The notes under the pieces are model-generated. The model saw only the letters and a program-made list of their open reading frames with translations. It did not search any database and had not been told where the DNA came from. Positions 1 through 64,000 of a DNA stretch of 64,000 nt are shown here, piece after piece (position 1 is the first letter of the stretch; the number at the start of each line of letters is the position of its first letter). This DNA comes from Bacillota bacterium. GTDB taxonomy: Bacteria > Bacillota > Sulfobacillia > Sulfobacillales > Sulfobacillaceae. The stretch covers positions 1 through 64,000 of the forward strand of contig JAKACM010000004.1 in the NCBI GenBank assembly GCA_021821465.1, read 5' to 3'. Position numbers and translations under genes: made by a program.

Positions 1-479
1 ATTTTATCTTCCATATCTTGGGTGTCTATCGTCGAATGCCTCCCTCTCTGCTGTTACCTATACATTCGACATTCCCCCCCTCTTGTCCTTTGCATAGTGA
101 AAATTAATTTTTATAGGCCGCCTAACCAAGGCAAAATCCCTTTGACGGCCGCAAGTCATTTAAGGGGGTTCTGCCAGGATCGTTTCATCAAGAATCCTGT
201 AATAAAGCCGGTACTGGAGGAAGACGTCGGTCGAATCTTTGGTATTTTGTGAGGAGCCCAGGAGTCATCGTGGCTGCCATTACGCATCAAGTTAAGGAAT
301 CAGGGCGGACGGTCCGACGGATCTTCAGAAAAACGGTAGCACCAAATCACAGTGGAGTAGTTGCGGGTGGATGACTAGGACTAAGGTTTTGACCAGTTTC
401 CTTCAATGTTTTCTGGACTTATCCGCGCGTGTTGGTCTTAATGATGTAAAATGCAATATGGATCGTAAATGAGCGAGTA
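1..479. other. Left edge, no supported gene
   Basis: I see no gene I can support here. Open frames are short, lack a convincing ribosome-binding site and match no family I recognise. A 34-codon frame starts at GTG 270 behind a GGAG-like site and could be a remnant. The stretch leads directly into the IS607-type relic that follows, so it may be flanking or decayed mobile-element DNA. Confidence 0.4.
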
Positions 480-856
480 GTCATGACGCAGCTCAATTTT
501 TGGGGATTACCCCGATGACCTTGCGTCGAGGGGAACGAGAGGGACATCTCTTACCCAATTCTCGCACACGCGGGGATTGGCGCTATGATCCGAGTCGCTT
601 GGGTTCCGAAGGTGCGGAGCATTTTGGCTACAAAATGGTCGCCTATTTGCGTGTATCAAACCAGGATCAGAAAGACGATCTGAAAGCCCGCAACAAGAGT
701 TTGAACGGTACTGCACTCGCCAAGGTTGGACATGCGAAGTCGTGGCCGACTTCGGATCGGGATTGAACTATTACAAAAAGGCCTCAAACGATTGCTCAAT
801 GATATCCTTGCCGATTGGTTGGAAGGCTGATCAGAAATAGATAATTTTCCTCAGAA
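480..856 (+). pseudogene. IS607-type transposase (TnpA, MerR-HTH + serine resolvase) relic
   Basis: This is a decayed IS607-family TnpA, a DNA-binding helix-turn-helix fused to a serine recombinase. From about 493 the frame reads AAQFLGITPMTLRR, a MerR-type helix-turn-helix, followed by the linker and the resolvase start KMVAYLRVS with its catalytic serine. The frame then breaks: the later piece CEVVADFGSGLNYYKK lies in another frame from about 729, and GLKRLLNDILADW in a third. No start codon remains in frame, and the C-terminal resolvase part is deleted. The right flank, GATCAGAAA through TCAGAACGGTT (about 829-860), recurs beside the second relic at 22.3-22.5 kb, so both come from one element type. 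No partner tnpB is present. Confidence 0.8.
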
Positions 857-892
857 CGGTTGATGTACGGCTCTATAAGGGTGGTGAGATTT

Positions 893-2164
893 TTGGAACA
901 GGATGAAGTGCAAGATGGCGAGAGCGATGTTCTGAGTCGCTATGAACAATTTATCAACCCCGGTTTGGCGCGAGTTCTACGATTTATGGGTCTCGGTGCA
1001 GTGGAGAATACCGGGCAGGGAGCCATGGTCATTACAGAAAGCGGTGAAGAATACATAGATTGTGCAGGAGGCTACGGCGTTTTTATTCCCGGTTACCAGC
1101 ATCCCCGCATTGTTGCCCGGGCTCAGGCCCAATTGGCGAAACTGTCCTTGTCTTCCCGAGTTTTGCTCAATCGACCCATGGTGGAATTGGCAGAAGAACT
1201 CGCCCGCCTGACACCGGGTGATTTGCAGTACAGTTTTTTCTGCAATAGCGGCGCCGAGGCCGTGGAGGCTGCGTTAAAATTTGCCCGCATCCAGAGCGGG
1301 CGTTCTCGCATTATTACCACCACAGGGGCCTTTCACGGCAAGACTTTTGGAGCCTTGTCGGTTTCGGGGCGTGCTACCTATCGCCAACCATTTACGCCAT
1401 TGGTTCCCGATGTTGTGCATGTTCCTTACGGAGATTTTGAGGCCATGGCCGCTGTGACAGATGAGGAAACCGCCGCGGTGATCGTCGAACCTATTCAAGG
1501 GGAAGGAGGAATCATTGTCCCCCCCGATTCGTATTTGCCTCGTATTCGAGAACTCTGTGATAAGACCGGTGCCTTGTGGATCGCAGACGAGGTGCAAACC
1601 GGTCTGGGACGTACAGGGCGTCTATTTGCCGTTGAATATGCCGAAGTTGTACCGGACTATCTGTGTTTGGCCAAAGCCTTAGGCGGAGGCATTGTGCCCA
1701 TAGGGGCCGTTGTGGGGCGTCCTTCGGCCTGGGGTTTTTTTGATTCGCAACCCTTAATTCACACCTCGACTTTCGGAGGCAATCCCTTGGCTTGTGCCGT
1801 CGCTCGGGAAACACTGCGGGTGATCGTGGAGGAAAAAATGCCTGAGCGCGCAGCTGACTTAGGCCTGTGGTTCTTGCCTAGGCTGGGAGATCTCCAGGCT
1901 CGTTATCCCCGGGTTTTGACGGCAGTGCGGGGCCGCGGCTTGATGATTGGGTTGGAAGTACCGCATCCGGGAGTTGGAGGGGCCATTATGGCCGAATTAT
2001 TCCAACGGCATATTTTGGCCGTGTATACTTTGAATAACGAACGCGTGATTCGCTTAATACCGCCCTTGGTAATCACGCAAGGACAACTGCAAGAGGTCCT
2101 GACGGCTCTGGAGAGCACTCTTGAGGTCGTGGATGCACAAGTGGAGGATCTTGTCGCAGAATAG
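893..2164 (+). CDS. Class III PLP aminotransferase, putrescine aminotransferase-like
   Basis: A pyridoxal-phosphate aminotransferase of class III (ornithine/GABA/putrescine aminotransferase family), likely moving the amino group of putrescine or a related omega-amine to a 2-oxo acid in the cytosol. Visible features are the glycine/alanine-rich PLP loop NSGAEAVEAALK, the FHGKTFGALS segment, the Asp of WIADEVQTGLGRTG, and the Schiff-base lysine in CLAKALGGG (about residue 261). Length, about 423 residues, fits the family. I choose the TTG at 893 because the near-consensus site AAGGGTGGTGAG ends a few bases before it; upstream in-frame TTG 860 and ATG 863 lack a site. The N-terminal FINPGLARVLRFMG resembles clostridial putrescine aminotransferases. 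Nearby speH supports a polyamine link. Exact substrate is inferred. Confidence 0.85.
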   Translation: MEQDEVQDGESDVLSRYEQFINPGLARVLRFMGLGAVENTGQGAMVITESGEEYIDCAGGYGVFIPGYQHPRIVARAQAQLAKLSLSSRVLLNRPMVELAEELARLTPGDLQYSFFCNSGAEAVEAALKFARIQSGRSRIITTTGAFHGKTFGALSVSGRATYRQPFTPLVPDVVHVPYGDFEAMAAVTDEETAAVIVEPIQGEGGIIVPPDSYLPRIRELCDKTGALWIADEVQTGLGRTGRLFAVEYAEVVPDYLCLAKALGGGIVPIGAVVGRPSAWGFFDSQPLIHTSTFGGNPLACAVARETLRVIVEEKMPERAADLGLWFLPRLGDLQARYPRVLTAVRGRGLMIGLEVPHPGVGGAIMAELFQRHILAVYTLNNERVIRLIPPLVITQGQLQEVLTALESTLEVVDAQVEDLVAE

Positions 2165-2212
2165 AGTCAATTGCCGTCAACAACGAGAAGGTCGGAAAGG
2201 GGACGTAGGGAC

Positions 2213-2653
2213 GTGCCGACGGTAACAGTGGCGGAAATGGTGGCTGCAGCCGGGGAACCCATTTATGCGGTGCTGAACAATATGAGTGCATTTCCTCAGT
2301 TTATGAAAAATGTACAGTCGGTGACAATAATTGAGCGCGGAGAAGGATACACCCATTCCCGCTGGGTTGTTAAGTTGCAGGGAGCCACATTTTCATGGAC
2401 AGAACGAGATGACTTTTTTCCCGATGCGGGCAGAATTGCCTACCATCAAATTGAGGGTGATCTTAAAACATTTGAAGGATATTGGCAACTAGAGCCAGAT
2501 CTGGACAAAACGCGGGTTATCCTGGAAACCACATTTGAATTTGGTATGCCCATGCTTGCCGGTCTGTTAAATCCGGTGGCCAAGCTGGCATTGCGTGAAA
2601 ATGCCAGAGCCATGATTCGTGCCATAGGCGAGCAGGTGGCAAGGCCGCTTTGA
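2213..2653 (+). CDS. SRPBCC-fold (cyclase/dehydrase, START-like) protein
   Basis: A 146-residue protein of the SRPBCC superfamily, which forms a helix-grip fold with a deep hydrophobic pocket. Typical pieces are the early FPQFMKNVQSVTIIERGEGY stretch, WTERDDFF in mid-protein, and EGYWQLEPD followed by the amphipathic C-terminal helix. The ligand cannot be read from the sequence. GTG 2213 is taken as the start because GGAAAGGGGACG lies just upstream; the longer frame from 2171 has no site. It follows the aminotransferase by about 50 bases and may be co-transcribed with it. A role in lipid or quinone binding would be a guess. Confidence 0.75.
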   Translation: MPTVTVAEMVAAAGEPIYAVLNNMSAFPQFMKNVQSVTIIERGEGYTHSRWVVKLQGATFSWTERDDFFPDAGRIAYHQIEGDLKTFEGYWQLEPDLDKTRVILETTFEFGMPMLAGLLNPVAKLALRENARAMIRAIGEQVARPL

Positions 2654-2934
2654 GATGGTGTCGGGATGTTTTATGGACAATATCCTGAGCAGAAGTACCC
2701 ATAGGGGTATTTGTGATCAGGATTTTCGTGTGTACCATAGTAATATCGAGAAATCACGATAAATAATGAGAAAACGAGAGTATTTGTCGCAAAAAAATAA
2801 AAAAAGTCCGTCTTTTCCTGCATAAATGCATAAATTTGTTGACAGAAGGACTAATTCTGATAAAATTATTCTGGCCGTCGGACAGGATACTGTTGGCGAG
2901 CTCAACTCGGGTAAATAAGGGGGTTGGGAATGCG
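2654..2934 (+). promoter_or_regulatory. speH promoter and leader
   Basis: An AT-rich spacer containing a good sigma-A-type promoter: TTGACA at 2839-2844, a 16-base spacer, and TAAAAT at 2861-2866. This would start transcription near 2873 and leave a leader of about 60 bases before the speH ATG at 2935. No riboswitch core was recognised in the leader. Confidence 0.7.
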
Positions 2935-3318
2935 ATGAACGCATTGGGACGACAAATTTTGGCAGAAATTCATGGTTGTGATTCCAACGTGTTGAACGAC
3001 ATCACCAGCGTGGAGAAAATAATGGTAGAAGCTGCCTTAAGGGCAGGCGCTGAGGTGCGTGAAGTGGCTTTCCATAAATTCAGCCCGCAGGGAGTAAGCG
3101 GGGTGGTGGTCATTTCAGAATCGCATTTGGCCGTGCATACATGGCCTGAACACGGTTATGCCGCAGTGGACGTGTTTACCTGCGGTGATTCTGTCAACCC
3201 CTGGGATGCCTGTAATTACATCGTCGAACAGTTCCGCGCCCAAAATTTTACCGCTTCGGAAACCCTCCGGGGTGTCTTGGTTGAGTCTAATCTCAGTACC
3301 GAAAAGGCAGCGATTTGA
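2935..3318 (+). CDS. speH: S-adenosylmethionine decarboxylase proenzyme
   Basis: SpeH/SpeD decarboxylates SAM to the aminopropyl donor used for spermidine synthesis. The 127-residue length matches the short bacterial proenzyme of B. subtilis type. The self-cleavage site that creates the pyruvoyl group is clear in [12 protein letters not shown], between Glu62 and Ser63. His68 and Cys83 sit where the family keeps processing and catalytic residues. ATG 2935 is preceded by AAGGGGGTTGGGAATGCG, a usable ribosome-binding site; the longer frame from 2836 runs through the promoter. Aminopropyl transfer releases methylthioadenosine (MTA), the substrate of enzymes encoded 2-5 kb downstream. No spermidine synthase gene is in the window. 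Confidence 0.95.
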
Positions 3319-3338
3319 CGAGTGGGAGGCTCTTAAGA

Positions 3339-3752
3339 GTGTCACAAACATTTGTCATGGTAAAACCGGATGGTGTTAGGCGGGGTGTCGTCGGCGAAGT
3401 GATCCGCCGACTGGAAGCCAAGGGTTTGCAACTGAAAGCGATGAAACTGATTCGCATCACGCCGGAATTGGCGGCAAGGCATTATGAGGAGCATCGGGAC
3501 AAACCATTTTACGGAGAATTGATCTCCTTTATTACCTCGGGACCATCCATACCTATGGTATGGGAAGGACGTGAGGCTATTCAAGTGGCGCGTACCCTAA
3601 TGGGCGCAACGGATCCGATTAAGGCACAACCGGGTACGATTCGCGGGGACTTGGCCTTGGCTATTACGGAAAACATTGTGCATGGGTCCGACAGTGTGGA
3701 GTCTGCGGAAAGGGAAATTGCTATTTATTTCTCTGCAGAAGAAATTACTTGA
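3339..3752 (+). CDS. ndk: Nucleoside diphosphate kinase
   Basis: Transfers the gamma phosphate between nucleoside triphosphates and diphosphates through a phosphohistidine. The 137-residue chain has the family start TFVMVKPDGVRRG, the nucleotide-binding helices, and the active-site histidine in NIVHGSDSVESA (His115). GTG 3339 is chosen because GGGAGG precedes it by about nine bases; the longer in-frame TTG at 3315 overlaps the speH stop. It follows speH by 20 bases and the next gene starts four bases after its stop, so the three are likely co-transcribed. Confidence 0.95.
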   Translation: MSQTFVMVKPDGVRRGVVGEVIRRLEAKGLQLKAMKLIRITPELAARHYEEHRDKPFYGELISFITSGPSIPMVWEGREAIQVARTLMGATDPIKAQPGTIRGDLALAITENIVHGSDSVESAEREIAIYFSAEEIT

Positions 3753-3756
3753 GGTC

Positions 3757-4545
3757 ATGATCATTGTCCTCATTATTCTCCTTCTTGCGAGCGCGACTAT
3801 TTTCTATAGCGCAGTTGTAGAACCCCAGTGGATTCAACTGTCGCGTTATGCTATTGCTATACCAAATCTCCCCCAGTCTTTTGAGGGCTTTACTATCCTC
3901 CATCTATCCGATTTTCATGGGCGGGTGGGGGCTTTTGCTTTCTTGAGAAAAAATAAGATATCTGCCGACGTGGTGGCTGTGACAGGGGATTTGTTTGCTT
4001 GGAAGACATTACCCAGAAGACGAATGGCGCGCGAGCTGGACAGTCTTTACGCTCCGGATGGTGTGTATTACGTGAGCGGCAATCATGATTACAATCATGG
4101 TGAGCTGGACTTGCGACCATGGAATGTTGGCCCCCGGTTGTTAGACAACAAGGTAGTTCCCGTGGTTCGGGGAGGGGATAAGATTTGGCTTGCCGGCATC
4201 CCGGATTTAATTCAAGGGAAAGCTTCTCTCGGTTCTGTTGCCGCCGAGATTCCTCAAAAAGAGGTGGCGATTTTGTTGTCGCACCGGCCCGACGCCATTT
4301 TACTTCCCCAAAGTTCCCGCTTTAATCTTGTGTTGTCTGGTCACACCCACGGAGGCCAAGTGACGGCGTGGGGGCGCTGGGCCCCGGTACGACATACTAA
4401 AGTAGGCCACAGGTATGTGGCCGGGAAGTGGACGGGAGATCACGGCACGATTCTTGTCACCTCAAGAGGACTGGGCGAATCGGAACTTCCTATCCGGTTT
4501 GGCTCACGTCCAGAAGTCATTCATATTTCTCTTTACCGTGCATAA
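3757..4545 (+). CDS. Membrane-anchored metallophosphoesterase (YkuE/YaeI-like)
   Basis: A calcineurin-type phosphoesterase with an N-terminal membrane anchor (about residues 2-20). The metal-binding motifs appear in order: LHLSDFHG, TGDLF, SGNHDYN, LLSHRPD and SGHTHGGQ. This matches the YkuE/YaeI group, thought to act on lipid or nucleotide phosphate esters at the membrane surface. Length is 262 residues. ATG 3757 begins four bases after the ndk stop, with GAGG just upstream, suggesting translational coupling. Substrate is not readable from the sequence. Confidence 0.88.
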   Translation: MIIVLIILLLASATIFYSAVVEPQWIQLSRYAIAIPNLPQSFEGFTILHLSDFHGRVGAFAFLRKNKISADVVAVTGDLFAWKTLPRRRMARELDSLYAPDGVYYVSGNHDYNHGELDLRPWNVGPRLLDNKVVPVVRGGDKIWLAGIPDLIQGKASLGSVAAEIPQKEVAILLSHRPDAILLPQSSRFNLVLSGHTHGGQVTAWGRWAPVRHTKVGHRYVAGKWTGDHGTILVTSRGLGESELPIRFGSRPEVIHISLYRA

Positions 4546-4700
4546 GTCGTTCCACGGGCCTCATGTCAGTGTCATATGGCAAGCAAAGAGTATTTTGCGA
4601 GTCTCAGGTCATCTCTCCCGTGGCTATGAAAAGGAAGGCCTACTATTGAATGAGGAGGGAAAGCGGTGTTAGCCATTGCCAGGGTTTTCCGCACGAATCG

Positions 4701-5468
4701 ATGAAAGTAGGGATTATTGGCGGAACCGGGGTGTATGATTCGCGTTGGTTGGCCACGGCCGAAAGATTGGAGGTACAGACGCCTTACGGTGCCGTGAGCG
4801 TGACCCGAGGTCGGGTTGAGTCTTGTGAAGAGGCGGTGTATTTTTTAAACCGCCATGGCCAGGGGCATCATCTGCCTCCGCACTTGGTAAATTATCGTGC
4901 CAATATATGGGCCTTGCACCACGTTGGAGTCGAGCGCATCGTGGCCACGGCGGCTGTCGGGTCCTTAAATGCCGCCTTGTCGCCGGGAATGAGTGTGCTC
5001 TGTGATCAGTTCTTGGATTTCACCAAATTCCGCCCGGGAACCTTCTTTGAAGGCGGGACAAATGGGGTTGTTCATACCGATATGACCGAGCCCTACTGTT
5101 CCGATTTACGGGCCGTTCTGTTTGAGCATGCCGAGGCCGTGGGACTCCGTGCCGTGAACGGAGGTTGTTATGTCACCACGGAAGGTCCGCGCTTTGAAAC
5201 CCCTGCGGAAATTCGTGCATTTCGCATGCTGGGCGGGGACGTGGTGGGTATGACGAGTGTTCCGGAAGTGGTATTGGCTCGGGAATTGGGTCTGTGCTAT
5301 GCGACGGTGGCTCTGGTCACAAATTATGCCGCGGGGATGAGTCCCGATTATTTGACTCATCAGGAAGTTCTCGATCTCATGGGTCAATACCAGGGATCGC
5401 TTAACCAACTCATCCGAACGAGTCTGCCCTCCATGCAACAACATCGGGATTGTCATTGCGTGAGGTGA
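4701..5468 (+). CDS. MTAP-family nucleoside phosphorylase, probably 6-oxopurine (MTI) specific
   Basis: A 255-residue purine nucleoside phosphorylase of the methylthioadenosine phosphorylase (MTAP) branch, which cleaves a 5'-methylthio-nucleoside to free base and methylthioribose-1-phosphate. The start IIGGTGVYD and the RHGxGHxxPPHxVNYRANIWAL segment (residues 51-72) are MTAP-like. The base pocket is not: GPRFET (Glu166) and VTNYAAG (Asn208) match the Glu and Asn that purine nucleoside phosphorylases use for 6-oxopurines, whereas human MTAP has FSS and TDYD. That favours methylthioinosine over methylthioadenosine. ATG 4701 is used because homologues start at KVGIIGG; the frame upstream to 4650 lacks family sequence. 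The deaminase at 7261 could supply methylthioinosine. Family is sure, specificity is inferred. Confidence 0.85.
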   Translation: MKVGIIGGTGVYDSRWLATAERLEVQTPYGAVSVTRGRVESCEEAVYFLNRHGQGHHLPPHLVNYRANIWALHHVGVERIVATAAVGSLNAALSPGMSVLCDQFLDFTKFRPGTFFEGGTNGVVHTDMTEPYCSDLRAVLFEHAEAVGLRAVNGGCYVTTEGPRFETPAEIRAFRMLGGDVVGMTSVPEVVLARELGLCYATVALVTNYAAGMSPDYLTHQEVLDLMGQYQGSLNQLIRTSLPSMQQHRDCHCVR

Positions 5469-5843
5469 GGCGTCAGCGCATGTAGGCGGGGACAGTCTTT
5501 GGAATGCTATAATGACTTCAAGCTGACGATGGGATCGCGGTAGGGTGTGAGGTGTGGGTTTTCTTGACGGCGAGAGATCCGGATCAGTCTCAGAAAACTT
5601 GATGACGGAGGAGTGCGACACCACCTCTTCAGATTGACGACAAAGACTATGTTGGTGGGGGACTGGTGCGATGAAGCCGCATTCATTGTTTCCGGATAAC
5701 GGGCGTTCTCTTTGTTGCATACGATATGGGGGAACCCTCCGGGCCGTTCGCCTTTCCCCATGACGGGCCGGGCAGACGAGGGGTTTGAGCATTCTTGATG
5801 GGACGGCAGTAAAGAGAAGACGATTGGTGGGAGGAAAGAAAAG
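5469..5843 (+). promoter_or_regulatory. Extended -10 promoter and long structured leader of ahcY
   Basis: TGCTATAAT at 5505-5513 is a perfect extended -10 element without a clear -35. It would give a leader of about 320 nt before the ahcY start at 5844. The leader can form a 9-bp hairpin between 5726-5734 and 5753-5761 (one G-U pair). A perfect 8-bp long-range stem TTCTCTTT 5706-5713 with AAAGAGAA 5811-5818 encloses it and ends about ten bases before the ribosome-binding site at 5829-5834. A smaller hairpin GAGG-GTG/CAC-CCTC lies near 5617-5638. No known SAM or SAH riboswitch core was recognised. Confidence 0.5.
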
Positions 5844-7079
5844 ATGTCGACATTACGAAATCCGGATTTGGCTGCGCCAGGTCATGACAAGATGAATTGG
5901 GTTCGGCGCAAAATGCCCGTGCTGAATGCTCTCGGGGAAAGGTATCGGCACGATTTGCCGTTTAAAGGCCAGAAGATTGCGATATCATTGCATTTGGAAG
6001 CTAAAACCGCCATTTTAGCAGAACTTCTACATAAGGGAGGAGCCGATGTCAGTATAACCAGTTCAAACCCGTTGAGCACCCAAGATGACGTGGCTGCGGC
6101 TTTGGCCTCCCAGGGGGTTGATGTCCATGCGTTTCGTGGTGCCGATGAGAAAGAATTTGATGACTTTCAGCACAAAGTCTTAGACATAGAACCCACTCTC
6201 ATTATCGATGATGGAGGAGAATTGACCGATCGTCTGCATAGTAGCCGCCGGCAATTGGCAGCTAATGTGAAAGGGGGAGCGGAAGAAACCACGACAGGAG
6301 TAACCCGTTTAAAAGCCTTGGCGGCGCAAAAGCAATTATTGTATCCTATGGTGGCCGTGAACGACGCAGACATGAAGCATCTTTTTGACAACCAATACGG
6401 AACCGGGCAATCGACTTGGGACGGTATCATGCGCACGACTAATTTGCTGATAGCGGGAAGTACGGTGGTCGTAGCGGGTTATGGCTGGTGCGGACGAGGA
6501 GTTGCGGACCGGTCCCGAGGTTTGGGGGCCCGAGTGATTGTCACGGAAGTGAACCCGATCAGAGCCAATGAAGCCTTAATGGATGGACATCAAGTGATGA
6601 GGATGGATGAGGCGGCATCCTACGGAGACTTTTTTGTGACGGTGACCGGGAATCGCGATGTGATTGGCCCTCAACATTTTACTAAAATGAAAGACGGTGC
6701 CGTCCTGGCTAATGCCGGCCATTTTGATGTGGAGGTCGATGTCAAAGGCTTACGCACATTGGCCACGCAAGTCATTGCGGGACGAAACGAAAACGTTCAA
6801 GGATTCGTTCTGCCCACGGGCCAGGTATTATGGTTATTGGCTGAGGGGCGCCTAGTCAATCTGGCTGCCGGGGACGGACATCCCGTGGAGATTATGGATT
6901 TGACTTTTGGACTGCAAGCATTGTCCTTGGAATATTTGCTGAAACACCCCTTGGCACCGGGCCTTTATCCCGTCGACCCCGCTGTCGATACCTGGGTTGC
7001 AGAAATTCGCTTGAAAGCTTTGAACGTCGCTATCGACCAGTTGACCGCCGATCAAGCACACTATATGGCGTCGTGGTAA
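5844..7079 (+). CDS. ahcY: AhcY-type NAD-dependent hydrolase (S-adenosyl- or S-inosyl-homocysteine hydrolase)
   Basis: A 411-residue enzyme of the adenosylhomocysteinase family, splitting SAH (or its inosine analogue) to nucleoside and homocysteine with a bound NAD. The substrate domain carries SSNPLSTQDDVAAAL, and the NAD fold shows VVAGYGWCGRGVA (GxGxxG) with the VTEVNPIRANEALMDGH region. Length matches the short thermophile/archaeal type rather than the longer eukaryal form. At residues 50-54 it reads HLEAK: canonical enzymes have HxTxE, with the Glu accepting the adenine amino group, while here it is HxExK. That change is associated with preference for S-inosylhomocysteine in archaeal relatives, as I recall. 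ATG 5844 follows GGGAGGAAAG. The MTA/SAH deaminase gene lies downstream. Confidence 0.9.
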   Translation: MSTLRNPDLAAPGHDKMNWVRRKMPVLNALGERYRHDLPFKGQKIAISLHLEAKTAILAELLHKGGADVSITSSNPLSTQDDVAAALASQGVDVHAFRGADEKEFDDFQHKVLDIEPTLIIDDGGELTDRLHSSRRQLAANVKGGAEETTTGVTRLKALAAQKQLLYPMVAVNDADMKHLFDNQYGTGQSTWDGIMRTTNLLIAGSTVVVAGYGWCGRGVADRSRGLGARVIVTEVNPIRANEALMDGHQVMRMDEAASYGDFFVTVTGNRDVIGPQHFTKMKDGAVLANAGHFDVEVDVKGLRTLATQVIAGRNENVQGFVLPTGQVLWLLAEGRLVNLAAGDGHPVEIMDLTFGLQALSLEYLLKHPLAPGLYPVDPAVDTWVAEIRLKALNVAIDQLTADQAHYMASW

Positions 7080-7260
7080 TCGTCACACCCACACCGACAG
7101 ACGGTGTTGAGCGCCAAGATGAGAGCGGCGCCAGGCATCTATGTCCCCAAAGCCGCGGGGTACTGATGTCTTTTTTGACTCAGGATACGAAGAATTGCCG
7201 GGTGGCATGATTGTCCGGGAGAGGGACCGATAAATTGCGCCTCATGAAAGGAAGTGGAGC

Positions 7261-8541
7261 ATGCTCTATCGACTGGAAACCGATACAGTTCTCACAATGG
7301 ATAACGCGTGGCATATTTTCCGTCCGGGTCAAATCACATGGCAAGACGGGAGGATTGTGAGCGTGGGACCCATCAACCATGATGCGGCTCGGGTAGACCA
7401 AGTGATCAAAATTCCGGGGGGAATTTTGTTGCCGGGATTCTACAACGGTCATAATCATGCCGCCATGACATTGTTTCGCGGTTTAGCCGATGACAGTCCC
7501 TTCTTCGAATGGCTTCAGAAACATATTTGGCCCCGCGAGGCGAAATTGACCGCCGAGGACATCTATTGGGGAACTCTCTTGGCTGCGGTCGAGATGATCA
7601 AATCCGGCACGGTCGGGTTTGCCGATATGTATTTTGAGATGGACGCCGTGGCTAAGGCAACACAGGACAGCGGGCTGCGAGGGTGGTTAAGCCGGGGATT
7701 AGTGGGGCAGGAGGACGGCGGGTTGGACAAGTTGTCCGAGGCGACGGAATTTGCCGATCGCTTTCACCAAGATCCGCTGATCACCCCAATGCTCGGCCCT
7801 CATGCCCCATACACCTGTTCACCGGATTATTTGGCACGGGTGGCCGATAAGGCTAAGGCGCATCACTTGGGCGTGCATATTCATCTCGCGGAAAGTCAAG
7901 CGGAGATGGACGATTTACGCGAGAAGTTTGGGCTGACCCCGATTCAAATCGCGGCTCAGGCGGGACTTTTGCAAGTACCCGTTCTGATTGCCCATGGAGT
8001 CCATATTACCGAGGAGGATCTTCCTTATCTGGAAAATCTCCGAGGCGGGGTCGTGTCCTGCCCGATTAGCAATGCAAAATTGGGCAACGGGATATTGCCC
8101 TATGCGATGTTGACGCAGGCCGAGATTGCGGTGGGTCTGGGCACCGATGGCGCGGCGTCAACCAATTCGCTGGATATGTTCCAGGAAATGAAAGCCATGG
8201 CCTGGATGCAGAAAGTGCAAGACGGACACCCGGAAAGGTTCCGCGCGCAAAATGCGTTAACCATGGCGACGCGGGGCACGGCCGCTGTGCTCGGGTTTCC
8301 CGGGGGCATTTTGGAGAGTGGGCGTCCGGCTGACTTTATTGTGGTCGATTCCCAAAAAGCGCATATGACACCCGATCTGGATAGTGTGGCGAATATCGTC
8401 TATGCGGCCACCGGTGCCGATGTGTTGTACACGGTGGTGAATGGGAAAATTCTACTGGCGGAAGGCCTGTTAACAACATTAAATGAAGCCGACATCCGAC
8501 AGCAAGCCCAAGCACGGGCCGAGGCCCTGATGGCGGAATAG
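7261..8541 (+). CDS. mtaD: 5-methylthioadenosine / S-adenosylhomocysteine deaminase
   Basis: An amidohydrolase-superfamily deaminase of 426 residues that converts MTA and SAH to methylthioinosine and S-inosylhomocysteine. The metal site begins with NGHNHAAM (His64, His66); later pieces are the GPHAPYTCSPDYL segment, VHIHLAESQAEMD, IAHGVHI and LGTDGAASTNSLDMFQEMK, all characteristic of the MtaD/TrzN group. The chain closes with the small beta domain ADFIVVD. ATG 7261 follows GAAAGGAAGTGGAGC. The 180-base gap after ahcY holds no recognised signal. Its products would be the preferred substrates predicted for the two preceding enzymes, so the three read as one salvage pathway. Confidence 0.92.
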   Translation: MLYRLETDTVLTMDNAWHIFRPGQITWQDGRIVSVGPINHDAARVDQVIKIPGGILLPGFYNGHNHAAMTLFRGLADDSPFFEWLQKHIWPREAKLTAEDIYWGTLLAAVEMIKSGTVGFADMYFEMDAVAKATQDSGLRGWLSRGLVGQEDGGLDKLSEATEFADRFHQDPLITPMLGPHAPYTCSPDYLARVADKAKAHHLGVHIHLAESQAEMDDLREKFGLTPIQIAAQAGLLQVPVLIAHGVHITEEDLPYLENLRGGVVSCPISNAKLGNGILPYAMLTQAEIAVGLGTDGAASTNSLDMFQEMKAMAWMQKVQDGHPERFRAQNALTMATRGTAAVLGFPGGILESGRPADFIVVDSQKAHMTPDLDSVANIVYAATGADVLYTVVNGKILLAEGLLTTLNEADIRQQAQARAEALMAE

Positions 8542-8571
8542 CGATCATTTTTGAGAGAAGTGTGATACCAT

Positions 8572-8982
8572 TTGTCTGAGTTGCCAGAGAATAACTGTTT
8601 TGTCTGCGGTGAACGAAATGAACGAGGAATGCATGTTCATTTCACGTATGTGCCGGCACACCGCCAAGTCTGGGCCGAGACTAATGTCGAGGCATTATGG
8701 CAGGGATTTACAGGCATTGTACATGGGGGAATTCTGGCCGGTCTTCTTGACGATGCGATGTGGCACGCCTTGTGGTATGAAACTCATGTGGTCACAATGA
8801 CGGCCGAGATGCATGTGCGCTATCACAAACCGGCCAAAATTGGAATGCCCTTGACGATTGTGGGGGCGGTAACCGAGTCTGGGCGGCGTATGGCTAAGGC
8901 CGAGGCACGTATCGAACAAGAGCAGGTTACTGTGGCGACTGCACAAGGGGTGTTCTTGCCCTCCAAAGGACTTATGGAATGA
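8572..8982 (+). CDS. Hotdog-fold thioesterase (PaaI/4HBT-like)
   Basis: A 136-residue single hotdog domain, probably an acyl-CoA thioesterase. The start NCFVCGERNERGMHVHF and the central FTGIVHGGILAGLLDDAMW carry the HGG turn and the acidic residue on the long helix used by PaaI-type enzymes. The start TTG 8572 follows GAGAGAAG. It lies 30 bases after mtaD and may be in the same transcript. The thioester substrate is unknown and a link to SAM recycling is not evident. Confidence 0.82.
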   Translation: MSELPENNCFVCGERNERGMHVHFTYVPAHRQVWAETNVEALWQGFTGIVHGGILAGLLDDAMWHALWYETHVVTMTAEMHVRYHKPAKIGMPLTIVGAVTESGRRMAKAEARIEQEQVTVATAQGVFLPSKGLME

Positions 8983-9063
8983 AAGAGACGAAACCGACGT
9001 TGGGCATGGTTTCAAACAGCGGCCTAAGCTCTTGCGGCATGAGACTTTATCGGAAAATTCCTC

Positions 9064-9765
9064 TTAGCCTTTTATTCCCACATATAAGGCCCGATTCAAT
9101 GTGAGATCAAGGCACGCTGCTTGGAATCCCGCCTCCTCAAGCCAGCTCACGGTTGTCTCGACAGAAAGCGGATAATCGTGTTGACTGGCGAGTCGTTCGA
9201 GAAAGTATTGGCCACTCCATCCACTCTTGATGGCGCTCTGGTTTTCTAGCCAATTCCAAGTTGCCGCGTAAACACTGTTCAGCTTTGGCCCGTCGATATT
9301 CACCCGGTCCATAAGGAGAAACAAGCCGTTATTTTTCACGAGGTCGAACACCCGACCATAAATCTGCTTTTGTGTTTCCGGTTCGAGGTGATGTAAGGTC
9401 TGCACGGCGATAACGTGGGAAAAAGCGTTGTGAGAAAATCCGAGTGTGTCAATGTCCGCAAGCTCATGGTGATAGAGCACGCACTGTGTATTCCTAAGGG
9501 TTGTTTTCCTTAGTCGTTCTCGCGCGATCTCTAACATGGCGGAAGAATGATCAATGCCCACAATGTTGACATCCGCTCTTTTGAGAAACAATCTTTCCTC
9601 GACTTGTGCCGAGCCTATGCCCAGGTCCAAGATCGTATCGCCGGATTGACAACGTTCGCTCAAAAGCGTGATTAATAAGGAGAGCTGGTTCTCACGAGAG
9701 GGGTTTCCACGAGATGCGCTTTCATCCCATGATTTTACGAAATCGACATTGTGCCAATCTTCCAT
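9064..9765 (-). CDS. Class I SAM-dependent methyltransferase
   Basis: A 233-residue Rossmann-fold methyltransferase. Motif I is ILDLGIGSAQVEERL, followed by the acidic end of beta-2 in VGIDHSSAMLEIAR and the motif IV-like VIAVQTLHHLEPE. The substrate is unknown; the layout resembles small-molecule or quinone-type enzymes. The start is ATG at 9765 on the minus strand because GAGGAGG sits six bases before it, so the seven extra codons of the longer frame encode the ribosome-binding site rather than protein. The gene is convergent with the hotdog gene. As a SAM consumer it would feed the SAH-recycling enzymes, but so would any methyltransferase. Confidence 0.85.
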   Translation of the reverse strand: MEDWHNVDFVKSWDESASRGNPSRENQLSLLITLLSERCQSGDTILDLGIGSAQVEERLFLKRADVNIVGIDHSSAMLEIARERLRKTTLRNTQCVLYHHELADIDTLGFSHNAFSHVIAVQTLHHLEPETQKQIYGRVFDLVKNNGLFLLMDRVNIDGPKLNSVYAATWNWLENQSAIKSGWSGQYFLERLASQHDYPLSVETTVSWLEEAGFQAACLDLTLNRALYVGIKG

Positions 9766-10031
9766 TGGATCCTCCTCGTAATGCACATTTAATCCGGGGC
9801 TTCGCGTTTCCTTCCGGCAATGGCGCTCATTTTCGAATTGAGTGGTGATGATATATGCGATTGGTCATCAGCATGATATCTTAGCAATATCTATATTATG
9901 CCAGTAGGCGGTCATGTCGCAATCCCAGCATGATGACACGATGAAAGGAATTCTAGCCGATCTTCGCCCATCCCCTTGGGCCTGCCTTTATAAGAATTTC
10001 CCGGCTTTGAAGTCCGGGGATTATTTGAAAG
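9766..10031. other. Intergenic region with a GC-rich inverted repeat
   Basis: The gap holds the methyltransferase upstream region and a small hairpin, CCCGG 10000-10004 with CCGGG 10014-10018, extendable by two weaker pairs. It lies just after the minus-strand gene ending at 10032 and could be a terminator, although no run of T follows. No gene is seen. Confidence 0.4.
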
Positions 10032-10355
10032 CTAAAATTGTCCGCCGAACTGCCGGATAATTTTTACCGCATCGTCGCCGTCGTCCTTGGAAACGACGGC
10101 TGTCAGTATCCATGCTTCGGCACTCTTTCCATCCTCCCAGAAATCACCTAGGGTCCACTTGTCGTCCAAGCGTTCTGGGTTGTAGTCGTGCCGCCCCCAA
10201 TTGACCAAAGAGGTCTCAATGAGCCCTTCACGGCTCATATTGGCCGAAACGCGGTCGATCTGTACGACATCAAAGCCTCGATCGCGCAGTTGGTACTGGC
10301 ATTTTTCTGCATCCTCCAGACTTTGGAAAAATGCCAGCAGATTTGTCTCTTCCAT
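10032..10355 (-). CDS. Small acidic protein of unknown function (stress-protein 17M-like fold possible)
   Basis: A 107-residue acidic, soluble protein without signal peptide. The opening LLAFFQSLEDAEKCQYQLRDRG and the following DVVQIDRVSA give a ferredoxin-like beta-alpha-beta pattern reminiscent of the general stress protein 17M domain, but I cannot confirm it. The end VSKDDGDDAVKIIRQFGGQF repeats that pattern. The start is ATG 10355 on the minus strand, preceded by GGAGGTGG; the longer GTG lies inside the ribosome-binding site. It is divergent from the dinG-type gene. Confidence 0.7.
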   Translation of the reverse strand: MEETNLLAFFQSLEDAEKCQYQLRDRGFDVVQIDRVSANMSREGLIETSLVNWGRHDYNPERLDDKWTLGDFWEDGKSAEAWILTAVVSKDDGDDAVKIIRQFGGQF

Positions 10356-10473
10356 ATGATCCACCACCTCCAGTCTAAGATGACATTAGTGTGGGTAATT
10401 TACCGAAAGACTATGTTTGGCTATGTGCTACAATTAAGGGCAATGCCAATGGATGGAGCCGAAACGAGGGATT

Positions 10474-13194
10474 ATGCGCACAGATTTCGTTATCCTCGAC
10501 CTGGAAACTACGGGTTTAAATCCCGATGTAGATCGGGTCATTCAGATTGCTTTGCTGAAGAAGCATCAGGATCAACTAAAGACCCTGGATTTTTTTGTTA
10601 ATCCCCAAAAAATTGTGCCCGCTTTTGTTCGTCGTCTCACAGGTTTTGGGGATTTGGATTTTTCTTGCTACCCAAGTATTGATGAGTTAATCGGTCCAGT
10701 GCGCGAGTTCATCGGTGAGAGCTTGGTTATCGGTCACCAGATAACCTTTGATTTAACTTTTCTCAAAAGAGCGGGATTGGTCATTGCAGATTGGTTGGAT
10801 ACATTGGAATGGGCACGCATTGCCTTGCCGTTAGAGTCCTCATACCGATTAGAAAACCTGGTTGCGGATGAAGAAGGCTTTCATGATGCCCGTAACGATG
10901 TCATGGCTACCTATCGACTGCTGGAACGAATTCGCACGTCTTTGGGACAACTACCCCAGAGTACACAAAGAGACTTACGATATTTGCTGGGCAATGAGTG
11001 GGATTGGTGGGAGGCAAACGAGGGGCCTTCTTCTGTGAGTTCGCCTTTGGATGAGCCGCGCAGTGAACAGAATACATCCGACGATTTAGCGTCTTTTCAC
11101 CACAATTTTCATTCCCGCGAGTGGCTTAAGAACCCTGATAACATCGACAAGAACTTTCAACATTTTGAAAGGCGCCCTGCGCAAGAGGCCATGATAACGG
11201 CCGTCGAAGAAGCCTATCGGGATGAGTCTGTTTTACTGGTCGAAGCCGGCACCGGAACCGGGAAGAGTCTGGCTTATCTTATTCCTGCGGTACTGCAATC
11301 GCTGAAAGCAGGTGAGCGTACGGTTGTGGCGACCTACACCTTGGCGCTTCAGGAACAATTGTGGACCAAGGATCTGCCCATGGCCAGGCAGAATTTGCCT
11401 CTCGCGGTGGCCATGGTTAAAGGACGCGGCCAATATGCCTGCCTCTTAAAAGCGGATGAAATTCGGCAAACGATGACCGTCTTAAATGAATCACGGGATC
11501 GACGCGTGGCCCTGGCCAGATTGCTCGTCTTTATTGCGTTGACCGATCGCGGCGACTTAGATGCCTTTAATCCGCCGTCAAGAGCGGCAAGAGAATTGTG
11601 GCAGGACGTTATTGCGGATCGTCATGCCTGTTCCGGCCCTCGTTGTCCTTATGCTGGGTCATGTTACATGCGCTTAGCCCGCAAACAAGCTGAACAAAGC
11701 CACTTGATCGTTGTCAACCATGCGCTCTTGGCTTCGCATATGTCAAATCCGGTGGTTTTACCCGATTTTGATCATGTCATTATCGATGAAGCCCACCATT
11801 TTGCCACGGTCGTCGAACGCGCTTTTGGTATGGAATTGGTCATCAGTGAATTTTTGCACACACTGGCCGAGAACAGTGCCCGTAAAGGATTATTGGATCA
11901 TTTGAAAACACATCCGGATTTGTTTAGTCCCTTAGAGTTGATGCGAAGACAAGCGGCGATACTTCAGCAAAAGATGCTGGGGCTTGATGAGTTGTTAATC
12001 GTGCAAACCCCGGCGACCGATTACAAACGTCAAGCGGTGCGAGTGACTCAGGACCTTTATGATAATTGGAAGGGAACAGACGTGGAAGAGGCCTTACGAG
12101 GAACCCAAGAGGCCATCACTAATCTCGGGCATGCGGCGCAAGACACGTGGAATGCCGCGGAAGCTCTATGGGGTGATGTGATCAAAAATGAACCGAGTTG
12201 GTTGCGTTTCCAAAAGTGGGCTGACGACATTGCCGTTTACAGCCGTCAGTTGGCTCAATGGGGATCTCCCAGCGAGGAAACGGTCAGTTGGTGGGAAGTG
12301 GTCCATTCGGATTCCTCTGCTCAGGTTACTTTGCGTTTTGGCCCGGTCGACGTGGCCCCAATAGTTGCAGACACTCTGTGGAATCAAGTCAAAACGGGGG
12401 TGTTGACATCGGCTACACTCAGTGTGGCAGGAGATTTCGAGTATATGGCGCAAAGCCTCGGGATTCCATCCAGTCGTCTTAATGCGCTGAAACTGCCGTC
12501 TCCTTTTGATCTCAAGGCTAACAGTATGTTGGCCATTCCCTCTGACGTTCCGGAAGTCAACAGTGCAGAACACTTGAGTGATTTGGCGCAGTTTTTGATT
12601 CAAGTAGTCCCGCGTCTTCAAGGCAGGACACTGGTGTTAACGACCTCACACCGAAGTCTCGGGATTTTAGCCGACAAAGTGCGTCCCGTCTTGGATCAAC
12701 TAGGAATCGTTACCCTGGCTCAAGGATTGGATGGACCGAGTGTCAGACTGATTGACCAATTCAAAAAATCATCTCGGGCTATTTTGATGGGGGCGGCGGG
12801 TTTATGGGAAGGGGTTGATGTTCCCGGAAGCGATCTGTCATTAGTCGTCATCGTGCGTTTGCCGTTTGCGGCTCCGGGAGATCCTCTCGAAGAAGCTCGT
12901 TTGGAGCGTATCCGACAATCGGGCCAATCTCCTTTTTATCTGCGCACGTTACCTCAAGCCGTCCTACGCTTTCAACAGGGATTTGGACGGCTATTGCGGA
13001 CCAAAACCGATCGAGGAGTTGTTGTCGTTTATGATACCCGGGTTTTGCGAAGTCGGTACGGTGTCAAATTTCTGCGAGCGCTTTCGGGGCCATCAGTGCT
13101 GGTTAAACCCAGCGATCAAATTCGAGAAAGTATTTACGAGTTTATCGAGACAGGAGGCATGAATGAAACGACTACAACTATTACTGACGAATGA
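10474..13194 (+). CDS. dinG: DinG-type DNA helicase with N-terminal DEDDh exonuclease domain
   Basis: A 906-residue protein joining a DnaQ-like 3'-5' exonuclease to an XPD-related superfamily 2 helicase, as in B. subtilis DinG. The exonuclease starts FVILDLETTGLNPD, with GHQITFDLTFL and HDARNDVMATYRL supplying the other acidic residues. The helicase has Walker A EAGTGTGKS (about residue 257) and the DEAH box IIDEAHH (about 438). CSGPRCPYAGSC followed by the VNHALL strand sits where XPD enzymes bind a 4Fe-4S cluster. Motif VI is QGFGRLLR. ATG 10474 is chosen because CGAGGG lies five bases upstream. A TGTGCTACAAT extended -10 sits near 10430. It overlaps surE by 32 bases. Confidence 0.92.
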   Translation: MRTDFVILDLETTGLNPDVDRVIQIALLKKHQDQLKTLDFFVNPQKIVPAFVRRLTGFGDLDFSCYPSIDELIGPVREFIGESLVIGHQITFDLTFLKRAGLVIADWLDTLEWARIALPLESSYRLENLVADEEGFHDARNDVMATYRLLERIRTSLGQLPQSTQRDLRYLLGNEWDWWEANEGPSSVSSPLDEPRSEQNTSDDLASFHHNFHSREWLKNPDNIDKNFQHFERRPAQEAMITAVEEAYRDESVLLVEAGTGTGKSLAYLIPAVLQSLKAGERTVVATYTLALQEQLWTKDLPMARQNLPLAVAMVKGRGQYACLLKADEIRQTMTVLNESRDRRVALARLLVFIALTDRGDLDAFNPPSRAARELWQDVIADRHACSGPRCPYAGSCYMRLARKQAEQSHLIVVNHALLASHMSNPVVLPDFDHVIIDEAHHFATVVERAFGMELVISEFLHTLAENSARKGLLDHLKTHPDLFSPLELMRRQAAILQQKMLGLDELLIVQTPATDYKRQAVRVTQDLYDNWKGTDVEEALRGTQEAITNLGHAAQDTWNAAEALWGDVIKNEPSWLRFQKWADDIAVYSRQLAQWGSPSEETVSWWEVVHSDSSAQVTLRFGPVDVAPIVADTLWNQVKTGVLTSATLSVAGDFEYMAQSLGIPSSRLNALKLPSPFDLKANSMLAIPSDVPEVNSAEHLSDLAQFLIQVVPRLQGRTLVLTTSHRSLGILADKVRPVLDQLGIVTLAQGLDGPSVRLIDQFKKSSRAILMGAAGLWEGVDVPGSDLSLVVIVRLPFAAPGDPLEEARLERIRQSGQSPFYLRTLPQAVLRFQQGFGRLLRTKTDRGVVVVYDTRVLRSRYGVKFLRALSGPSVLVKPSDQIRESIYEFIETGGMNETTTTITDE

Positions 13195-13942
13195 CGATGG
13201 GATTGACGCAGAGGGACTGTGTTCTTTGGCGCGGGTTCTGGGAAATCACGCAGATGTTTTTGTGGTTTCGCCGGAATTGGAACGCAGTGCCATGAGTCAC
13301 GCCATTACGATGCATAAGCCGTTACATGCGGATTTGGTGAGTTCGTTTGACGGGGCACAAAAGGCCTGGCGCATTAATGGAACGCCCTCTGATTGCGTCA
13401 AGTTGGGAGTAGAAATTTTAATGGCGCAAAAACCTGATTTGGTGTTGTCCGGTGTGAATCATGGGACTAATCTCGGACGGGACATCTATTATTCAGGAAC
13501 CGTATCGGCAGCCATGGAAGGGATGTTTTTAGGGATACCGTCCATTGCGTTGTCGTATGACGGTCATGACAAGGACGGGTTAGGGTGGGCTGCCGAGTTT
13601 ACTCACAGATGGATTTACAGTGAAAGATTCCAAACCCCACCTACCGGTATTTTATATAATGTCAATTTTCCCCGAATAAATCACAGCATACCTGCAGCCA
13701 TGCGCTGGGTCAAACTGGGACGGCGTGAATATGCTAATGATTTTCATAAAAGGATGGACCCGAGGGGACGAGAATATTTCTGGTTGGCAGGCCATCCCCA
13801 AGACATACGCGAAGCGATTGACACTGATGTGGGGGCATTAATGGCCGGCGATATTACGATTACACCTTTGCATATGGATGCGACGGCGTATGGTCTAATG
13901 CCTGAATCGAGTAAGATCGATTTGGACGATTTTTCCGATTAA
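13163..13942 (+). CDS. surE: 5'/3'-nucleotidase SurE
   Basis: A 259-residue metal-dependent nucleotidase/exopolyphosphatase. Family marks are the N-terminal LLTNDDGIDAEG (metal-binding DD), the APELERSAMSHAIT-like stretch VSPELERSAMSHAIT, GTPSDCVKLG, and LSGVNHGTNLGRDIYYSGTVSAA with the catalytic Asn and Ser. ATG 13163 lies inside the end of the dinG-type gene and is likely coupled to it. Confidence 0.95.
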   Translation: MKRLQLLLTNDDGIDAEGLCSLARVLGNHADVFVVSPELERSAMSHAITMHKPLHADLVSSFDGAQKAWRINGTPSDCVKLGVEILMAQKPDLVLSGVNHGTNLGRDIYYSGTVSAAMEGMFLGIPSIALSYDGHDKDGLGWAAEFTHRWIYSERFQTPPTGILYNVNFPRINHSIPAAMRWVKLGRREYANDFHKRMDPRGREYFWLAGHPQDIREAIDTDVGALMAGDITITPLHMDATAYGLMPESSKIDLDDFSD

Positions 13943-14424
13943 AGAATCGAAGTACCGGATTGCAGGCTTTGAGCCATAAGCACAAACGTGTGATCGGACT
14001 GAGAGTATCCGTCATACCAAGAAACGACTTGCATGTTGAGACAAAACCCTGGGCTCTCGTACCGAACAATCAGACCGGGAACGAATAAATCATTAATAGG
14101 GTCATGGCTTGTCACGGCTTGATGATTGATCAACACGGGATTTTGAGCGAGCAATGGCCATAAATGAACCAGCCATTCGGAAAATTGCTCCATTTTCAGA
14201 TGCGCGGGTACTTCAATGTGTTGCCAAATCCGAGGAGAACCACAGGGAGTCACCAACAAATGAAAACTGGCAGCAGTAGCCGACGAGCTTGGCAACTGAA
14301 AGACATCACGTCTTGTGGCGCATGCTTGTAAGTGGCGAATCATACCCGATTCGGGACGCACCAAGCCGCAAAAATAGCAACGCCCTAATGAATCTGCGGC
14401 AATTTCCAGTCGTGGTTCGGACAT
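13939..14424 (-). CDS. Unknown protein with N-terminal zinc ribbon-like motif
   Basis: A 161-residue protein beginning with CYFCGLVRPESGMIRHLQAC (about residues 16-35), a CxxC...HxxxC arrangement that should bind zinc. The next part, FHLLVTPCGSPRIWQHIEVP, faintly recalls the plasmid pRiA4b ORF-3 fold (beta strand followed by PxIWRRIxVP), but the match is weak. The start ATG 14424 on the minus strand follows GGGAGATTTTG. Its last codons overlap the surE stop by four bases on the opposite strand. Function unknown. Confidence 0.65.
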   Translation of the reverse strand: MSEPRLEIAADSLGRCYFCGLVRPESGMIRHLQACATRRDVFQLPSSSATAASFHLLVTPCGSPRIWQHIEVPAHLKMEQFSEWLVHLWPLLAQNPVLINHQAVTSHDPINDLFVPGLIVRYESPGFCLNMQVVSWYDGYSQSDHTFVLMAQSLQSGTSIL

Positions 14425-14643
14425 CAAAATCTCCCTGCCAAAAAAGACTTCGCTGCCTTTCGAGTGTACCTCTGGTCAGGCAACTCTGTCTAGGTTGCAT
14501 TCTCACGCACATTTAACCTCATGCGGCAAGAAGTCTCCTCTCCTCTATAGGTGGGAGATGAATTGCCGCCTTCGAAGCTTTACTTACAAAATGTCCATCG
14601 CCATGATATAATCAGTGGTATAGTTATATATGGCGGTGATACG

Positions 14644-15045
14644 GTGGAATTGGACAATAATAATCATTCAGTGTTCTTGATGTATTATCACCTTGTCTTC
14701 GTTGTAAAATATCGTCGAAAAGTGATTGATGAGAAAATATCCAATCGTCTCAAAGAAATTTTTGAGTATATTGCACCGAATTATAATATTGTATTGCAGG
14801 AATGGAACCACGACAAAGACCATGTGCATATTTTGTTCAAAGCGCAGCCCAACAGCGAATTGTCCAAATTCATCAATGCCTATAAGAGTGCATCATCACG
14901 CCTAATCAAAAAAGAACATCCCAAGATCAGAAAATCTCTATGGAAAGAATATTTCTGGGCGAGAAGTTTCTGTCTGCTGACAACAGGCGGTGCGCCGATT
15001 GAAGTGGTCAGACGCTATATTGAAAGACAAGGTGAAAAGATATGA
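14644..15045 (+). CDS. tnpA: IS200-type TnpA, HUH tyrosine transposase
   Basis: A 133-residue Y1 transposase that cuts and joins single-stranded IS ends. It begins NNHSVFLMYYHLVFVVKYRR, carries the metal-binding HUH motif in KDHVHILFKA, and has the nucleophilic tyrosine in VVRRYIERQGEK. GTG 14644 is used because the family starts with MELDNN; the longer frame from 14551 runs through the left-end hairpin. The frame is intact and catalytic residues are present. Its last codons overlap the tnpB start by four bases. Confidence 0.92.
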   Translation: MELDNNNHSVFLMYYHLVFVVKYRRKVIDEKISNRLKEIFEYIAPNYNIVLQEWNHDKDHVHILFKAQPNSELSKFINAYKSASSRLIKKEHPKIRKSLWKEYFWARSFCLLTTGGAPIEVVRRYIERQGEKI

Positions 15046-16165
15046 ACAAGGCATTCAAATATCGTCTCTATCCGAGTGCGGAACAAGAAATTCTCATCAA
15101 TAAAACGTTTGGTTGTGTTCGATTTGTCTATAATCGAATGCTGGCGAATCGCAAAGAAATCTATGAACAATTCAGGGATGATAAAGAAGCCTTGAAGAAA
15201 CAGAAATATTTGCTTCCTGCCGATTTCAAAAAAGCATTCGAATGGCTCAAAGAAGTTGATAGTCTAGCTTTAGCGAATGCACAACTTAATTTGGAGACAG
15301 CTTATCGGGCTTCTTCCGAGATAAATCTGTAGGCTTTCCGAAATTCAAGAGCAAGCATCATGATAAAAAGTTCTATACGACGAACAATCAGGGTGGGACG
15401 ATTCGACTCATTGACAGCAAAACCATCCGACTACCGAAGCTGAAAGATGTCCGAATTAAACTTCACCGCCTACTGCCGCAAAAATCTGTGATTAAGTCTG
15501 CAACTATTAGTAAAACACCTACGGGGAAATACTACATTTCTGTGTTGGTGGAGTACGCGACGAATATGAAGCCCGTAGAACCCACCTCAGAAACTGTATT
15601 AGGTTTGGATTATTCATCCCCGTCATTGTTTGTCGATAACCACGGAAACACTGCAAACCATCCCAAATTCTATCGTCAAACAGAAACCCAACTCGCAAAA
15701 GCACAACGTAAATTATCCCACCGTAAAAAAGGCGGAAAAAACCGTGAAAAGCAACGTCTGAAAGTCTCCAAACTGCATGAAAAAGTCGCCAATCAACGGA
15801 AAGACTTCTTGCATAAACTCTCTAGGCAGATAACCAATGCCTACACAGCGGTAGCGATTGAAGACTTAAATATGCGAGGAATGGCACAAGGACTCTATTT
15901 AGCAAAATCCACGAATGACAATGGATACGGTATGCTAAAAACTTTTCTGGCATACAAACTTGCCGAACAAGGAAAGCAACTGGTTGTGATTGACAAATGG
16001 TTTCCATCCAGCAAACGGTGTCGATTCTGCCAACACGAGAACAAAAAACTCACATTGGGAGACCGAGTTTGGGTGTGCCCTCGCTGTGGTGCAGAATTAG
16101 ACAGGGATGAAAATGCTGCAATCAACATCAAAAACGAAGGCTGTCGGATGCTTGTTATAATCTAA
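15042..16165 (+). pseudogene. tnpB: TnpB RNA-guided nuclease of IS605 element, single frameshift
   Basis: A TnpB (OrfB/IS1341-type) reading frame broken once. The first part (15042-15332) begins MNKAFKYRLYPSAEQE and runs to AYRASSEINL; the correct continuation FFRDKSVGFPKFKSK starts in another frame at about 15312, consistent with one lost base. From 15488 the RuvC part is continuous: first Asp in LGLDYSSPSLF, the Glu in AIEDLNMRGMA, the zinc finger CRFCQHENKK...CPRCGAE, and the last Asp in LDRDENAAINI. All catalytic residues survive, so the inactivation looks recent. The right-end hairpin downstream would be the 3' part of its omega RNA. Confidence 0.9.
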
Positions 16166-16304
16166 TCCCGTGTAAAGAACCGTGGGGCAAACGGGGATAG
16201 CTTGGTCATGATGATGGCGTTAGCTGGTACGTCCCAAGAAGCCCCCACCTCTCAGCGTGAGCGTAGGGGGTGGGAGTATGTCACTGTCTTCGTCGTTTGA
16301 TTAT
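16166..16304 (+). ncRNA. Candidate omega RNA 3' end and guide of the IS605 element
   Basis: Known TnpB systems use an RNA from the right end of the element, with the guide lying just outside. Here the region after the tnpB stop ends in the hairpin at 16244-16274 and TCAC at 16281-16284. If the element ends there, the guide would be read from 16285-16304. The boundary is inferred from related elements and has not been tested. Confidence 0.45.
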
Positions 16305-16395
16305 ATGAGCACATTTTTGGCCTGAGGGAAAAAATACGGCTGTAAAAATTCTTTTGTAGGGAAAGAATACGTCGAAAAGGAGGTGAGAGAATTAT

Positions 16396-16611
16396 ATGGC
16401 ACCGGATAGACACCATCCTATTGAACCTCAAGCAGAAGAAGCTCTGGATCGCCTTAAGTACGAAGTGGCGGCTGATCTCAGCTTAGAAGATGATATTCAT
16501 CACCGGGGTTGGGAAAATATGACGACCCGCGAAGTCGGAAAAATTGGCGGAAATATGGTGCGTCGGCTTGTGAAAAAGGCGGAATCGCGTCTGATTCGCA
16601 AGAAGAAGTGA
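16396..16611 (+). CDS. Alpha/beta-type small acid-soluble spore protein
   Basis: A 71-residue SASP, which coats and protects spore DNA. It shows the first family box LDRLKYEVAADL, containing the KYE/VA site cut by the germination protease, and the second box NMTTREVGKIGGNMVRRLVKKAE. A strong AAGGAGGTGAG lies before ATG 16396. This is a direct marker of sporulation in the host. It lies about 110 bases beyond the IS605 right end. Confidence 0.93.
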   Translation: MAPDRHHPIEPQAEEALDRLKYEVAADLSLEDDIHHRGWENMTTREVGKIGGNMVRRLVKKAESRLIRKKK

Positions 16612-16741
16612 AAAGAAATCTCCCTTAGTCCTGTCAAATCGTTCGTGTCATATGGCGATGTGATGGGGTTTGTGAAAAATGACTGTCATGTCCCGCAAAA
16701 AGCGTGCGTACAGTGAATGAAAGGGAGAGGAGATTATTGCA

Positions 16742-17098
16742 ATGAGTGTGGGAGTCATATTGCGGGGTTTTGTTGCTGGTGCTGTGGCATCTGCCGTTAT
16801 CGCGTTAACTCTGGCTTTAATTGACTTTAATACCGTTCTCAGTACTACGCTGATTGGAGTCGCGCTGTGGCTAGGCACTATACTCGTTGCGGGCCTAAGC
16901 GGCTGGGTGGCGGGTAGGGGGGCAGAGCAATCCGCATGGATTCACGGTATCTTGGCCGCATTAAGTGTGTATCTGGTGGGGAAGGTCATTGCCGAGAATT
17001 TAGGCATGAGTAGCGGAAATCATTTGTGGGTCGGTTTGGGAGTGACTTTGGTGGTTGGAATGCTGACGGGAGTATGGGGGGCGGCCGCGCAATATTGA
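16742..17098 (+). CDS. Small four-helix membrane protein, YrzE/TIGR04086-like
   Basis: A 118-residue membrane protein with four predicted hydrophobic helices (about residues 5-27, 35-58, 66-83 and 93-113) and glycine-rich packing. The pattern GVILRGFVAGAVASAV at the start resembles the TIGR04086/YrzE family of sporulating Firmicutes. Function unknown. GGGAGAGGAG precedes ATG 16742. It lies between spore and envelope genes. Confidence 0.7.
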   Translation: MSVGVILRGFVAGAVASAVIALTLALIDFNTVLSTTLIGVALWLGTILVAGLSGWVAGRGAEQSAWIHGILAALSVYLVGKVIAENLGMSSGNHLWVGLGVTLVVGMLTGVWGAAAQY

Positions 17099-17150
17099 AT
17101 AATTTTCGTCAAATGGTGCATTCTGGAAGTTAAGGAGGAAATGCACACAT

Positions 17151-18512
17151 ATGGCGGGAATTTCGGCAAGTCTGATTGCAAGTGCTTTATCGTTGTCACT
17201 CATGGCGTCCTCCAACGTCAATGCGGGACAGTTGAATGGCAAGAATCCGGTAGCTGTCGCGTCGCTGCAGGCTAATCTAGATGTCCTGGGATTTAATGCC
17301 GGAACTCCAGATGGTCATATTCGTGAATCGTCCTATGAGGCCGTGGCGAAATTCGTCACGCAGTTTGGACACGGTTCATCACAACCAATTAATACCCGGG
17401 TCGCACAAATTGTTCGATCTTTGCCGGATTTGGGAACTCATTTGTCTGGAGCCAGTATTTTGGCTATTCAGTCTTGGTTTGCACAATGGCATCTTTATCA
17501 CGGGCCTCTAAATGGGCAATCATCTGCCGCCCTAATGCATGCCCTCAACCAATTTCAACGGGATACCGGAATTCCTCAAACGAATCAGTTTAACGGGGCA
17601 ACCTTGGCAACCTTGGCACATTTGGCCGTGGTGAGAGAAGCCGTACATCATCACTGGCAATATATTGCAGAACCTGGTGATCAGATGCGTCAGCTGGCAT
17701 GGGCTGCCGCCATCCCCATTAAACAATTTGAGGCGATGAATGCCGAGCATCATGGTGTCTTATGGGTAGGCCAGGTTGTCCATTTTTCACAACCCAAGCC
17801 GATCCACTCATCACAGCCCTCCCACCCCACAAGACAATCGGGCAAACCTGCTCCCAAAAAAATATCTCCCGCCAAGAGCTCGCAGCATGCTCCGGCCTCC
17901 AAGAACCCTGAGCCTTCGACAACCCCGACTTCCACTGGAGTCTTCAGCAATATTCAGCCGATCGCGGCTTTCGTGGTGTATAATCCTTCCAGTACGTCCT
18001 TAACTGCCTTGTTACAGGCACAAAAAAGTTATCCGCGGGATTTAATCGATCTGGCCGTGACGGGTCAATGGGCAGTGAATCATGCCGGGCTGATGAAGAC
18101 ACTGGGCCACAGCGGCAATGAACTCGTCATGTCCGGTTATACCGGCGTGTCTTTGAATCAGTTGCCGGGGTGGGGAATCAAACAAGAGATCCAATGGTCA
18201 CAAAAAGCTATTGAGAACACTACCGGAAGTAGGCCGGTCTTTGTGTCGCAGACCGCTCCCTTCACCCGGGCGGTGCAAAACGACGTGAACGCCTTGAATG
18301 TGATAGCTCTGTCTCCGAATATCATGGAACAATCTCCATGGTCTGCGGCGAAGAGCGTGTCCGCGCTTTTGGCTCATCCCGATCAGATTGTCGGTAGCAA
18401 CGTGTATCCAAACAGCGTAAAAGGCTGGCAACAATTTTTTGGTCGTTTGCAAAGTCACCACTTTGTGTTTTTGAATTTGGGTCAAATCTGGGCCGATACC
18501 GGGAATGGCTGA
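17151..18512 (+). CDS. Exported peptidoglycan-binding protein with degenerate NodB-fold domain
   Basis: A 453-residue secreted protein. Residues 1-25 form a signal peptide ending near SSNVNA. Two peptidoglycan-binding-like repeats follow (about 30-85 and 100-160), then a LysM-like piece YIAEPGDQMRQLAW...VLWVGQVV (about 170-205). A Ser/Pro/Lys-rich linker (about 207-265) leads to a C-terminal domain resembling polysaccharide deacetylases: DLAVTGQWAVNHAGLMKTLG matches the NodB-fold pattern. The metal motif, normally HxxxH, reads SGYTGVSLN, and the TFDD and RPPYG motifs are missing, so it is probably non-catalytic and used for binding. AAGGAGG precedes ATG 17151. Likely a spore or cell-wall protein. 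Confidence 0.78.
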   Translation: MAGISASLIASALSLSLMASSNVNAGQLNGKNPVAVASLQANLDVLGFNAGTPDGHIRESSYEAVAKFVTQFGHGSSQPINTRVAQIVRSLPDLGTHLSGASILAIQSWFAQWHLYHGPLNGQSSAALMHALNQFQRDTGIPQTNQFNGATLATLAHLAVVREAVHHHWQYIAEPGDQMRQLAWAAAIPIKQFEAMNAEHHGVLWVGQVVHFSQPKPIHSSQPSHPTRQSGKPAPKKISPAKSSQHAPASKNPEPSTTPTSTGVFSNIQPIAAFVVYNPSSTSLTALLQAQKSYPRDLIDLAVTGQWAVNHAGLMKTLGHSGNELVMSGYTGVSLNQLPGWGIKQEIQWSQKAIENTTGSRPVFVSQTAPFTRAVQNDVNALNVIALSPNIMEQSPWSAAKSVSALLAHPDQIVGSNVYPNSVKGWQQFFGRLQSHHFVFLNLGQIWADTGNG

Positions 18513-18530
18513 CAAAGCTACCTCCTCGGC

Positions 18531-18570
18531 TCATGGACCCCCGGAGTGGAAAAGTCCCGGGGGTCCATGA
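18531..18570. terminator. Bidirectional hairpin terminator
   Basis: A perfect 14-bp inverted repeat, 18531-18544 with 18557-18570, and a 12-base loop, placed between two convergent genes. There is no strong T run on either side, so efficiency is uncertain, but position and stem strength fit a shared terminator. Confidence 0.75.
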
Positions 18571-18584
18571 GGTTACTAAATCCC

Positions 18585-18824
18585 TCATTCCAAAGATGAG
18601 TCATCGGAGGCGGATGACTTCAGAGCCTGTTCCACTTCGCGGATCATGACTTTTACCATGTTACCGCCAATTTTTCCTCCAATTTTCCCCAGTTCACGGC
18701 TTGGCATATCCCCCCAACCCTTTTGTTCAATGTTCTGACTTAGACCTAATTCACTGGCGATCTCATATTTAAAACGATCCCGGATTCTTTCCGGTAACCA
18801 GGATGGTTTGCGCTTTTGCCCCAT
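18585..18824 (-). CDS. Alpha/beta-type small acid-soluble spore protein (second copy)
   Basis: A 79-residue SASP on the opposite strand. The first box RDRFKYEIASELGL contains the germination-protease site, and the second box DMPSRELGKIGG precedes NMVKVMIREVEQAL. The second box carries a duplicated GKIGGKIGG, four residues longer than usual. ATG 18824 on the minus strand follows GGGGGCGG; the longer frame to 18869 is not family sequence. With the first copy it brackets a 2-kb spore/envelope segment. Confidence 0.9.
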   Translation of the reverse strand: MGQKRKPSWLPERIRDRFKYEIASELGLSQNIEQKGWGDMPSRELGKIGGKIGGNMVKVMIREVEQALKSSASDDSSLE

Positions 18825-19410
18825 GATTAATCCGCCCCCTTCGTTTTCTTCAAGTCTTGGAGTACCCACATAATTAATATGGTGGATTGCTGCGGTGTCA
18901 TGTTAGGATGTTCATGGGGTGTTAGGGAAATTTGTCTTTGTTTATTCGCGATTTCGTTGGGTGTGGGCCTGGACTGCGGATTACCGACAACAAATGGCAA
19001 CGTAATAATATGGTGAGCACCGTCCATCATTGATGTTTTAAAATATCGGTAATGATGCAAAATTTCGGAACTGCAGGAAGGAAAAGTGACGACAAGACGA
19101 TTTCGGAGAAATTCAATGCCGCCGATGAATGGTAGGATAGATGACAACATATGGCATTGATTTGACGACCAGTTCGGGCAAAGGCTCGGAGTGAGATGCG
19201 GGCATCCCTATTCTCACACGTGATGAACCGCTTGGCGACAGTATTGAAGGCCGTCTCGGAATTTCAGGGATGTGAGCTTTGAATAAAGAAAAAAATAATG
19301 CAGAGGACGGATTAAAGTGATTGTTTCTTTGGTGGGAAAACTTAAAGGAATCCATCGGTGCGAAAACTGGTATAATATCACAACAATAGAAGGGAGCGGA
19401 GGCGGTTTCA
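18825..19410. promoter_or_regulatory. Divergent intergenic region with extended -10 promoter
   Basis: A 590-base gap between the minus-strand SASP gene and the YpmA-like gene. TGGTATAAT at 19368-19376 is an extended -10 element, placing transcription start near 19383, about 30 bases before ATG 19411. No -35 is evident. Several short frames are present but none has a site or a recognisable family. A promoter for the SASP must lie in the left half but was not identified. Confidence 0.6.
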
Positions 19411-19605
19411 ATGAAAGTTTCGGCAGATCACGAAAAATTGGTGATGTTAGGACAACGTCGTTTTAGCGGATTCACCCCATATCAGGTCGTCACGTTCTTA
19501 AACCAAATTCTGAAAGAGCAAGGGATTATTGTTGGGTTGCGCCAACTGGGGGACGATACCGAGTTAACGATTTATGATATTTCCGACCATGTCAAGGAGC
19601 CCTAA
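19411..19605 (+). CDS. Small YpmA-like protein (DUF4264-like)
   Basis: A 64-residue protein with FTPYQVVTFLNQILKEQGI and a following VGLRQLGDDTELTIYDI strand pair. This pattern resembles the small YpmA/DUF4264 proteins of Firmicutes; function unknown. GGAGCGGAGGCGG lies before ATG 19411. Its stop overlaps the Nudix gene, so the two are probably co-translated. Confidence 0.65.
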   Translation: MKVSADHEKLVMLGQRRFSGFTPYQVVTFLNQILKEQGIIVGLRQLGDDTELTIYDISDHVKEP

Positions 19606-20002
19606 AATTGGTGTAGCCGCGGTCATCAAGAATTCCCAGGGCAAGTTGTTAATTGTCCGTCGCGGGCATGAACCTGAGAAGGGGAGATGGGCGTTGCCCG
19701 GAGGACATTTGGAATGGGGAGAAACGTTGTCGCAGGCACTTCGTCGCGAAGTGCAAGAAGAGGTAGGACTCATCATCTGTCCCGAACGCTTATTATATGT
19801 GGCGGAACTTCGATTGCCCGATACGCATTTCGTCGTTTTGGATTTTGCTGCATCGCTGAACGGCCAAGGTCTTTTGCATCCCCACTCAGATGCGACAGAA
19901 GCTCAATGGATGGACTTATCAACCGCCGGCAGTGTTGCGTGGGCACGAGGAATGGAAGAATTTTTCCAGGACATGGATGTCCGAGCTTATCTCAACATCT
20001 AA
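19589..20002 (+). CDS. Nudix hydrolase
   Basis: A 137-residue Nudix enzyme. The 23-residue box is complete: GGHLEWGETLSQALRREVQE followed by EVG, with the metal-binding glutamates. The start GVAAVIKNSQGKLLIVRRG is typical of MutT/ADP-ribose or dNTP pyrophosphatases. ATG 19589 overlaps the preceding gene by 17 bases and has no good site of its own, so translation probably relies on coupling. Substrate unknown. Confidence 0.88.
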   Translation: MSRSPKIGVAAVIKNSQGKLLIVRRGHEPEKGRWALPGGHLEWGETLSQALRREVQEEVGLIICPERLLYVAELRLPDTHFVVLDFAASLNGQGLLHPHSDATEAQWMDLSTAGSVAWARGMEEFFQDMDVRAYLNI

Positions 20003-20895
20003 GTGGCAATTCCGAAAGGACAAGCCAGGAAGAAGAAGGCCTGTTACTTTAGTAATGGGGAACAAAGACCTTGCTCATTGTTTTATGTGAGATCGGCTAC
20101 CTTAACCGCAGTGTGGCAAAGTATCGATTTCATATCCAGAATTCAGCTAAAGAGCAATAACTGCTTGGCCTTATTTTGTCCGAGTTTTTTGCACCCGGCT
20201 TTGGAGTAAGGATTTGGCAGCAAGCAACTCAGAAAACCGTTTGACAATCGGGGAGGATCGGGGCGGTAGCGAAATAAGGCCCATTTAAGATCGGTTCTCG
20301 AAAGAACATTATGACGACCTTTTCTTTTGTGTGCGGGCGCGAGTTTCCCGATGCCGACCACGTGGCTAGCAGCCTGTACAGATACAGATCTGGCGGGCCA
20401 GAGACCCGGAAAAATCGCCAAAGATGTCCCCGGAACACCTATTGGTTTTTCCCGCACAAAGTACATTGTGGCTTTGAGACGGGGGATAGGGAGCAAACCG
20501 AAGTGTTCCATGGGAAAATACGCCGGAATATAGATGGGCCGCATCACAGTGCACGTACGAGAGTGTTTGTGGTGTCGGTTCTTGGTGGCAGCCGAGCGGA
20601 AGTAGCGAATAACGGCGGCCGTCTGCTCAAATGCGGTAAGGGTTGGCGGCTTACTCAGCGGCATACTGATACAAAGATGGGCTGGCTGCGCCCTGAATGA
20701 CGGAATTTCCCGCCGATGAGGATGGAACCGGTGCCACAACGATCTCCATGCCGATCCGCCGAGTTATGCTCGGGGGTTAAAAGGTTGGCGGATAGGGCCG
20801 CCTTGGTGTGGCGTGAGAAGAAAGACAAAGCCGAACCCATGCGGCCCGACCCGTGAGATGGTGCCAAATATCGGGTTGGCGAGGGAGGGAGTAGT
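20003..20895. other. 893-base region without a supported gene
   Basis: Open frames occur on both strands, the longest 198 codons on the minus strand (20143-20739), but none has a convincing ribosome-binding site and the translations are low-complexity in the way of shadow frames. I recognise no family, RNA gene or repeat. It may be decayed accessory DNA and supplies the 5' region of hflX, whose site GAGGGAGGGAG lies at its end. Confidence 0.4.
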
Positions 20896-22134
20896 GTGCA
20901 ACCAGAACGGGTGATTCTTGTCGGAACTTCCGAAAAAGGCGAGACCGCTCGAGTGCGGGCGTTGCAGGAACTTGATGAGTTGGAATTGTTGGTGGCTCAG
21001 GCCGGGGCCGCTGTCACTTACCAATATGTACAGGCTCGTGACAATCCGGCAGATGGTTTAGGACCCGGAGCTCTCCACGAGATTGCCAATAAAGTCGCAG
21101 AACTCGACAGTTTTGTGGTTGTGTCAAATGATGATCTCGCTCCGTCCCGTTTGCATCAGTGGGGTAGAGTGCTGGGATCTGAGGTCAGATTGGTGGACAG
21201 AACCCAAGTTATTTTGGATATTTTTGCGCAGCGAGCCCAGTCACGGGAAGGTCGTATTCAAGTGGAATTGGCGCAATTGAAATATTTATTACCTCGATTG
21301 CGCCAAAGCGGACACACTCCTTCCCGAGCCGGGGCAGGTATTGGGACGAGGGGACCCGGCGAAACTCATTTGGAAATGGATCGTAGGAAGATCCGATCCC
21401 GCATTAGGAGCTTGGAACAGTCCATCGAGGCACTGCAACGGGAAAGAACGGCCAGACGCCGAAGGCGGCAATATCACCGAGTACCGCTTATAACATTGGT
21501 AGGATACACGAATGTGGGCAAGTCAACTTTATTTCAACGTTTAACCCGTCGGGTTCAGCTCACTCAGGATGCGCTCTTCGTGACGTTAGATCCCAGTGTT
21601 CACAGAATTCTCATTCCCGGTATGGGTTCAGCACTTTTAACTGATACCGTGGGATTTGTGCAAAGACTCCCACATACATTGGTGGCGGCTTTTCGTGCAA
21701 CTCTTGATGAAGTTGCCGAAGCGGACATCCTTTTGGAAGTGTTGGATGCGTCTGTTCCCACTCTGGATCATCAGCAAGAGGCGATTGAACAGGTATTGGA
21801 TGAAATCGGAGCCAGCCACATCAAGCGAATTAAGGTATACAATCAATGGGACAAGTTGCCTCCGGACACCGTGAAACCTCAAGACGGGGTGGTGATTTCC
21901 GCTCGGTATGATACGGGTTTTGAAAATTTGTACTTGGCTATTGCTCGGGAATTGACGGATTTTTATCTAGAACGCTGGATATTTGTGCCGTGGGATGATG
22001 CCTCCGCCTGGCAACGGATATACCAGGACGTTCAAATTATTCAGCGCCAGGATACCGAAGACGGGGCTCGTTTGTTGGTTCGGGCGCCGGCGCATTTAAT
22101 TCCTTTGTTAACCGGCGTAGAAGAAAGCCCCTAA
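20896..22134 (+). CDS. hflX: Ribosome-associated GTPase HflX
   Basis: A 412-residue translational GTPase that binds and splits stalled or heat-damaged ribosomes. The N-terminal HflX domain has LVAQAGAAVTYQYVQ and the glycine-rich GAGIGTRGPGETHLEMDRR (about residues 148-166). The G domain has Walker A GYTNVGKST (about 203-211), the switch II region TDTVGFVQRLPH, and an NxxD variant in NQWDK. GTG 20896 follows GAGGGAGGGAG. Confidence 0.94.
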   Translation: MQPERVILVGTSEKGETARVRALQELDELELLVAQAGAAVTYQYVQARDNPADGLGPGALHEIANKVAELDSFVVVSNDDLAPSRLHQWGRVLGSEVRLVDRTQVILDIFAQRAQSREGRIQVELAQLKYLLPRLRQSGHTPSRAGAGIGTRGPGETHLEMDRRKIRSRIRSLEQSIEALQRERTARRRRRQYHRVPLITLVGYTNVGKSTLFQRLTRRVQLTQDALFVTLDPSVHRILIPGMGSALLTDTVGFVQRLPHTLVAAFRATLDEVAEADILLEVLDASVPTLDHQQEAIEQVLDEIGASHIKRIKVYNQWDKLPPDTVKPQDGVVISARYDTGFENLYLAIARELTDFYLERWIFVPWDDASAWQRIYQDVQIIQRQDTEDGARLLVRAPAHLIPLLTGVEESP

Positions 22135-22643
22135 CCGCAGCCACAAATTGTCGGAGCTTGTCCGAACACGAGGAAGACGGTAGAGCAGCCAAAGAGACTG
22201 GGCCCGAATTTTTCATGGGCGAAGGGTTTAAACGGTTTCTTTAAGTATTGTAGATACTTATCCAATAATGTAAAAGTTGGATAGGGAACGAAAATGAAAT
22301 CTAGTAAGTGTTCACAAAGCCGCTCAATTTTTGGGGGTCACCCCGACGACTCTGCGCCGATGGGAACGGGAGGGACCCGGGGCGAGGATAAGACGTTCGA
22401 GGACTAGTTAGCCCAAGTTGTGCTCGAGATCATCACCGTATTTAGTGCTCGGCTGTCAGGAAGGATCAGAAACGGATAAGTCCATCAGAACGGTTAGACT
22501 AGTCGTGTTATAATAATGACATTCTGTGGTGATATGGTCGTGACTCTTTTTTTGTCCGTAATAATTTTCAACCGTGTTCTTTAAGAAGGGAGGATTGCGT
22601 GGTCGTAATTCGGCAATAAGACGGTGCCCCAATCCATGAGATT
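22135..22643 (+). other. Intergenic region with IS607 relic and miaB promoter
   Basis: This 509-base gap contains the second IS607-type relic (listed separately) and, after it, TGTTATAAT at 22506-22514, an extended -10 element likely to serve miaB. No other gene is visible. Confidence 0.55.
22294..22497 (+). pseudogene. Internally deleted IS607-type TnpA relic
   Basis: A second, shorter remnant of the element seen at 480-856. From 22319 it reads AAQFLGVTPTTLRRWEREG, the intact MerR-type helix-turn-helix. Then most of the recombinase is missing, and the frame at about 22411-22476 reads LAQVVLEIITVFSARLSGR, the C-terminal end of an IS607 serine recombinase. The flank GGATCAGAAAC...TCAGAACGGTT (about 22461-22495) matches the flank of the first relic. 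The first copy lost the C-terminus and this copy lost the middle. Confidence 0.78.
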
Positions 22644-22685
22644 TTGGTACCGAACACAGTCGGATTAGGCCCGGTTAAATCGGCC

Positions 22686-24077
22686 ATGACAAATTCCAGT
22701 GCGTTTTATATTAGGACCTATGGCTGCCAGATGAACGAGAGAGATTCTGAAATCATGGCAGGGCAATTGCGGGAGATGGGTTATCGTCCCGTGACCGATG
22801 AAAAAGCTGCCAATTTGGTTATTGTTAACACATGTGCCGTTAGAGGCAGTGCGGAGGAGCATGCCTTAGGCTATATCGGACAGCTTAAACAATTGAAAGA
22901 CCAAAATCCGTCGTTGAAGCTAGCTGTTGCGGGTTGCATGTCCCAAGAACCGGGAACGATTGCTTGGTTGAGAAAATATGCCTCGCACGTGGATTTGGTT
23001 TTTGGCACGCACAATTTGCACGAATTGCCCCAACTTCTGGACCAGGTTGAAGAACGAGACGAGATGGTCGTTGACGTTTGGAAAACAGCAGGAGACGTTG
23101 TCGAGCATTTGCCATCTCAACGGGCCGACGGCGTGAAGGCCTTCGTCAACATCATTTATGGGTGTGACAAGTTCTGCACATATTGTATTGTGCCTTTCAC
23201 CCGAGGAAAAGAACGATCCCGTGAAATTCCGGCGGTGGTGGACGAAGTAGAGGCCTTGGCCCGTGAAGGCTATCAGGACATCACGGTACTGGGTCAAAAC
23301 GTCAATTCATATGGTCACGATTTAAATCCTCAGGTGGATTTGGCGGATTTACTGGGAAAATTAGAACACATAGATGGGGTGCGCTGGCTAAGATATACGA
23401 CCTCTCATCCGCGGGATTTCAGTCAGAAGCTTATTAACGTGATAGCCGGAAGCAAGAAAATCACGCACCATGTGCATCTTCCGGTACAGTCGGGATCCAA
23501 TCCGATTCTTAAGCGGATGAACAGAAAATATACACGGGAACAGTATCTTGACTTGATTGAACGGGTTAAGGACTCTATCCCTGATCGGGTGTTGACTACG
23601 GACATTATCGTCGGCTTTCCTGGGGAGACAGAAGAGGATTTTGAACAGACCATGGACTTGATTCGGACGGTGAAATACGATGCCGCGTTCACGTTTATCT
23701 ATTCTCCCCGTGAGAAGACGCCCGCAGCTCGCTGGGAAGGACGTGACCCTGTGCCTAATCCCGTAAAAAAGGAGCGCCTTAACCGATTAATGGATTTGCA
23801 ATATCGCATTAGTCTGATGGCAAATCAAGAGCTTGTGGGACACACGGAATTAGTTTTAGTCGAAGGGCTTAGCAAGAAGAATCCGAATGTGTGGGCGGGA
23901 CGCACTCACACCAACAAAGTGGTGTTGCTGGACAGAGATCCGCATATCGATTTAATAGACCGTTTTGTTCCGGTTCGGATTACTGCCGCCAAGACTTTTT
24001 ACCTTGCCGGTGAAGTAATTGGAGCTCCGGTTTCTGATCCGTCTCCCAGACGCCGAATTGAACTACCTTTGATGTAA
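22686..24077 (+). CDS. miaB: tRNA-2-methylthio-N6-dimethylallyladenosine synthase MiaB
   Basis: A 463-residue radical-SAM methylthiotransferase that adds the 2-methylthio group to i6A37 of tRNA. The N-terminal domain has the three cluster cysteines in TYGCQMNERDSE, NTCAVRGSAEEH and AGCMSQ. The radical-SAM cluster is CDKFCTYC (Cys160, Cys164, Cys167), followed by the RGKERSREIPAVVDEV segment typical of MiaB. A TRAM domain closes the chain (ELVLVEGLSKKNPN onward). ATG 22686 is preferred because family sequence starts soon after; the upstream extension to 22644 is not family-like, and neither start has a strong site. Confidence 0.93.
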   Translation: MTNSSAFYIRTYGCQMNERDSEIMAGQLREMGYRPVTDEKAANLVIVNTCAVRGSAEEHALGYIGQLKQLKDQNPSLKLAVAGCMSQEPGTIAWLRKYASHVDLVFGTHNLHELPQLLDQVEERDEMVVDVWKTAGDVVEHLPSQRADGVKAFVNIIYGCDKFCTYCIVPFTRGKERSREIPAVVDEVEALAREGYQDITVLGQNVNSYGHDLNPQVDLADLLGKLEHIDGVRWLRYTTSHPRDFSQKLINVIAGSKKITHHVHLPVQSGSNPILKRMNRKYTREQYLDLIERVKDSIPDRVLTTDIIVGFPGETEEDFEQTMDLIRTVKYDAAFTFIYSPREKTPAARWEGRDPVPNPVKKERLNRLMDLQYRISLMANQELVGHTELVLVEGLSKKNPNVWAGRTHTNKVVLLDRDPHIDLIDRFVPVRITAAKTFYLAGEVIGAPVSDPSPRRRIELPLM

Positions 24078-24084
24078 TAAAGCG

Positions 24085-25710
24085 ATGAATCGCAAATACC
24101 TGTGGTTGGGTGTAGGACTGGTTGTGGGTGTGGCGTTAGTTATTGGCCTGGTGTTATTTAACCAGGTATACTATTCCGTCGGTTTGGCTTTCTCTTCTTT
24201 GCAATTACTTACCGAAGTCCAATCGGATCTGCTTGAACACCATCTACGTCAGGCGAACTTATTATTTATCCGGGCGGAACAGTTGTTGCGAATTCCTTCT
24301 CATCCCTTGAACTCTGGGCATTTAGCCGGGGCGCTTACGATTGCCTACAGCAGGATTAGCTCTTTGGGGTTAGCACTTCGACCCGGAGAGATCGTCATTT
24401 GGATGATCCTCTTGGCTCTGACTGTAGGGATCTTTTGGATCGAGGAACAACGAATAGATCGTTTGCAGGAGGAGAGGAAAAAATTATATTCGCAGTGGAT
24501 GGCTATTACCACGGCATGGACCGGAAATCACATTCTCACTCATTCCGATCAAGTCATTACGAAGGTTTTGGAGCAAGTGAAAAAAGAGATAAATTTAGAC
24601 GGGGTTGAAATATGGCGATGGCGGAGTGATCCTCACAATGCACTGTCGGTTTTCTCCTCGACGAATGTGTCTTTGCTTCACGAATCGCTTCCCGTTCCCC
24701 AGATTTTTTTGGAGGCCCATATGGGACTTCTGGGTCAAGTGATCCTTAAACAACAGGCGATATATTCTGAGGAATATTCTGATGTGGTGGGAGTACTGCC
24801 TGGTCTTCGTATTGCGAATGTGGCGTTGTTGCCTTTGTATATGCAGGATAATCTTTGGGGGTTTTTTATCCTGTGGCGCGGTGATCACGGTTGGTATTAT
24901 CAACATCGTGATGCCCTAACAATTATTGCCATGCAAATCAGTACCATGCTGACGCATGCGGAATTGGAAAAGCAGGCACGTCAGGCCGATGTGTATCAAC
25001 AAATGGCCAAAGCACGATCGGAACTGCTGGCCAATGTATCCCATGAATTGCGTACGCCCTTGGGACTGATCAAAGGTTACGGGGAAACTCTTCTTCAGTT
25101 GTTTGACCGTCTGGAGATGGATGAACGCAAGGAATTTTTGACTGTTATTGTTGACGAGAGCCAAGAGCTGGAAAAGCTCATTAATAATTTGCTCCACATG
25201 TCTCAAATTGAGGAACAGGGGATTGAGCTTCAGTTGCGTCATTTTCCGGTGAAATCATGGATTTATGACTTATTGCGTCGTATTGTTCCGGAAGAACGAC
25301 CGCGCATTCACATTATGACAGACGATCAAATGGGCTACGGAGATCCGGAATATTTGTTTGAAGCCCTCGTTAATATGGTAGAAAATAGTCTCAAATATTC
25401 GAACGGGGGAATTCGCATCATGACAGGTTTTCGCGATTCGGTTTGGAGTCTAAGCGTCGAGGATGACGGCCCCGGTGTAAAAGCTCATGATTTGGAAAAA
25501 ATTTTTCAACGATTCTATCGGAGCGTCGGGGCTGCACAATCCGAAAAACGCGGATCTGGATTGGGTCTTAGCATTGTCAAACGGATAGTGGATGCCCATC
25601 ATGGTCACGTCTGGGCTGAGAATGTTAGTCCTCAGGGTTTTGCCGTTACCATAGAACTGCCGAGGGCGGAATCAGGGAAAGGGAGTGCTGGTAATGGCTA
25701 CTCGTCCTGA
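24085..25710 (+). CDS. Sensor histidine kinase with GAF domain
   Basis: A 541-residue membrane kinase. Two transmembrane helices (about residues 6-28 and 101-121) bracket a short outside loop. A GAF-like domain (about 150-285) follows, then the HisKA helix with the phospho-histidine in ANVSHELRTPLG (His320) and the HATPase domain with NMVENSLKYS (N box), VEDDGPGV and GSGLGLSIVKRIVDAHHG. This TM-GAF-HisKA-HATPase order resembles the C-terminal half of KdpD. It lies eight bases after miaB and overlaps its response regulator by 17 bases. The signal is unknown. Confidence 0.9.
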   Translation: MNRKYLWLGVGLVVGVALVIGLVLFNQVYYSVGLAFSSLQLLTEVQSDLLEHHLRQANLLFIRAEQLLRIPSHPLNSGHLAGALTIAYSRISSLGLALRPGEIVIWMILLALTVGIFWIEEQRIDRLQEERKKLYSQWMAITTAWTGNHILTHSDQVITKVLEQVKKEINLDGVEIWRWRSDPHNALSVFSSTNVSLLHESLPVPQIFLEAHMGLLGQVILKQQAIYSEEYSDVVGVLPGLRIANVALLPLYMQDNLWGFFILWRGDHGWYYQHRDALTIIAMQISTMLTHAELEKQARQADVYQQMAKARSELLANVSHELRTPLGLIKGYGETLLQLFDRLEMDERKEFLTVIVDESQELEKLINNLLHMSQIEEQGIELQLRHFPVKSWIYDLLRRIVPEERPRIHIMTDDQMGYGDPEYLFEALVNMVENSLKYSNGGIRIMTGFRDSVWSLSVEDDGPGVKAHDLEKIFQRFYRSVGAAQSEKRGSGLGLSIVKRIVDAHHGHVWAENVSPQGFAVTIELPRAESGKGSAGNGYSS

Positions 25711-26410
25711 CATTGAGTACCGGATATTGGTTGTAGAAGATGAACCCAAATATCTTCGCCTTATTACCACTTACTTGAAGCTTTCGGGTTACCGGGTCTT
25801 GCAGTCCCATGATGGATGGGATGCCTTACACAGGGTGTTTACGGAAGAACCCCATTTGGTTGTACTCGACTTGCGCCTTCCCGAAATGGACGGCTTTGAA
25901 GTCTGCCGGCGAATCCGCCAGACAGGAACCGTTCCGATTTTGGTACTCACGGCCCTCAATACCGATCAGGACATGATCCGCGCATTGGATTGGGGTGCAG
26001 ATGACTATGTTGTTAAGCCTTTTTCTCCGGAAGCCATGCTGGCGCGTATCCGAGCGCTTCTTCGACGGACTTATGAATCAGTGGTTGATAAGCCTCTGCC
26101 CGATTGCGGGAGAATAGGCTTGGATGAAGAGTATCACAATTTGTTATTGGAAGACCGCGTGATTCATTTGACCCCGACCGAATGGAAGCTGTTAAAAGAA
26201 TTTATGCGGCATTGCGGCAAGGTATTGACACACGACCATCTTTTAGGGGCAGTGTGGGGAAGCGAATATCAAGGAGATCACGAATATCTGCGAGTCTATG
26301 TGCGCAAACTGCGGTCTTATATAGAGCCCAATCCGAGATTGCCGGTATATTTGTTGACTCAGGCAGGCATCGGTTATGTCTTATATCCTTCTCCGCATGG
26401 TTCGCCATGA
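25694..26410 (+). CDS. OmpR/KdpE-family response regulator
   Basis: A 238-residue regulator with a receiver domain (acidic pair EDE near residue 16, phospho-acceptor Asp59 in VVLDLRLPEMDGF, Thr in LVLTALN, Lys in VVKPFSP) and a C-terminal winged helix (LTPTEWKLLKEFMRHCGKV to QAGIGYVL). The receiver resembles KdpE. ATG 25694 follows GGGAG by eight bases; GTG 25685 is the alternative. It is the partner of the overlapping kinase gene. Confidence 0.92.
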   Translation: MATRPDIEYRILVVEDEPKYLRLITTYLKLSGYRVLQSHDGWDALHRVFTEEPHLVVLDLRLPEMDGFEVCRRIRQTGTVPILVLTALNTDQDMIRALDWGADDYVVKPFSPEAMLARIRALLRRTYESVVDKPLPDCGRIGLDEEYHNLLLEDRVIHLTPTEWKLLKEFMRHCGKVLTHDHLLGAVWGSEYQGDHEYLRVYVRKLRSYIEPNPRLPVYLLTQAGIGYVLYPSPHGSP

Positions 26411-27044
26411 TCGGGAACGTCGGCGGCCAAAAGATATGGCGGGAAAAGGGATTGGCTCGTATGCAGCGAGATCCTTAAGACAAAGCCGGAAGAGCTTTGC
26501 TAGCGAACATGATTATTCGATCAGGTGCATCGCCATCTGGTCAGTGACGAAAAGGCAGATAGTGTTTGTGGCGAGAAGGGAAAATACCTCAACGGATCCC
26601 ATTATCGGTGCAGGAATATCGGCTGCTAAAGAATGGAACAGTGGGCAGATTCAAAGCCCCCATGGTATAATCGGCTCGAAGAGCGCCATACTTTGATTTG
26701 ACTTTCCGTGTGGGGCCCAACCGGAGTCGATGAAAGCGAATGGCGTGGCTCGTTCCCGGCCACAAAATCCGAACCGAGATCACCCGAAAAGGGTGCCTTT
26801 TTTCCGTAAATGTCAATATACGGGTCTGGATCAGAGATTTGCTGCGGTTATTAATCACGGATACTCCTCAGAAGCCGTGGAGTGAAATTTTTTTGTCGTC
26901 TGGATCCTCTCGGTGCTGTCACCGATCCCTAAGACTCTAGGCGGGGATGTTTTTTGAAGGCGCAGCAAAGTCCTTTCGCTTGATTGCAGGGCATGCTAAG
27001 CCCATAGTGGTAGGGATTTCTTTTGGGAAAGGACTGTCGGTTAA
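26411..27044 (+). promoter_or_regulatory. Region before the KdpD-like gene: promoter, candidate structured RNA and terminator
   Basis: This 634-base gap contains TGGTATAAT at 26663-26671, an extended -10. About 105 nt after the expected start comes CACCC GAAAA GGGTG (26781-26795) and six T (26798-26803), an intrinsic terminator shape. The RNA between can fold GACTTTCCG (about 26710) with CGGAGTC (about 26731), and GCCAT (about 26689) with ATGGC (about 26740). No gene is seen. It could be a free small RNA or a leader that attenuates the gene at 27045, though 240 bases separate terminator and start. Confidence 0.5.
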
Positions 27045-28190
27045 TTGGCCTCCGTTTATAAACGCAGAACTCCGGAAGAAATTCTGGAAGATATCCGGCG
27101 TATGTCGCGCGGTAAGCATCGTGTCTATATTGGCGCGGCTCCGGGAGTGGGAAAGACCTTCACGATGCTGAGCGATGCCCATATTGCTAAAATGCAGGGC
27201 ATTGACGTAGTAATTGGGATTATTGACACTCATGGGCGGCAAGAAACCGCCGACTTAATCGAAGGCTTGGAATCCGTCCCTTTGGCGCCGGGAACCTTTA
27301 AAGGATTGGAAGTAGGGGAATTGGATATCGGGGCGATAATGGCGCGAGGACCCGACGTCGTGTTGGTTGATGAACTGGCTCACACCAATGCGGACAACTG
27401 CAAAAATCGTAAGCGTTACCAAGATGTTGAAGATTTGCTTGCCGCAGGCATCAATGTGTGGTCAACCTTGAATATTCAACATTTGGAGTCGCTAAACGAC
27501 ACAGTCCGACAGATCACGGGGGTACGAGTTCGAGAAACGGTGCCTGATTCGGTGGTACGGGAAGCCAGCGAAATTCGTCTCGTGGATTTGACCCCAGAGG
27601 CTTTAATTGAACGTCTTAAGAGGGGCAAAGTCTATCAAGGACGTCGTATTGACCAGGCTTTGCAAAATTTCTTCCGCACGGGGAACATTACGGCGTTGCG
27701 CGAGCTGGCATTGCGCGTCGTGGCCGATGATACCGATGATCGCCTGGAAACCTACATGAACCGCCATGCCATTGAAGGACCTTGGCCAACTCATGACCGG
27801 ATTCTGGTGGCAGTTACACCCTCCCCTAACGGCGCACGGCTTTTGAGGCGCGGATATCGCATAGCTCAGCGGCTAAAAGCGGAATTTTATGTTGTTATCG
27901 TGCGTCCTGCAGACGGGCGTTCCTTTTCTCCCTCGGACGAACAGACACTGCAAGCGCATATCAATCTGGCCAAACAGTTGGGAGCGCAAGTCGTTGAACT
28001 GCATGAAAATAATGTTCCTCGCGCGTTAGTGAATTTTGCACGGGAACATCATGTGACTGAAATCGTGATGGGTGAATCCTTGCGTACGCGTTGGCAGGAA
28101 GTATTCAAAGGTTCGGTTATTAACGAAGTTCTGCGTCAAACCAGTAATATTGACATCTTGGTTGTGGGACACGAACGGGATCGGGATTAG
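27045..28190 (+). CDS. Stand-alone KdpD sensory module (KdpD N-domain + universal stress domain)
   Basis: A 381-residue cytosolic protein equal to the N-terminal half of the potassium sensor kinase KdpD. The KdpD domain starts RTPEEILEDIRRMSRGKHRVYIG and contains Walker A GAAPGVGKT (residues 30-38), DTHGRQET and Walker B VVLVDELAHTN. A universal-stress-protein domain follows (about 245-378, ending DILVVGHERDRD). It has no transmembrane, HisKA or ATPase part. TTG 27045 is taken as start, with AAAGGA upstream, because homologues begin just before RTPEEIL. No kdpFABC genes are in the window. It may act with the GAF kinase and KdpE-like regulator upstream. Confidence 0.88.
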   Translation: MASVYKRRTPEEILEDIRRMSRGKHRVYIGAAPGVGKTFTMLSDAHIAKMQGIDVVIGIIDTHGRQETADLIEGLESVPLAPGTFKGLEVGELDIGAIMARGPDVVLVDELAHTNADNCKNRKRYQDVEDLLAAGINVWSTLNIQHLESLNDTVRQITGVRVRETVPDSVVREASEIRLVDLTPEALIERLKRGKVYQGRRIDQALQNFFRTGNITALRELALRVVADDTDDRLETYMNRHAIEGPWPTHDRILVAVTPSPNGARLLRRGYRIAQRLKAEFYVVIVRPADGRSFSPSDEQTLQAHINLAKQLGAQVVELHENNVPRALVNFAREHHVTEIVMGESLRTRWQEVFKGSVINEVLRQTSNIDILVVGHERDRD

Positions 28191-28520
28191 CTTTGGCTCT
28201 GTGATTTTGGGAACCCTTCGGTCATATAAACCCTGCTAGGACAAGTACCAGCCCGATCAACTCCTGTCAATACGGTAGTGGTCCGCCAAACGGCTATGAC
28301 GAGAATTTGGATTGGGTCCGAGGCACTCTTCTTTGAGCTTGCGCATACCCCATAAAGAAAATCCATGAGTCATGATTTTAATTACCTGCCTTTCTTCTCG
28401 AAAAACTTCCGGAGAATAAGATAAATTAGGGAAAAGTTATTGAAATGCGCCGTAAACCCGCGCTTGAGCTATGGGAATATCAGGCGTTTGCCTAACAGCT
28501 GAGAACTTTGTACCTGATCT
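28191..28520. other. 330-base gap, no gene
   Basis: No gene was recognised. CTCCTGTCAATA at 28261-28272 recurs at 50736-50747 with similar sequence downstream, possibly a trace of a shared mobile element. Confidence 0.35.
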
Positions 28521-28993
28521 AAAGCAATCAGACCAAGGGCTTAACCAACACCGAATACGACGCTCTGCGGGAAATGTGCCGCTATGGGAAGAATCTGTAT
28601 AATGTGGGGCTGTACTCCACCCGCCAATATTTCTTTGCCGAGGGGCGGTATCTGCGCTATGAATCAAACTACCAGCGGTAAAAGATAACGAAAACTATGC
28701 GTTACTGCAAGCCGGTGTGAGTCAACAAATTCTCAAGGTAGTAGATCGCTCGTTCCGATCATTCTTTAACCTACTCAAAAAGGCGAACAAAGGCGAGTAT
28801 CGCTATCATGATGTGCGAATTCCTCACTACTGTGAAGCAGGACGGCTACTTTTCGTTGATTCTATCGACCGATGCGATTGCCATCCAAGACGGCTACTTG
28901 TCAGTGCCGATGTCGCACGCATTTCAACGGCTGCATCCCAGCCCATTGTATTCACGATTACATGATGAAAGTTCGCACGGCACATCTATTTGA
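28521..28993 (+). pseudogene. TnpB N-terminal relic (IS1341/IS605-type)
   Basis: Broken N-terminal half of a TnpB-family nuclease of a different subgroup from the copy at 15-16 kb. One frame reads GLTNTEYDALREMCRYGKN and RQYFFAEGRYLRYESNYQ up to a stop at about 28680. The match resumes in another frame with KDNENYALLQAGVSQQILK, DRSFRSFFNLLKK and EYRYHDVRIPHY, then switches again to QDGYFSLILSTDAI and QDGYLSVPMSHAFQ. At least two frameshifts are present and the entire RuvC half is missing. No tnpA or element ends were recognised. Confidence 0.78.
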
Positions 28994-29195
28994 AGTATCC
29001 AGTCATCATATTACCTTATCCCGAAATATTGTATAAAGTCTCTCGCCAGAAGTGCCAAAGGGGAGAATTTGATTTTTAAATGGCGGACATTTTGGCTATG
29101 AGCCCGTTTCCTTGCATGGCATTTCAGAACGTGCGGATGAACTTATGGACTTGTTAGATTGTGGCTATACTGCAAAATGAGATGGGGAGGGTGGC

Positions 29196-29657
29196 ATGAG
29201 AGGATGGTTTAAGGGCCTATTGGCCGGATGTGGTCTGAGTGTTCTGGTACAAGGTGTATGGCTTACCACGATGGGAGTCAGTATATCGGTATCCCCCGCC
29301 ACGGTTGCCGCCGGCATGACGCAGAGTCTCAAGGGACTAAACCGAAAGGATCTAACCTCTCGCCTTGAAGATGGCATGGCGCCGGTGATGAACCGGAGCA
29401 TGGCGCACCTGGTGCAGACCGTGCATGTCCAAGTCGACGGCATCACCTTGGGAATCAACCCCGCGAATGAATATCACTTACAACATCAATTGATTCACGA
29501 TATGAATACATCTGTGGCAGGGTATTTGAATCGCCAGTTGAAGTCATCGACCATGACTCTAAATCTTATGCGCGCATTACGTTCTCATCCTGAGAACATT
29601 CGAATCCGCGCTTCATGGGGATTTTTGTCTATACCGGTACATATTCGCATTCCATGA
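29196..29657 (+). CDS. Small exported or membrane-anchored protein of unknown function
   Basis: A 153-residue protein with a hydrophobic N-terminal segment (about residues 8-31) that could be a signal peptide or anchor. The rest is soluble with an amphipathic helix around residues 98-125 and a strand-rich end, WGFLSIPVHIRIP. No family recognised. ATG 29196 follows GATGGGGAGGGTGGC, a good ribosome-binding site, which supports a real gene in an otherwise decayed region. Confidence 0.6.
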   Translation: MRGWFKGLLAGCGLSVLVQGVWLTTMGVSISVSPATVAAGMTQSLKGLNRKDLTSRLEDGMAPVMNRSMAHLVQTVHVQVDGITLGINPANEYHLQHQLIHDMNTSVAGYLNRQLKSSTMTLNLMRALRSHPENIRIRASWGFLSIPVHIRIP

Positions 29658-30179
29658 CTTGGCCATTCCGCACCGCTGCCTTTTAGTAAAGCTGCAATAT
29701 TTTGTCCTTGCTGTCAGAAGAGAATGGGTGAGATATCACAATAGTCATTATTATGTGGAAGTGATTGTACATCACCGAACCGGAGAGCCGTCAAGATTAT
29801 GTCCATATAACTGTATATAGGACCAGTTGGTACTATAAGCAAGGGTTGTTCCCCCAATGACCAGAGCCATAAATGGAGCAACGAGTCAGTCGCATTTTTT
29901 GTGTGTGAATCCACTCAAATAATTTCACCGGGCAACCTCATTTTGCTTAGATTTGTCACACTCGTCAGGGTATGTCGACCACCGTTGAAAGGTTCCTCCG
30001 CTAGTCCCAACATGACAGGTTGGTCTGTCTGTGGTGAAACCGTTTTGGTTTAGAGCTTCAAGTAAAAGAAACTCGTCCCACAATAGACGAATTTCTTTGG
30101 CCGAACGAATAGTTTGTGATTTCGAGGGGGAGGGTTGCTGTGGTAAAATAGTCAGCAAACAACTATCCGGAGTTTGTCG
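29658..30179. other. 522-base gap, no supported gene
   Basis: No gene recognised. A 138-codon minus-strand frame (29925-30341) overlaps the DUF4258 fragment on the other strand and has no support. GGTAAAATAG near 30142 could be the -10 region for the fragment that follows. Confidence 0.35.
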
Positions 30180-30488
30180 ATGACTCGGTTCGTGTATCGT
30201 GTCCATGCTCTCAAACGCATGTTCGAACGTCAAATAGAGCGGTCTGTCGTGCAATCGGGCACGACAATTGAACGTTACCAGGCCGCAGACGAGGCCGTCA
30301 GGCCGGGGTCGATGTGCGCGAGTTTCAGCACGTATCTGCATAGCGTGTCCCCATGCACTGCGACCATAAACCGGGTCAGGTTCTCATGCAATTTTACATG
30401 GGTAAGTTTGACTAAAACCCCGAGACGTCAATTAGGGGTCCCACCAGCAAAACGCACATTTCGTAGGCTAAGGTTCAAAGCGACGTGA
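30180..30488 (+). pseudogene. DUF4258 domain fragment
   Basis: The N-terminal third, VYRVHALKRMFERQIERSVV and the following GTTIERY, matches the start of DUF4258 proteins, small domains commonly found in toxin-like gene pairs (HAxxRMxxRxI motif). After about residue 35 the frame no longer resembles the family, so the C-terminus is probably frameshifted or replaced. ATG 30180 has GGAG seven bases upstream. No YgiT/MqsA-type partner was seen downstream. Confidence 0.5.
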
Positions 30489-30816
30489 AAGGGGACTTTT
30501 CTGTCACTTTAAGCGTTCCATTCTTAGGACATCAGGATACGACGACCCCAAGTAAATTCTTAAGAAAGTGTTGTAGAAGTCGGATAAGCGCTTTTCAAAT
30601 GGGTTAGAGTCCCGAAATCCTATGCGAGTCGCCTATAAATTGTGTTATCGCATGTTTTTCGCGTTTTGAGCTTGCGGTACTCCTGTGTAGAAACAAATAA
30701 GGATTGAATCAGACGGTCTCGGTCATGAAACGTCATATATCCGTGCTGAACTATCGGCGAATTTGTAAAAAGCCACTTATTAAGGAATCATACCTACGGG
30801 TCGAAGCTGTTCGCGG
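30489..30816. other. 328-base gap, nothing recognised
   Basis: No gene, RNA or repeat was recognised between the DUF4258 fragment and the minus-strand permease relic. Confidence 0.35.
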
Positions 30817-31110
30817 TTATCGTTGTGATAATTCGCTATGAGACCGTCGACCATGAAGATTGATCCAAAATACGTGCGGATCGGCAAGCAGCATGCTAAC
30901 AAATATCATGAGTCCCCCAACCATTTCGATGGGGGAGAGAATGCTCCCCTGGGCCATCCACGTCACCAATGCTGCAAAAATGGGCTCAAGATCACCGCGA
31001 TTTGGGCGGAAGGCATGTTTTGTTGGAAGATACTCTGTCCCCAATAGGCGAGCGATGTGGTGAATATCGCGTTCATCGGCACGCTCGCCAGACGACTTTT
31101 TGGTTCACCA
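30817..31110 (-). pseudogene. DMT/EamA permease C-terminal relic
   Basis: On the minus strand the sequence reads AIFTTSLAYWGQSIFQQNMP and SAQIAVI in one frame, then LEPIFAALVTWMAQGSILSP and IEMVGGLMIFVSMLLAD in another. Together these are the last three transmembrane helices of an EamA/drug-metabolite transporter family permease, with the hallmark LEPxFAAL. A frameshift lies near 30990-31000 and the N-terminal seven helices are absent. Confidence 0.7.
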
Positions 31111-31416
31111 CCGCAATCACATGGCTCATCATGGTTCCTTCTTCTGTCGTATACCGTTGACGGGCCATCCACTACCCTGGGGACGCTCTACCTATAGGAT
31201 TTATCCCTATTCGCGGATGAGTCCGTGTGTTCCTGCTTCCCGTTGCCATAGGCTAAATTATTTGCTTCTCACTTTGAATACGGTTGACCGTCAACGGTAT
31301 ACGGGAATCCGAGGGGGTCAAATTTCGCCATGATCTCCGTCACGGAAATCCCATACCCTGACAACTATGCGTATGATAAGACACGAAGAGACTCCAAGAG
31401 AGGGATTGTGAACACT
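31111..31416. other. 306-base gap, nothing recognised
   Basis: No gene is supported here. The minus strand does not continue the permease relic recognisably, and the plus strand leads into the PIN-domain pseudogene. Confidence 0.35.
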
Positions 31417-31964
31417 ATGCCACGTGCATCGGCCGTGATTGATACAGGATTTTGGGGCACCTGTTGCCGCCTTGGTATTCATCTTTACTTAACACATGTT
31501 TGGCTCGATCCGGTATTGGTTCCCGGAGCCGTCATGGCAGAAATTTTTAGACAACCTGCGTTCATGACAAATCCTGCAGCCGTCTCATGGGCCGCGTGGG
31601 GACCGTTGTATCGCGACCAAGCCGACTTTCCGAATGCTTTTCTGCAACGGGCCCTGCAACCCAGCAATCCAAACCAGATCACCTAACCCTATTTCACCCC
31701 GGAGAACGAGCCGTTCTCGACATGGCTCGAGAACGGCAGGCCGATGCCTTAATCGACGAACAGAAGGCTCATGATTACGCCATTACCCACGGAATGGATG
31801 CTGTCAGCATACCGGAATATCTTGTGATTTTACTCAAACAGGGTATACTCACGGTAACGCAAACCGTAGCGGTTTTTCAACAGTTGGTGAGGTTAGGCCG
31901 GCCGCCACAGCCTTTCATAGATTGGGCCCGCAGTCAATTACAGGCAGAAGGAGGGCAACTCTAA
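31417..31964 (+). pseudogene. PIN-domain (DUF3368/VapC-like) toxin, frameshifted
   Basis: Two overlapping frames together make one PIN-family ribonuclease. The first (from ATG 31417) has SAVIDTGFW with the first catalytic Asp and LVPGAVMAEI with the conserved acidic residue, ending at a stop at 31686. The second continues from about 31675 as FHPGERAVLDMARERQADAL, then IDEQKAHDYAITHGM, carrying the remaining acidic residues, and ends at 31964. One single-base shift near 31670-31680 separates them. The sequence there is not a classic slippery site, so a disabling mutation is more likely than programmed shifting. Confidence 0.7.
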
Positions 31965-32305
31965 TGGTAGTCAATCGATCACACCCTCTAAACGGGGATG
32001 ACGCCACCATTGATCAGTTGCGCTCGCAAGTCGGTATGTCGCGTGACGACGCCCGCACTCTCGTCAAACAAGAAGGATTAGATGGATTACGGATCCGTGT
32101 CGCTGCGAAACTGTATGCGACGGAATTCCTGACGAGTGGAGAAGCAGCCAATCGCGTAGGGTTGCACAATCGCGGATTGTTGCTTCAGTTTCTCGATGAG
32201 AATCATATTGGGCCTGTGCCGGATCCGGCGAAGAGTTCAGAACGCGTCAAAGAGGAACTGGACGAGCGCATGGAGGCGCGATTGAAACGCTGGCAATCGG
32301 CATGA
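31964..32305 (+). CDS. UPF0175-family antitoxin-like protein
   Basis: A 113-residue protein with the UPF0175 core VAAKLYATEFLTSGEAANRV and GLHNRGLLLQFLDENHI, a small helix-turn-helix-like antitoxin found next to PIN (DUF3368) toxins. ATG 31964 overlaps the stop of the PIN frame (TAATG), with AAGGAGG upstream, so the pair was translated as a unit. The antitoxin is intact while its toxin is frameshifted. Confidence 0.75.
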   Translation: MVVNRSHPLNGDDATIDQLRSQVGMSRDDARTLVKQEGLDGLRIRVAAKLYATEFLTSGEAANRVGLHNRGLLLQFLDENHIGPVPDPAKSSERVKEELDERMEARLKRWQSA

Positions 32306-32339
32306 TCTTGACCATCAGCGCCAACCAAGGGAACGTCAA

Positions 32340-32540
32340 GAAAGGAAAAGGTCCTCGGCAGAGCCTCGGGTGAACCAGTCCACAGACTCTGCCGATCTGC
32401 GGATCCGGAATGTCCTCTGCGGTGGACGTCGAACAAGTATGGAGAAGCTGGCCGGGGAGGTACAGGCTGAAGGCCATTCCATTAGTCCGAGCACCGTCGC
32501 TGCCCTTTTGCATGATCAGGGCAATACAGTATTGATGATT
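32340..32540 (+). pseudogene. ISAzo13-type transposase N-terminal relic
   Basis: Two frames give pieces of an ISAzo13-family transposase: DPECPLRWTS at about 32403-32432 (family: GDPxSPLRWTSKS), then MEKLAGEVQAEGHSISPSTV and AALLHD from about 32440 (family: RKLAxxLQxxGHxVSxxTVxxLLxxxGY). A frameshift separates them and the rest of the transposase is missing. The relic ends about 90 bases before the rpsB promoter elements. Confidence 0.7.
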
Positions 32541-32631
32541 ATATTGACAAGGTGTTTCCCGTTTCGTCGGCGTCATTCCTCTTTCTGCGAAGCCGAGAGG
32601 GCTCTTGAACTCTTTGGTGTTGACATAAAAC

Positions 32632-32660
32632 TTGCCGGTGACGGGCAATTGTGCTATAAT
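32632..32660 (+). promoter_or_regulatory. rpsB promoter
   Basis: TTGCCG at 32632-32637, a 17-base spacer and TATAAT at 32655-32660, with an extended TG at 32652-32653. Transcription would begin near 32667, about 90 bases before rpsB. An extra TTGACA at 32620-32625 is too far from this -10 to pair with it. Confidence 0.8.
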
Positions 32661-32757
32661 TCGCTAGGATTTTTTACCACACACGCAGTTACGTTTCCCT
32701 GGTGCCGAGAGGTAAAGTGATTGGAACTGCGGAGGACAAACCAGGAGGTAGTGTAGA

Positions 32758-33480
32758 ATGGCCGTAATTTCGATGAAACAACTGTTGGAAGCCGGGGTGC
32801 ACTTTGGTCACCAAACGCGGCGCTGGAATCCGAAAATGAAACCCTACATTTTTACGGAACGAAATGGTATTTACATCATCGACTTGCAGAAGACAGTTCG
32901 CAAGGTTGATGATGCATACAATTTTGTTCGGCAAATTGGCGCAAGTGGTGGACGTATGTTGTTCATTGGAACGAAAAAACAAGCGCAAGAAGCCGTGGCT
33001 GAAGAAGCTCGACGCTCCGGCGACTTTTACGTCAATCAGCGGTGGCTGGGTGGCATGCTAACAAATTTTGATACCATTAAAAAGCGCGTTAGGCGTTTAG
33101 CTGAACTCAAAGAACAGGAGAGCAGCGGACAATGGGAACGGCTGCCAAAAAAGGAAGTCAGCATGCTGATGCGACAAAAAGAGAAGTTAGAAAAGTATTT
33201 GGGTGGCATTGAAGGAATGAATCAGCTTCCTGCGGCCGTTTTCGTGGTGGATCCACGTAAGGAGCACATAGCCGTGACAGAAGCCAGAAAGCTTCATATA
33301 CCTATTGTAGGAATCGTAGATACGAATTGTGATCCGGACGAGATTGATTACATTATTCCCGGTAACGATGACGCCATCCGTGCGGTACGATTGTTAACCA
33401 GCAAGATGGCGGATGCCCTGGTAGAAGGTCGACAGGGAGGCATGACCGAAGAACAGCAAGCGGTTGTCGAGGCTCAATAA
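32758..33480 (+). CDS. rpsB: 30S ribosomal protein S2
   Basis: A 240-residue S2, needed for late assembly of the small subunit. The N-terminus [21 protein letters not shown] and the later [13 protein letters not shown] and [20 protein letters not shown] are invariant S2 motifs. CAGGAGG precedes ATG 32758. It heads the rpsB-tsf-pyrH-frr cluster. Confidence 0.97.
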
Positions 33481-33503
33481 CTCGGATAATTCTACAGCGA
33501 GAC

Positions 33504-33527
33504 GAGGGCGACCGAGAGGTCGCTCTC
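33504..33527 (+). terminator. rpsB-tsf intergenic hairpin
   Basis: GAGGGCGACC (33504-33513) pairs with GGTCGCTCTC (33518-33527), ten pairs including one G-U, closed by a GAGA (GNRA) tetraloop. No T run follows, so it may be an RNA-stability or partial attenuation element rather than a full terminator. The tsf ribosome-binding site lies seven bases further on. Confidence 0.55.
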
Positions 33528-33546
33528 ATTACGAGGAGGATTTTTT

Positions 33547-34152
33547 GTGATTTCCGCAAACGATGTAAAGAAGCTTCGTGAAATGACGGGTGCGGGCATG
33601 ATGGAATGTAAAAAGGCACTCCAGCAAGCCAACGGGGACTTTGATCGGGCGATTGACATTCTTCGTGAGCGTGGATTGGCCCAAGCGGCGAAAAAGGCGG
33701 GAAGAGAGGCCAATGAAGGATTGATCGAGAGCTATATTCATCTTCAAGGACGCATAGGATCCCTGATCGAAATCAATTGTGAGACAGATTTTGTGGCCAA
33801 TACCTCGGATTTTCACACCTTGGCCCATGATATTGCGATGCACATCGCCGCTACCAATCCCCGTTTTGTTAATCGCGAGCAGGTTCCCGACGAGGAACTG
33901 GAACACGAGAAAAAGGTTTTGAGCGCACAAGCCGAAAACGAAGGAAAACCGGCGGCGATTATCGAAAAGATGGTCACAGGTCGCATTGAGAAATTCTACA
34001 AGGAAGTTTGTTTATTGGATCAACCCTTCATCAAGAATCCTGACATAACGGTGGATCAGTTATTGAAAGAGCATATCGCCCGGTTGGGCGAGCACATTGT
34101 TGTGCGACGGTTTGTCCGCTTTGAACGTGGGGAAGAGCTTCCCGGCGCCTAG
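33547..34152 (+). CDS. tsf: Elongation factor Ts
   Basis: A 201-residue EF-Ts, the nucleotide exchange factor of EF-Tu. The N-terminal UBA-like domain [20 protein letters not shown] and the [10 protein letters not shown] contact motif are present. It is the short form, as in Thermus, rather than the roughly 290-residue Bacillus form. GTG 33547 follows GAGGAGG. Confidence 0.96.
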
Positions 34153-34165
34153 ATCCGACTGATAA

Positions 34166-34203
34166 GAAGGGCACTATGTGCCCTTCAAGCACGTTGAAGG
34201 GAG
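34166..34203 (+). promoter_or_regulatory. Two-state hairpin over the pyrH ribosome-binding site
   Basis: Three strands compete. GAAGGGCAC (34166-34174) pairs perfectly with GTGCCCTTC (34178-34186), loop TAT. CCCTTCAA (34181-34188) pairs perfectly with TTGAAGGG (34194-34201), loop GCACG, and the second partner is the pyrH ribosome-binding site. The two hairpins share 34181-34186 and cannot form together, so the first frees the pyrH site and the second hides it. Confidence 0.6.
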
Positions 34204-34209
34204 AATGCA

Positions 34210-34941
34210 ATGTCCGAACAGCCAAAATATCGACGTATAGTCCTTAAACTGTCCGGTGAAGCTCTTGCGGGATCGGCGGGGTATGGGATTGATCCAACCG
34301 TTGTGGACAGTATTGCCCGCCAAATCAAGGACGTGTTAAGTTTAGGTGTACAGATTGCTGTTGTCGTAGGTGGAGGAAATATTTGGCGAGGTCAATCCGG
34401 GTCGTCCAAGGGAATGGACCGGGCCACGGCTGATTACATGGGTATGTTGGCCACCGTGATTAACGCTTTGGCATTAATGGATGCTTTAGAGAAGCATGGA
34501 GTGCCAGTCAGGGTTCAAACCGCCATTGAAATGAAGGAAGTAGCGGAGCCCTATATCCGCCGTCGGGCCATCACGCATCTCGAAAAGAACCGAGTCGTCA
34601 TTTTTGCCGCGGGAAACGGCAATCCGTATTTTTCTACCGATACGACAGCGGCACTGCGGGCAGCCGAGATTGAAGCGGATGTTATGTTGAAAGCAACCAA
34701 GGAAGCGGGGGTCTATGACGCCGATCCACGGACAAATCCCGAGGCCAAGAAATTGGATGAAATCGGTTATCTTGATGTCCTCAAGGATAATCTTCGGGTC
34801 ATGGATGCCACTGCCACATCTTTGTGTATGGACAATGATATCCCTATCGTTGTCTTTAATATGAATCAATATGGCAACATCCGAAAGGTTGTACTCGGTG
34901 AACCTATTGGCACCTTTGTAAGGAGCGATCGTCATGCCTAA
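34210..34941 (+). CDS. pyrH: UMP kinase
   Basis: A 243-residue UMP kinase of the amino-acid-kinase fold. Motifs: [14 protein letters not shown] at the start, [30 protein letters not shown] and [28 protein letters not shown] lies before ATG 34210 and can be masked by the hairpin described. Overlaps frr by eight bases. Confidence 0.96.
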
Positions 34942-35491
34942 GGATATCTTCAGTGATACGGAGAATAAAATGCAAAAGGCAGTTGAGGCTTTTGAACGCG
35001 ACTTGAACTCCATGAGAACGGGGCGTGCTCATCCCGGCTTGCTCGAGAAAGTTCCTGTTGATTATTATGGTGCTATCACCCCATTGCAGCATTTAGCATC
35101 GATTTCGGTTCCGGAAACAAGGTCTTTGCTCGTTCAACCTTTTGATCGCCAGGCCGTAGGCGCGGTTGAAAAGGCCATTATGAGAGCCGATTTAGGCGTA
35201 TCGGTGCGGGTAGACGGAACCTTATTGCACGTTAATGTGCCGATGCTAACAGAAGAGCGTCGAAAGGATCTCGTCAGGCAATTAAAAAAGCGATTGGAAG
35301 AGGAAAAAGTTGCTGTGCGCAACATCCGTCGCGAGTCGCTGGATCTCTTGAAGACCGAACAAAAAGAGCATAGCATTACGGAAGACGAGGAAAGACGGGG
35401 TCAGAACGATATTCAAAAGTTAACGGACCGTTACATTAAGGAACTTGAAGGCATAGCCGAAAGTCGAGAACGGGATCTTTTGACTCCTTGA
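34934..35491 (+). CDS. frr: Ribosome recycling factor
   Basis: A 185-residue RRF that, with EF-G, splits post-termination ribosomes. The tRNA-like protein is recognised by [28 protein letters not shown] in pieces and the C-terminal [13 protein letters not shown] helix. ATG 34934 overlaps the end of pyrH, GGAG-like AAGGAGC lying upstream in the pyrH end. Confidence 0.96.
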
Positions 35492-35525
35492 TTGGTTTTA
35501 CCATGTCGTGCTCTTGGGAGGCCTG

Positions 35526-36284
35526 ATGGACACAGATGCTCGACAACCTCTTGTTGTGGATACCGGGAATCCGGAAAAGTTTGAAAAGATTCCCAGGCAT
35601 ATTGCCATTATCATGGATGGCAACGGCCGATGGGCTCAAAAGCGAGGTCTCGATCGGGCCGAGGGACACCGTGCCGGCGTACAGGCTTTGAAGCCAATCG
35701 TTAAAGAATCCGCGAAATTGGGCGTTCAAGTCTTGACGGTATATGCCTTTTCCACAGAGAATTGGTCAAGACCTCAAATTGAAGTCAATGCGCTATGGGA
35801 TTTGTTGGTGGAATATTTGCGCATCGAAACTCCCGAACTCAAAAGTGAAGGCGTGCGCATTCAAACTATCGGCAATGTAGATGCCTTGCCCTCGCGGGCC
35901 CAAAAGGCGATCGATGGGGCGAAAGAGGATACCAGGGAGCAAACGCGCATGGTGTTGAATCTTGCGTTAAATTATGGCGGACGAGACGAACTTGTGCGCG
36001 CAGTCAACCGTTGGCTTGACGAATGCCGCCCGGTTTCGCGGGCAAGATATGTCACGGCCAGCGCGATCGCCGAACATTTAGACACTGCCGGGTTGCCCGA
36101 TCCCGATCTGTTGATACGCTCGAGCGGGGAATTGCGCATTTCAAACTTTCTCTTATGGCAGCTTGCTTATGCAGAGATTTATGTGACGAATACACTATGG
36201 CCAGATTTCAACCCGATGGAGCTCCGCAAGGCAATTCGCGCCTACCAACAACGAGATCGGCGTTTTGGTGGCCTTCGGGAGTAA
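35526..36284 (+). CDS. uppS: Isoprenyl transferase (undecaprenyl diphosphate synthase)
   Basis: A 252-residue cis-prenyltransferase making the lipid carrier for cell-wall synthesis. The catalytic motif IAIIMDGNGRWAQKRG, the TVYAFSTENWSRP segment and the C-terminal DLLIRSSGELRISNFLLWQL are diagnostic. ATG 35526 follows TTGGGAGGCC; the longer frame from 35508 includes this site and is not coding. Confidence 0.95.
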   Translation: MDTDARQPLVVDTGNPEKFEKIPRHIAIIMDGNGRWAQKRGLDRAEGHRAGVQALKPIVKESAKLGVQVLTVYAFSTENWSRPQIEVNALWDLLVEYLRIETPELKSEGVRIQTIGNVDALPSRAQKAIDGAKEDTREQTRMVLNLALNYGGRDELVRAVNRWLDECRPVSRARYVTASAIAEHLDTAGLPDPDLLIRSSGELRISNFLLWQLAYAEIYVTNTLWPDFNPMELRKAIRAYQQRDRRFGGLRE

Positions 36285-36296
36285 GGAGTAACGGGT

Positions 36297-37079
36297 GTGC
36301 TGGGACTTCGAATACTGACCGCAACATTTGGTATTCCCGTCATCATTCTCCTAGTCTATCTGGGAGGATGGTTCTTGGTGGTGGGCGTTGCAGTTTTAAC
36401 GGCGGTCGGAGTTGTTGAAATTCAGCGAATGTTTCAGTCTCGTGGTATCGTGTTTTATCCATGGCTGGCTATCGCATGGATTTGGGCCATTTTACTGGCC
36501 GTAGGATTAGGCAAACCTCTTATGCCTATTGTGGTGATAGGGGTGGCCCTAGTGGCGATTGTGGCATTTCTCAGTTCACCCCAGGAGAGTTTCCAAGGCG
36601 CGGTCACCACAACTTGGGTCGCGCTCTATGTGGGGTTGTTTTTTACGTTTTTACCTCTGATTCGCCTCATGGATCATGGTCAATCACTCGCATACTCATT
36701 TTTTGCAGTCATCTGGACAACAGATACCATGGCCTTTTTCGTGGGGCGCCGTTTTGGCAAACATCAGCTGATGCCACGGGTCAGCCCTGGCAAAACGTGG
36801 GAAGGAATGATCGGGGGAACCGTTAGCGGAACTTTGGTTGCTGCAGGCGCGTTTTATTTGATTCATGCTAAGGTGTCCGATGGCATTGTCTTTGGGTTAG
36901 TTATCAGTATTGTAGGGCAAATCGGTGATCTGTTGGAATCAGCCATCAAGCGGTATAGCGGAGTCAAGGATTCAGGTGGTCTACTTCCGGGCCATGGAGG
37001 AGTTTTGGACCGCTTCGATTCCTCTCTTTTGACCTTGCCTATTGCCTATTATTTGTTGCGAGTCTTGGGCATACATTAG
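36297..37079 (+). CDS. cdsA: Phosphatidate cytidylyltransferase
   Basis: A 260-residue polytopic enzyme forming CDP-diacylglycerol. About seven hydrophobic segments, and the C-terminal signature SAIKRYSGVKDSGGLLPGHG followed by GVLDRFDS. GTG 36297 follows AAGGAG. Twelve bases separate it from uppS. Confidence 0.95.
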   Translation: MLGLRILTATFGIPVIILLVYLGGWFLVVGVAVLTAVGVVEIQRMFQSRGIVFYPWLAIAWIWAILLAVGLGKPLMPIVVIGVALVAIVAFLSSPQESFQGAVTTTWVALYVGLFFTFLPLIRLMDHGQSLAYSFFAVIWTTDTMAFFVGRRFGKHQLMPRVSPGKTWEGMIGGTVSGTLVAAGAFYLIHAKVSDGIVFGLVISIVGQIGDLLESAIKRYSGVKDSGGLLPGHGGVLDRFDSSLLTLPIAYYLLRVLGIH

Positions 37080-37097
37080 CTGCATGGAGGCACGCTA

Positions 37098-38138
37098 ATG
37101 TTAAGATATCTCAGGCGCGTTATCATTTGGGTTCTTATCTGTTTTTTGGTTTATGCGTTTTGGAGGTGGTATAGCGGGCTTTTGATGCCATTTGTCTTGG
37201 CCTTATTGTTCGCGTTGTGGCTTGATCCCGTTGTTAGTAAGCTGGAGCAATGGGGATTATCTCGCGGTATCGCCGCCTTATTGGTTTTGGGTTCTTCCAT
37301 TGCGGCTCTCTTTGTGATGGTGGTTTTGTTAGCTTTGGTGTTGGTTACGGAATTAAGGCAATTGGCGAAACGCTTGCCGGCCATTGTGGGAACCTTTGAA
37401 CGCGCTTTACATTCCGTGATGGAGAAATTGGGACAATTTCGGCGCCATGTTGGATATAATCATGACCTTTTGCGGATGCCGACCGCTACGCTCTCTCATT
37501 TGGTCGAAGCCTTACTGCGAAGTCTCGTTAACTTTCTTTTGCACTTGCCGGATACCATGTTAATGTTGGTAGTCGCCGTGATGGCAGCTTTCTTTATTAT
37601 GCGGGACAAAGAACAAATAATTCGGCATTTGACTCATTGGATGCCGCCGGCCCTTGCTTCTTCACTTTTTTCCATAGAAACAGACATCAGTTCGGGAGCT
37701 TTAGGTTTTGTGAAGGCACAGATGATATTGGTGGGACTCACGGCTTTTGGAACCACCACCGGATTGGTCTTATTGAAATTTCATTATTCAGTGCTAATAG
37801 GTTTATTATCCGGCGTTTTAGATTTCATTCCGTATATGGGTCCGACAACCATTTTAGTTCCTTGGGCCACAATAGAGTTTTTGATGGGACATGGCATCAC
37901 CGCTTTAAAGATTCTCAGCATAATATTTGGCCTGGCGGCTATGCGGCAAATAGCTGAACCTCGGTTGGTTGGTCAAAAGATGGGCTTTCATCCGCTCGTT
38001 GCGATTTTTTCTTTATACTTAGGTGTGCGATTTTTTGGCCCCGTCGGTTTTGTTGTCGGACCCATTTCCGCCGTGATCATTCGAACTCTCGCGGAGGTGT
38101 TGGGCCCCACTCCTCCCCTTGATAGCGGATCTTTATGA
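37098..38138 (+). CDS. AI-2E/YtvI-family membrane protein
   Basis: A 346-residue polytopic membrane protein of the AI-2E transporter family (UPF0118), about seven to eight hydrophobic segments. Family marks are LDPVVSKLEQWGLSRGIAAL near the N-terminus and DFIPYMGPTTILVP and ARFFGPVG-like VRFFGPVGFVVGP toward the C-terminus. Length fits YtvI, a sporulation membrane protein in Bacillus. It sits between cdsA and dxr, where most Firmicutes have no gene. RBS GGAGGCACGCTA precedes ATG 37098. Transported substrate unknown. Confidence 0.83.
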   Translation: MLRYLRRVIIWVLICFLVYAFWRWYSGLLMPFVLALLFALWLDPVVSKLEQWGLSRGIAALLVLGSSIAALFVMVVLLALVLVTELRQLAKRLPAIVGTFERALHSVMEKLGQFRRHVGYNHDLLRMPTATLSHLVEALLRSLVNFLLHLPDTMLMLVVAVMAAFFIMRDKEQIIRHLTHWMPPALASSLFSIETDISSGALGFVKAQMILVGLTAFGTTTGLVLLKFHYSVLIGLLSGVLDFIPYMGPTTILVPWATIEFLMGHGITALKILSIIFGLAAMRQIAEPRLVGQKMGFHPLVAIFSLYLGVRFFGPVGFVVGPISAVIIRTLAEVLGPTPPLDSGSL

Positions 38139-38171
38139 TTAAGAGGTAAAATGCCATAGGAGATGAACGCA

Positions 38172-39323
38172 TTGACACAGATCATCGTTTTAGGAGCTAC
38201 CGGATCGGTTGGAGAAACGGCATTTAAGGTGCTCCGTCATGATACCGAACGTATTGCCGTCGACGGTCTTGTAGCTCATCATAACTTCGATCGGCTATGG
38301 GAGATGGGGACAACCCTTCATGCCCGCTGGATTGGATTAACTGACCCCGAGGCAGGAAAACATCTTGAGAGGACAGAGTCGGGAACTCCTCGGGTTGTGG
38401 TGGGAATGGACGCGATTTTGGACGAAATTGCCCAATCGCCGGCACAAAAAGTGCTGGGAGCGATGACAGGTTTTGCGGGTCTTCTCCCAACTTTGACGGC
38501 TCTTAGTCACGGCAAGGATATTTTATTGGCCAACAAAGAGACTTTGGTAGCGGCAGGAGACTTGGTCCGCAAAATGGCTTCAGACAGCGGCAGTCGAATT
38601 ATTCCGGTCGACAGCGAGCATTCGGCAATTTTCCAATGTATGGCCATGAACCAACCCATTAGCCGGATTCTTTTGACTTGTTCGGGGGGGCCCTTTCGCG
38701 GACGGCAAAGGCAGGACTTGGCCTTTGTTACGGTGGAAGACGCTCTAAAGCATCCCAATTGGAACATGGGAGCAAAAATTACTATTGACACCGCGACTTT
38801 GGTGAACAAGGGTCTGGAAGTTATCGAGGCGCATTATCTGTTTGATGTGCCCTATGACCAAATCGAGGTCATTATTCATCCTCAGAGTATTGTGCACTCC
38901 CTCGTCGAATTTGTTGACGGCGCGACGATGGCGCAATTGGGGTGGCCGGATATGGCAATTCCTGTGCAAGTCGCTTTAAGCTGGCCGGAGCGATGGCCTT
39001 TTCCTCAACAGCCTTTGGATTTAACGAAGCAATTTCTAACATTCGAACCTCCCGACACAAAAACCTTTGAGGGTCTGGGTATTGCCAGGGAAGCCGGGGT
39101 AAAAGGCGGACTTTATCCCGCGGTTCTCAATGCAGCCAATGAGGAGGCGGTGTCATTATTCTTGTCCCGTCACATCGGATTCTTATCCATCACCCATATC
39201 ATTCAAGACGTGTTGGATGAATTTAAAGACAACCGGATACCGACGACACCGGAAGAGATTATGGACACTGATCACTGGGCAAGAAATCGTGCTTGGGCAC
39301 TCAGTCATCATTACCAGTCGTAA
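38172..39323 (+). CDS. dxr: 1-deoxy-D-xylulose 5-phosphate reductoisomerase
   Basis: A 383-residue enzyme of the methylerythritol (MEP) isoprenoid pathway. NADPH motif IIVLGATGSVGETAF, the ANKETLVAAGDLV segment, and the metal site IIPVDSEHSAIFQCM are clear, with HPNWNMGAKITIDTATLVNKGLEVIEAH in pieces. I prefer TTG 38172 over ATG 38163 because AGGAG (38156-38160) lies nine bases before the TTG but abuts the ATG too closely. Confidence 0.93.
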   Translation: MTQIIVLGATGSVGETAFKVLRHDTERIAVDGLVAHHNFDRLWEMGTTLHARWIGLTDPEAGKHLERTESGTPRVVVGMDAILDEIAQSPAQKVLGAMTGFAGLLPTLTALSHGKDILLANKETLVAAGDLVRKMASDSGSRIIPVDSEHSAIFQCMAMNQPISRILLTCSGGPFRGRQRQDLAFVTVEDALKHPNWNMGAKITIDTATLVNKGLEVIEAHYLFDVPYDQIEVIIHPQSIVHSLVEFVDGATMAQLGWPDMAIPVQVALSWPERWPFPQQPLDLTKQFLTFEPPDTKTFEGLGIAREAGVKGGLYPAVLNAANEEAVSLFLSRHIGFLSITHIIQDVLDEFKDNRIPTTPEEIMDTDHWARNRAWALSHHYQS

Positions 39324-39353
39324 CGAGCTAGCCGGCCTGAAGGGAGGATATCG

Positions 39354-40376
39354 GTGACCACAGTTATTGCGGTGATTGTCGTCTTTGGCGTACTTGTTGC
39401 TGTCCATGAGTTGGGTCACTTTCTGGTGGCAAAGTCCTTTGGAATGCGGGTCAATGAATATTCTTTGGGATTTGGTCCGTCGCTGTTCAAAAGAAAATGG
39501 GGCGAAACGGACTATGCCGTGCGAATTGTCCCTCTGGGCGGCTATGTTCGGCTGGCGGGGATGGAGGGCGAAAAGACGGATGACCCTCGGGAATTCCCCA
39601 ATCGACCTTTATGGCAGCGGTTTTTGGTGGTACTGGCAGGGCCGATAATGAATTTGGTGCTGGCAGCTGTTCTCTACGCCGTGAGTTTCGGTCCTGTGGG
39701 AATTCCTACGGCAACCACTACGGTGCAGCAGGCATTGCCCCATTATCCTGCCTATGAGGCAGGCATTCGCCCCGGGGACAAGATTGTCAAGATTGATCAC
39801 ACGCGCATAACGAATTGGCAGGGACTGGCCACGGCCATTATCTCCCATGAGAAGCAACGCATTCAGGTCTCGGTCGTCCGAAATGGGCACTTTCACACCA
39901 TGACGATGAGAACGCGCTACGACAAAACCTTGAAAAGATATGTCGTAGGCATTAAGCCCACAACAGTGACTATTCATGTCAATCCTTTACAGGCGGTGAA
40001 AGACGGCGCGATTCAAACCGTGCAGTTGACGGGTTCATGGTTTACGGCCTTATTCCGACTTCTTGAAGGCCGGGGACCCTTTGATTTAACCGGGCCTGTA
40101 GGTATTGCAGAACTTGTGAGCAGTGCGGCTCAGGCTGGATTGGTGAACTTATTGTTGCTGTCTGCAGCATTATCTGCCAATCTGGGATTGTTTAATATCC
40201 TGCCGATTCCGGTTCTCGACGGCAGCCGCTTAATGTTCTTGATTATCGAAGGGGTCCGCCGTCGGGCTATGGATCCCGACCGGGAAAATATGATTCATTT
40301 CGTGGGATTCGTGATTTTGATGGCACTGGTTCTGGTGGTGACGTTCCATGATGTCGCGCATTTATTCCATGCGTGA
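39354..40376 (+). CDS. rseP: Site-2 intramembrane metalloprotease RseP/RasP
   Basis: A 340-residue membrane zinc protease that cleaves anti-sigma factors and other membrane substrates. The zinc motif VHELGHFLVAK is in the first helix and the LNILPIPVLDG-like NILPIPVLDGSRLMF near the C-terminus supplies the third ligand. A PDZ domain (about residues 125-190, YEAGIRPGDKIVKI) lies between. GTG 39354 follows GGGAGG. Confidence 0.94.
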   Translation: MTTVIAVIVVFGVLVAVHELGHFLVAKSFGMRVNEYSLGFGPSLFKRKWGETDYAVRIVPLGGYVRLAGMEGEKTDDPREFPNRPLWQRFLVVLAGPIMNLVLAAVLYAVSFGPVGIPTATTTVQQALPHYPAYEAGIRPGDKIVKIDHTRITNWQGLATAIISHEKQRIQVSVVRNGHFHTMTMRTRYDKTLKRYVVGIKPTTVTIHVNPLQAVKDGAIQTVQLTGSWFTALFRLLEGRGPFDLTGPVGIAELVSSAAQAGLVNLLLLSAALSANLGLFNILPIPVLDGSRLMFLIIEGVRRRAMDPDRENMIHFVGFVILMALVLVVTFHDVAHLFHA

Positions 40377-40455
40377 AGACCAGAGCGTCATGTTAAGATA
40401 AATTCAGTGGTCAACGTTCAATAAAGGAGGTGCGTCCGGCGTAGCCCGGGGCCGT

Positions 40456-41547
40456 ATGAGCAAAAGTGTTCGCGTCAGAGATTTAATAATTGGGGGCGGG
40501 GCTCCCGTTGTTGTGCAAGGCATGACAAAAACCGACACCAGGAATGTGAAGGCAACGCTCGACGAAATTGATCGTTACGCTGATGTGGGTTGCGAAATGG
40601 TGCGAGTGGCGGTACCCGACCGGGAGGCAGCCGAGGCCGTGGCAGAAATCGTGCGGCATTCCCCTATGCCTGTGGTCGCGGATATTCACTTTGACTATCG
40701 TCTGGCCCTGGAAGTGATTCGCGCCGGTGTCGACAAATTACGGTTGAATCCCGGCAATATTGGTGCCCGTGACCGGGTGGAAGAAGTGGTCAAGGCAGCC
40801 AAGGAGCGGGAGATCCCCATCCGCATCGGAGTCAACTCGGGGTCCATTGAAAAACAGCTGCTTCACGATTATGGCCGTCATGCCGAAACCTTGGTGAAGT
40901 CAGCGGCGAGTCACATTCAGATACTTAATGACCTCGACTATGACAATATTGTGGTGTCCCTTAAAGCGTCGGATGTTCCGACGACTGTGGCCGCCTACCG
41001 TCTCATGGCTGAAACGTATGATTATCCCTTGCACCTTGGGGTCACGGAAGCCGGTACATTGTTCCAAGGCACCATAAAATCCGCCATTGGCATCGGCACA
41101 CTGCTCTCGGAAGGCATCGGCGATACGATTCGCGTGTCTTTGACTGCACCCGGTGAAGAGGAAATACGGGTAGCGTGGGAAATCCTCAAAAGTCTTAAGC
41201 TACGTAGCCGTGGAGCAAATCTTGTAGCCTGCCCGACTTGCGGACGGTTGCAATTTGACATGTGGCCCGTAACCGACGAATTGGAAAAACGACTGGCCGG
41301 TATTGCCGAACCGATTACCGTGGCGGTAATGGGGTGTGCCGTTAACGGCCCCGGTGAATCCCGAGAAGCAGATGTGGGATTGGCCGGCGGGAAAAACATG
41401 GGTTTGATTTTTCGACATGGAGAGATCGTTCGCCGCGTTAATCAAGAGGACATGGTTGAGGAGTTATGGAAAGAAATCTTGGATGCTGCCGAGGAGGTCC
41501 GTACGGGTGGAAAAAAGTCTCAAGGAAATCACGCCGAAATCCGGTGA
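40456..41547 (+). CDS. ispG: 4-hydroxy-3-methylbut-2-enyl diphosphate synthase
   Basis: A 363-residue 4Fe-4S enzyme, the penultimate step of the MEP pathway. Visible: VVVQGMTKTDTRN, the TIM-barrel piece VDKLRLNPGNIG, and cluster-binding cysteines in CPTCGRLQFD and GCAVNGPGE. The AAGGAGG at 40424-40430 lies about 25 bases from ATG 40456, unusually far, and no closer in-frame start exists. The 3' end overlaps proS by 41 bases. Confidence 0.93.
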   Translation: MSKSVRVRDLIIGGGAPVVVQGMTKTDTRNVKATLDEIDRYADVGCEMVRVAVPDREAAEAVAEIVRHSPMPVVADIHFDYRLALEVIRAGVDKLRLNPGNIGARDRVEEVVKAAKEREIPIRIGVNSGSIEKQLLHDYGRHAETLVKSAASHIQILNDLDYDNIVVSLKASDVPTTVAAYRLMAETYDYPLHLGVTEAGTLFQGTIKSAIGIGTLLSEGIGDTIRVSLTAPGEEEIRVAWEILKSLKLRSRGANLVACPTCGRLQFDMWPVTDELEKRLAGIAEPITVAVMGCAVNGPGESREADVGLAGGKNMGLIFRHGEIVRRVNQEDMVEELWKEILDAAEEVRTGGKKSQGNHAEIR

Positions 41548-42937
41548 TTTCTCTCAATGGTATGTCGATGTGATCCGTAAGACAGACATGGTCGATTATG
41601 CTCCAATGAAGGGCTTCATGGTTATGAAGCCCTATAGTTACCGGATCTGGGAATTTATTCAGGAGGCGATGGATCGGCGGTTTAAAGAAACGGGTCACCA
41701 AAATGCCTATTTTCCCCTGCTCATTCCCGAACACCTGTTGGCTAAGGAGGCAGAACACATTGAGGGTTTTTCCGCCGAAGTGGCATGGGTCACTATGGGA
41801 GGCAACGAGGTGTTGCCCGAAAGATTGGCTGTGCGCCCCACATCCGAGACGATTATCGGTGCCATGTACTCTCAATGGATCCATTCTTACCGCGATCTTC
41901 CCCTTCTCATTAATCAATGGGCGAACGTGTTGCGCTGGGAAAAGGCTACACGGCCATTTTTGAGAACGACTGAATTTCTTTGGCAGGAAGGACATACAGT
42001 TCACCGTACGGCCGAGGAAGCTTTACGTGAAACAAGGCAGCAATTGGAAATTTATCGCGAAGTGCTCGAAGATTATTTAGCTATCCCGGTAATCCAGGGA
42101 GTGAAGAGTGCCGGTGAACGGTTCGCTGGGGCGGTGGAGACCTACACTCTAGAGGCCTTAATGGGAGACGGACGGGCCTTACAGGCAGCAACTTCTCATT
42201 TCTTAGGCCAACACTTTTCACAGGCCTTTGGTATTCAATTTCTTGATGAAGACGGGGTTCTGAAATATGGATGGACCACGTCCTGGGGGAGTTCCACCCG
42301 TATGATTGGGGCATTAATCATGGTCCACGGAGATGACAAAGGACTCCGTTTGCCTCCTAGGTTGGCTCCGATTCAAGTGGTTGTAGTGCCCATTGGTCGG
42401 GGGGAGGACCGCCAGAGAGTTTTAGAACACGCCCGTACTCTCACGGCCCAACTGGGCGAAAGCCTCCGCGTCAAACTGGATGATCGCGACGAATTTACCC
42501 CCGGTTATAAATATAACGATTGGGAAATGCGCGGAGTGCCATTGAGAATGGAGATTGGTCCCAAAGATCTGGCTCGAAATCAGATTACCCTGGTGCGCCG
42601 TGATACCGGGGACAAGACGAGCATTGCCGAAGATCAATTACGCGTCAGAATTCCGGAATTGTTGAAAGAAATTCAACAGGAGTTATTCCGGCAAGCTTAT
42701 GAATTTCAGAAAACGCACTCCTATTCCATTGATAATTACCAAGAAATGGATCATTATGGATATCGGGGATTTTTCCGTGGGGACTGGTGCGGAAGTGAGC
42801 AGTGTGCAACGCGCCTAAAATCCGAAACGGGTATCACTATCAGGTGTTTGCCTCTTGACGAATCTCCCGTAACAGGACAGTGCGTTGTTTGTGAAAAAAC
42901 AAGCCAATACCGTGCGTTATTCGCCCGGGCCTATTAA
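41507..42937 (+). CDS. proS: Prolyl-tRNA synthetase, archaeal/eukaryal-like (ProS type 3)
   Basis: A 476-residue class II synthetase charging tRNA-Pro. Class II motifs are seen in LAVRPTSETIIGAMYSQWI (motif 2 region TSET), the RTTEFLWQEGHTVH segment and the C-terminal GTSWGSSTRMIGA-like TSWGSSTRMIGALIM. It lacks the bacterial-type editing insertion and has a C-terminal zinc-binding tail with CATRLK...CLPLD and CVVC, typical of the type 3 enzyme. GTG 41507 follows GAGGAGG by about eight bases; the longer frame from 41417 runs inside ispG. Confidence 0.93.
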   Translation: MEKSLKEITPKSGDFSQWYVDVIRKTDMVDYAPMKGFMVMKPYSYRIWEFIQEAMDRRFKETGHQNAYFPLLIPEHLLAKEAEHIEGFSAEVAWVTMGGNEVLPERLAVRPTSETIIGAMYSQWIHSYRDLPLLINQWANVLRWEKATRPFLRTTEFLWQEGHTVHRTAEEALRETRQQLEIYREVLEDYLAIPVIQGVKSAGERFAGAVETYTLEALMGDGRALQAATSHFLGQHFSQAFGIQFLDEDGVLKYGWTTSWGSSTRMIGALIMVHGDDKGLRLPPRLAPIQVVVVPIGRGEDRQRVLEHARTLTAQLGESLRVKLDDRDEFTPGYKYNDWEMRGVPLRMEIGPKDLARNQITLVRRDTGDKTSIAEDQLRVRIPELLKEIQQELFRQAYEFQKTHSYSIDNYQEMDHYGYRGFFRGDWCGSEQCATRLKSETGITIRCLPLDESPVTGQCVVCEKTSQYRALFARAY

Positions 42938-42963
42938 GTTCAAGCGGATGAGGGTGTGGGTCC

Positions 42964-43605
42964 ATGTCCAGAGAGCGGGTTGCTGCGATTGTGCCGGCAT
43001 ATAACGAGGAGGCGAATATCGCATGTGTATTGCAGGTGTTGTGTGATGTTCCTGAAATCGCCCAGATTGTTGTCGTTAATGATGGGTCATTAGACCGAAC
43101 AGGGGAAGTCGCTGCAGAATTTCCCAAGGTTCTTGTTATTGATCAGACAGAAAATCAGGGAAAGGGTGCTGCCTTAAAGGCGGGGGCGGAATCTGCCGAT
43201 GCGGATATTTTGTTGTTTTTGGATGCGGATCTCATTGGCCTCACGGTTTCGCATGTGCAACAGCTTATCCAACCGGTTCTTGACGGAGAAACGGAAGCCA
43301 CGGTTGGAATATTTGATGGCGGACGGACAAGCACAGATTGGGCGCAGGCTTTGGCACCCTTTCTTTCCGGCCAGCGGGTACTCAGGCGCACCTTATTAAC
43401 CGGGGTTGATCATATTGATGCTTCACGTTACGGTGTGGAATTGCAATTGCATCGCCAGTTGAAACGAATGGGTAAAGTGCCGAGAGAAGTGATCTTGAAA
43501 GATGTCTCACAGGTAATGAAAGAAGAAAAACTGGGATTAGCCAAAGGATTTGCAGCACGAATGCGCATGTATTGGGAAATCATCAGAGAAATTCCGCGAA
43601 TCTAA
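42964..43605 (+). CDS. GT-A family 2 glycosyltransferase
   Basis: A 213-residue glycosyltransferase with AAIVPAYNEEANI, VVVNDGSLDRT, NQGKGAALKAG and the metal-binding DXD-like FLDADLIG. The small size and motif spacing resemble GpgS-like glucosyl-transferases. No membrane segment is obvious. It lies between proS and polC, an unusual place, and 44 bases before polC. Acceptor unknown. Confidence 0.88.
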   Translation: MSRERVAAIVPAYNEEANIACVLQVLCDVPEIAQIVVVNDGSLDRTGEVAAEFPKVLVIDQTENQGKGAALKAGAESADADILLFLDADLIGLTVSHVQQLIQPVLDGETEATVGIFDGGRTSTDWAQALAPFLSGQRVLRRTLLTGVDHIDASRYGVELQLHRQLKRMGKVPREVILKDVSQVMKEEKLGLAKGFAARMRMYWEIIREIPRI

Positions 43606-43649
43606 ATCCAAGCCGATTAAGATTAAGTAATAGGTTGCGAGGGAGAGGT

Positions 43650-46600
43650 ATGCTAACAGAACGCTTGCAAACGTGGTTACAGGATCAGCACATTACCGAG
43701 AGCGGGAATTTTTTACCCCTGTGGGTGGAAATAGATCCTCGTCAGGTGCGCATTATCTTGGCGGATAAGGATTCCTCTCAACAATGGCTGGGCTTTTTGG
43801 CGACTCAATTGACCCTGGATTGGGGACGGGAAGTGCTCTGGGTTGTCTATCCTTGGTCAAATCAGGCCATTGAGCGTCTTCAGCAAATTTTTTCCGTTAC
43901 CGGTTCGGGCATGGCGCAACTGTTGACACGAGAGAATATGGCCATGTCTCAGGATGGCATTGTAGTATCATTTCCCAATAAAATGACCTACACTTTATTT
44001 GAGCAATGGGGGGGGTTACACAAACTCCGTCAATATTGGCCTGATATGCCGCCTTGGCAAGATCAGGTATTGGAAGCTCGTCCATCCGAACCCGATCCCG
44101 TGATGCCCGTCAATATTGAGCCCTCCATGGCAACTCAATCGGTCATCGGAAATGGTGCGCCCAGCGCTGAGGCCAAGGATCTCCACTTTGTCCCCGACAC
44201 GGGGGAGGTCGTGGTGGCCGGGCAGATTGTCACTCGGGATATCCGAACCGGGCGCGATAATCTCAAGCATTGGAGCGCCGTTATTACCGATATGGAGCAT
44301 GCATTGCGAATTCGTTATTCCGAAAAACGAGGACAAGCCTTCCCGGATTTGTCTCCATTTATTTCCGGGGCCTTTATCAAGGTTCAGGGACAGATGGAAG
44401 AGGACAAGTACACCGGCGAGCACGTTTTGCGGGTTAAACATGCCGGGTTATTACCACCACGGACAACGAGTGAGGACAATGCTCTTGACAAGCGTGTTGA
44501 ACTGCATGTGCATAGCCGAATGAGCACCGGTGATGGCTTAATTGCGCTCCCGGAATTATTTCAGCGTCTAAAGGACTGGGGACATAGTCATGTGGCGGTG
44601 GTTGATCATGGAGTAGTGCAAACTTATCCTGAACTGGAATTTCTCAGCAAAAAAACGGGGATTCAGGCTATTTATGGTGTCGAGATCTACATGGTCGAAG
44701 ATAATGTGGCACCCTTGAGCGGCTATGAGGAGATAGTCGACGGATCGTTAGACTCTTCGCCCCTGGTGGTGTTGGACGTCGAAACCACCGGCTTGTCACC
44801 TCGAGTGCATGAGGTTATTGAGTTGGGGGCCGTAAAAATTGACAAAGGAGAAATTGTCGACAGATTTCATTCCATGATTCGGCCCGAGAGGAACATATCA
44901 CAGGCTACGCAGGACATCACCGGCATCCGCCCGGAAGAAGTCATGAATGCGCCGTCTGCTCCCGAGGTTTTTCAGGATTTCTTCGCTTTTGCCTCCGGGA
45001 GTATCTTAGTCGCCCACAATGCCCGGTTTGATGTGGGCTTTCTGGCTGCGGCCTTTTCTCAGGTATTCCCCGAGGACGACTGGCGCTTTCCGGTGATTGA
45101 CACGCTGGCTTTGGCGCGTACTCGCTTGCCTCATCTCAAGAGTCATGGTCTCGGGCCCTTGACTAATTACTTGAAGATTCCTTTGTCGCAACACCACCGG
45201 GCCTTGGCGGATGCGGAGGCCACCGGACTTTTGCTTTTGAAACTGCTTCAAAATAAAGACGGGAGCATGGATTCTCTCGATTCTTTAAAAGAACCGTCTC
45301 CTCTTTCATTCAGCCTCGGCCGTCCTACTCCCGTGACCCTTTTATTAAAGTCTCAAGACGGGGTCGAGGAGTTGTACCGTCTCATCAGTGAGTCGCACTT
45401 GTCTACATTTTATCGGATCCCTCGAGTGCCCCGCAGGTATTTGGAATTGGGGCGGAAAAATTGGTTTATCGGATCTCCCTTGCACGGCGGCGAAATACAA
45501 GATGCCTTATTTCGGGGCGCCTTAGACGAAGATTTGACACGTTTACAGCAATTCTATGATTACTGGGAAGTCGGACCCCTTTCTACTGTGCAGTTCTTAT
45601 CTCAAGACGAGCAATTGGGCAGTCATCAAGAGGTCCGGCAATATCTGAAGGATTTGATTGACTTGGGCCGTCGTTACCACAAACCGACGCCAGCCGTCTG
45701 TGATGCTCACTACATCCAACCGGAGCAGAAGATATTTCGCGAAATTTTATCCGTAACGGGCAAAGGAGACCTTCATGACGCGCAAGAGTCGCTTCACATG
45801 CGTAGCACCGGGGAAATGCTGGAAGAGTTCGATTGGCTGGATCCGGATCTCAGGCAGAAGGTAGTTGTGAAAGACCCCCAATTTATTGCCGAACAGATTC
45901 CTCCCCTTAAACCCGTGCCCGACGGGCTGTTTTCTCCAAAACTGGAAGAGGCCGAAAAAACGGTGCAAGAATTCCCCGTTGCCCGGGCTAAGGCTTTATA
46001 TGGGGATCCTTTGCCTGATATCATTCAAAGCCGGCTGGAGAAGGAAATTCGGTCCATTGTGCAGAACGGATTTTCATCGATTTATTATATTGCACACCGG
46101 CTGGTCAAAAAATCGCTGGATGATGGGTATTTGGTGGGATCAAGAGGTTCCGTTGGCTCTTCATTGGTGGCGACATTTTTGGACATTACCGAGGTGAATC
46201 CCTTGCCTCCTCATTACCGATGTCCTGAGTGTCGGTATACCGAATTCGTGAAGGACACTCAATACGGCTCGGGTTTTGACCTTCCCTCCAAAGACTGCCC
46301 CAAGTGTCATAGTCTTCTCGTGGGCGAGGGCCAAGATATTCCTTTCGAAACGTTTCTGGGATTTGAAGGAGATAAGGTTCCGGATATCGATTTGAATTTC
46401 TCCGGGGAATACCAGCCGGAAATTCATAAATACACCGAAGTGCTCTTCGGTGAAGGCCATGTGTTTCGTGCCGGAACCATCGCTACCATTGCGCAGAAAA
46501 CGGCGATGGCGTTGGTGTTGGCTTGGGCCCGGGAAAAGGGTCGTGAGTTATCCGGTGCCGAGCAAGAATGGCTGGCGTCCGGAATAACGGGAGTGAAACG

Positions 46601-47801
46601 AACGACCGGGCAGCATCCCGGAGGCCTTATGGTTGTTCCCCAGGACGAAGATATCCATCATTTTTGTCCCGTACAACGTCCGGCCGATGATCGGAACTCC
46701 GACACTATAACCACACATTTTGACTATCATTCCATCGAAGGCCGTTTGTTGAAACTGGATTTGTTGGGTCACGATGATCCGACAGCTATTCGAATGCTGG
46801 AAGATATCACGGGGATATCGGCGAAAAATGTGCCGTTTCACGACGACAAAACCATGAGCTTATTCCGAAATGTCAAGGCTTTAGGCGTAAAGGCGGAGGA
46901 GATTGGAACGCCGGTAGGCAGTCTTGGCATTCCCGAGTTTGGGACAAGCTTTGTACGCCGCATGTTGATGGACACCAAACCCAAGACTTTTGCGGAACTC
47001 GTTCGCATTTCCGGTTTATCTCATGGAACGGAAGTCTGGGCGAATAATGCGCAGGATATCATCCGGCAAAATTTAGGCGGATTGTCGGACGTCATAGCCA
47101 CTCGTGATGACATTATGCTTTATTTGATAGGGCGGGACATTGAACCCAAGGCGGCATTTGCAATCTCGGAATCGGTGCGTAAAGGGCGCGGTTTGAAACC
47201 GGAACAGGAAAGGCTCATGAAAGAGCATCGTGTATCCCAATGGTATATTGAATCTTGTCGCAAAATCAGCTACCTCTTTCCCAAGGCCCATGCGGCAGCC
47301 TATGTCATGATGGGGTGGCGAATTGCCTGGTTTAAGGTCCATTACCCACTGGCTTTTTATGCCACCTATTTTTCCGTTCGCGCGTCCGATTTTGATCCCG
47401 AGACGATTTTAGATGGGATCAAGGGCATTAACAAAAGGATGGCAGATATTGAGGACAAAGGTTACCAGGCTTCGGCTAAAGAGAAAGGGTTGGTTACGGT
47501 TTTGGAAATTGCACGAGAATTATTGGCCCGGGGTTACAATTTTTTCCCGGTTAGTTTAGAGAAGTCTCATGCAGTCCGTTTTACGATTGAAAATGATGGC
47601 TTGCGCATACCCTTTGCCGCATTGCCCGGACTGGGCCAATCCGCTGCGGAGAATATTATTCAGGCTCGGCAAGGGGCCCCCTTTTTATCTGTCGACGATT
47701 TACGCCAGAGGGCCAAGCTCAGTAAGAGCGTTATTGATCTGTTAAGAAATCAAGGGGCTCTGCGAGGTCTGGGAGAGACAAATCAACTTGCATTTTTTTA
47801 G
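43650..47801 (+). CDS. polC: DNA polymerase III PolC-type alpha subunit
   Basis: The 1383-residue Gram-positive replicative polymerase. Order: N-terminal domain and OB fold (about 180-280), PHP domain start ELHVHSRMSTGDGL (about 287) and its continuation, inserted DEDDh proofreading exonuclease starting VVLDVETTGLSP (about 374) with HNARFDVGFL and HHRALADAEATG, then the polymerase core with zinc-binding CPECRYTEF...CPKCHSLL, PDIDLNFSGEYQ (catalytic Asp pair) and the C-terminal helix-hairpin-helix. GGGAGAGGT precedes ATG 43650. Presence of PolC identifies a Firmicutes-type replisome. Confidence 0.97.
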   Translation: MLTERLQTWLQDQHITESGNFLPLWVEIDPRQVRIILADKDSSQQWLGFLATQLTLDWGREVLWVVYPWSNQAIERLQQIFSVTGSGMAQLLTRENMAMSQDGIVVSFPNKMTYTLFEQWGGLHKLRQYWPDMPPWQDQVLEARPSEPDPVMPVNIEPSMATQSVIGNGAPSAEAKDLHFVPDTGEVVVAGQIVTRDIRTGRDNLKHWSAVITDMEHALRIRYSEKRGQAFPDLSPFISGAFIKVQGQMEEDKYTGEHVLRVKHAGLLPPRTTSEDNALDKRVELHVHSRMSTGDGLIALPELFQRLKDWGHSHVAVVDHGVVQTYPELEFLSKKTGIQAIYGVEIYMVEDNVAPLSGYEEIVDGSLDSSPLVVLDVETTGLSPRVHEVIELGAVKIDKGEIVDRFHSMIRPERNISQATQDITGIRPEEVMNAPSAPEVFQDFFAFASGSILVAHNARFDVGFLAAAFSQVFPEDDWRFPVIDTLALARTRLPHLKSHGLGPLTNYLKIPLSQHHRALADAEATGLLLLKLLQNKDGSMDSLDSLKEPSPLSFSLGRPTPVTLLLKSQDGVEELYRLISESHLSTFYRIPRVPRRYLELGRKNWFIGSPLHGGEIQDALFRGALDEDLTRLQQFYDYWEVGPLSTVQFLSQDEQLGSHQEVRQYLKDLIDLGRRYHKPTPAVCDAHYIQPEQKIFREILSVTGKGDLHDAQESLHMRSTGEMLEEFDWLDPDLRQKVVVKDPQFIAEQIPPLKPVPDGLFSPKLEEAEKTVQEFPVARAKALYGDPLPDIIQSRLEKEIRSIVQNGFSSIYYIAHRLVKKSLDDGYLVGSRGSVGSSLVATFLDITEVNPLPPHYRCPECRYTEFVKDTQYGSGFDLPSKDCPKCHSLLVGEGQDIPFETFLGFEGDKVPDIDLNFSGEYQPEIHKYTEVLFGEGHVFRAGTIATIAQKTAMALVLAWAREKGRELSGAEQEWLASGITGVKRTTGQHPGGLMVVPQDEDIHHFCPVQRPADDRNSDTITTHFDYHSIEGRLLKLDLLGHDDPTAIRMLEDITGISAKNVPFHDDKTMSLFRNVKALGVKAEEIGTPVGSLGIPEFGTSFVRRMLMDTKPKTFAELVRISGLSHGTEVWANNAQDIIRQNLGGLSDVIATRDDIMLYLIGRDIEPKAAFAISESVRKGRGLKPEQERLMKEHRVSQWYIESCRKISYLFPKAHAAAYVMMGWRIAWFKVHYPLAFYATYFSVRASDFDPETILDGIKGINKRMADIEDKGYQASAKEKGLVTVLEIARELLARGYNFFPVSLEKSHAVRFTIENDGLRIPFAALPGLGQSAAENIIQARQGAPFLSVDDLRQRAKLSKSVIDLLRNQGALRGLGETNQLAFF

Positions 47802-48999
47802 CCAATCAAAAAATCCTTCGCCTTCGATCTGGCCGTTGTTGATTGCGAGTATGGTCATTCAGAGCGGATTCGGTACCATACTGCCGCTTTTGCCATTATT
47901 TGTACATGATCGGGGCATGCCGTTAACCTGGCTAGGATTCATGGCGGCCTTATATGCGCTCATTGCATTTTTAGGACAATTGATTTTAGGCCCGTTATCC
48001 GATCGGTTGGGGCGCAGGCCTCTTCTCATTGTCGGCACGATACTCAGTGCATTAGGAACCGCGCTCTTTCTTTTGCCTGTCGCCCCTGTCTATTATTTGT
48101 TGTTTCGTTCCCTTCAAGGCATGGGGGCGGCGGCATTTCTCCCGGCCGCCAATGCCTTGGTAGCCGACTATGTGGACGAAGATCGGCGGGGACGGGCGTA
48201 TGCCTTAATGTCGTCCTTTTTCATGGCCGGCTTTGCCGTAGGACCCATGATTGGAGGGCTGGCAACAGCCACGGGAAGAATGGCCACTCCGTTTTTGGTG
48301 GGAACCGGTTTGGACGTTGCGGCACTTGTGGCGATTATAGTAGGGGTTGAGGGAGTTCCCCGACAGTCGCGGTTTCATCACGTTGCGCAGAGCATCCCTA
48401 AAGAGGCCATTCCGTGGCGCGGGCTCGTGGCATGGCTGTTTATCAATTTTGGGTGGATGGGGCTCGGGGGCATGTATGATGTGAGTTGGAGTATCTATAT
48501 GCGCAATATTGGATCCGGCCCCGTGTTGATTAGCTTATCTTGGACCTTATTTGCGGTGCCTTATCTGCTCTTTAACTTTTTGGCCGGACGACTGGCGGAT
48601 TCACCCACCTTACGTCCCCTTCTTATTTATGGGGGGGCGGTGTTAAACGGTATTATTGTCCTATTGTATACTCTGTCTCATTTTCCGTGGCTGTCTATTG
48701 CCCTATCCTCCTGTGAGGCGGTAGCCATGAGTCTCATCACACCGGCTTTGAACGCAGGTGTCATGGGAGTGGCCACTAAGACTACCCGCGGGCGGATTCA
48801 GGGAATTTTTCAATCGGCGGGGACATTGGGGGCCTTCGCATTGGCTCTTTTGAGTGGTTATTTGCTTCCGTATGGAGCTTCGACGACATTTAGAGCCGGA
48901 ACCTCGGTTTTATTTTTGTTTGTCGCCCTAGCCTTCCTTTGGCAAAGAGCCACGGGAACCAGCTTTTTGGGCCAACGCCCGTCTCTTGGTCCCGATTAA
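47788..48999 (+). CDS. MFS drug-efflux-type transporter
   Basis: A 403-residue, 12-helix major facilitator. The loop 2-3 signature GPLSDRLGRRPLLI and the multidrug-type motif near GFAVGPMIGG are present. It opens in TTG 47788 overlapping polC by 14 bases, with GGGAGAG ten bases upstream; hydrophobic helix 1 starts at about residue 13. Substrate unknown. First of three transporter genes between polC and nusA. Confidence 0.85.
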   Translation: MHFFSQSKNPSPSIWPLLIASMVIQSGFGTILPLLPLFVHDRGMPLTWLGFMAALYALIAFLGQLILGPLSDRLGRRPLLIVGTILSALGTALFLLPVAPVYYLLFRSLQGMGAAAFLPAANALVADYVDEDRRGRAYALMSSFFMAGFAVGPMIGGLATATGRMATPFLVGTGLDVAALVAIIVGVEGVPRQSRFHHVAQSIPKEAIPWRGLVAWLFINFGWMGLGGMYDVSWSIYMRNIGSGPVLISLSWTLFAVPYLLFNFLAGRLADSPTLRPLLIYGGAVLNGIIVLLYTLSHFPWLSIALSSCEAVAMSLITPALNAGVMGVATKTTRGRIQGIFQSAGTLGAFALALLSGYLLPYGASTTFRAGTSVLFLFVALAFLWQRATGTSFLGQRPSLGPD

Positions 49000-49131
49000 T
49001 TTGTCAGAACATGGTGGGAAGAGAGCCCTGGCGCTTTAGTGCGCAATCTTCGCCGACAAAGCCGCCCGCAAGTGCTATCCGGCTTCGATGCGCCATGTTC
49101 CGACTTGGGTAAATCACAAAGGCATTAGATT

Positions 49132-50421
49132 CTAAGCGGCATGGCTGCCGGGCGTCTCTAAAATCGCTCCGTGTTTCAACCAGCCGATAACAATCCAGTT
49201 GATCACGGCCAATGCCCAAAACACCGCCAAAGCGGCGTGATAACTGTGCCACGCTCCTACCACAGCTCCCATAATCAACGGCAAAACAAAACCTCCGAAG
49301 GCTCCCAGTCCCCCTACCCAACCGGCGGCTCCACCGACCGCTTTCGGAACATAGTGCGGCACGAGCTTAAATATCACCGCATTTTGCAGCCCCATCCCCA
49401 CAGCCATGATCAATACTCCCGCTATGGCCATACTCATTTGAGAACTGAAGACTACTGCCAGCACTCCCAACGCCATAACCGTTACGTTGCCGTTTAGGGC
49501 ATAACGAATGGAAAAACGATCAGCCATGAGACCTCCCGGAACCCGCACAAGGGATGTGGCCGCAGAAAACAGAAGAGTCAGCCCCCCGCCTGTCACCAGT
49601 GTTGTGTGATAGGCACCGTGCCAAAAGCTAGGCAGCCAGCCTGTCAGTGCGATAAATCCACCGAATGAGGTGAAGTAAAGAATGACCAATGCCCAGGTCG
49701 GAGCTACCCTAGCCGCTTCCGCCAAGGCATGACTTGCTGTGCCTTGGGGCAATTTGTCCTGACCATACGGTTTTAAAGCTTCAAGCGACACCGTGTATCC
49801 CTGAGATTCCAATTGTATGGACGGAGCATTTTTCATGAACACACCGCACAAGAGCGTGACGATCAGCAAGAAGAGAAACCACAACTCGTAAGCTCCAATC
49901 ATTCCCAGATGAGCCACTGCGAGCGGAAGCAAAAGCGAAAAAATGCCCGATCCGAGGTTGCCGAGGCCTGCATAGGTTCCCAAAGACCCTCCCTGCCGGC
50001 TTTGGGAAAACCAATAGGAAACTTGGGCTATACCCACGGAAAAGGTCGCAATCCCCGAACCAACCAATATACCCAATAAGAGTAGCAAGAGATAGGTACC
50101 TTGCAAATGATCCGGGTAATCCGCCCGTAACAAGGCGATAAGTCCTGCCATGCCAATGAGCGCTAGAATCAATAGCCCCATAAACGGGCGTTTCGCACCC
50201 CGATCCGCCCATGCACCAAACGGTATGCGTAAAATCGATCCGCTTAAGCTGGCGATTGCCGCCAATAGGCCAGCCGCCGCCGGAGACAAATGCATCAACG
50301 CGGCAAACTTTGGAACCAAGGGCCCAAAGACTGCAACCGCGGCGAACCCCGCAAAAAATCCCGTCGTAGCCATGGTAAGCGCCGATCGTGAACTACCTTG
50401 CACTACCGGTGTGTCCTTCAT
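49132..50421 (-). CDS. NarK-like nitrate/nitrite MFS transporter
   Basis: A 429-residue, 12-helix major facilitator of the nitrate/nitrite porter branch. Two nitrate-signature-like stretches occur: YAGLGNLGSGIFSLLLPLAV (helix 5) and AGWVGGLGAFGGFVLPL (helix 11), with an Arg in LRIPFGAWADRGAKRP. No nitrate reductase genes are in the window, so the ion is uncertain. The minus-strand start ATG 50421 follows AAGGAGG by about seven bases. Confidence 0.82.
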   Translation of the reverse strand: MKDTPVVQGSSRSALTMATTGFFAGFAAVAVFGPLVPKFAALMHLSPAAAGLLAAIASLSGSILRIPFGAWADRGAKRPFMGLLILALIGMAGLIALLRADYPDHLQGTYLLLLLLGILVGSGIATFSVGIAQVSYWFSQSRQGGSLGTYAGLGNLGSGIFSLLLPLAVAHLGMIGAYELWFLFLLIVTLLCGVFMKNAPSIQLESQGYTVSLEALKPYGQDKLPQGTASHALAEAARVAPTWALVILYFTSFGGFIALTGWLPSFWHGAYHTTLVTGGGLTLLFSAATSLVRVPGGLMADRFSIRYALNGNVTVMALGVLAVVFSSQMSMAIAGVLIMAVGMGLQNAVIFKLVPHYVPKAVGGAAGWVGGLGAFGGFVLPLIMGAVVGAWHSYHAALAVFWALAVINWIVIGWLKHGAILETPGSHAA

Positions 50422-51004
50422 CGGATTCCCTCCTTGTGTGTATTAAAGATGTAAAATCTCTTGTAGTTTCATATTTATCGATCGGGTTCTTTGGTAAAAT
50501 CGGCCTCTGGACCAATTTGAAACAGAAAACAGCCTATGGATTGCATACCATTTGGACCGATTATCATGGCGACACGGCATTGGTGATGGATGTCACAGAC
50601 AAGACAGGGTATGGTGTTTTTGAAGATCAGGGTTTGATTGTGAGGGCCGTATAAAATGCAGATAAGGGGCCATCGACGAAACGCGCATTGACGCGACTAG
50701 GCCGGGATTCCTGAATCCAAATCATCAGTGCTCAGCTCCTGTCAATAACGCAAGTGATCATCTTGAAAATTCACACAAGCTGTTTCATATGTTTCTTTGC
50801 GAGAGAGCATGGCTTCTATTCGGACCGTGTTTTATCTCATGAAGAGGCTAATCCGTGAACCAAGACATTTAGCTCGTGAAAACCGGTTTTCTCTACTCCA
50901 AGAATGAATAGAAAGAACCGCAACTACTGGGTTTGCCGGTATTTTAGTCCTCGAGCTAACCGGTCCAGAATTAGCAGCATCCCCTGGTCTTTGTTGATTT
51001 CTCT
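50422..51004. other. 583-base gap, no supported gene
   Basis: Upstream of the NarK-like gene and downstream of the PiT gene. One 88-codon plus-strand frame (50388-50654) lacks a site and family. CTCCTGTCAATA at 50736-50747 repeats the word at 28261-28272. No RNA gene seen. Confidence 0.35.
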
Positions 51005-51994
51005 TTACCCCCAGCGGATCGCTGCCATAATAATGAGGCCCGTGGTCATACCCAAGGGCAAGGCAATACCCCACACCATCAACATGGTCCGGACAACCAG
51101 CCATTTCACCTTTAGTGGATTTAACGCCGTTCCGGTGCCAAATAAGGCTCCGTCGGTCGTTTGCGTTGTACTCACCGGCATTCCCAATAGGGCTGCCACA
51201 CTCACGGTTATCGCTGCAGCACCTTGAGTGCTCAAGGCATTCATCGGGTCCAACCGGATGATATGTCCGCCCACGGTTTTGGCGATACGCACCCCGCCTC
51301 CCCAGAACCCCAAAGCCCAAAATGCCAAGGGGATGACGACAGCAATCCAAGACACATGATAATGAGAATGATGAGTCCATAACATCAGCGCCAGTGCAGT
51401 TAGCCCTATGGCTTTTTCCTGATCGTTGGCACCATAAGCCAATCCTTGCCACACCGCGCTCACATATTGCAATCGTTTGAGACGCCGATATCCCGACACC
51501 GACGTCAGGCTCAAAACATCCCATAATAACCGCGTCAGCAAAAAGGCTGCAATGAATCCCAAGACAATTGATAAGCCCATCCCGCTGAGCACCACAAAAA
51601 GTCCTCCCCAGTGGATAAGCCGTATGTCTCCGGACGCTATCGCCGCTCCCACCATTCCTCCCGTCAAGGCCATGGTCATACTGGTAGGCATCCTAATGCG
51701 CCACGTAATAAAGACGCTTAACACCGCGGAGCCCATTGCCACAGCCAGGACGTCGGGAGTGGCTTGGTGAAAATTGATGATAGCCACGGTTATGGTCCTA
51801 GAAACGGCGGTTCCAAACAAGAGAGGACCTAAAGCGACGCTGCCGACGAGAAATGGGAAAATCAGCGCTGGCGCGAACACTCCCCCGCGCAGGAATGTGG
51901 CCATCAGATTGCCTCCGTCGTTAAAACCGGCCAAAGCACTAAAGAGTCCAATTAATAAAAAAATCCCAATATAAAGAAGATCCCCAGGAGCCAT
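51005..51994 (-). CDS. PiT-family inorganic phosphate transporter
   Basis: A 329-residue membrane protein with about ten helices. It contains the two PiT signatures: ALAGFNDGGNLMAT near the N-terminus and GLAYGANDQEKAIGL in the middle, plus GMPVSTTQTTDGAL. These proteins import phosphate, often as a metal complex, driven by protons or sodium. Start ATG 51994 on the minus strand follows AGAGGAAAG; the ATG six codons earlier sits at the ribosome-binding site. PHO-box-like repeats lie 55-93 bases upstream. Confidence 0.9.
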   Translation of the reverse strand: MAPGDLLYIGIFLLIGLFSALAGFNDGGNLMATFLRGGVFAPALIFPFLVGSVALGPLLFGTAVSRTITVAIINFHQATPDVLAVAMGSAVLSVFITWRIRMPTSMTMALTGGMVGAAIASGDIRLIHWGGLFVVLSGMGLSIVLGFIAAFLLTRLLWDVLSLTSVSGYRRLKRLQYVSAVWQGLAYGANDQEKAIGLTALALMLWTHHSHYHVSWIAVVIPLAFWALGFWGGGVRIAKTVGGHIIRLDPMNALSTQGAAAITVSVAALLGMPVSTTQTTDGALFGTGTALNPLKVKWLVVRTMLMVWGIALPLGMTTGLIIMAAIRWG

Positions 51995-52048
51995 CGACTT
52001 TCCTCTTTTCATCCGGGTCGCTGTCTCAATAAATAACTCAGCGCCATC

Positions 52049-52087
52049 TTAACAAATACGTAACGTAATCTTAACATAATCTTAATA
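52049..52087 (-). promoter_or_regulatory. PHO-box-like direct repeats upstream of the phosphate transporter
   Basis: Read on the plus strand, TTAACA (52049-52054), GTAACG (52060-52065), TTAACA (52071-52076) and TTAATA (52082-52087) recur at exactly 11-base spacing. PhoP boxes in Bacillus are TT(A/T/C)ACA repeats with about 11-bp period, and actinobacterial boxes also use 11-bp repeats. The array sits 55-93 bases before the PiT start, a normal place for a phosphate-responsive operator. Confidence 0.55.
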
Positions 52088-52174
52088 ATTGCAAAGGGCA
52101 CTTGCCCAGTCCTATGCAAGTGGACAGCAAAGAGGCAAAAACCGTGGTGTTCGGAGAAGCGGTCAATAACACAC

Positions 52175-52216
52175 AGGGGAAAATCCCGAGGTTTAAAAAT
52201 CCGGGGATTTTCTCCC
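52175..52216. repeat. Strong inverted repeat
   Basis: AGGGGAAAATCCC (52175-52187) is complementary to GGGATTTTCTCCCT (52204-52217 region) with one bulged T, a stem of about 13 pairs and a loop of 16 bases. No T run follows on either strand. It could be a terminator, an IS-end remnant or a protein-binding palindrome. Confidence 0.5.
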
Positions 52217-52340
52217 TGTATCCTAGCCGCAGCCAAAAGATTTTTGCAGTCACAGCCAAAACTTTAGGGCAATTGTGAAGTCTTTTTGGCTTTGAGAGGC
52301 CATTGTTCCTCGCGACCTACGATAACAGGTGAGGGGCTTT

Positions 52341-52526
52341 ATGACGGAAGAGTAAAAGAAAGGGGATCTCGCAAAACTCTTTGACGATGTTTTGAGGTAC
52401 TGGACAGACACCGCTTTACCGGCATCTCACACGGTACAGATTCTCACTTTCACCAGTGCTAAAGGGAAGCTACCTAGCGGTTTTTACGGCGATTTGACCG
52501 GAGATTTGAGATTGGCCCGTGAATAA
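52341..52526 (+). pseudogene. Small ORF interrupted by an in-frame stop
   Basis: After GGTGAGGGG, ATG 52341 reads MTEE, then TAA at 52353-52355, and the same frame continues KKGDLAKLFDDVLRYWTDTA to a stop after about 57 more codons, ending GDLTGDLRLARE. The good ribosome-binding site and continuous frame suggest a former small gene killed by one nonsense change. Family not recognised. Confidence 0.4.
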
Positions 52527-52572
52527 TGAATTTCACTCATTACCGCCCTGTCTTCCTCCGTTCAGATTCATC

Positions 52573-52870
52573 CTAACTTATCTGGGGATGTATGGTGCGA
52601 AGTAATGCGAGATGGGATCCTGCCCAAGTAGTGTTGCCAATGGCGCCCATATTAATCCAAGAGGGAGGTGTAATTTCACTCGGATTGATGTTGATGAAGA
52701 ATAGACGTGCCGCGACGGCTAATGACTCGGCTTCTGCGGTGACAAGAAGCCAGGTTCCGTTCATGAATCTTGGCCGCTGGTTCTGGATTGGAATCTAACA
52801 AGCGGTAGCTTGCCCGATAGCAGAGAAAAAGCCAGGCATCGGTTGATGCTCCCCAGAACCATGCCAATCT
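52573..52870 (-). pseudogene. Possible TDT/TehA-type transporter C-terminal relic
   Basis: On the minus strand MNGTWLLVTAEAESLAVAAR resembles the conserved NGTWLLxVVATxSLAVLGA helix of tellurite-resistance/dicarboxylate transporter (TDT, TehA-like) proteins. Upstream sequence is in another frame and only partly family-like. No complete transporter can be assembled. Tentative. Confidence 0.35.
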
Positions 52871-53131
52871 TCACAAAGTCGCCCCATATAAAGCGATTGC
52901 CTAAAACCCTGGTTCCGGCAACACATGTCTAAAAAATTCCGAATATCACGGCATGATCTCTAAAATCCCGCTTGAAGAGAACTTGGGAGTTTAGGTGCTG
53001 ATGAAGCCCATGCTGGTTAGGGGTTGTGATATTCGATAGGGACGATAAATTATTCGGCCGGATTCACGCTTATCGGCCAATGTCGTCTGTATTTCTTCAC
53101 TGTATTTAAGGAAAGTCTGTGGCGCTCTCGG
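52871..53131. other. No gene recognised before the nusA promoter
   Basis: This 261-base stretch holds no supported reading frame, RNA or repeat. In most Firmicutes rimP would be expected between polC and nusA; it is absent here and elsewhere in the window. Confidence 0.45.
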
Positions 53132-53161
53132 TTGTTGGAGCTTGGGTTCGTGTGGTAAAAT
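53132..53161 (+). promoter_or_regulatory. nusA operon promoter
   Basis: TTGTTG at 53132-53137, an 18-base spacer and TAAAAT at 53156-53161 with TG at 53153-53154. Transcription would start near 53168, about 115 bases before nusA, leaving room for the leader terminator. Confidence 0.6.
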
Positions 53162-53216
53162 AAATACGTGACAATTAAAGTAATTTTACGAGTAGGCTGG
53201 TCATTGGATCAGACTC

Positions 53217-53241
53217 AGAGTGGGATTTTCCCACTCTTTTC
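53217..53241 (+). terminator. Intrinsic terminator/attenuator in the nusA leader
   Basis: AGAGTGGGA (53217-53225) pairs perfectly with TCCCACTCT (53229-53237), loop TTT, followed by TTTC. It is a classic intrinsic terminator between the promoter and the nusA GTG at 53282. Since NusA itself stimulates such terminators, this suggests autoregulation. Confidence 0.8.
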
Positions 53242-53281
53242 GCTTGACAGGGGCCAGGGCTCCTTTTAGGGGGGATGTTGG

Positions 53282-54334
53282 GTGAATTCGGAACTGCTGG
53301 GTGCGTTGGATGAGCTGGAAAGGGAAAAAGGAATCGATAAAGAAATCCTCTTCCAAGCCATCGAATCGGCATTAATCTCGGCATATCGGCGTAATTTTGC
53401 CTCCGCCCAAAACGTGCGCGTGCGGATCGACAGAATAACCGGAGCGACACAAGTCTGGGCACAGAAAACTGTCGTGGCGGAAGTCGAGGATCATCGTTTG
53501 GAAGTGGGTCTCGATGAGGCCAATGAAATGCGGCCGGGGTCAGTGGAAGGCGACGTCGTGGAGTTTGAGGTGACACCGAAGAATTTTGGGAGGATCGCAG
53601 CGCAAACGGCAAAACAAGTTATAGTGCAACGCATACGCGAAGCGGAACGTGGTCTCATATATGAGGAATTTGTGGGCCGAGAAGGTGACATTGTTACCGG
53701 AGTGGTTCAGCGGGCGGAACGTGGTTTGGTTTACATTGATCTCGGACGTGCGGAAGCGATTATGATCCTGGGAGAACAGGTCCCGGGGGAACGGCTCAGA
53801 ACAAACGAACGGGTAAAGTTGTACGTGGTAGAGGTCAAGAAGACAAATAAAGGTCCACAGATTTTTGTTTCTCGAAATCATCCGGGACTAATCAAACGGT
53901 TATTCGAATTGGAGGTTCCGGAGATTCATGACGGAGTTGTGGAGATCAAGGGAATAGCCCGGGAAGCCGGAGCCCGTACAAAAATTGCTGTGTGGTCCGA
54001 AGATCCCAATGTGGATCCCGTAGGCTCGTGTGTCGGCAATAAGGGGGCACGTGTTCAAGCGATTGTGCAGGAACTCCATGGTGAGAAACTTGACATTGTT
54101 CGCTGGGATCCCGATCCGACAGTTTTTGTGGCCAATGCTCTGTCTCCTGCTCAGGTTACCGAGGTTGCCGTCGATCCGACCACACGGGAAGCCCGGGTAG
54201 TGGTACCGGATAATCAACTATCTTTGGGAATTGGCAAAGAAGGACAGAATGCACGCTTGGCGGCGCGATTAACGGGATGGAAGGTGGATTTGCGTCCTGA
54301 ATCGCAAGTTTCCAACAACGGGAGTTGGTGGTAA
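53282..54334 (+). CDS. nusA: Transcription termination/antitermination factor NusA
   Basis: A 350-residue NusA. N-terminal RNA-polymerase-binding domain (LGALDELEREKGIDKEILF), S1 domain (about residues 135-200, DIVTGVVQRAERGLVYIDLG), and two KH domains (DPVGSCVGNKGARVQAIVQE and SLGIGKEGQNARLAARLTGW). No C-terminal acidic repeats, as in Bacillus. GTG 53282 follows TTAGGGGGG; stop overlaps ylxR start (TAATG). Confidence 0.96.
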   Translation: MNSELLGALDELEREKGIDKEILFQAIESALISAYRRNFASAQNVRVRIDRITGATQVWAQKTVVAEVEDHRLEVGLDEANEMRPGSVEGDVVEFEVTPKNFGRIAAQTAKQVIVQRIREAERGLIYEEFVGREGDIVTGVVQRAERGLVYIDLGRAEAIMILGEQVPGERLRTNERVKLYVVEVKKTNKGPQIFVSRNHPGLIKRLFELEVPEIHDGVVEIKGIAREAGARTKIAVWSEDPNVDPVGSCVGNKGARVQAIVQELHGEKLDIVRWDPDPTVFVANALSPAQVTEVAVDPTTREARVVVPDNQLSLGIGKEGQNARLAARLTGWKVDLRPESQVSNNGSWW

Positions 54335-54612
54335 TGAAACCGAAGAAAATTCCCATGCGGACTTGTGTGGCATGTCGAACAACACGACCGAAAAGGGATT
54401 TGATCCGGATTGTCCGAAGTCCTCAAGGTACAGTTATTATTGATGGCCGAGGCAAGATGTCGGGACGGGGAGCTTATATTTGTCGGACAGTAGGGTGTTT
54501 TGATCAGGCAGTCAAGTCCAAAAGACTTGAGGGTGCTCTGGATGTCGTGCTCCCGAACGAAGTTATTCAGCAATTACGGGAGCTCGTTGATAAGGAGAAC
54601 GTCAGTGGATAA
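54334..54612 (+). CDS. ylxR: YlxR/RnpM, RNase P modulator
   Basis: A 92-residue small basic RNA-binding protein. The family motif RTCVACRTTRPKRDLIRIVR, and GRGAYICRTVGCFDQAVK with its cysteines, are clear. In Bacillus the homologue RnpM binds and inhibits RNase P RNA. ATG 54334 is coupled to the nusA stop. Confidence 0.92.
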   Translation: MKPKKIPMRTCVACRTTRPKRDLIRIVRSPQGTVIIDGRGKMSGRGAYICRTVGCFDQAVKSKRLEGALDVVLPNEVIQQLRELVDKENVSG

Positions 54613-55141
54613 GAACTGGTTGAACTGGATAGGTTTGGCGAAACGTGCTGGCCAATTGGCTCCCGGACATAACCAAGTGCAAAAGGCGATGCAGGAAAGA
54701 ACGGCAAAATTGGTTCTGATCGCTCTGGATTCCGGGGAGTCAGTTTATCGCAAGTACCACCTGTGGGCCCAAAATTTGCAGATTCCGATGGCTCAGGCAG
54801 GAAGCATGTTGGATCTTGGACGGGCCATGGGTATGGGCCCGCACGCGGTACTTGCGATATTGGACAAGAACATCGCCAACCGGCTGGCGACCCAGTTAAG
54901 AGTTTCATCGGGGGGGAACAGTTTTGACGGAAAAAGAAAAAGTGCGCGTGTACGAACTAGCCAAGGAAGTAAAACTGGACAGCCGGCGTCTAATCGATCT
55001 GCTCCATCGTCTGCACGTGGAAAACATCAAAAATCACATGAGTACGGTGGAGCCCGAAGCGGTCCAAACGGTCAAAGATATCATGGAGGGAAAGTTGCCT
55101 CCCGAGCCGACAAGTACTCCGGCCCCGGTAAGAAAGACTGA
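54605..55141 (+). CDS. ylxQ: YlxQ, L7Ae-like RNA-binding protein with long basic tail
   Basis: The first 105 residues are an L7Ae/YlxQ domain ([21 protein letters not shown] ... LVLIALDSG ... [16 protein letters not shown]), binding kink-turn RNA. It continues for about 73 more codons as a Ser/Gly/Lys/Arg-rich tail, in a different frame through the first 218 bases of infB, to a stop at 55139-55141. GTG 54605 follows AAGGAG. Homologues normally stop near residue 105. The tail may be real or the frame merely unclosed. Confidence 0.85.
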
Positions 55142-57590
55142 GGCGAGGCCGGCACAAGAGGCTCCGGTGCGGCGAGGGGTTCACACTCCGTCGGAGAAGG
55201 TGCAAAAGGAACCGACTTCTCAGTCGGTGACCAAACGGCCCGTAACAGGAAATACCGGTTCAAACAACCGCCAGTCAACACAAGGCAATACTCCGCCCGG
55301 ACGCAATTTTAATGAGCGGCGCAATCAGCGCACGGGATCTTACGGGGAGCATAACCGTTATGATTCATCGTCAAATGCCAGGCGATCTAATGCCCCGACT
55401 AATCAAAGGCCGCAGAGTGGTGCTAATCAAAGACCGCAGAGTGGTGGCCGGCCCTCGGGCCATTCCCAGCCCAATTCCCGACCGGGAGTGGGATCAGAGC
55501 GCCGATCATCCGGCAGTGCCCCTGGTTCGGGACGTCCTTCAAGCGGAGGTTACCAAAAGCCGAATACGAATTCTCACCCGACGGGGCAAAGGGGTAATCA
55601 GCCGTACCGCTCAAGTTCTAAGCCGCTGACAGTTCCTCCCGCTCCTACTCAGGCAACACGGCCTAGCAAGGACCAAAACAGGCGCGGCAGCCACAATAAC
55701 AAGGATCGCCGGAATGCCTATGACCAAGGGGCGCGGCGCCGCGGCGAATGGAATGAGGAGCGTTACGGCAGTAAGAAACGTAAATCACAAAAGGCCGCGA
55801 CTATACATCAGACGGATGTGTCCATGCCGCCGGTTCAACGTCACGTTGTTCTTTCCGGTACCATTCTGGTCAAGGATTTGGCCGATCAGTTGGGAGTTAA
55901 GGCCAATGAATTGATAAAACGCCTGATCGCGTTAGGTGTGATGGCCGGGGTGAATCAGGAGCTTGATCGGGATACCGCGACAATTGTTGCAACCGAATTG
56001 GGGGCAAGGGTAGAGGAACGGGCCACTCAGGAAGAACAGGAAGAATTGATCTTGCAAGGAGAAGAAGACAAACCCGAAAGTCAGACCGAGAGACCTCCGG
56101 TGGTGACGGTAATGGGGCACGTCGACCATGGGAAAACATCCCTTCTGGATCGTATTCGGGCCACACGGGTAACGCAATCCGAGGCAGGGGGCATTACACA
56201 GCACATTGGAGCATCGGTTATTGAATGGCATGATCGCAGAGTGGTATTTTTGGACACCCCTGGACATGAGGCTTTTACCTCTATGCGGGCCCGAGGTGCG
56301 CAGGTGACTGATGTTGCCGTATTGGTTGTCGCAGCCAATGACGGGGTCATGCCTCAGACCATTGAGGCTATTAACCACGCTAAGGCCGCCAATGTGCCTA
56401 TTGTGGTGGCCATTAATAAAATCGATTTGCCCGATGCCAATCCCGACAAGGTGCGAACCGAACTGAGCCATTTTGATCTTATTGCCGAAGAGTGGGGCGG
56501 CAATACTATTATGGTTCCGGTTTCGGCTCGTTCCGGGGAAGGCATCGACCGGTTGCTCGAAGCCCTAATCCTTCAGGCCGATGTGCTGGAACTGAAGGCC
56601 AACGCTAAAAGGGCTGCTCAAGGGACTATCATCGAAGCAAAGCTTGACAAAGGGCGAGGCCCTGTGGCCACGGTTTTGGTTTCGAAAGGCCGATTGAACG
56701 TCGGAGACGTTTTTGTCGCCGGATCCGTGTATGGACGTGTGCGGGCTTTGATTAATGACCGAGGTCAGCGGGTGAAAAATGCGGGACCATCCATGCCCGT
56801 GGAGGTTCTAGGCTTCAACCAGCTACCGGAAGCCGGTGATGACTTTGTCATTTTGGCCGATGAGAAACAAGCCAAGACGATAGCAGACTCCCGTCAAGAG
56901 CGTGTGCGCCGGCAATCCGAAGGCGGAGGACACGGAGTGTCCCTTGATGACTTTTTGCAACGTCTTAAAGACGAAGCGGTGAAGGATCTGAATTTGGTTA
57001 TTAAGGCCGACGTCCATGGTTCGGCGGAAGCTTTGGGCCAGTCTGTAATAAAGTTGTCGAATGACGAGGTGCGGGTGCGGGTTTTGCACTCGGGAGTGGG
57101 CACCGTGACCGAAACCGATGTCATGTTGGCTCAGGCATCACACGCCATTATTGTGGGATTCGGAGTCAGTGTCCAAACTAAAGCACGCCAGATCGCTGAA
57201 AAAGAGCACGTGGACATTCGAAGCTACCGTGTGATTTATGATGCGATTGACGACATTAACAAGGCATTGAAAGGAATGCTGGAACCCAAATACGAGGAAG
57301 TCATCCTCGGACGCGCTGAAGTGCGTGAAGTGTTCCGGGTGCCTAAAATTGGGGCAGTGGCAGGCTGTTATGTGACTGACGGAAAGATCCTGCGCAACGG
57401 CAAGACTCGAGTGTTGCGGGACGGTTCCGTAGTTCATGAAGGAAATATTGGCTCGCTGAAACGGTTTAAGGATGATGTTCGGGAAGTGACGACAAACTTT
57501 GAATGCGGGATTGGTCTTGAGAAATTTAACGATATTAAAGTGGGGGACATTTTTGAGGTGTTCACCGAGGAAGAGGTTAAGGCCAGTTGA
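54924..57590 (+). CDS. infB: Translation initiation factor IF-2
   Basis: An 888-residue IF-2 that brings initiator tRNA to the ribosome. The N-terminal helix domain [20 protein letters not shown] is followed by a long Ser/Gly/Arg/Asn-rich linker (about 60-270) with a short RPQSGANQ-type repeat, then the G domain with [14 protein letters not shown] (P loop), DTPGHEAF and NKIDLP, and domains II-IV. TTG 54924 follows GGGGGG. The 5' end lies inside the ylxQ frame. Confidence 0.96.
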
Positions 57591-57614
57591 AAAGGTGAAA
57601 GTAGGTGAGTGGCG

Positions 57615-57962
57615 ATGAATAAGGCCCGCGCCCAACGCATTGCTTTAGCAATTCAGCAAGAACTTGGTAAAATGCTGCAGAAGGACGTCAAAGATCCGAG
57701 GATCGGCTTTGTGAGCATTTTACATGTTGAGCTGTCCCGTGACCTATCGGTAGCTAAAGTGTTTGTGAGTCATTTGGGAACACAGGAAGAAGCGGACGCC
57801 AGCCTTGCCGGACTTAGGAGTGCCACACCCTTTTTGCGAGGAGAGGTTGCCCGTCGCTTACATTTGCGGCTGGCACCTCAACTGGACTTTCGGCAAGATT
57901 CATCAATAGTGGAAAGCATGCACATTCAGGATATTTTGCGGCAGCTGCCAAATCGAGAATGA
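57615..57962 (+). CDS. rbfA: Ribosome-binding factor A
   Basis: A 115-residue RbfA, a 30S maturation factor with a KH-like fold. RAQRIALAIQQELGKMLQKD and KDPRIGFVSILHVELSRDLS are diagnostic. ATG 57615 with TAGGTGA upstream is preferred; GTG 57609 is two codons earlier. The nrnA gene that often follows rbfA is missing. Confidence 0.94.
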   Translation: MNKARAQRIALAIQQELGKMLQKDVKDPRIGFVSILHVELSRDLSVAKVFVSHLGTQEEADASLAGLRSATPFLRGEVARRLHLRLAPQLDFRQDSSIVESMHIQDILRQLPNRE

Positions 57963-58014
57963 TATCGGCGTCGAGATTTCGTTCCGGGCGGAACAGGTTA
58001 AAGAGGTATCTCGC

Positions 58015-58881
58015 GTGTTAAACGGATTTTTGAACGTCTATAAGCCGTCGGGAATGTCTTCCCACCAGGTTGTGTCGAAGATCCGGCAGATGGCCGGACA
58101 GAAACAGGTTGGTCATGCGGGTACCTTGGATCCCACGGCAGAAGGCGTTTTGCCTATTGCCATGGGATCTTACACCCGCCTTTTGGAGTGGACCAATCTC
58201 GTTCCGAAAACATACCGGACGCAAATGACGCTCGGTATTCAAACTCATAGCGGGGATCAAGAAGGGTACGTGGTGGCTGAATCCGGAGATCCTTTTCCCG
58301 ATTGCGAGCAAATAGTCATGGCGGTGAGATGGCTACAGGGGAAAATTTTGCAGTTTCCGCCGCAAGTTTCCGCACTGAAACAAGGCGGGCAGAGGGCTTA
58401 CGATCTGGTCCGAAGAGGCAAGACATCATGGATTGCACCAAGATTTGCGATGATCCAGGACATTCGGTTGACCGGGGGCCACAACCGATCTTGGTGGCTT
58501 GAATTGAGTGTGGGGTCGGGGACTTACATCCGGGCGATCGTCAGAGATCTGGGATTTATCCTTGGCCACGCTGCATCTGTGCAGGCTCTTCAGCGAATTC
58601 AGGTGGGAAGTTTTAGGGCAGATGATGCTCACAGTCTTGATCAACTCAATAAGTCACGCGATTGGAAAGGTCTATTGCTTACTCACCCTTCCTTATTGGT
58701 GATTCCCACCATTGCGATTAAGGATTACCAGATACGTAATCTCATTCAAGGGAAACTTTCCGCGATTCCTCATATTGAGGGGGTGGAAGGAGTGGTGGGA
58801 TTGAGTTATAACGATGTCATTGTTGCGGTCGTAGAAGGACCCCCGTGGCATTTTCGTAAAGTTCTGGCAAAGGATGAATAA
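58015..58881 (+). CDS. truB: tRNA pseudouridine-55 synthase
   Basis: A 288-residue TruB. LNVYKPSGMSSHQVVSKIR and the catalytic-Asp motif GHAGTLDPTAEGVLPIAMG (Asp near residue 40), then YDLVRRGKT and the C-terminal PUA domain. GTG 58015 follows AAAGAGGTATC. Overlaps ribF by eight bases. Confidence 0.95.
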   Translation: MLNGFLNVYKPSGMSSHQVVSKIRQMAGQKQVGHAGTLDPTAEGVLPIAMGSYTRLLEWTNLVPKTYRTQMTLGIQTHSGDQEGYVVAESGDPFPDCEQIVMAVRWLQGKILQFPPQVSALKQGGQRAYDLVRRGKTSWIAPRFAMIQDIRLTGGHNRSWWLELSVGSGTYIRAIVRDLGFILGHAASVQALQRIQVGSFRADDAHSLDQLNKSRDWKGLLLTHPSLLVIPTIAIKDYQIRNLIQGKLSAIPHIEGVEGVVGLSYNDVIVAVVEGPPWHFRKVLAKDE

Positions 58882-59806
58882 ATGGATGGAACGTCTAACA
58901 CAAACCGATCCTAAAATTTCAACGGTGGTCCTTATTGGCAATTTCGACGGGGTTCATGCAGGACACCAGGCTCTAATCAGGCAAGCCAAGAGAATAAGTC
59001 AGAAACATCACTGGCCGGTGGTGGCCTTAACCTTTGATCCCCATCCCTCTGTTGTATTGCGGCCTCATCCCCCCAAGAAGTATCTGATTACCCCCTTAGA
59101 TTTAAAAATTTACTGGATGGAATATTACGGCGTAGATTATGTGAGTGTGCTTTCTTTTAATCATGAGTTGGCTATGGTTCCTCCAATGGCCTTTCTGACT
59201 TTGGAAGTGCGTCAAAAACTCAGGGCAGAGGCTGTTGTGGTGGGTTACAATTTCACTTTTGGTGCGGGAGGCACCGGCAGTATTGAAACCTTGAAAAACT
59301 GGGGAGAGCTAACCGGAGTGAAAGTTCGCATTGTCGAACCCATAAACACCGAGTCACTGGTTGTGTCGAGTTCCGCCATCCGCCAATATATTATCGAAGG
59401 GCATATTAGTGAAGCCAACAATTTGCTGGCTCACCCTTTTAGTGTGCAAGGGGTGGCTCAGAAGGGTGCGGGACGTGGGTCTCAAATCGGAATACCTACG
59501 CTCAATTGTCTTCCGCCGTCCCAACAGATTATGCCGCCTTTTGGGGTTTACGCGGGGTATCTCAGCTTAAACGGCTCCGAGACAAGATGGCCGGGTGTAG
59601 CTAACTGGGGAATTCGTCCTACGTTCCAGGGTGAAGAGGCCGTATTTGAAGTGCATGTTATCGACCGAGATCTCGGAGATCTTCATGATCAATCGATGCG
59701 CTTTGATTTTTATCACTCACTGAGGCCGGAAAAGAAGTTTGACCGGATTGAAGCTCTTGTCAGCCAGATTCGGCAAGATATCGACCAAGCCCGTAAGTTG
59801 CTCTAA
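58874..59806 (+). CDS. ribF: Bifunctional riboflavin kinase / FAD synthetase
   Basis: A 310-residue enzyme making FMN then FAD. N-terminal adenylyltransferase: VVLIGNFDGVHAGHQALI, TFDPHPSVVL and VVGYNFTFGAGGTG; C-terminal kinase: GRGSQIGIPTLN and GVANWGIRPTF. ATG 58874 lies in the truB end. Confidence 0.95.
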   Translation: MNKWMERLTQTDPKISTVVLIGNFDGVHAGHQALIRQAKRISQKHHWPVVALTFDPHPSVVLRPHPPKKYLITPLDLKIYWMEYYGVDYVSVLSFNHELAMVPPMAFLTLEVRQKLRAEAVVVGYNFTFGAGGTGSIETLKNWGELTGVKVRIVEPINTESLVVSSSAIRQYIIEGHISEANNLLAHPFSVQGVAQKGAGRGSQIGIPTLNCLPPSQQIMPPFGVYAGYLSLNGSETRWPGVANWGIRPTFQGEEAVFEVHVIDRDLGDLHDQSMRFDFYHSLRPEKKFDRIEALVSQIRQDIDQARKLL

Positions 59807-60062
59807 AGAATGGGGTATGATACAATTAACTGTCTTTGGATTGGAGTTAGCTTAACGTAAACCGGAATCTGACAAAAATGGTTGGCAGGACTCAGCACAT
59901 ATGTTGCAGAGGATTCGGGTTTGGCCGTGTGTAAGTGAATCGGCTTTATCGGCGAACAGGAATTACCCAACCGACTCGACAGGTTTATCAGGACGGCGTG
60001 GCACTCAATCCTGGATCTTTGAGTAAGACGCATTCACGGTTGGTCAGAAGGGGGGGAACACG
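59798..60062 (+). promoter_or_regulatory. rpsO promoter and structured leader
   Basis: TTGCTC 59798-59803, 17-base spacer, TACAAT 59821-59826 with TG at 59818-59819, lying across the ribF end. The leader is about 230 nt. A hairpin ACTCAA 60003-60008 with TTGAGT 60019-60024 is extended by GCGT 59996-59999 with ACGC 60028-60031 across a 3x3 internal loop (GGC/AAG), 30 bases before rpsO. A site for S15 autoregulation is plausible. Confidence 0.5.
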
Positions 60063-60332
60063 ATGGCCCTCGAAGCAAGAGACAAGCAGGCCATCATTGC
60101 GGCTAATCGGCTGCATGAATCGGACACGGGGTCGCCGGAAGTTCAAGTCGCACTGTTGACTCAACGCATTATAGAACTCACCGAGCACCTGAAGATACAC
60201 AAAAAGGACCATCATTCCCGTCGCGGTTTACTGACAATGGTGGGCCACCGTCGGGCATTGCTGAATTACCTGCGAAATACCGACAGCGCGAGATATCGTG
60301 CGCTGATAAAACGGCTGGGATTACGTCGATAG
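60063..60332 (+). CDS. rpsO: 30S ribosomal protein S15
   Basis: The 89-residue S15, an early binder of 16S r[19 protein letters not shown] and the [17 protein letters not shown] segment are invariant. Strong GGGGGGG site before ATG 60063. Its stop lies in the following hairpin. Confidence 0.97.
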
Positions 60333-60356
60333 AGCGGGATACTCCCGCTCTATTTT
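60329..60356 (+). terminator. rpsO-pnp intrinsic terminator/attenuator
   Basis: ATAGAGCGGGA (60329-60339) pairs perfectly with TCCCGCTCTAT (60343-60353), loop TAC, followed by TTT. It overlaps the rpsO stop codon and is likely a partial terminator before pnp. The structure may also be a processing signal. Confidence 0.85.
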
Positions 60357-60405
60357 CCAATGCGGATATCATTGGTATCGTGATTTTGTGTACAGGAGGG
60401 TATGT

Positions 60406-62616
60406 ATGGAGGCTATTACTACCGACTTTTTGGTAGGCGGCCGCACTTTGACACTTGAAACCGGGAATATGGCACGGCAGGCCAATGGTTCAGTGGTCGT
60501 TCGCTATGGTGACACCGTCGTGCTCGTGACTGTTGTCGCGTCTCGAGAACCCAGGGAAAATGCAGATTTTTTCCCATTGACGGTGGATGTGGAAGAGCGG
60601 TTGTATGCCGTGGGGAAGATACCGGGAGGTTATATTAAACGTGAAGGCCGACCCAGCGAGTCGGCAATTTTGGCTGCCCGCTTAACTGACCGACCCATTC
60701 GTCCACTTTTCCCGGAGGGTCTACGCCACGATGTCCATGTTGTCGTGAGTATTTTGTCCGTAGACTATGATTATTCACCGGAAATTTGTGGCATGATTGG
60801 AGCTTCGGCGGCCTTGAGTATTTCTGATATTCCGTTTGACGGGCCCATTGCAGCTGTCCAAGTGGGTTATATCGACGGACAGTTTATCATTAACCCCACA
60901 AGTGAACAAGACAGGCAAAGTCATTTGAAACTGATGATTGCGGGAACTTATGACGCCATTTTGATGATTGAAGCTGGCGCCAACATCGTTCCTGAATCCG
61001 TGATATTAGATGCGATTTTATTTGGACACGAAGAAATACGTCGCATCATTGAGGGCATCCGGAATTTCCAACAGATTGTGGCCAGACCTAAGGCCGAATA
61101 TCCTCTGTTCCTGCCGTCAGCCGAATTGATGGAAACGAGTCGAGAGCTCGGCTGGGACAAACTGCTCGAGGCGATGCGCAATAGTGATAAGCGACAGCGG
61201 GGAGAAAATATTGAAAAGGTCAACCGCGAGCTCAAGGAAATTTTACTTGAGCGTTTTCCTGACGAAGAGACTATGATCTCCGGCACTCTTAAGAAAGTGC
61301 TAAAAGAGGTCGTTCGTTACGCCATCATCCATGACGGTATTCGCCCCGATGGTCGGGAAAAGGACGAAATTCGGCCAATTTCTATTGAGGTGGGCGTCTT
61401 GCCCCGAGTTCACGGCACGGGGTTGTTTACAAGAGGGCAAACTCAGGCACTGACGGCGATGACCTTAGGCCCTTTGTCGGACCAACAGATGCTGGATGGC
61501 ATTGGAGTGGAGGAATCACGCCGCTATTTGCATCATTACAATTTCCCGCCGTTTGCCACCGGGGAATCCGGACCGATGCGAGGACCCAATCGCCGCGCCA
61601 TTGGCCACGGGGTTTTAGCCGGACGTGCTTTGGAAGCTGTCATTCCGTCCGAAGAAGAATTCCCGTATACTTTACGACTCGTTTCAGACATTCTGGAATC
61701 TAATGGCTCCAGTTCTATGGCTTCGGTGTGTGGCAGCACACTGGCTTTGATGGACGGAGGAGTCCCTATCAAGGCACCTGTGGCGGGAATAGCCATGGGA
61801 CTCGTAAAGAATGATGAAGGTGTCGTGGTGTTGACCGATATTCAAGGACTCGAAGATGCGTTAGGGGACATGGATTTCAAAGTGGCGGGGACGAGGGACG
61901 GTGTTACCGCTATCCAGATGGACATCAAAATTCACGGTCTGGATCGGGAAATTTTAGAAATCGCGTTACAGCAAGCCCGTAAAGCGCGTTTGGAAATTCT
62001 GGACATGATAGAAGCGGTAATTCCCGAACCGCGGAAGGAACTTTCCTTGTATGCGCCCCGGATTTTGACCATGCAGATTGATCCCGAGAAAATCGGCGCT
62101 GTAATAGGACCCGGAGGCAAAACGATTAACAAAATTATCGACAGCACAAGAATTGGCGACAAGAAGGTGGAAATAGACATTGAGGATGATGGTATCATTT
62201 ACATCGCGTCTATGGACGAAGAGATTGCGCGTCGTGCTCAAAAAATGATCGAAGGCCTCACCCGAACTCTTGAGGTGGGGGAGATTTTTGAAGGACATGT
62301 GTCTCGCCTTAAGGACTTCGGCGCTTTTGTGGAAATCCTTCCGGGTAAAGAAGGACTGGTGCATATATCCCAGTTGTCCTATAACCATGTGAACAAGGTG
62401 ACAGATGTGATTGCGGTCGGTGATCCCTTAATGGTCAAGATCATCGAAATTGACTCCGTGGGGCGAATCAATTTATCTCATAAGGATACACTCCCGGTAC
62501 CGGACGGATATGATCCGTCAAAGCCGCGCCCGTCCCATGATCGCATGCATGATCATTCATCGCATGACAAAACATCGCATAAGCGTGCCGGTGCACATGG
62601 CCCCACCCGCCGTTGA
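60406..62616 (+). CDS. pnp: Polyribonucleotide nucleotidyltransferase
   Basis: A 736-residue phosphorolytic exoribonuclease of the RNA degradosome. Two RNase PH domains (first with [20 protein letters not shown], second with [32 protein letters not shown] and the Asp of DMDFKVAGT), then KH ([12 protein letters not shown]) and S1 ([20 protein letters not shown]). A His/Ser-rich tail follows. ATG 60406 with ACAGGAGGG is chosen; the track-length frame from 60388 is six codons longer. Confidence 0.96.
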
Positions 62617-63083
62617 TTCTTTGTAATCAATGGAAAGGAGAGATGGCCAAGATGATGTGCTCACCCTAGGTGAGGGGTACGGACTGGGGGCACGTTTTCA
62701 GCATTTCCCAAAACGGAGACGGTAATGAGCAGGTTGGAAAAAGCTCAAGCCGCCCGTTTTTTTGTTTTCGGCGGAGAAGAATGACAGCTTAGCAAGCCCA
62801 TTATCCGCCGAAAAAGTTACCGGGAATTCAAAATTGTTCGAGAGCAACGATTCTTGAGGTTTTGATGGAACTTTCTTCTTTCCTCCCCTGTTTAGATTAA
62901 TGAATTTTACCACCATACGGAATTAGTAGTTCATTGTCCTTCATCAGGGCCGTTTATCAGTGACATTTTTCCTGCATTTTGTGCGGAAATTTGTCAATCC
63001 TTCTTTTAATTGAGGGTTCTACTTTGGCCATTATGGCCATAGGACAAGAAAGAGGCAATGTCAGTTGGAAGGAGTATTTTTCG
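62617..63083 (+). terminator. pnp terminator and ylxY upstream region
   Basis: ACGG 62713-62716 with CCGT 62754-62757, and GAGC 62727-62730 with GCTC 62743-62746, nest into a GC-rich stem followed by seven T (62757-62763), an intrinsic terminator for pnp. A further inverted repeat TTTCGGCGG/CCGCCGAAA lies near 62766-62813. No other gene is seen before ylxY. Confidence 0.6.
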
Positions 63084-63827
63084 ATGTGGATCAAAGTGAT
63101 TTCTCTACGCTCCCCTACCATAAAGTTATTGTCGGTGATGGCGGTGTTAATCATCAGTGTGATGATTTTCAATACCCCCGCGCCCCAAAAGGCGGCGGTG
63201 GATGCGCCCTTTGCGAATCCGGTCTACCGAGTGATTACCTCTCAACGTGCGATGGCATTGACTGTCAACGTGGTTTGGGGAACCCAGTATGTGCCGAAAA
63301 TGTTGGCGCTATTGCATCAGAATCATGTCGCCGCGACTTTTATGGTGGGTGGAGTATGGGCTCAAAAACACCCTAATCTTGTTCGCCAAATGGTGAAAGA
63401 TGGCATGGAAGTGGGCAATCACGGGTGGAATCATGGCCATCCGGCTAACATGTCCGTTAGCGAAAATGTTTTGGATATTGAGAAAACCAATGAGACGGTA
63501 CAAAAAGTGGCTAACGTCCTTCCCCGTGTCTATGCACCACCTTATGGAGAATTGGGCCCGTCGGTAATAAACGCCTCGGCAAAATTACACATGCCCTTGG
63601 TAATGTGGACGATTGATACAATTGATTGGCGCCCGTCGTCTCAAGTGCCTTATATCGTCAATAAAGTCATACAAAAGGCGAAGCCAGGAGCCATTGTTTT
63701 GATGCATCCTACTGATCGAAGTGTTTTGGCCCTGGGCGAGATCATTCAGGGGTTGAAGCAAGAGGGCTATCAGTTCGTAACGGTTTCGCACTTAATGAAA
63801 ATGGGCACACCCGCCACTGATGAGTGA
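63084..63827 (+). CDS. ylxY: YlxY/PdaB-like sporulation polysaccharide deacetylase
   Basis: A 247-residue, membrane-anchored (helix about residues 13-32) NodB-fold protein. The zinc motif GNHGWNHGH and the APPYGELG and LHP-like VLMHPTDRS loops are present, but the first motif reads LTVNVVWG where active enzymes have TFD, so the catalytic Asp is Asn. B. subtilis ylxY follows pnp in the same way. ATG 63084 is chosen because GGAAGGAG precedes it; the longer frame from 62979 is not family-like. Confidence 0.85.
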   Translation: MWIKVISLRSPTIKLLSVMAVLIISVMIFNTPAPQKAAVDAPFANPVYRVITSQRAMALTVNVVWGTQYVPKMLALLHQNHVAATFMVGGVWAQKHPNLVRQMVKDGMEVGNHGWNHGHPANMSVSENVLDIEKTNETVQKVANVLPRVYAPPYGELGPSVINASAKLHMPLVMWTIDTIDWRPSSQVPYIVNKVIQKAKPGAIVLMHPTDRSVLALGEIIQGLKQEGYQFVTVSHLMKMGTPATDE

Positions 63828-63904
63828 AATGTGCTCATTTTGGATGTGACTCTTTTGCTAAAATAAAGGGAACGTAGTGAATATCTTTAGCTGAGAGATA
63901 GCTG

Positions 63905-64000
63905 ATGGCCGGATCATGTGTGATGCCAACTCCCGAACTATCTCACCCCTCTCGGACGAAAGAGCAATTGGCCTTAAATCAACGGCTTCGGAACAAGAAG
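63905..64000 (+). CDS. Partial gene at the window end
   Basis: An open frame starts at ATG 63905 or ATG 63923 and runs to the window edge, reading PTPELSHPSRTKEQLALNQR. A -10-like CTAAAAT lies near 63856. Too little is present to name a family; the conserved gene order would predict an M16-type peptidase, but the visible residues do not settle it. Confidence 0.4.
   Translation, partial: MAGSCVMPTPELSHPSRTKEQLALNQRLRNKK

Follow-up and report, generated by a model that had tools for sequence, protein, structure and literature searches.

Does a bacterial gene block holding an MTAP-family phosphorylase, an AhcY-family hydrolase, and an MTA/SAH-type deaminase encode a route in which by-products of S-adenosylmethionine (SAM) are deaminated before they are split? 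The question arises from three plus-strand open reading frames at positions 4701-8541 of a 64,000-nucleotide stretch from a member of the Sulfobacillia (Bacillota), referred to as the window. The block probably encodes deaminate-first salvage of two such by-products, methylthioadenosine (MTA) and S-adenosylhomocysteine (SAH), and this reading is well supported by the published enzymology of HxExK-type AhcY proteins together with co-variation across genomes. Gene content, order, motifs, and co-variation were observed directly; every substrate preference given below for the window's proteins is a prediction.

Gene order and surroundings of the block

The three genes belong to a one-strand run with speH and ndk at its head (Table 1). 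In all ten relatives examined, speH lies upstream of ndk and the MTAP gene, with ndk between the two as a conserved member of the run. The calcineurin-like phosphoesterase was matched in four of these relatives (L072 and L286-L288) but not in the other six. Downstream, the hotdog thioesterase is retained in the four nearest relatives examined and is probably unrelated to the salvage block. The open reading frames of speH and the phosphoesterase are listed from 2836 and 3676, respectively, with ATG codons at 2935 and 3757 as the likely starts; the phosphorylase ATG at 4701 has a longer in-frame start at 4650.

Table 1. Features of the predicted salvage locus, in window coordinates
Feature	Positions	Strand	Remarks
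Promoter-like site, TTGACA-16-TAAAAT	2839..2866	+	Just upstream of speH; consensus scan only
speH, S-adenosylmethionine decarboxylase	2935..3318	+	TIGR03330, 150.5 bits (cut-off 75.65)
ndk, nucleoside diphosphate kinase	3315..3752	+	NF001908, 204.3 vs 155
Calcineurin-like phosphoesterase	3757..4545	+	PF00149
MTAP-family phosphorylase, 6-oxopurine pocket	4701..5468	+	Predicted MTI and inosine phosphorylase
Glu166 codon (Ser in adenine-type MTAP)	5196..5198	+	Context GPRFET
Asn208 codon (Asp in adenine-type MTAP)	5322..5324	+	Context VTNYAAG
AhcY family, HxExK type	5844..7079	+	Predicted S-inosylhomocysteine hydrolase
H50-L51-E52-A53-K54 (HLEAK), HxExK base-recognition motif	5991..6005	+	
Amidohydrolase	7261..8541	+	Predicted MTA/SAH deaminase (MtaD/DadD type)
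Hotdog thioesterase	8572..8982	+	Downstream neighbour; TIGR00369, PF03061

An initial sequence-only reading called the block a compact cassette. The genes are indeed neighbours on one strand, but "compact" is loose, as the gaps of 375 and 181 bp exceed those of three close relatives (58 to 107 and 29 to 69 bp, measured from BLAST ends). The grouping itself is more than chance, because a Glu/Asn phosphorylase, an HLEAK AhcY, and MtaD occur together in all 28 further class loci fetched, which were the top-scoring ones. Neither gap contains repeats of at least 12 bases, and no Rfam family matched at gathering level across the whole window. A regulatory RNA such as a riboswitch, whether inside the 375-bp gap or outside it, was rejected as a candidate, with only two chance-level hits (E ≤ 1) in 2600-9100. 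The consensus scan of the same interval gave seven promoter-like sites versus 5.9 expected in shuffles; the site ahead of speH is the best of them (11/12 matches, with TG before the second hexamer), and the remaining six match at 9/12.

Base-recognition motifs and the predicted route

The HxExK motif that the first reading saw in place of HxTxE can be read directly at AhcY residues 50 to 54. The 411-residue protein passes the adenosylhomocysteinase models TIGR00936 (534.4 versus 497.6) and NF004005 (616.6 versus 275), has domains PF05221 and PF00670, and is of archaeal-type length, without the 40-residue segment and with a short C terminus. It aligns almost end to end with 3x2e and 7r37, with no large gap and a shared SW ending. 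Its best solved relatives are the Thermotoga maritima and Pyrococcus furiosus enzymes, both HxExK, the closest being T. maritima 3x2e (464 bits). Six assayed HxExK enzymes, from T. maritima and euryarchaea, preferred S-inosylhomocysteine (SIH), whereas HxTxE(Q) AhcYs preferred SAH (Koeppl 2024, PMC10978960), and structures place the Glu and Lys of HxExK at the hypoxanthine ring (PMC10978960). On these sequence features, the window AhcY is a predicted SIH hydrolase.

The amidohydrolase falls in the MTA/SAH/5'-deoxyadenosine deaminase group and is homologous to the T. maritima MTA/SAH deaminase TM0936 (1p1m, 230.6 bits), but it scores below every curated equivalog cut-off: N-ethylammeline chlorohydrolase, the best model, gives 417.5/609, PRK07228 (5'-deoxyadenosine deaminase) gives 286.6/522, and the MTA/SAH deaminase model gives 266.9/779 bits. 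Such a cut-off is a model threshold and no biological feature, and missing it makes the name "MTA/SAH deaminase" less certain. Residues H64, H66, H208, E211, and H245 are kept in 72 of 72 deaminase copies near an AhcY and D296 in 71; we take these six to be amidohydrolase metal ligands or catalytic residues. The substrate-tail contacts of TM0936 are presumably E84, R136, and R148. The first two align with E93 and R145 of the window protein, kept in 71 and 63 of the 72 copies, and K157, at a position that varies, lies opposite R148.

The 6-oxopurine-type pocket proposed for the phosphorylase is present. Glu166 and Asn208 occupy positions that hold Ser and Asp in the MTAPs 1v4n and 2a8y and Glu and Asn in the Pseudomonas aeruginosa enzyme 3ozb, which also has AAG after the Asn. 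Two NCBIfam models score above cut-off, MTAP TIGR01694 (283.6/274.85) and methylthioinosine phosphorylase NF006599 (257.4/223). It is possible, though we lean the other way, that the protein is a general 6-oxopurine nucleoside phosphorylase acting mainly on inosine (from SIH) and guanosine, with methylthioinosine (MTI) as a side substrate. The Methanocaldococcus jannaschii MtiP accepts six purine nucleosides, according to a review (PMC6302742), and a search of the window's genome for ordinary PNP-superfamily genes found no second one. Moreover, seven of the ten HxTxE genomes in the phylum survey below, all without the deaminase, have a Glu/Asn copy beside an adenine-type MTAP. Against a general phosphorylase, no NCBIfam PNP model is passed while the MTI phosphorylase model is, the solved structures most similar to it belong to MTAP/MTIP enzymes and not to PNPs, and MtnA is present although no other enzyme making methylthioribose-1-phosphate was found in the genome. 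Given the seven HxTxE genomes, the protein may be either an MTI-specific or a general 6-oxopurine enzyme, and on their account the idea that a Glu/Asn pocket alone proves coupling of an MTI enzyme to a deaminase was rejected. A further position, which we take to match the 5'-OH-binding His257 of human PNP, is His in 79/81 Glu/Asn and 28/30 Ser/Asp sequences and was discarded as a means of separating inosine from MTI enzymes. A general phosphorylase would be compatible with deaminate-first salvage.

In the deaminate-first route that we favor, speH would be the ultimate source of MTA, by way of decarboxylated SAM and polyamine synthesis. The amidohydrolase would convert MTA to 5'-methylthioinosine and SAH, arising from methyltransferases, to SIH. 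The AhcY, with Glu52 and Lys54 reading the N1 and C6 oxygen of hypoxanthine, would split SIH into inosine and homocysteine. The phosphorylase would cleave methylthioinosine to hypoxanthine and methylthioribose-1-phosphate, and probably also the inosine from SIH, and methylthioribose-1-phosphate could enter methionine salvage through MtnA, encoded elsewhere in the genome (mtnA, methylthioribose-1-phosphate isomerase, at G000:C171). The sequence-only reading had drawn the same two chains; HxExK enzymology and co-variation speak for them, and the part that is weakened is the MTI specificity of the phosphorylase, given Glu/Asn copies in genomes without the deaminase. By gene presence, the set is complete in the window's own genome (98.16% complete, 5.11% contamination), with the three enzymes, MtnA, and no SAH nucleosidase (MTAN), none being seen because there is a single ordinary PNP-superfamily gene. 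No adenine-type MTAP was found in this genome either; an adenine-type query gave one match, with a Glu/Asn-type score.

Co-variation of motif, deaminase, and phosphorylase type

Across 299 genomes of the phylum, from which 169 AhcYs were read, MtaD (threshold E ≤ 1e-75) was present in 148/159 HxxxK genomes versus 0/10 HxTxE genomes, so motif variant and mtaD do go together, as the first reading anticipated. The Ser/Asp (adenine-type) MTAP was present in 10/10 HxTxE versus 10/159 HxxxK genomes. Fisher tests that ignore relatedness give P values of 9e-11 for MtaD and 5e-11 for the Ser/Asp MTAP, which overstate the evidence because the AhcY tree contains no more than about two contrasts that are independent. 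The two independent pairs point in the same direction 1.8 times out of 2 on average and never in the opposite one, at a number where significance is unreachable. Motif predictions noted before 38 further AhcYs were fetched were right in 35 (Fisher P of 3e-7, relatedness ignored). The three failures were an HxTxE AhcY together with a good MtaD (G351), an HxExK AhcY for which MtaD was not found (G424), and a miscall in which an MtaD adjoins the AhcY but was only partly matched (G440). A further 22 genomes of the class have HxTxE without MtaD, a count that leaves MTAP genes aside, and six more, HxExK-like by AhcY score, have no or weak MtaD (G388, G412, G411, G366, G342, and G459).

This pattern bears on whether the AhcY acts on SAH directly in the cell, leaving the deaminase to serve only MTA and 5'-deoxyadenosine. 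HxExK enzymes do cleave some SAH (Koeppl Table 1, PMC10978960), the window deaminase scores higher with PRK07228 than with the MTA/SAH deaminase model, passing neither, and in some genomes of the survey the deaminase is well matched although AhcY has no match (for example, G021, G042, and G049). Direct use of SAH would nonetheless leave the tracking of the deaminase by the AhcY motif unexplained, in the survey and in the predictions alike, and we regard it as unlikely.

It is unlikely, in our judgment, that the co-variation reflects shared ancestry alone, with one AhcY lineage inherited along with its hosts and the motif functionally unconnected to the deaminase. A single branch of the AhcY tree does separate HxExK from the rest, and the independent contrasts number only about two. 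However, the ten HxTxE genomes are spread over nine surveyed families, and HxTxK/HxSxK AhcYs group with HxTxE on a starred branch, nested within the HxTxE part of the tree, yet keep the Lys and come with MtaD in 11/13 genomes. MtaD is also not merely a linked passenger, since it was not seen within ~5 kb of ahcY in 78/148 HxExK loci. All three genes fall inside ~5 kb in only 58/148 HxExK loci, and the MTAP-family genes within that distance of an HxExK AhcY are of the Glu/Asn type in 67/67.

Relation to known salvage systems

We take the genes of the route to be unlinked in M. jannaschii and, from their locus numbers, the salvage genes of T. maritima to be unlinked as well. The same three activities as predicted here are those of M. 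jannaschii DadD, SIH hydrolase, and MtiP (EC 3.5.4.41, 3.13.1.9): SAH, MTA, and 5'-deoxyadenosine are deaminated, SIH is split, and 6-oxo nucleosides are phosphorolysed (PMC10978960, PMC6302742). That organism is an archaeon, whereas the window holds a bacterial one-strand run with speH and ndk, whose activities are predicted. The HxExK AhcY of T. maritima prefers SIH, and the published assay table contains no other bacterial enzyme of this type; T. maritima also has an MTAN homologue (PMC10978960), whereas none was seen in the window's genome. P. aeruginosa shares deaminate-first handling of MTA through an MTA deaminase and MTI phosphorylase (PMC6302742), but its AhcY prefers SAH, with some SIH activity (PMC10978960). 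SAH is thus not known to pass via SIH there, and the link between motif and deaminase is not universal. The classical adenine route, found in 10/10 HxTxE genomes of the survey, performs the same metabolic task with the same pair of enzyme families, but their base pockets are adenine-type and MtaD is missing; it is the mirror image of the window block.

The pathway is therefore not new, as the SAH branch has been described in a bacterium, T. maritima, and the full set of three activities is known from M. jannaschii. The suggestion that a block including speH would be a new combination was overstated: T. maritima has two of the activities, and the block is a conserved arrangement, not a singular one. 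The three-gene core recurs in many surveyed Bacillota, and what looks class-specific is the speH/ndk lead-in. In the literature searched, which excluded subscription papers, we did not find the gene linkage of the salvage enzymes, their spread through Bacillota (for example, Paenibacillus and Selenomonas), or the matched alternation of HxTxE/Ser-Asp with HxxxK/Glu-Asn.

We somewhat favor the broader view that Bacillota, mesophiles included, dispose of SAM by-products by one of two matched sets, swapped as a unit, with some genomes having both, as G370 and G382 appear to. The adenine set comprises an HxTxE AhcY and a Ser/Asp MTAP without deaminase, and the inosine set an HxxxK AhcY, MtaD, and usually a Glu/Asn phosphorylase, often in one gene block; HxSxK/HxTxK would be a further inosine-reading pocket. 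If so, most Bacillota proteins named "adenosylhomocysteinase" would be SIH hydrolases, many such names would mislead on substrate, and inosine, not adenosine, would be the methylation product in much of the phylum. The two gene sets also offer a natural test of joint base-specificity change in two unrelated folds. Four HxTxK genomes have MtaD and no close MTAP-family gene. The literature links HxExK AhcYs to euryarchaea and to closely related thermophiles among the bacteria (PMC10978960); we found them in Moorella, Selenomonas, Paenibacillus, Brevibacillus, Alicyclobacillus, and gut Clostridia, with a deaminase gene in 26 of the 33 genomes checked among these Bacillota.

Gene block and its base-recognition residues

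The three neighboring genes that the sequence-only reading had proposed as a salvage block are present at 4701 to 8541, all on the forward strand, and are preceded in order by speH, ndk, and a phosphoesterase gene. The HxExK motif claimed for AhcY was read as H50-L-E52-A-K54, and the 6-oxopurine pocket claimed for the MTAP-family phosphorylase as Glu166 and Asn208. The closest solved structures to this AhcY, T. maritima 3x2e (464 bits) and P. furiosus 7r37 (459 bits), both carry HxExK when aligned, and the third-best, 7r3a (448 bits), is deposited as an S-inosylhomocysteine (SIH) hydrolase. The phosphorylase shares its Glu/Asn pocket with P. aeruginosa 3ozb, whereas Ser and Asp occupy these positions in the MTAPs 1v4n and 2a8y; it scores above the cutoff for both MTAP and methylthioinosine (MTI) phosphorylase models. 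The amidohydrolase, a predicted MTA/SAH deaminase (MtaD), falls inside the MTA/SAH-type deaminase group, yet scores above no equivalog cutoff. The gap between the phosphorylase gene and ahcY (5469 to 5843) is 375 bp, compared with 58 to 107 bp in three near relatives, and a search of it for RNA families and repeats found neither. The block is real, conserved, and was well interpreted from sequence, apart from its novelty and the degree to which the phosphorylase is specific for MTI.

Features of the block (window positions) and survey loci with other Lys-ending AhcY motifs
Feature	Position or locus	Strand	Remark
Sigma-70-like promoter match	2839-2866		11/12; directly before speH; consensus alone
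speH	likely start 2935		upstream of block
ndk	3315-3752		upstream of block
MTAP-family phosphorylase	4701-5468	+	ORF
AhcY	5844-7079	+	ORF
Amidohydrolase (deaminase)	7261-8541	+	ORF
HxTxK AhcYs	L047, L068, L226, L230, L231		genomes G052, G091, G005, G046
HxSxK AhcYs	L045, L046, L048, L049, L052, L056, L207, L215, L220		9 genomes, one family (f34)

Co-occurrence of AhcY motif and deaminase

We searched 299 genomes of the phylum for AhcY, MtaD, Glu/Asn phosphorylases, and Ser/Asp MTAPs and read the AhcY surroundings, lower-scoring copies included. Counted once per genome (n = 169), the AhcY motif was HxExK in 146, HxTxE in 10, HxSxK in 9, and HxTxK in 4. The suggested co-occurrence of HxExK AhcY and MtaD was borne out: the deaminase was matched at an E value of ≤1e-75 in 148 of the 159 genomes with a Lys-ending motif (HxxxK), and at ≤1e-55 in 156, versus none of the 10 HxTxE genomes at either threshold. 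Ser/Asp MTAPs were found in all 10 HxTxE genomes, where the residues were read directly, versus 10 of the 159 HxxxK genomes; outside the HxTxE genomes they were assigned by score (gap from 308 to 255 bits). The 111 distinct MTAP-family sequences comprise 81 Glu/Asn and 30 Ser/Asp pockets and no mixed ones.

Because some stretches stop at contig ends and 12 loci had 1.5-kb flanks only, proximity counts are lower bounds: within about 5 kb of the 148 HxExK loci (a total that counts two second or split AhcY copies), an MTAP-family gene occurs at no fewer than 67 (all Glu/Asn), MtaD at at least 70, and both at at least 58, and the 10 HxTxE loci have an MTAP-family gene nearby in at least 5 (four Ser/Asp, one Glu/Asn) and MtaD in none. 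At one locus (L063 and L069; G006:C22:231344-232571), AhcY lies in two frames abutting at the same place, which is an assembly error or a broken gene.

In the window's class, 151 genomes were searched, and for 38 lower-scoring, unread AhcYs the motif was predicted from MtaD state before reading. Predictions were correct for 35, with HxTxE in 22 of 24 genomes scored as lacking MtaD and HxxxK in 13 of 14 scored as having it. The misses were G424 (HxExK adjoining a Glu/Asn MTAP, MtaD not found), G440 (HxExK, the adjoining MtaD matched partly and below threshold), and G351 (HxTxE; its MtaD is a good match and sits on a separate contig). Six genomes left out of the test are possible counterexamples (G388, G412, G411, G366, G342, and G459), having AhcYs that score as HxExK-like and MtaD absent or weaker than 1e-75. 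Two second AhcY copies read alongside the 38 are HxTxE and adjoin a Ser-type MTAP (L433, G370:C1:493300-497000; L434, G382:C27:24300-28000) with ~68% identity to the Ser/Asp query across the 191 residues fetched. Both genomes have another AhcY that scores higher and shares its contig with MtaD and, judged from these genes, they seem to hold both salvage sets.

An alignment-based scan of named genomes extended to Moorella mulderi, Selenomonas, Paenibacillus, Brevibacillus, Alicyclobacillus, Heliophilum, and many gut MAGs among the best 80 of 594 confirmed stretches. All of these 80 are HxExK, which says nothing on the frequency of other motifs because the scan was seeded with HxExK and the best were kept. 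MtaD lies inside the stretch in 27 of the 80 and was matched at ≤1e-75 in 26 of 33 genomes searched from among them.

In an unrooted FastTree phylogeny of AhcY, HxExK sequences form one side of a starred branch, and the 23 HxTxE, HxTxK, and HxSxK sequences make up a single starred group, inside which the 13 HxTxK and HxSxK sequences cluster together (98). This topology implies that HxTxE and the Lys forms were exchanged about twice. MtaD follows these changes, being present in 11 of the 13 HxTxK and HxSxK genomes; the other two are 84 to 85% complete. With two independent pairs only, p-values calculated as if each genome were independent exaggerate the evidence. The four HxTxK genomes have MtaD but lack a close MTAP-family gene, seven of the nine HxSxK genomes have a Glu/Asn MTAP with their MtaD, and some surveyed genomes have MtaD without any AhcY match. 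No assay of an HxSxK AhcY was found in the available portions of the literature searched.

Phosphorylase specificity and other routes in the genome

The suggested co-occurrence of the Glu/Asn phosphorylase held in part. All 67 MTAP-family genes found near HxExK AhcYs have this pocket, but so do copies in 7 of the 10 HxTxE genomes, which are without MtaD; the pocket therefore suits either an MTI enzyme or a general 6-oxopurine nucleoside phosphorylase. The window protein is the only candidate found in its own genome for both jobs.

That genome (4.96 Mb, 199 contigs) is estimated to be 98.16% complete and 5.11% contaminated, and the block's gene order is shared by relatives, which counts against its being a contaminant. 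A PF01048 search of the genome detected no MTAN, since the window phosphorylase is the sole ordinary member and the one other is weak. An adenine-type MTAP query gave a single match (5.4e-57), whose score is of the Glu/Asn type and consistent with the window gene. MtnA is encoded on a different contig, flanked by ORFs that we take to be pdxT-like and serS-like. With one ordinary PF01048 gene and MtnA present, neither a nucleosidase exit for SAH nor a second phosphorylase feeding MTA salvage via MtnA was found in this genome. The weak PF01048 member (26.4 bits against a cutoff of 25.1) is a 368-amino-acid ORF on the minus strand of contig G000:C68 (L034, 1294 to 2400); it begins with a lipoprotein-like start and is possibly an exported PNP/MTAN-like protein.

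Published chemistry and the speH lead-in

According to Koeppl et al. (2024), all six HxExK enzymes among 18 SAHHs assayed prefer SIH and HxTxE(Q) enzymes prefer SAH, Glu and Lys of HxExK contact the hypoxanthine ring in structures, and T. maritima is their bacterial HxExK example, with the deaminase also present (PMC10978960). A 2026 review restates this (PMC13406329). In P. aeruginosa, MTA is deaminated first and then phosphorolyzed, and M. jannaschii MtiP has a broad substrate range, as described in a 2018 methionine salvage review (PMC6302742). The published HxExK assays and T. maritima case mean that neither the chemistry nor a bacterial example is new, and the pathway itself is of an already known kind. 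The literature searched did not yield the linked bacterial block, how widely it is spread, or the matched two-pocket switch.

We found speH and ndk 5' of the MTAP-AhcY-MtaD genes in the window and in 10 of 10 relatives (seven class genomes and three named MAGs that correspond to class members by MtaD coordinates). Beyond the class, no genome had speH close to these genes within the stretches read. The combination proposed as new is thus shared across one class, to the extent that it was sampled. The ndk gene stays between speH and the MTAP-family gene in all 10 relatives.
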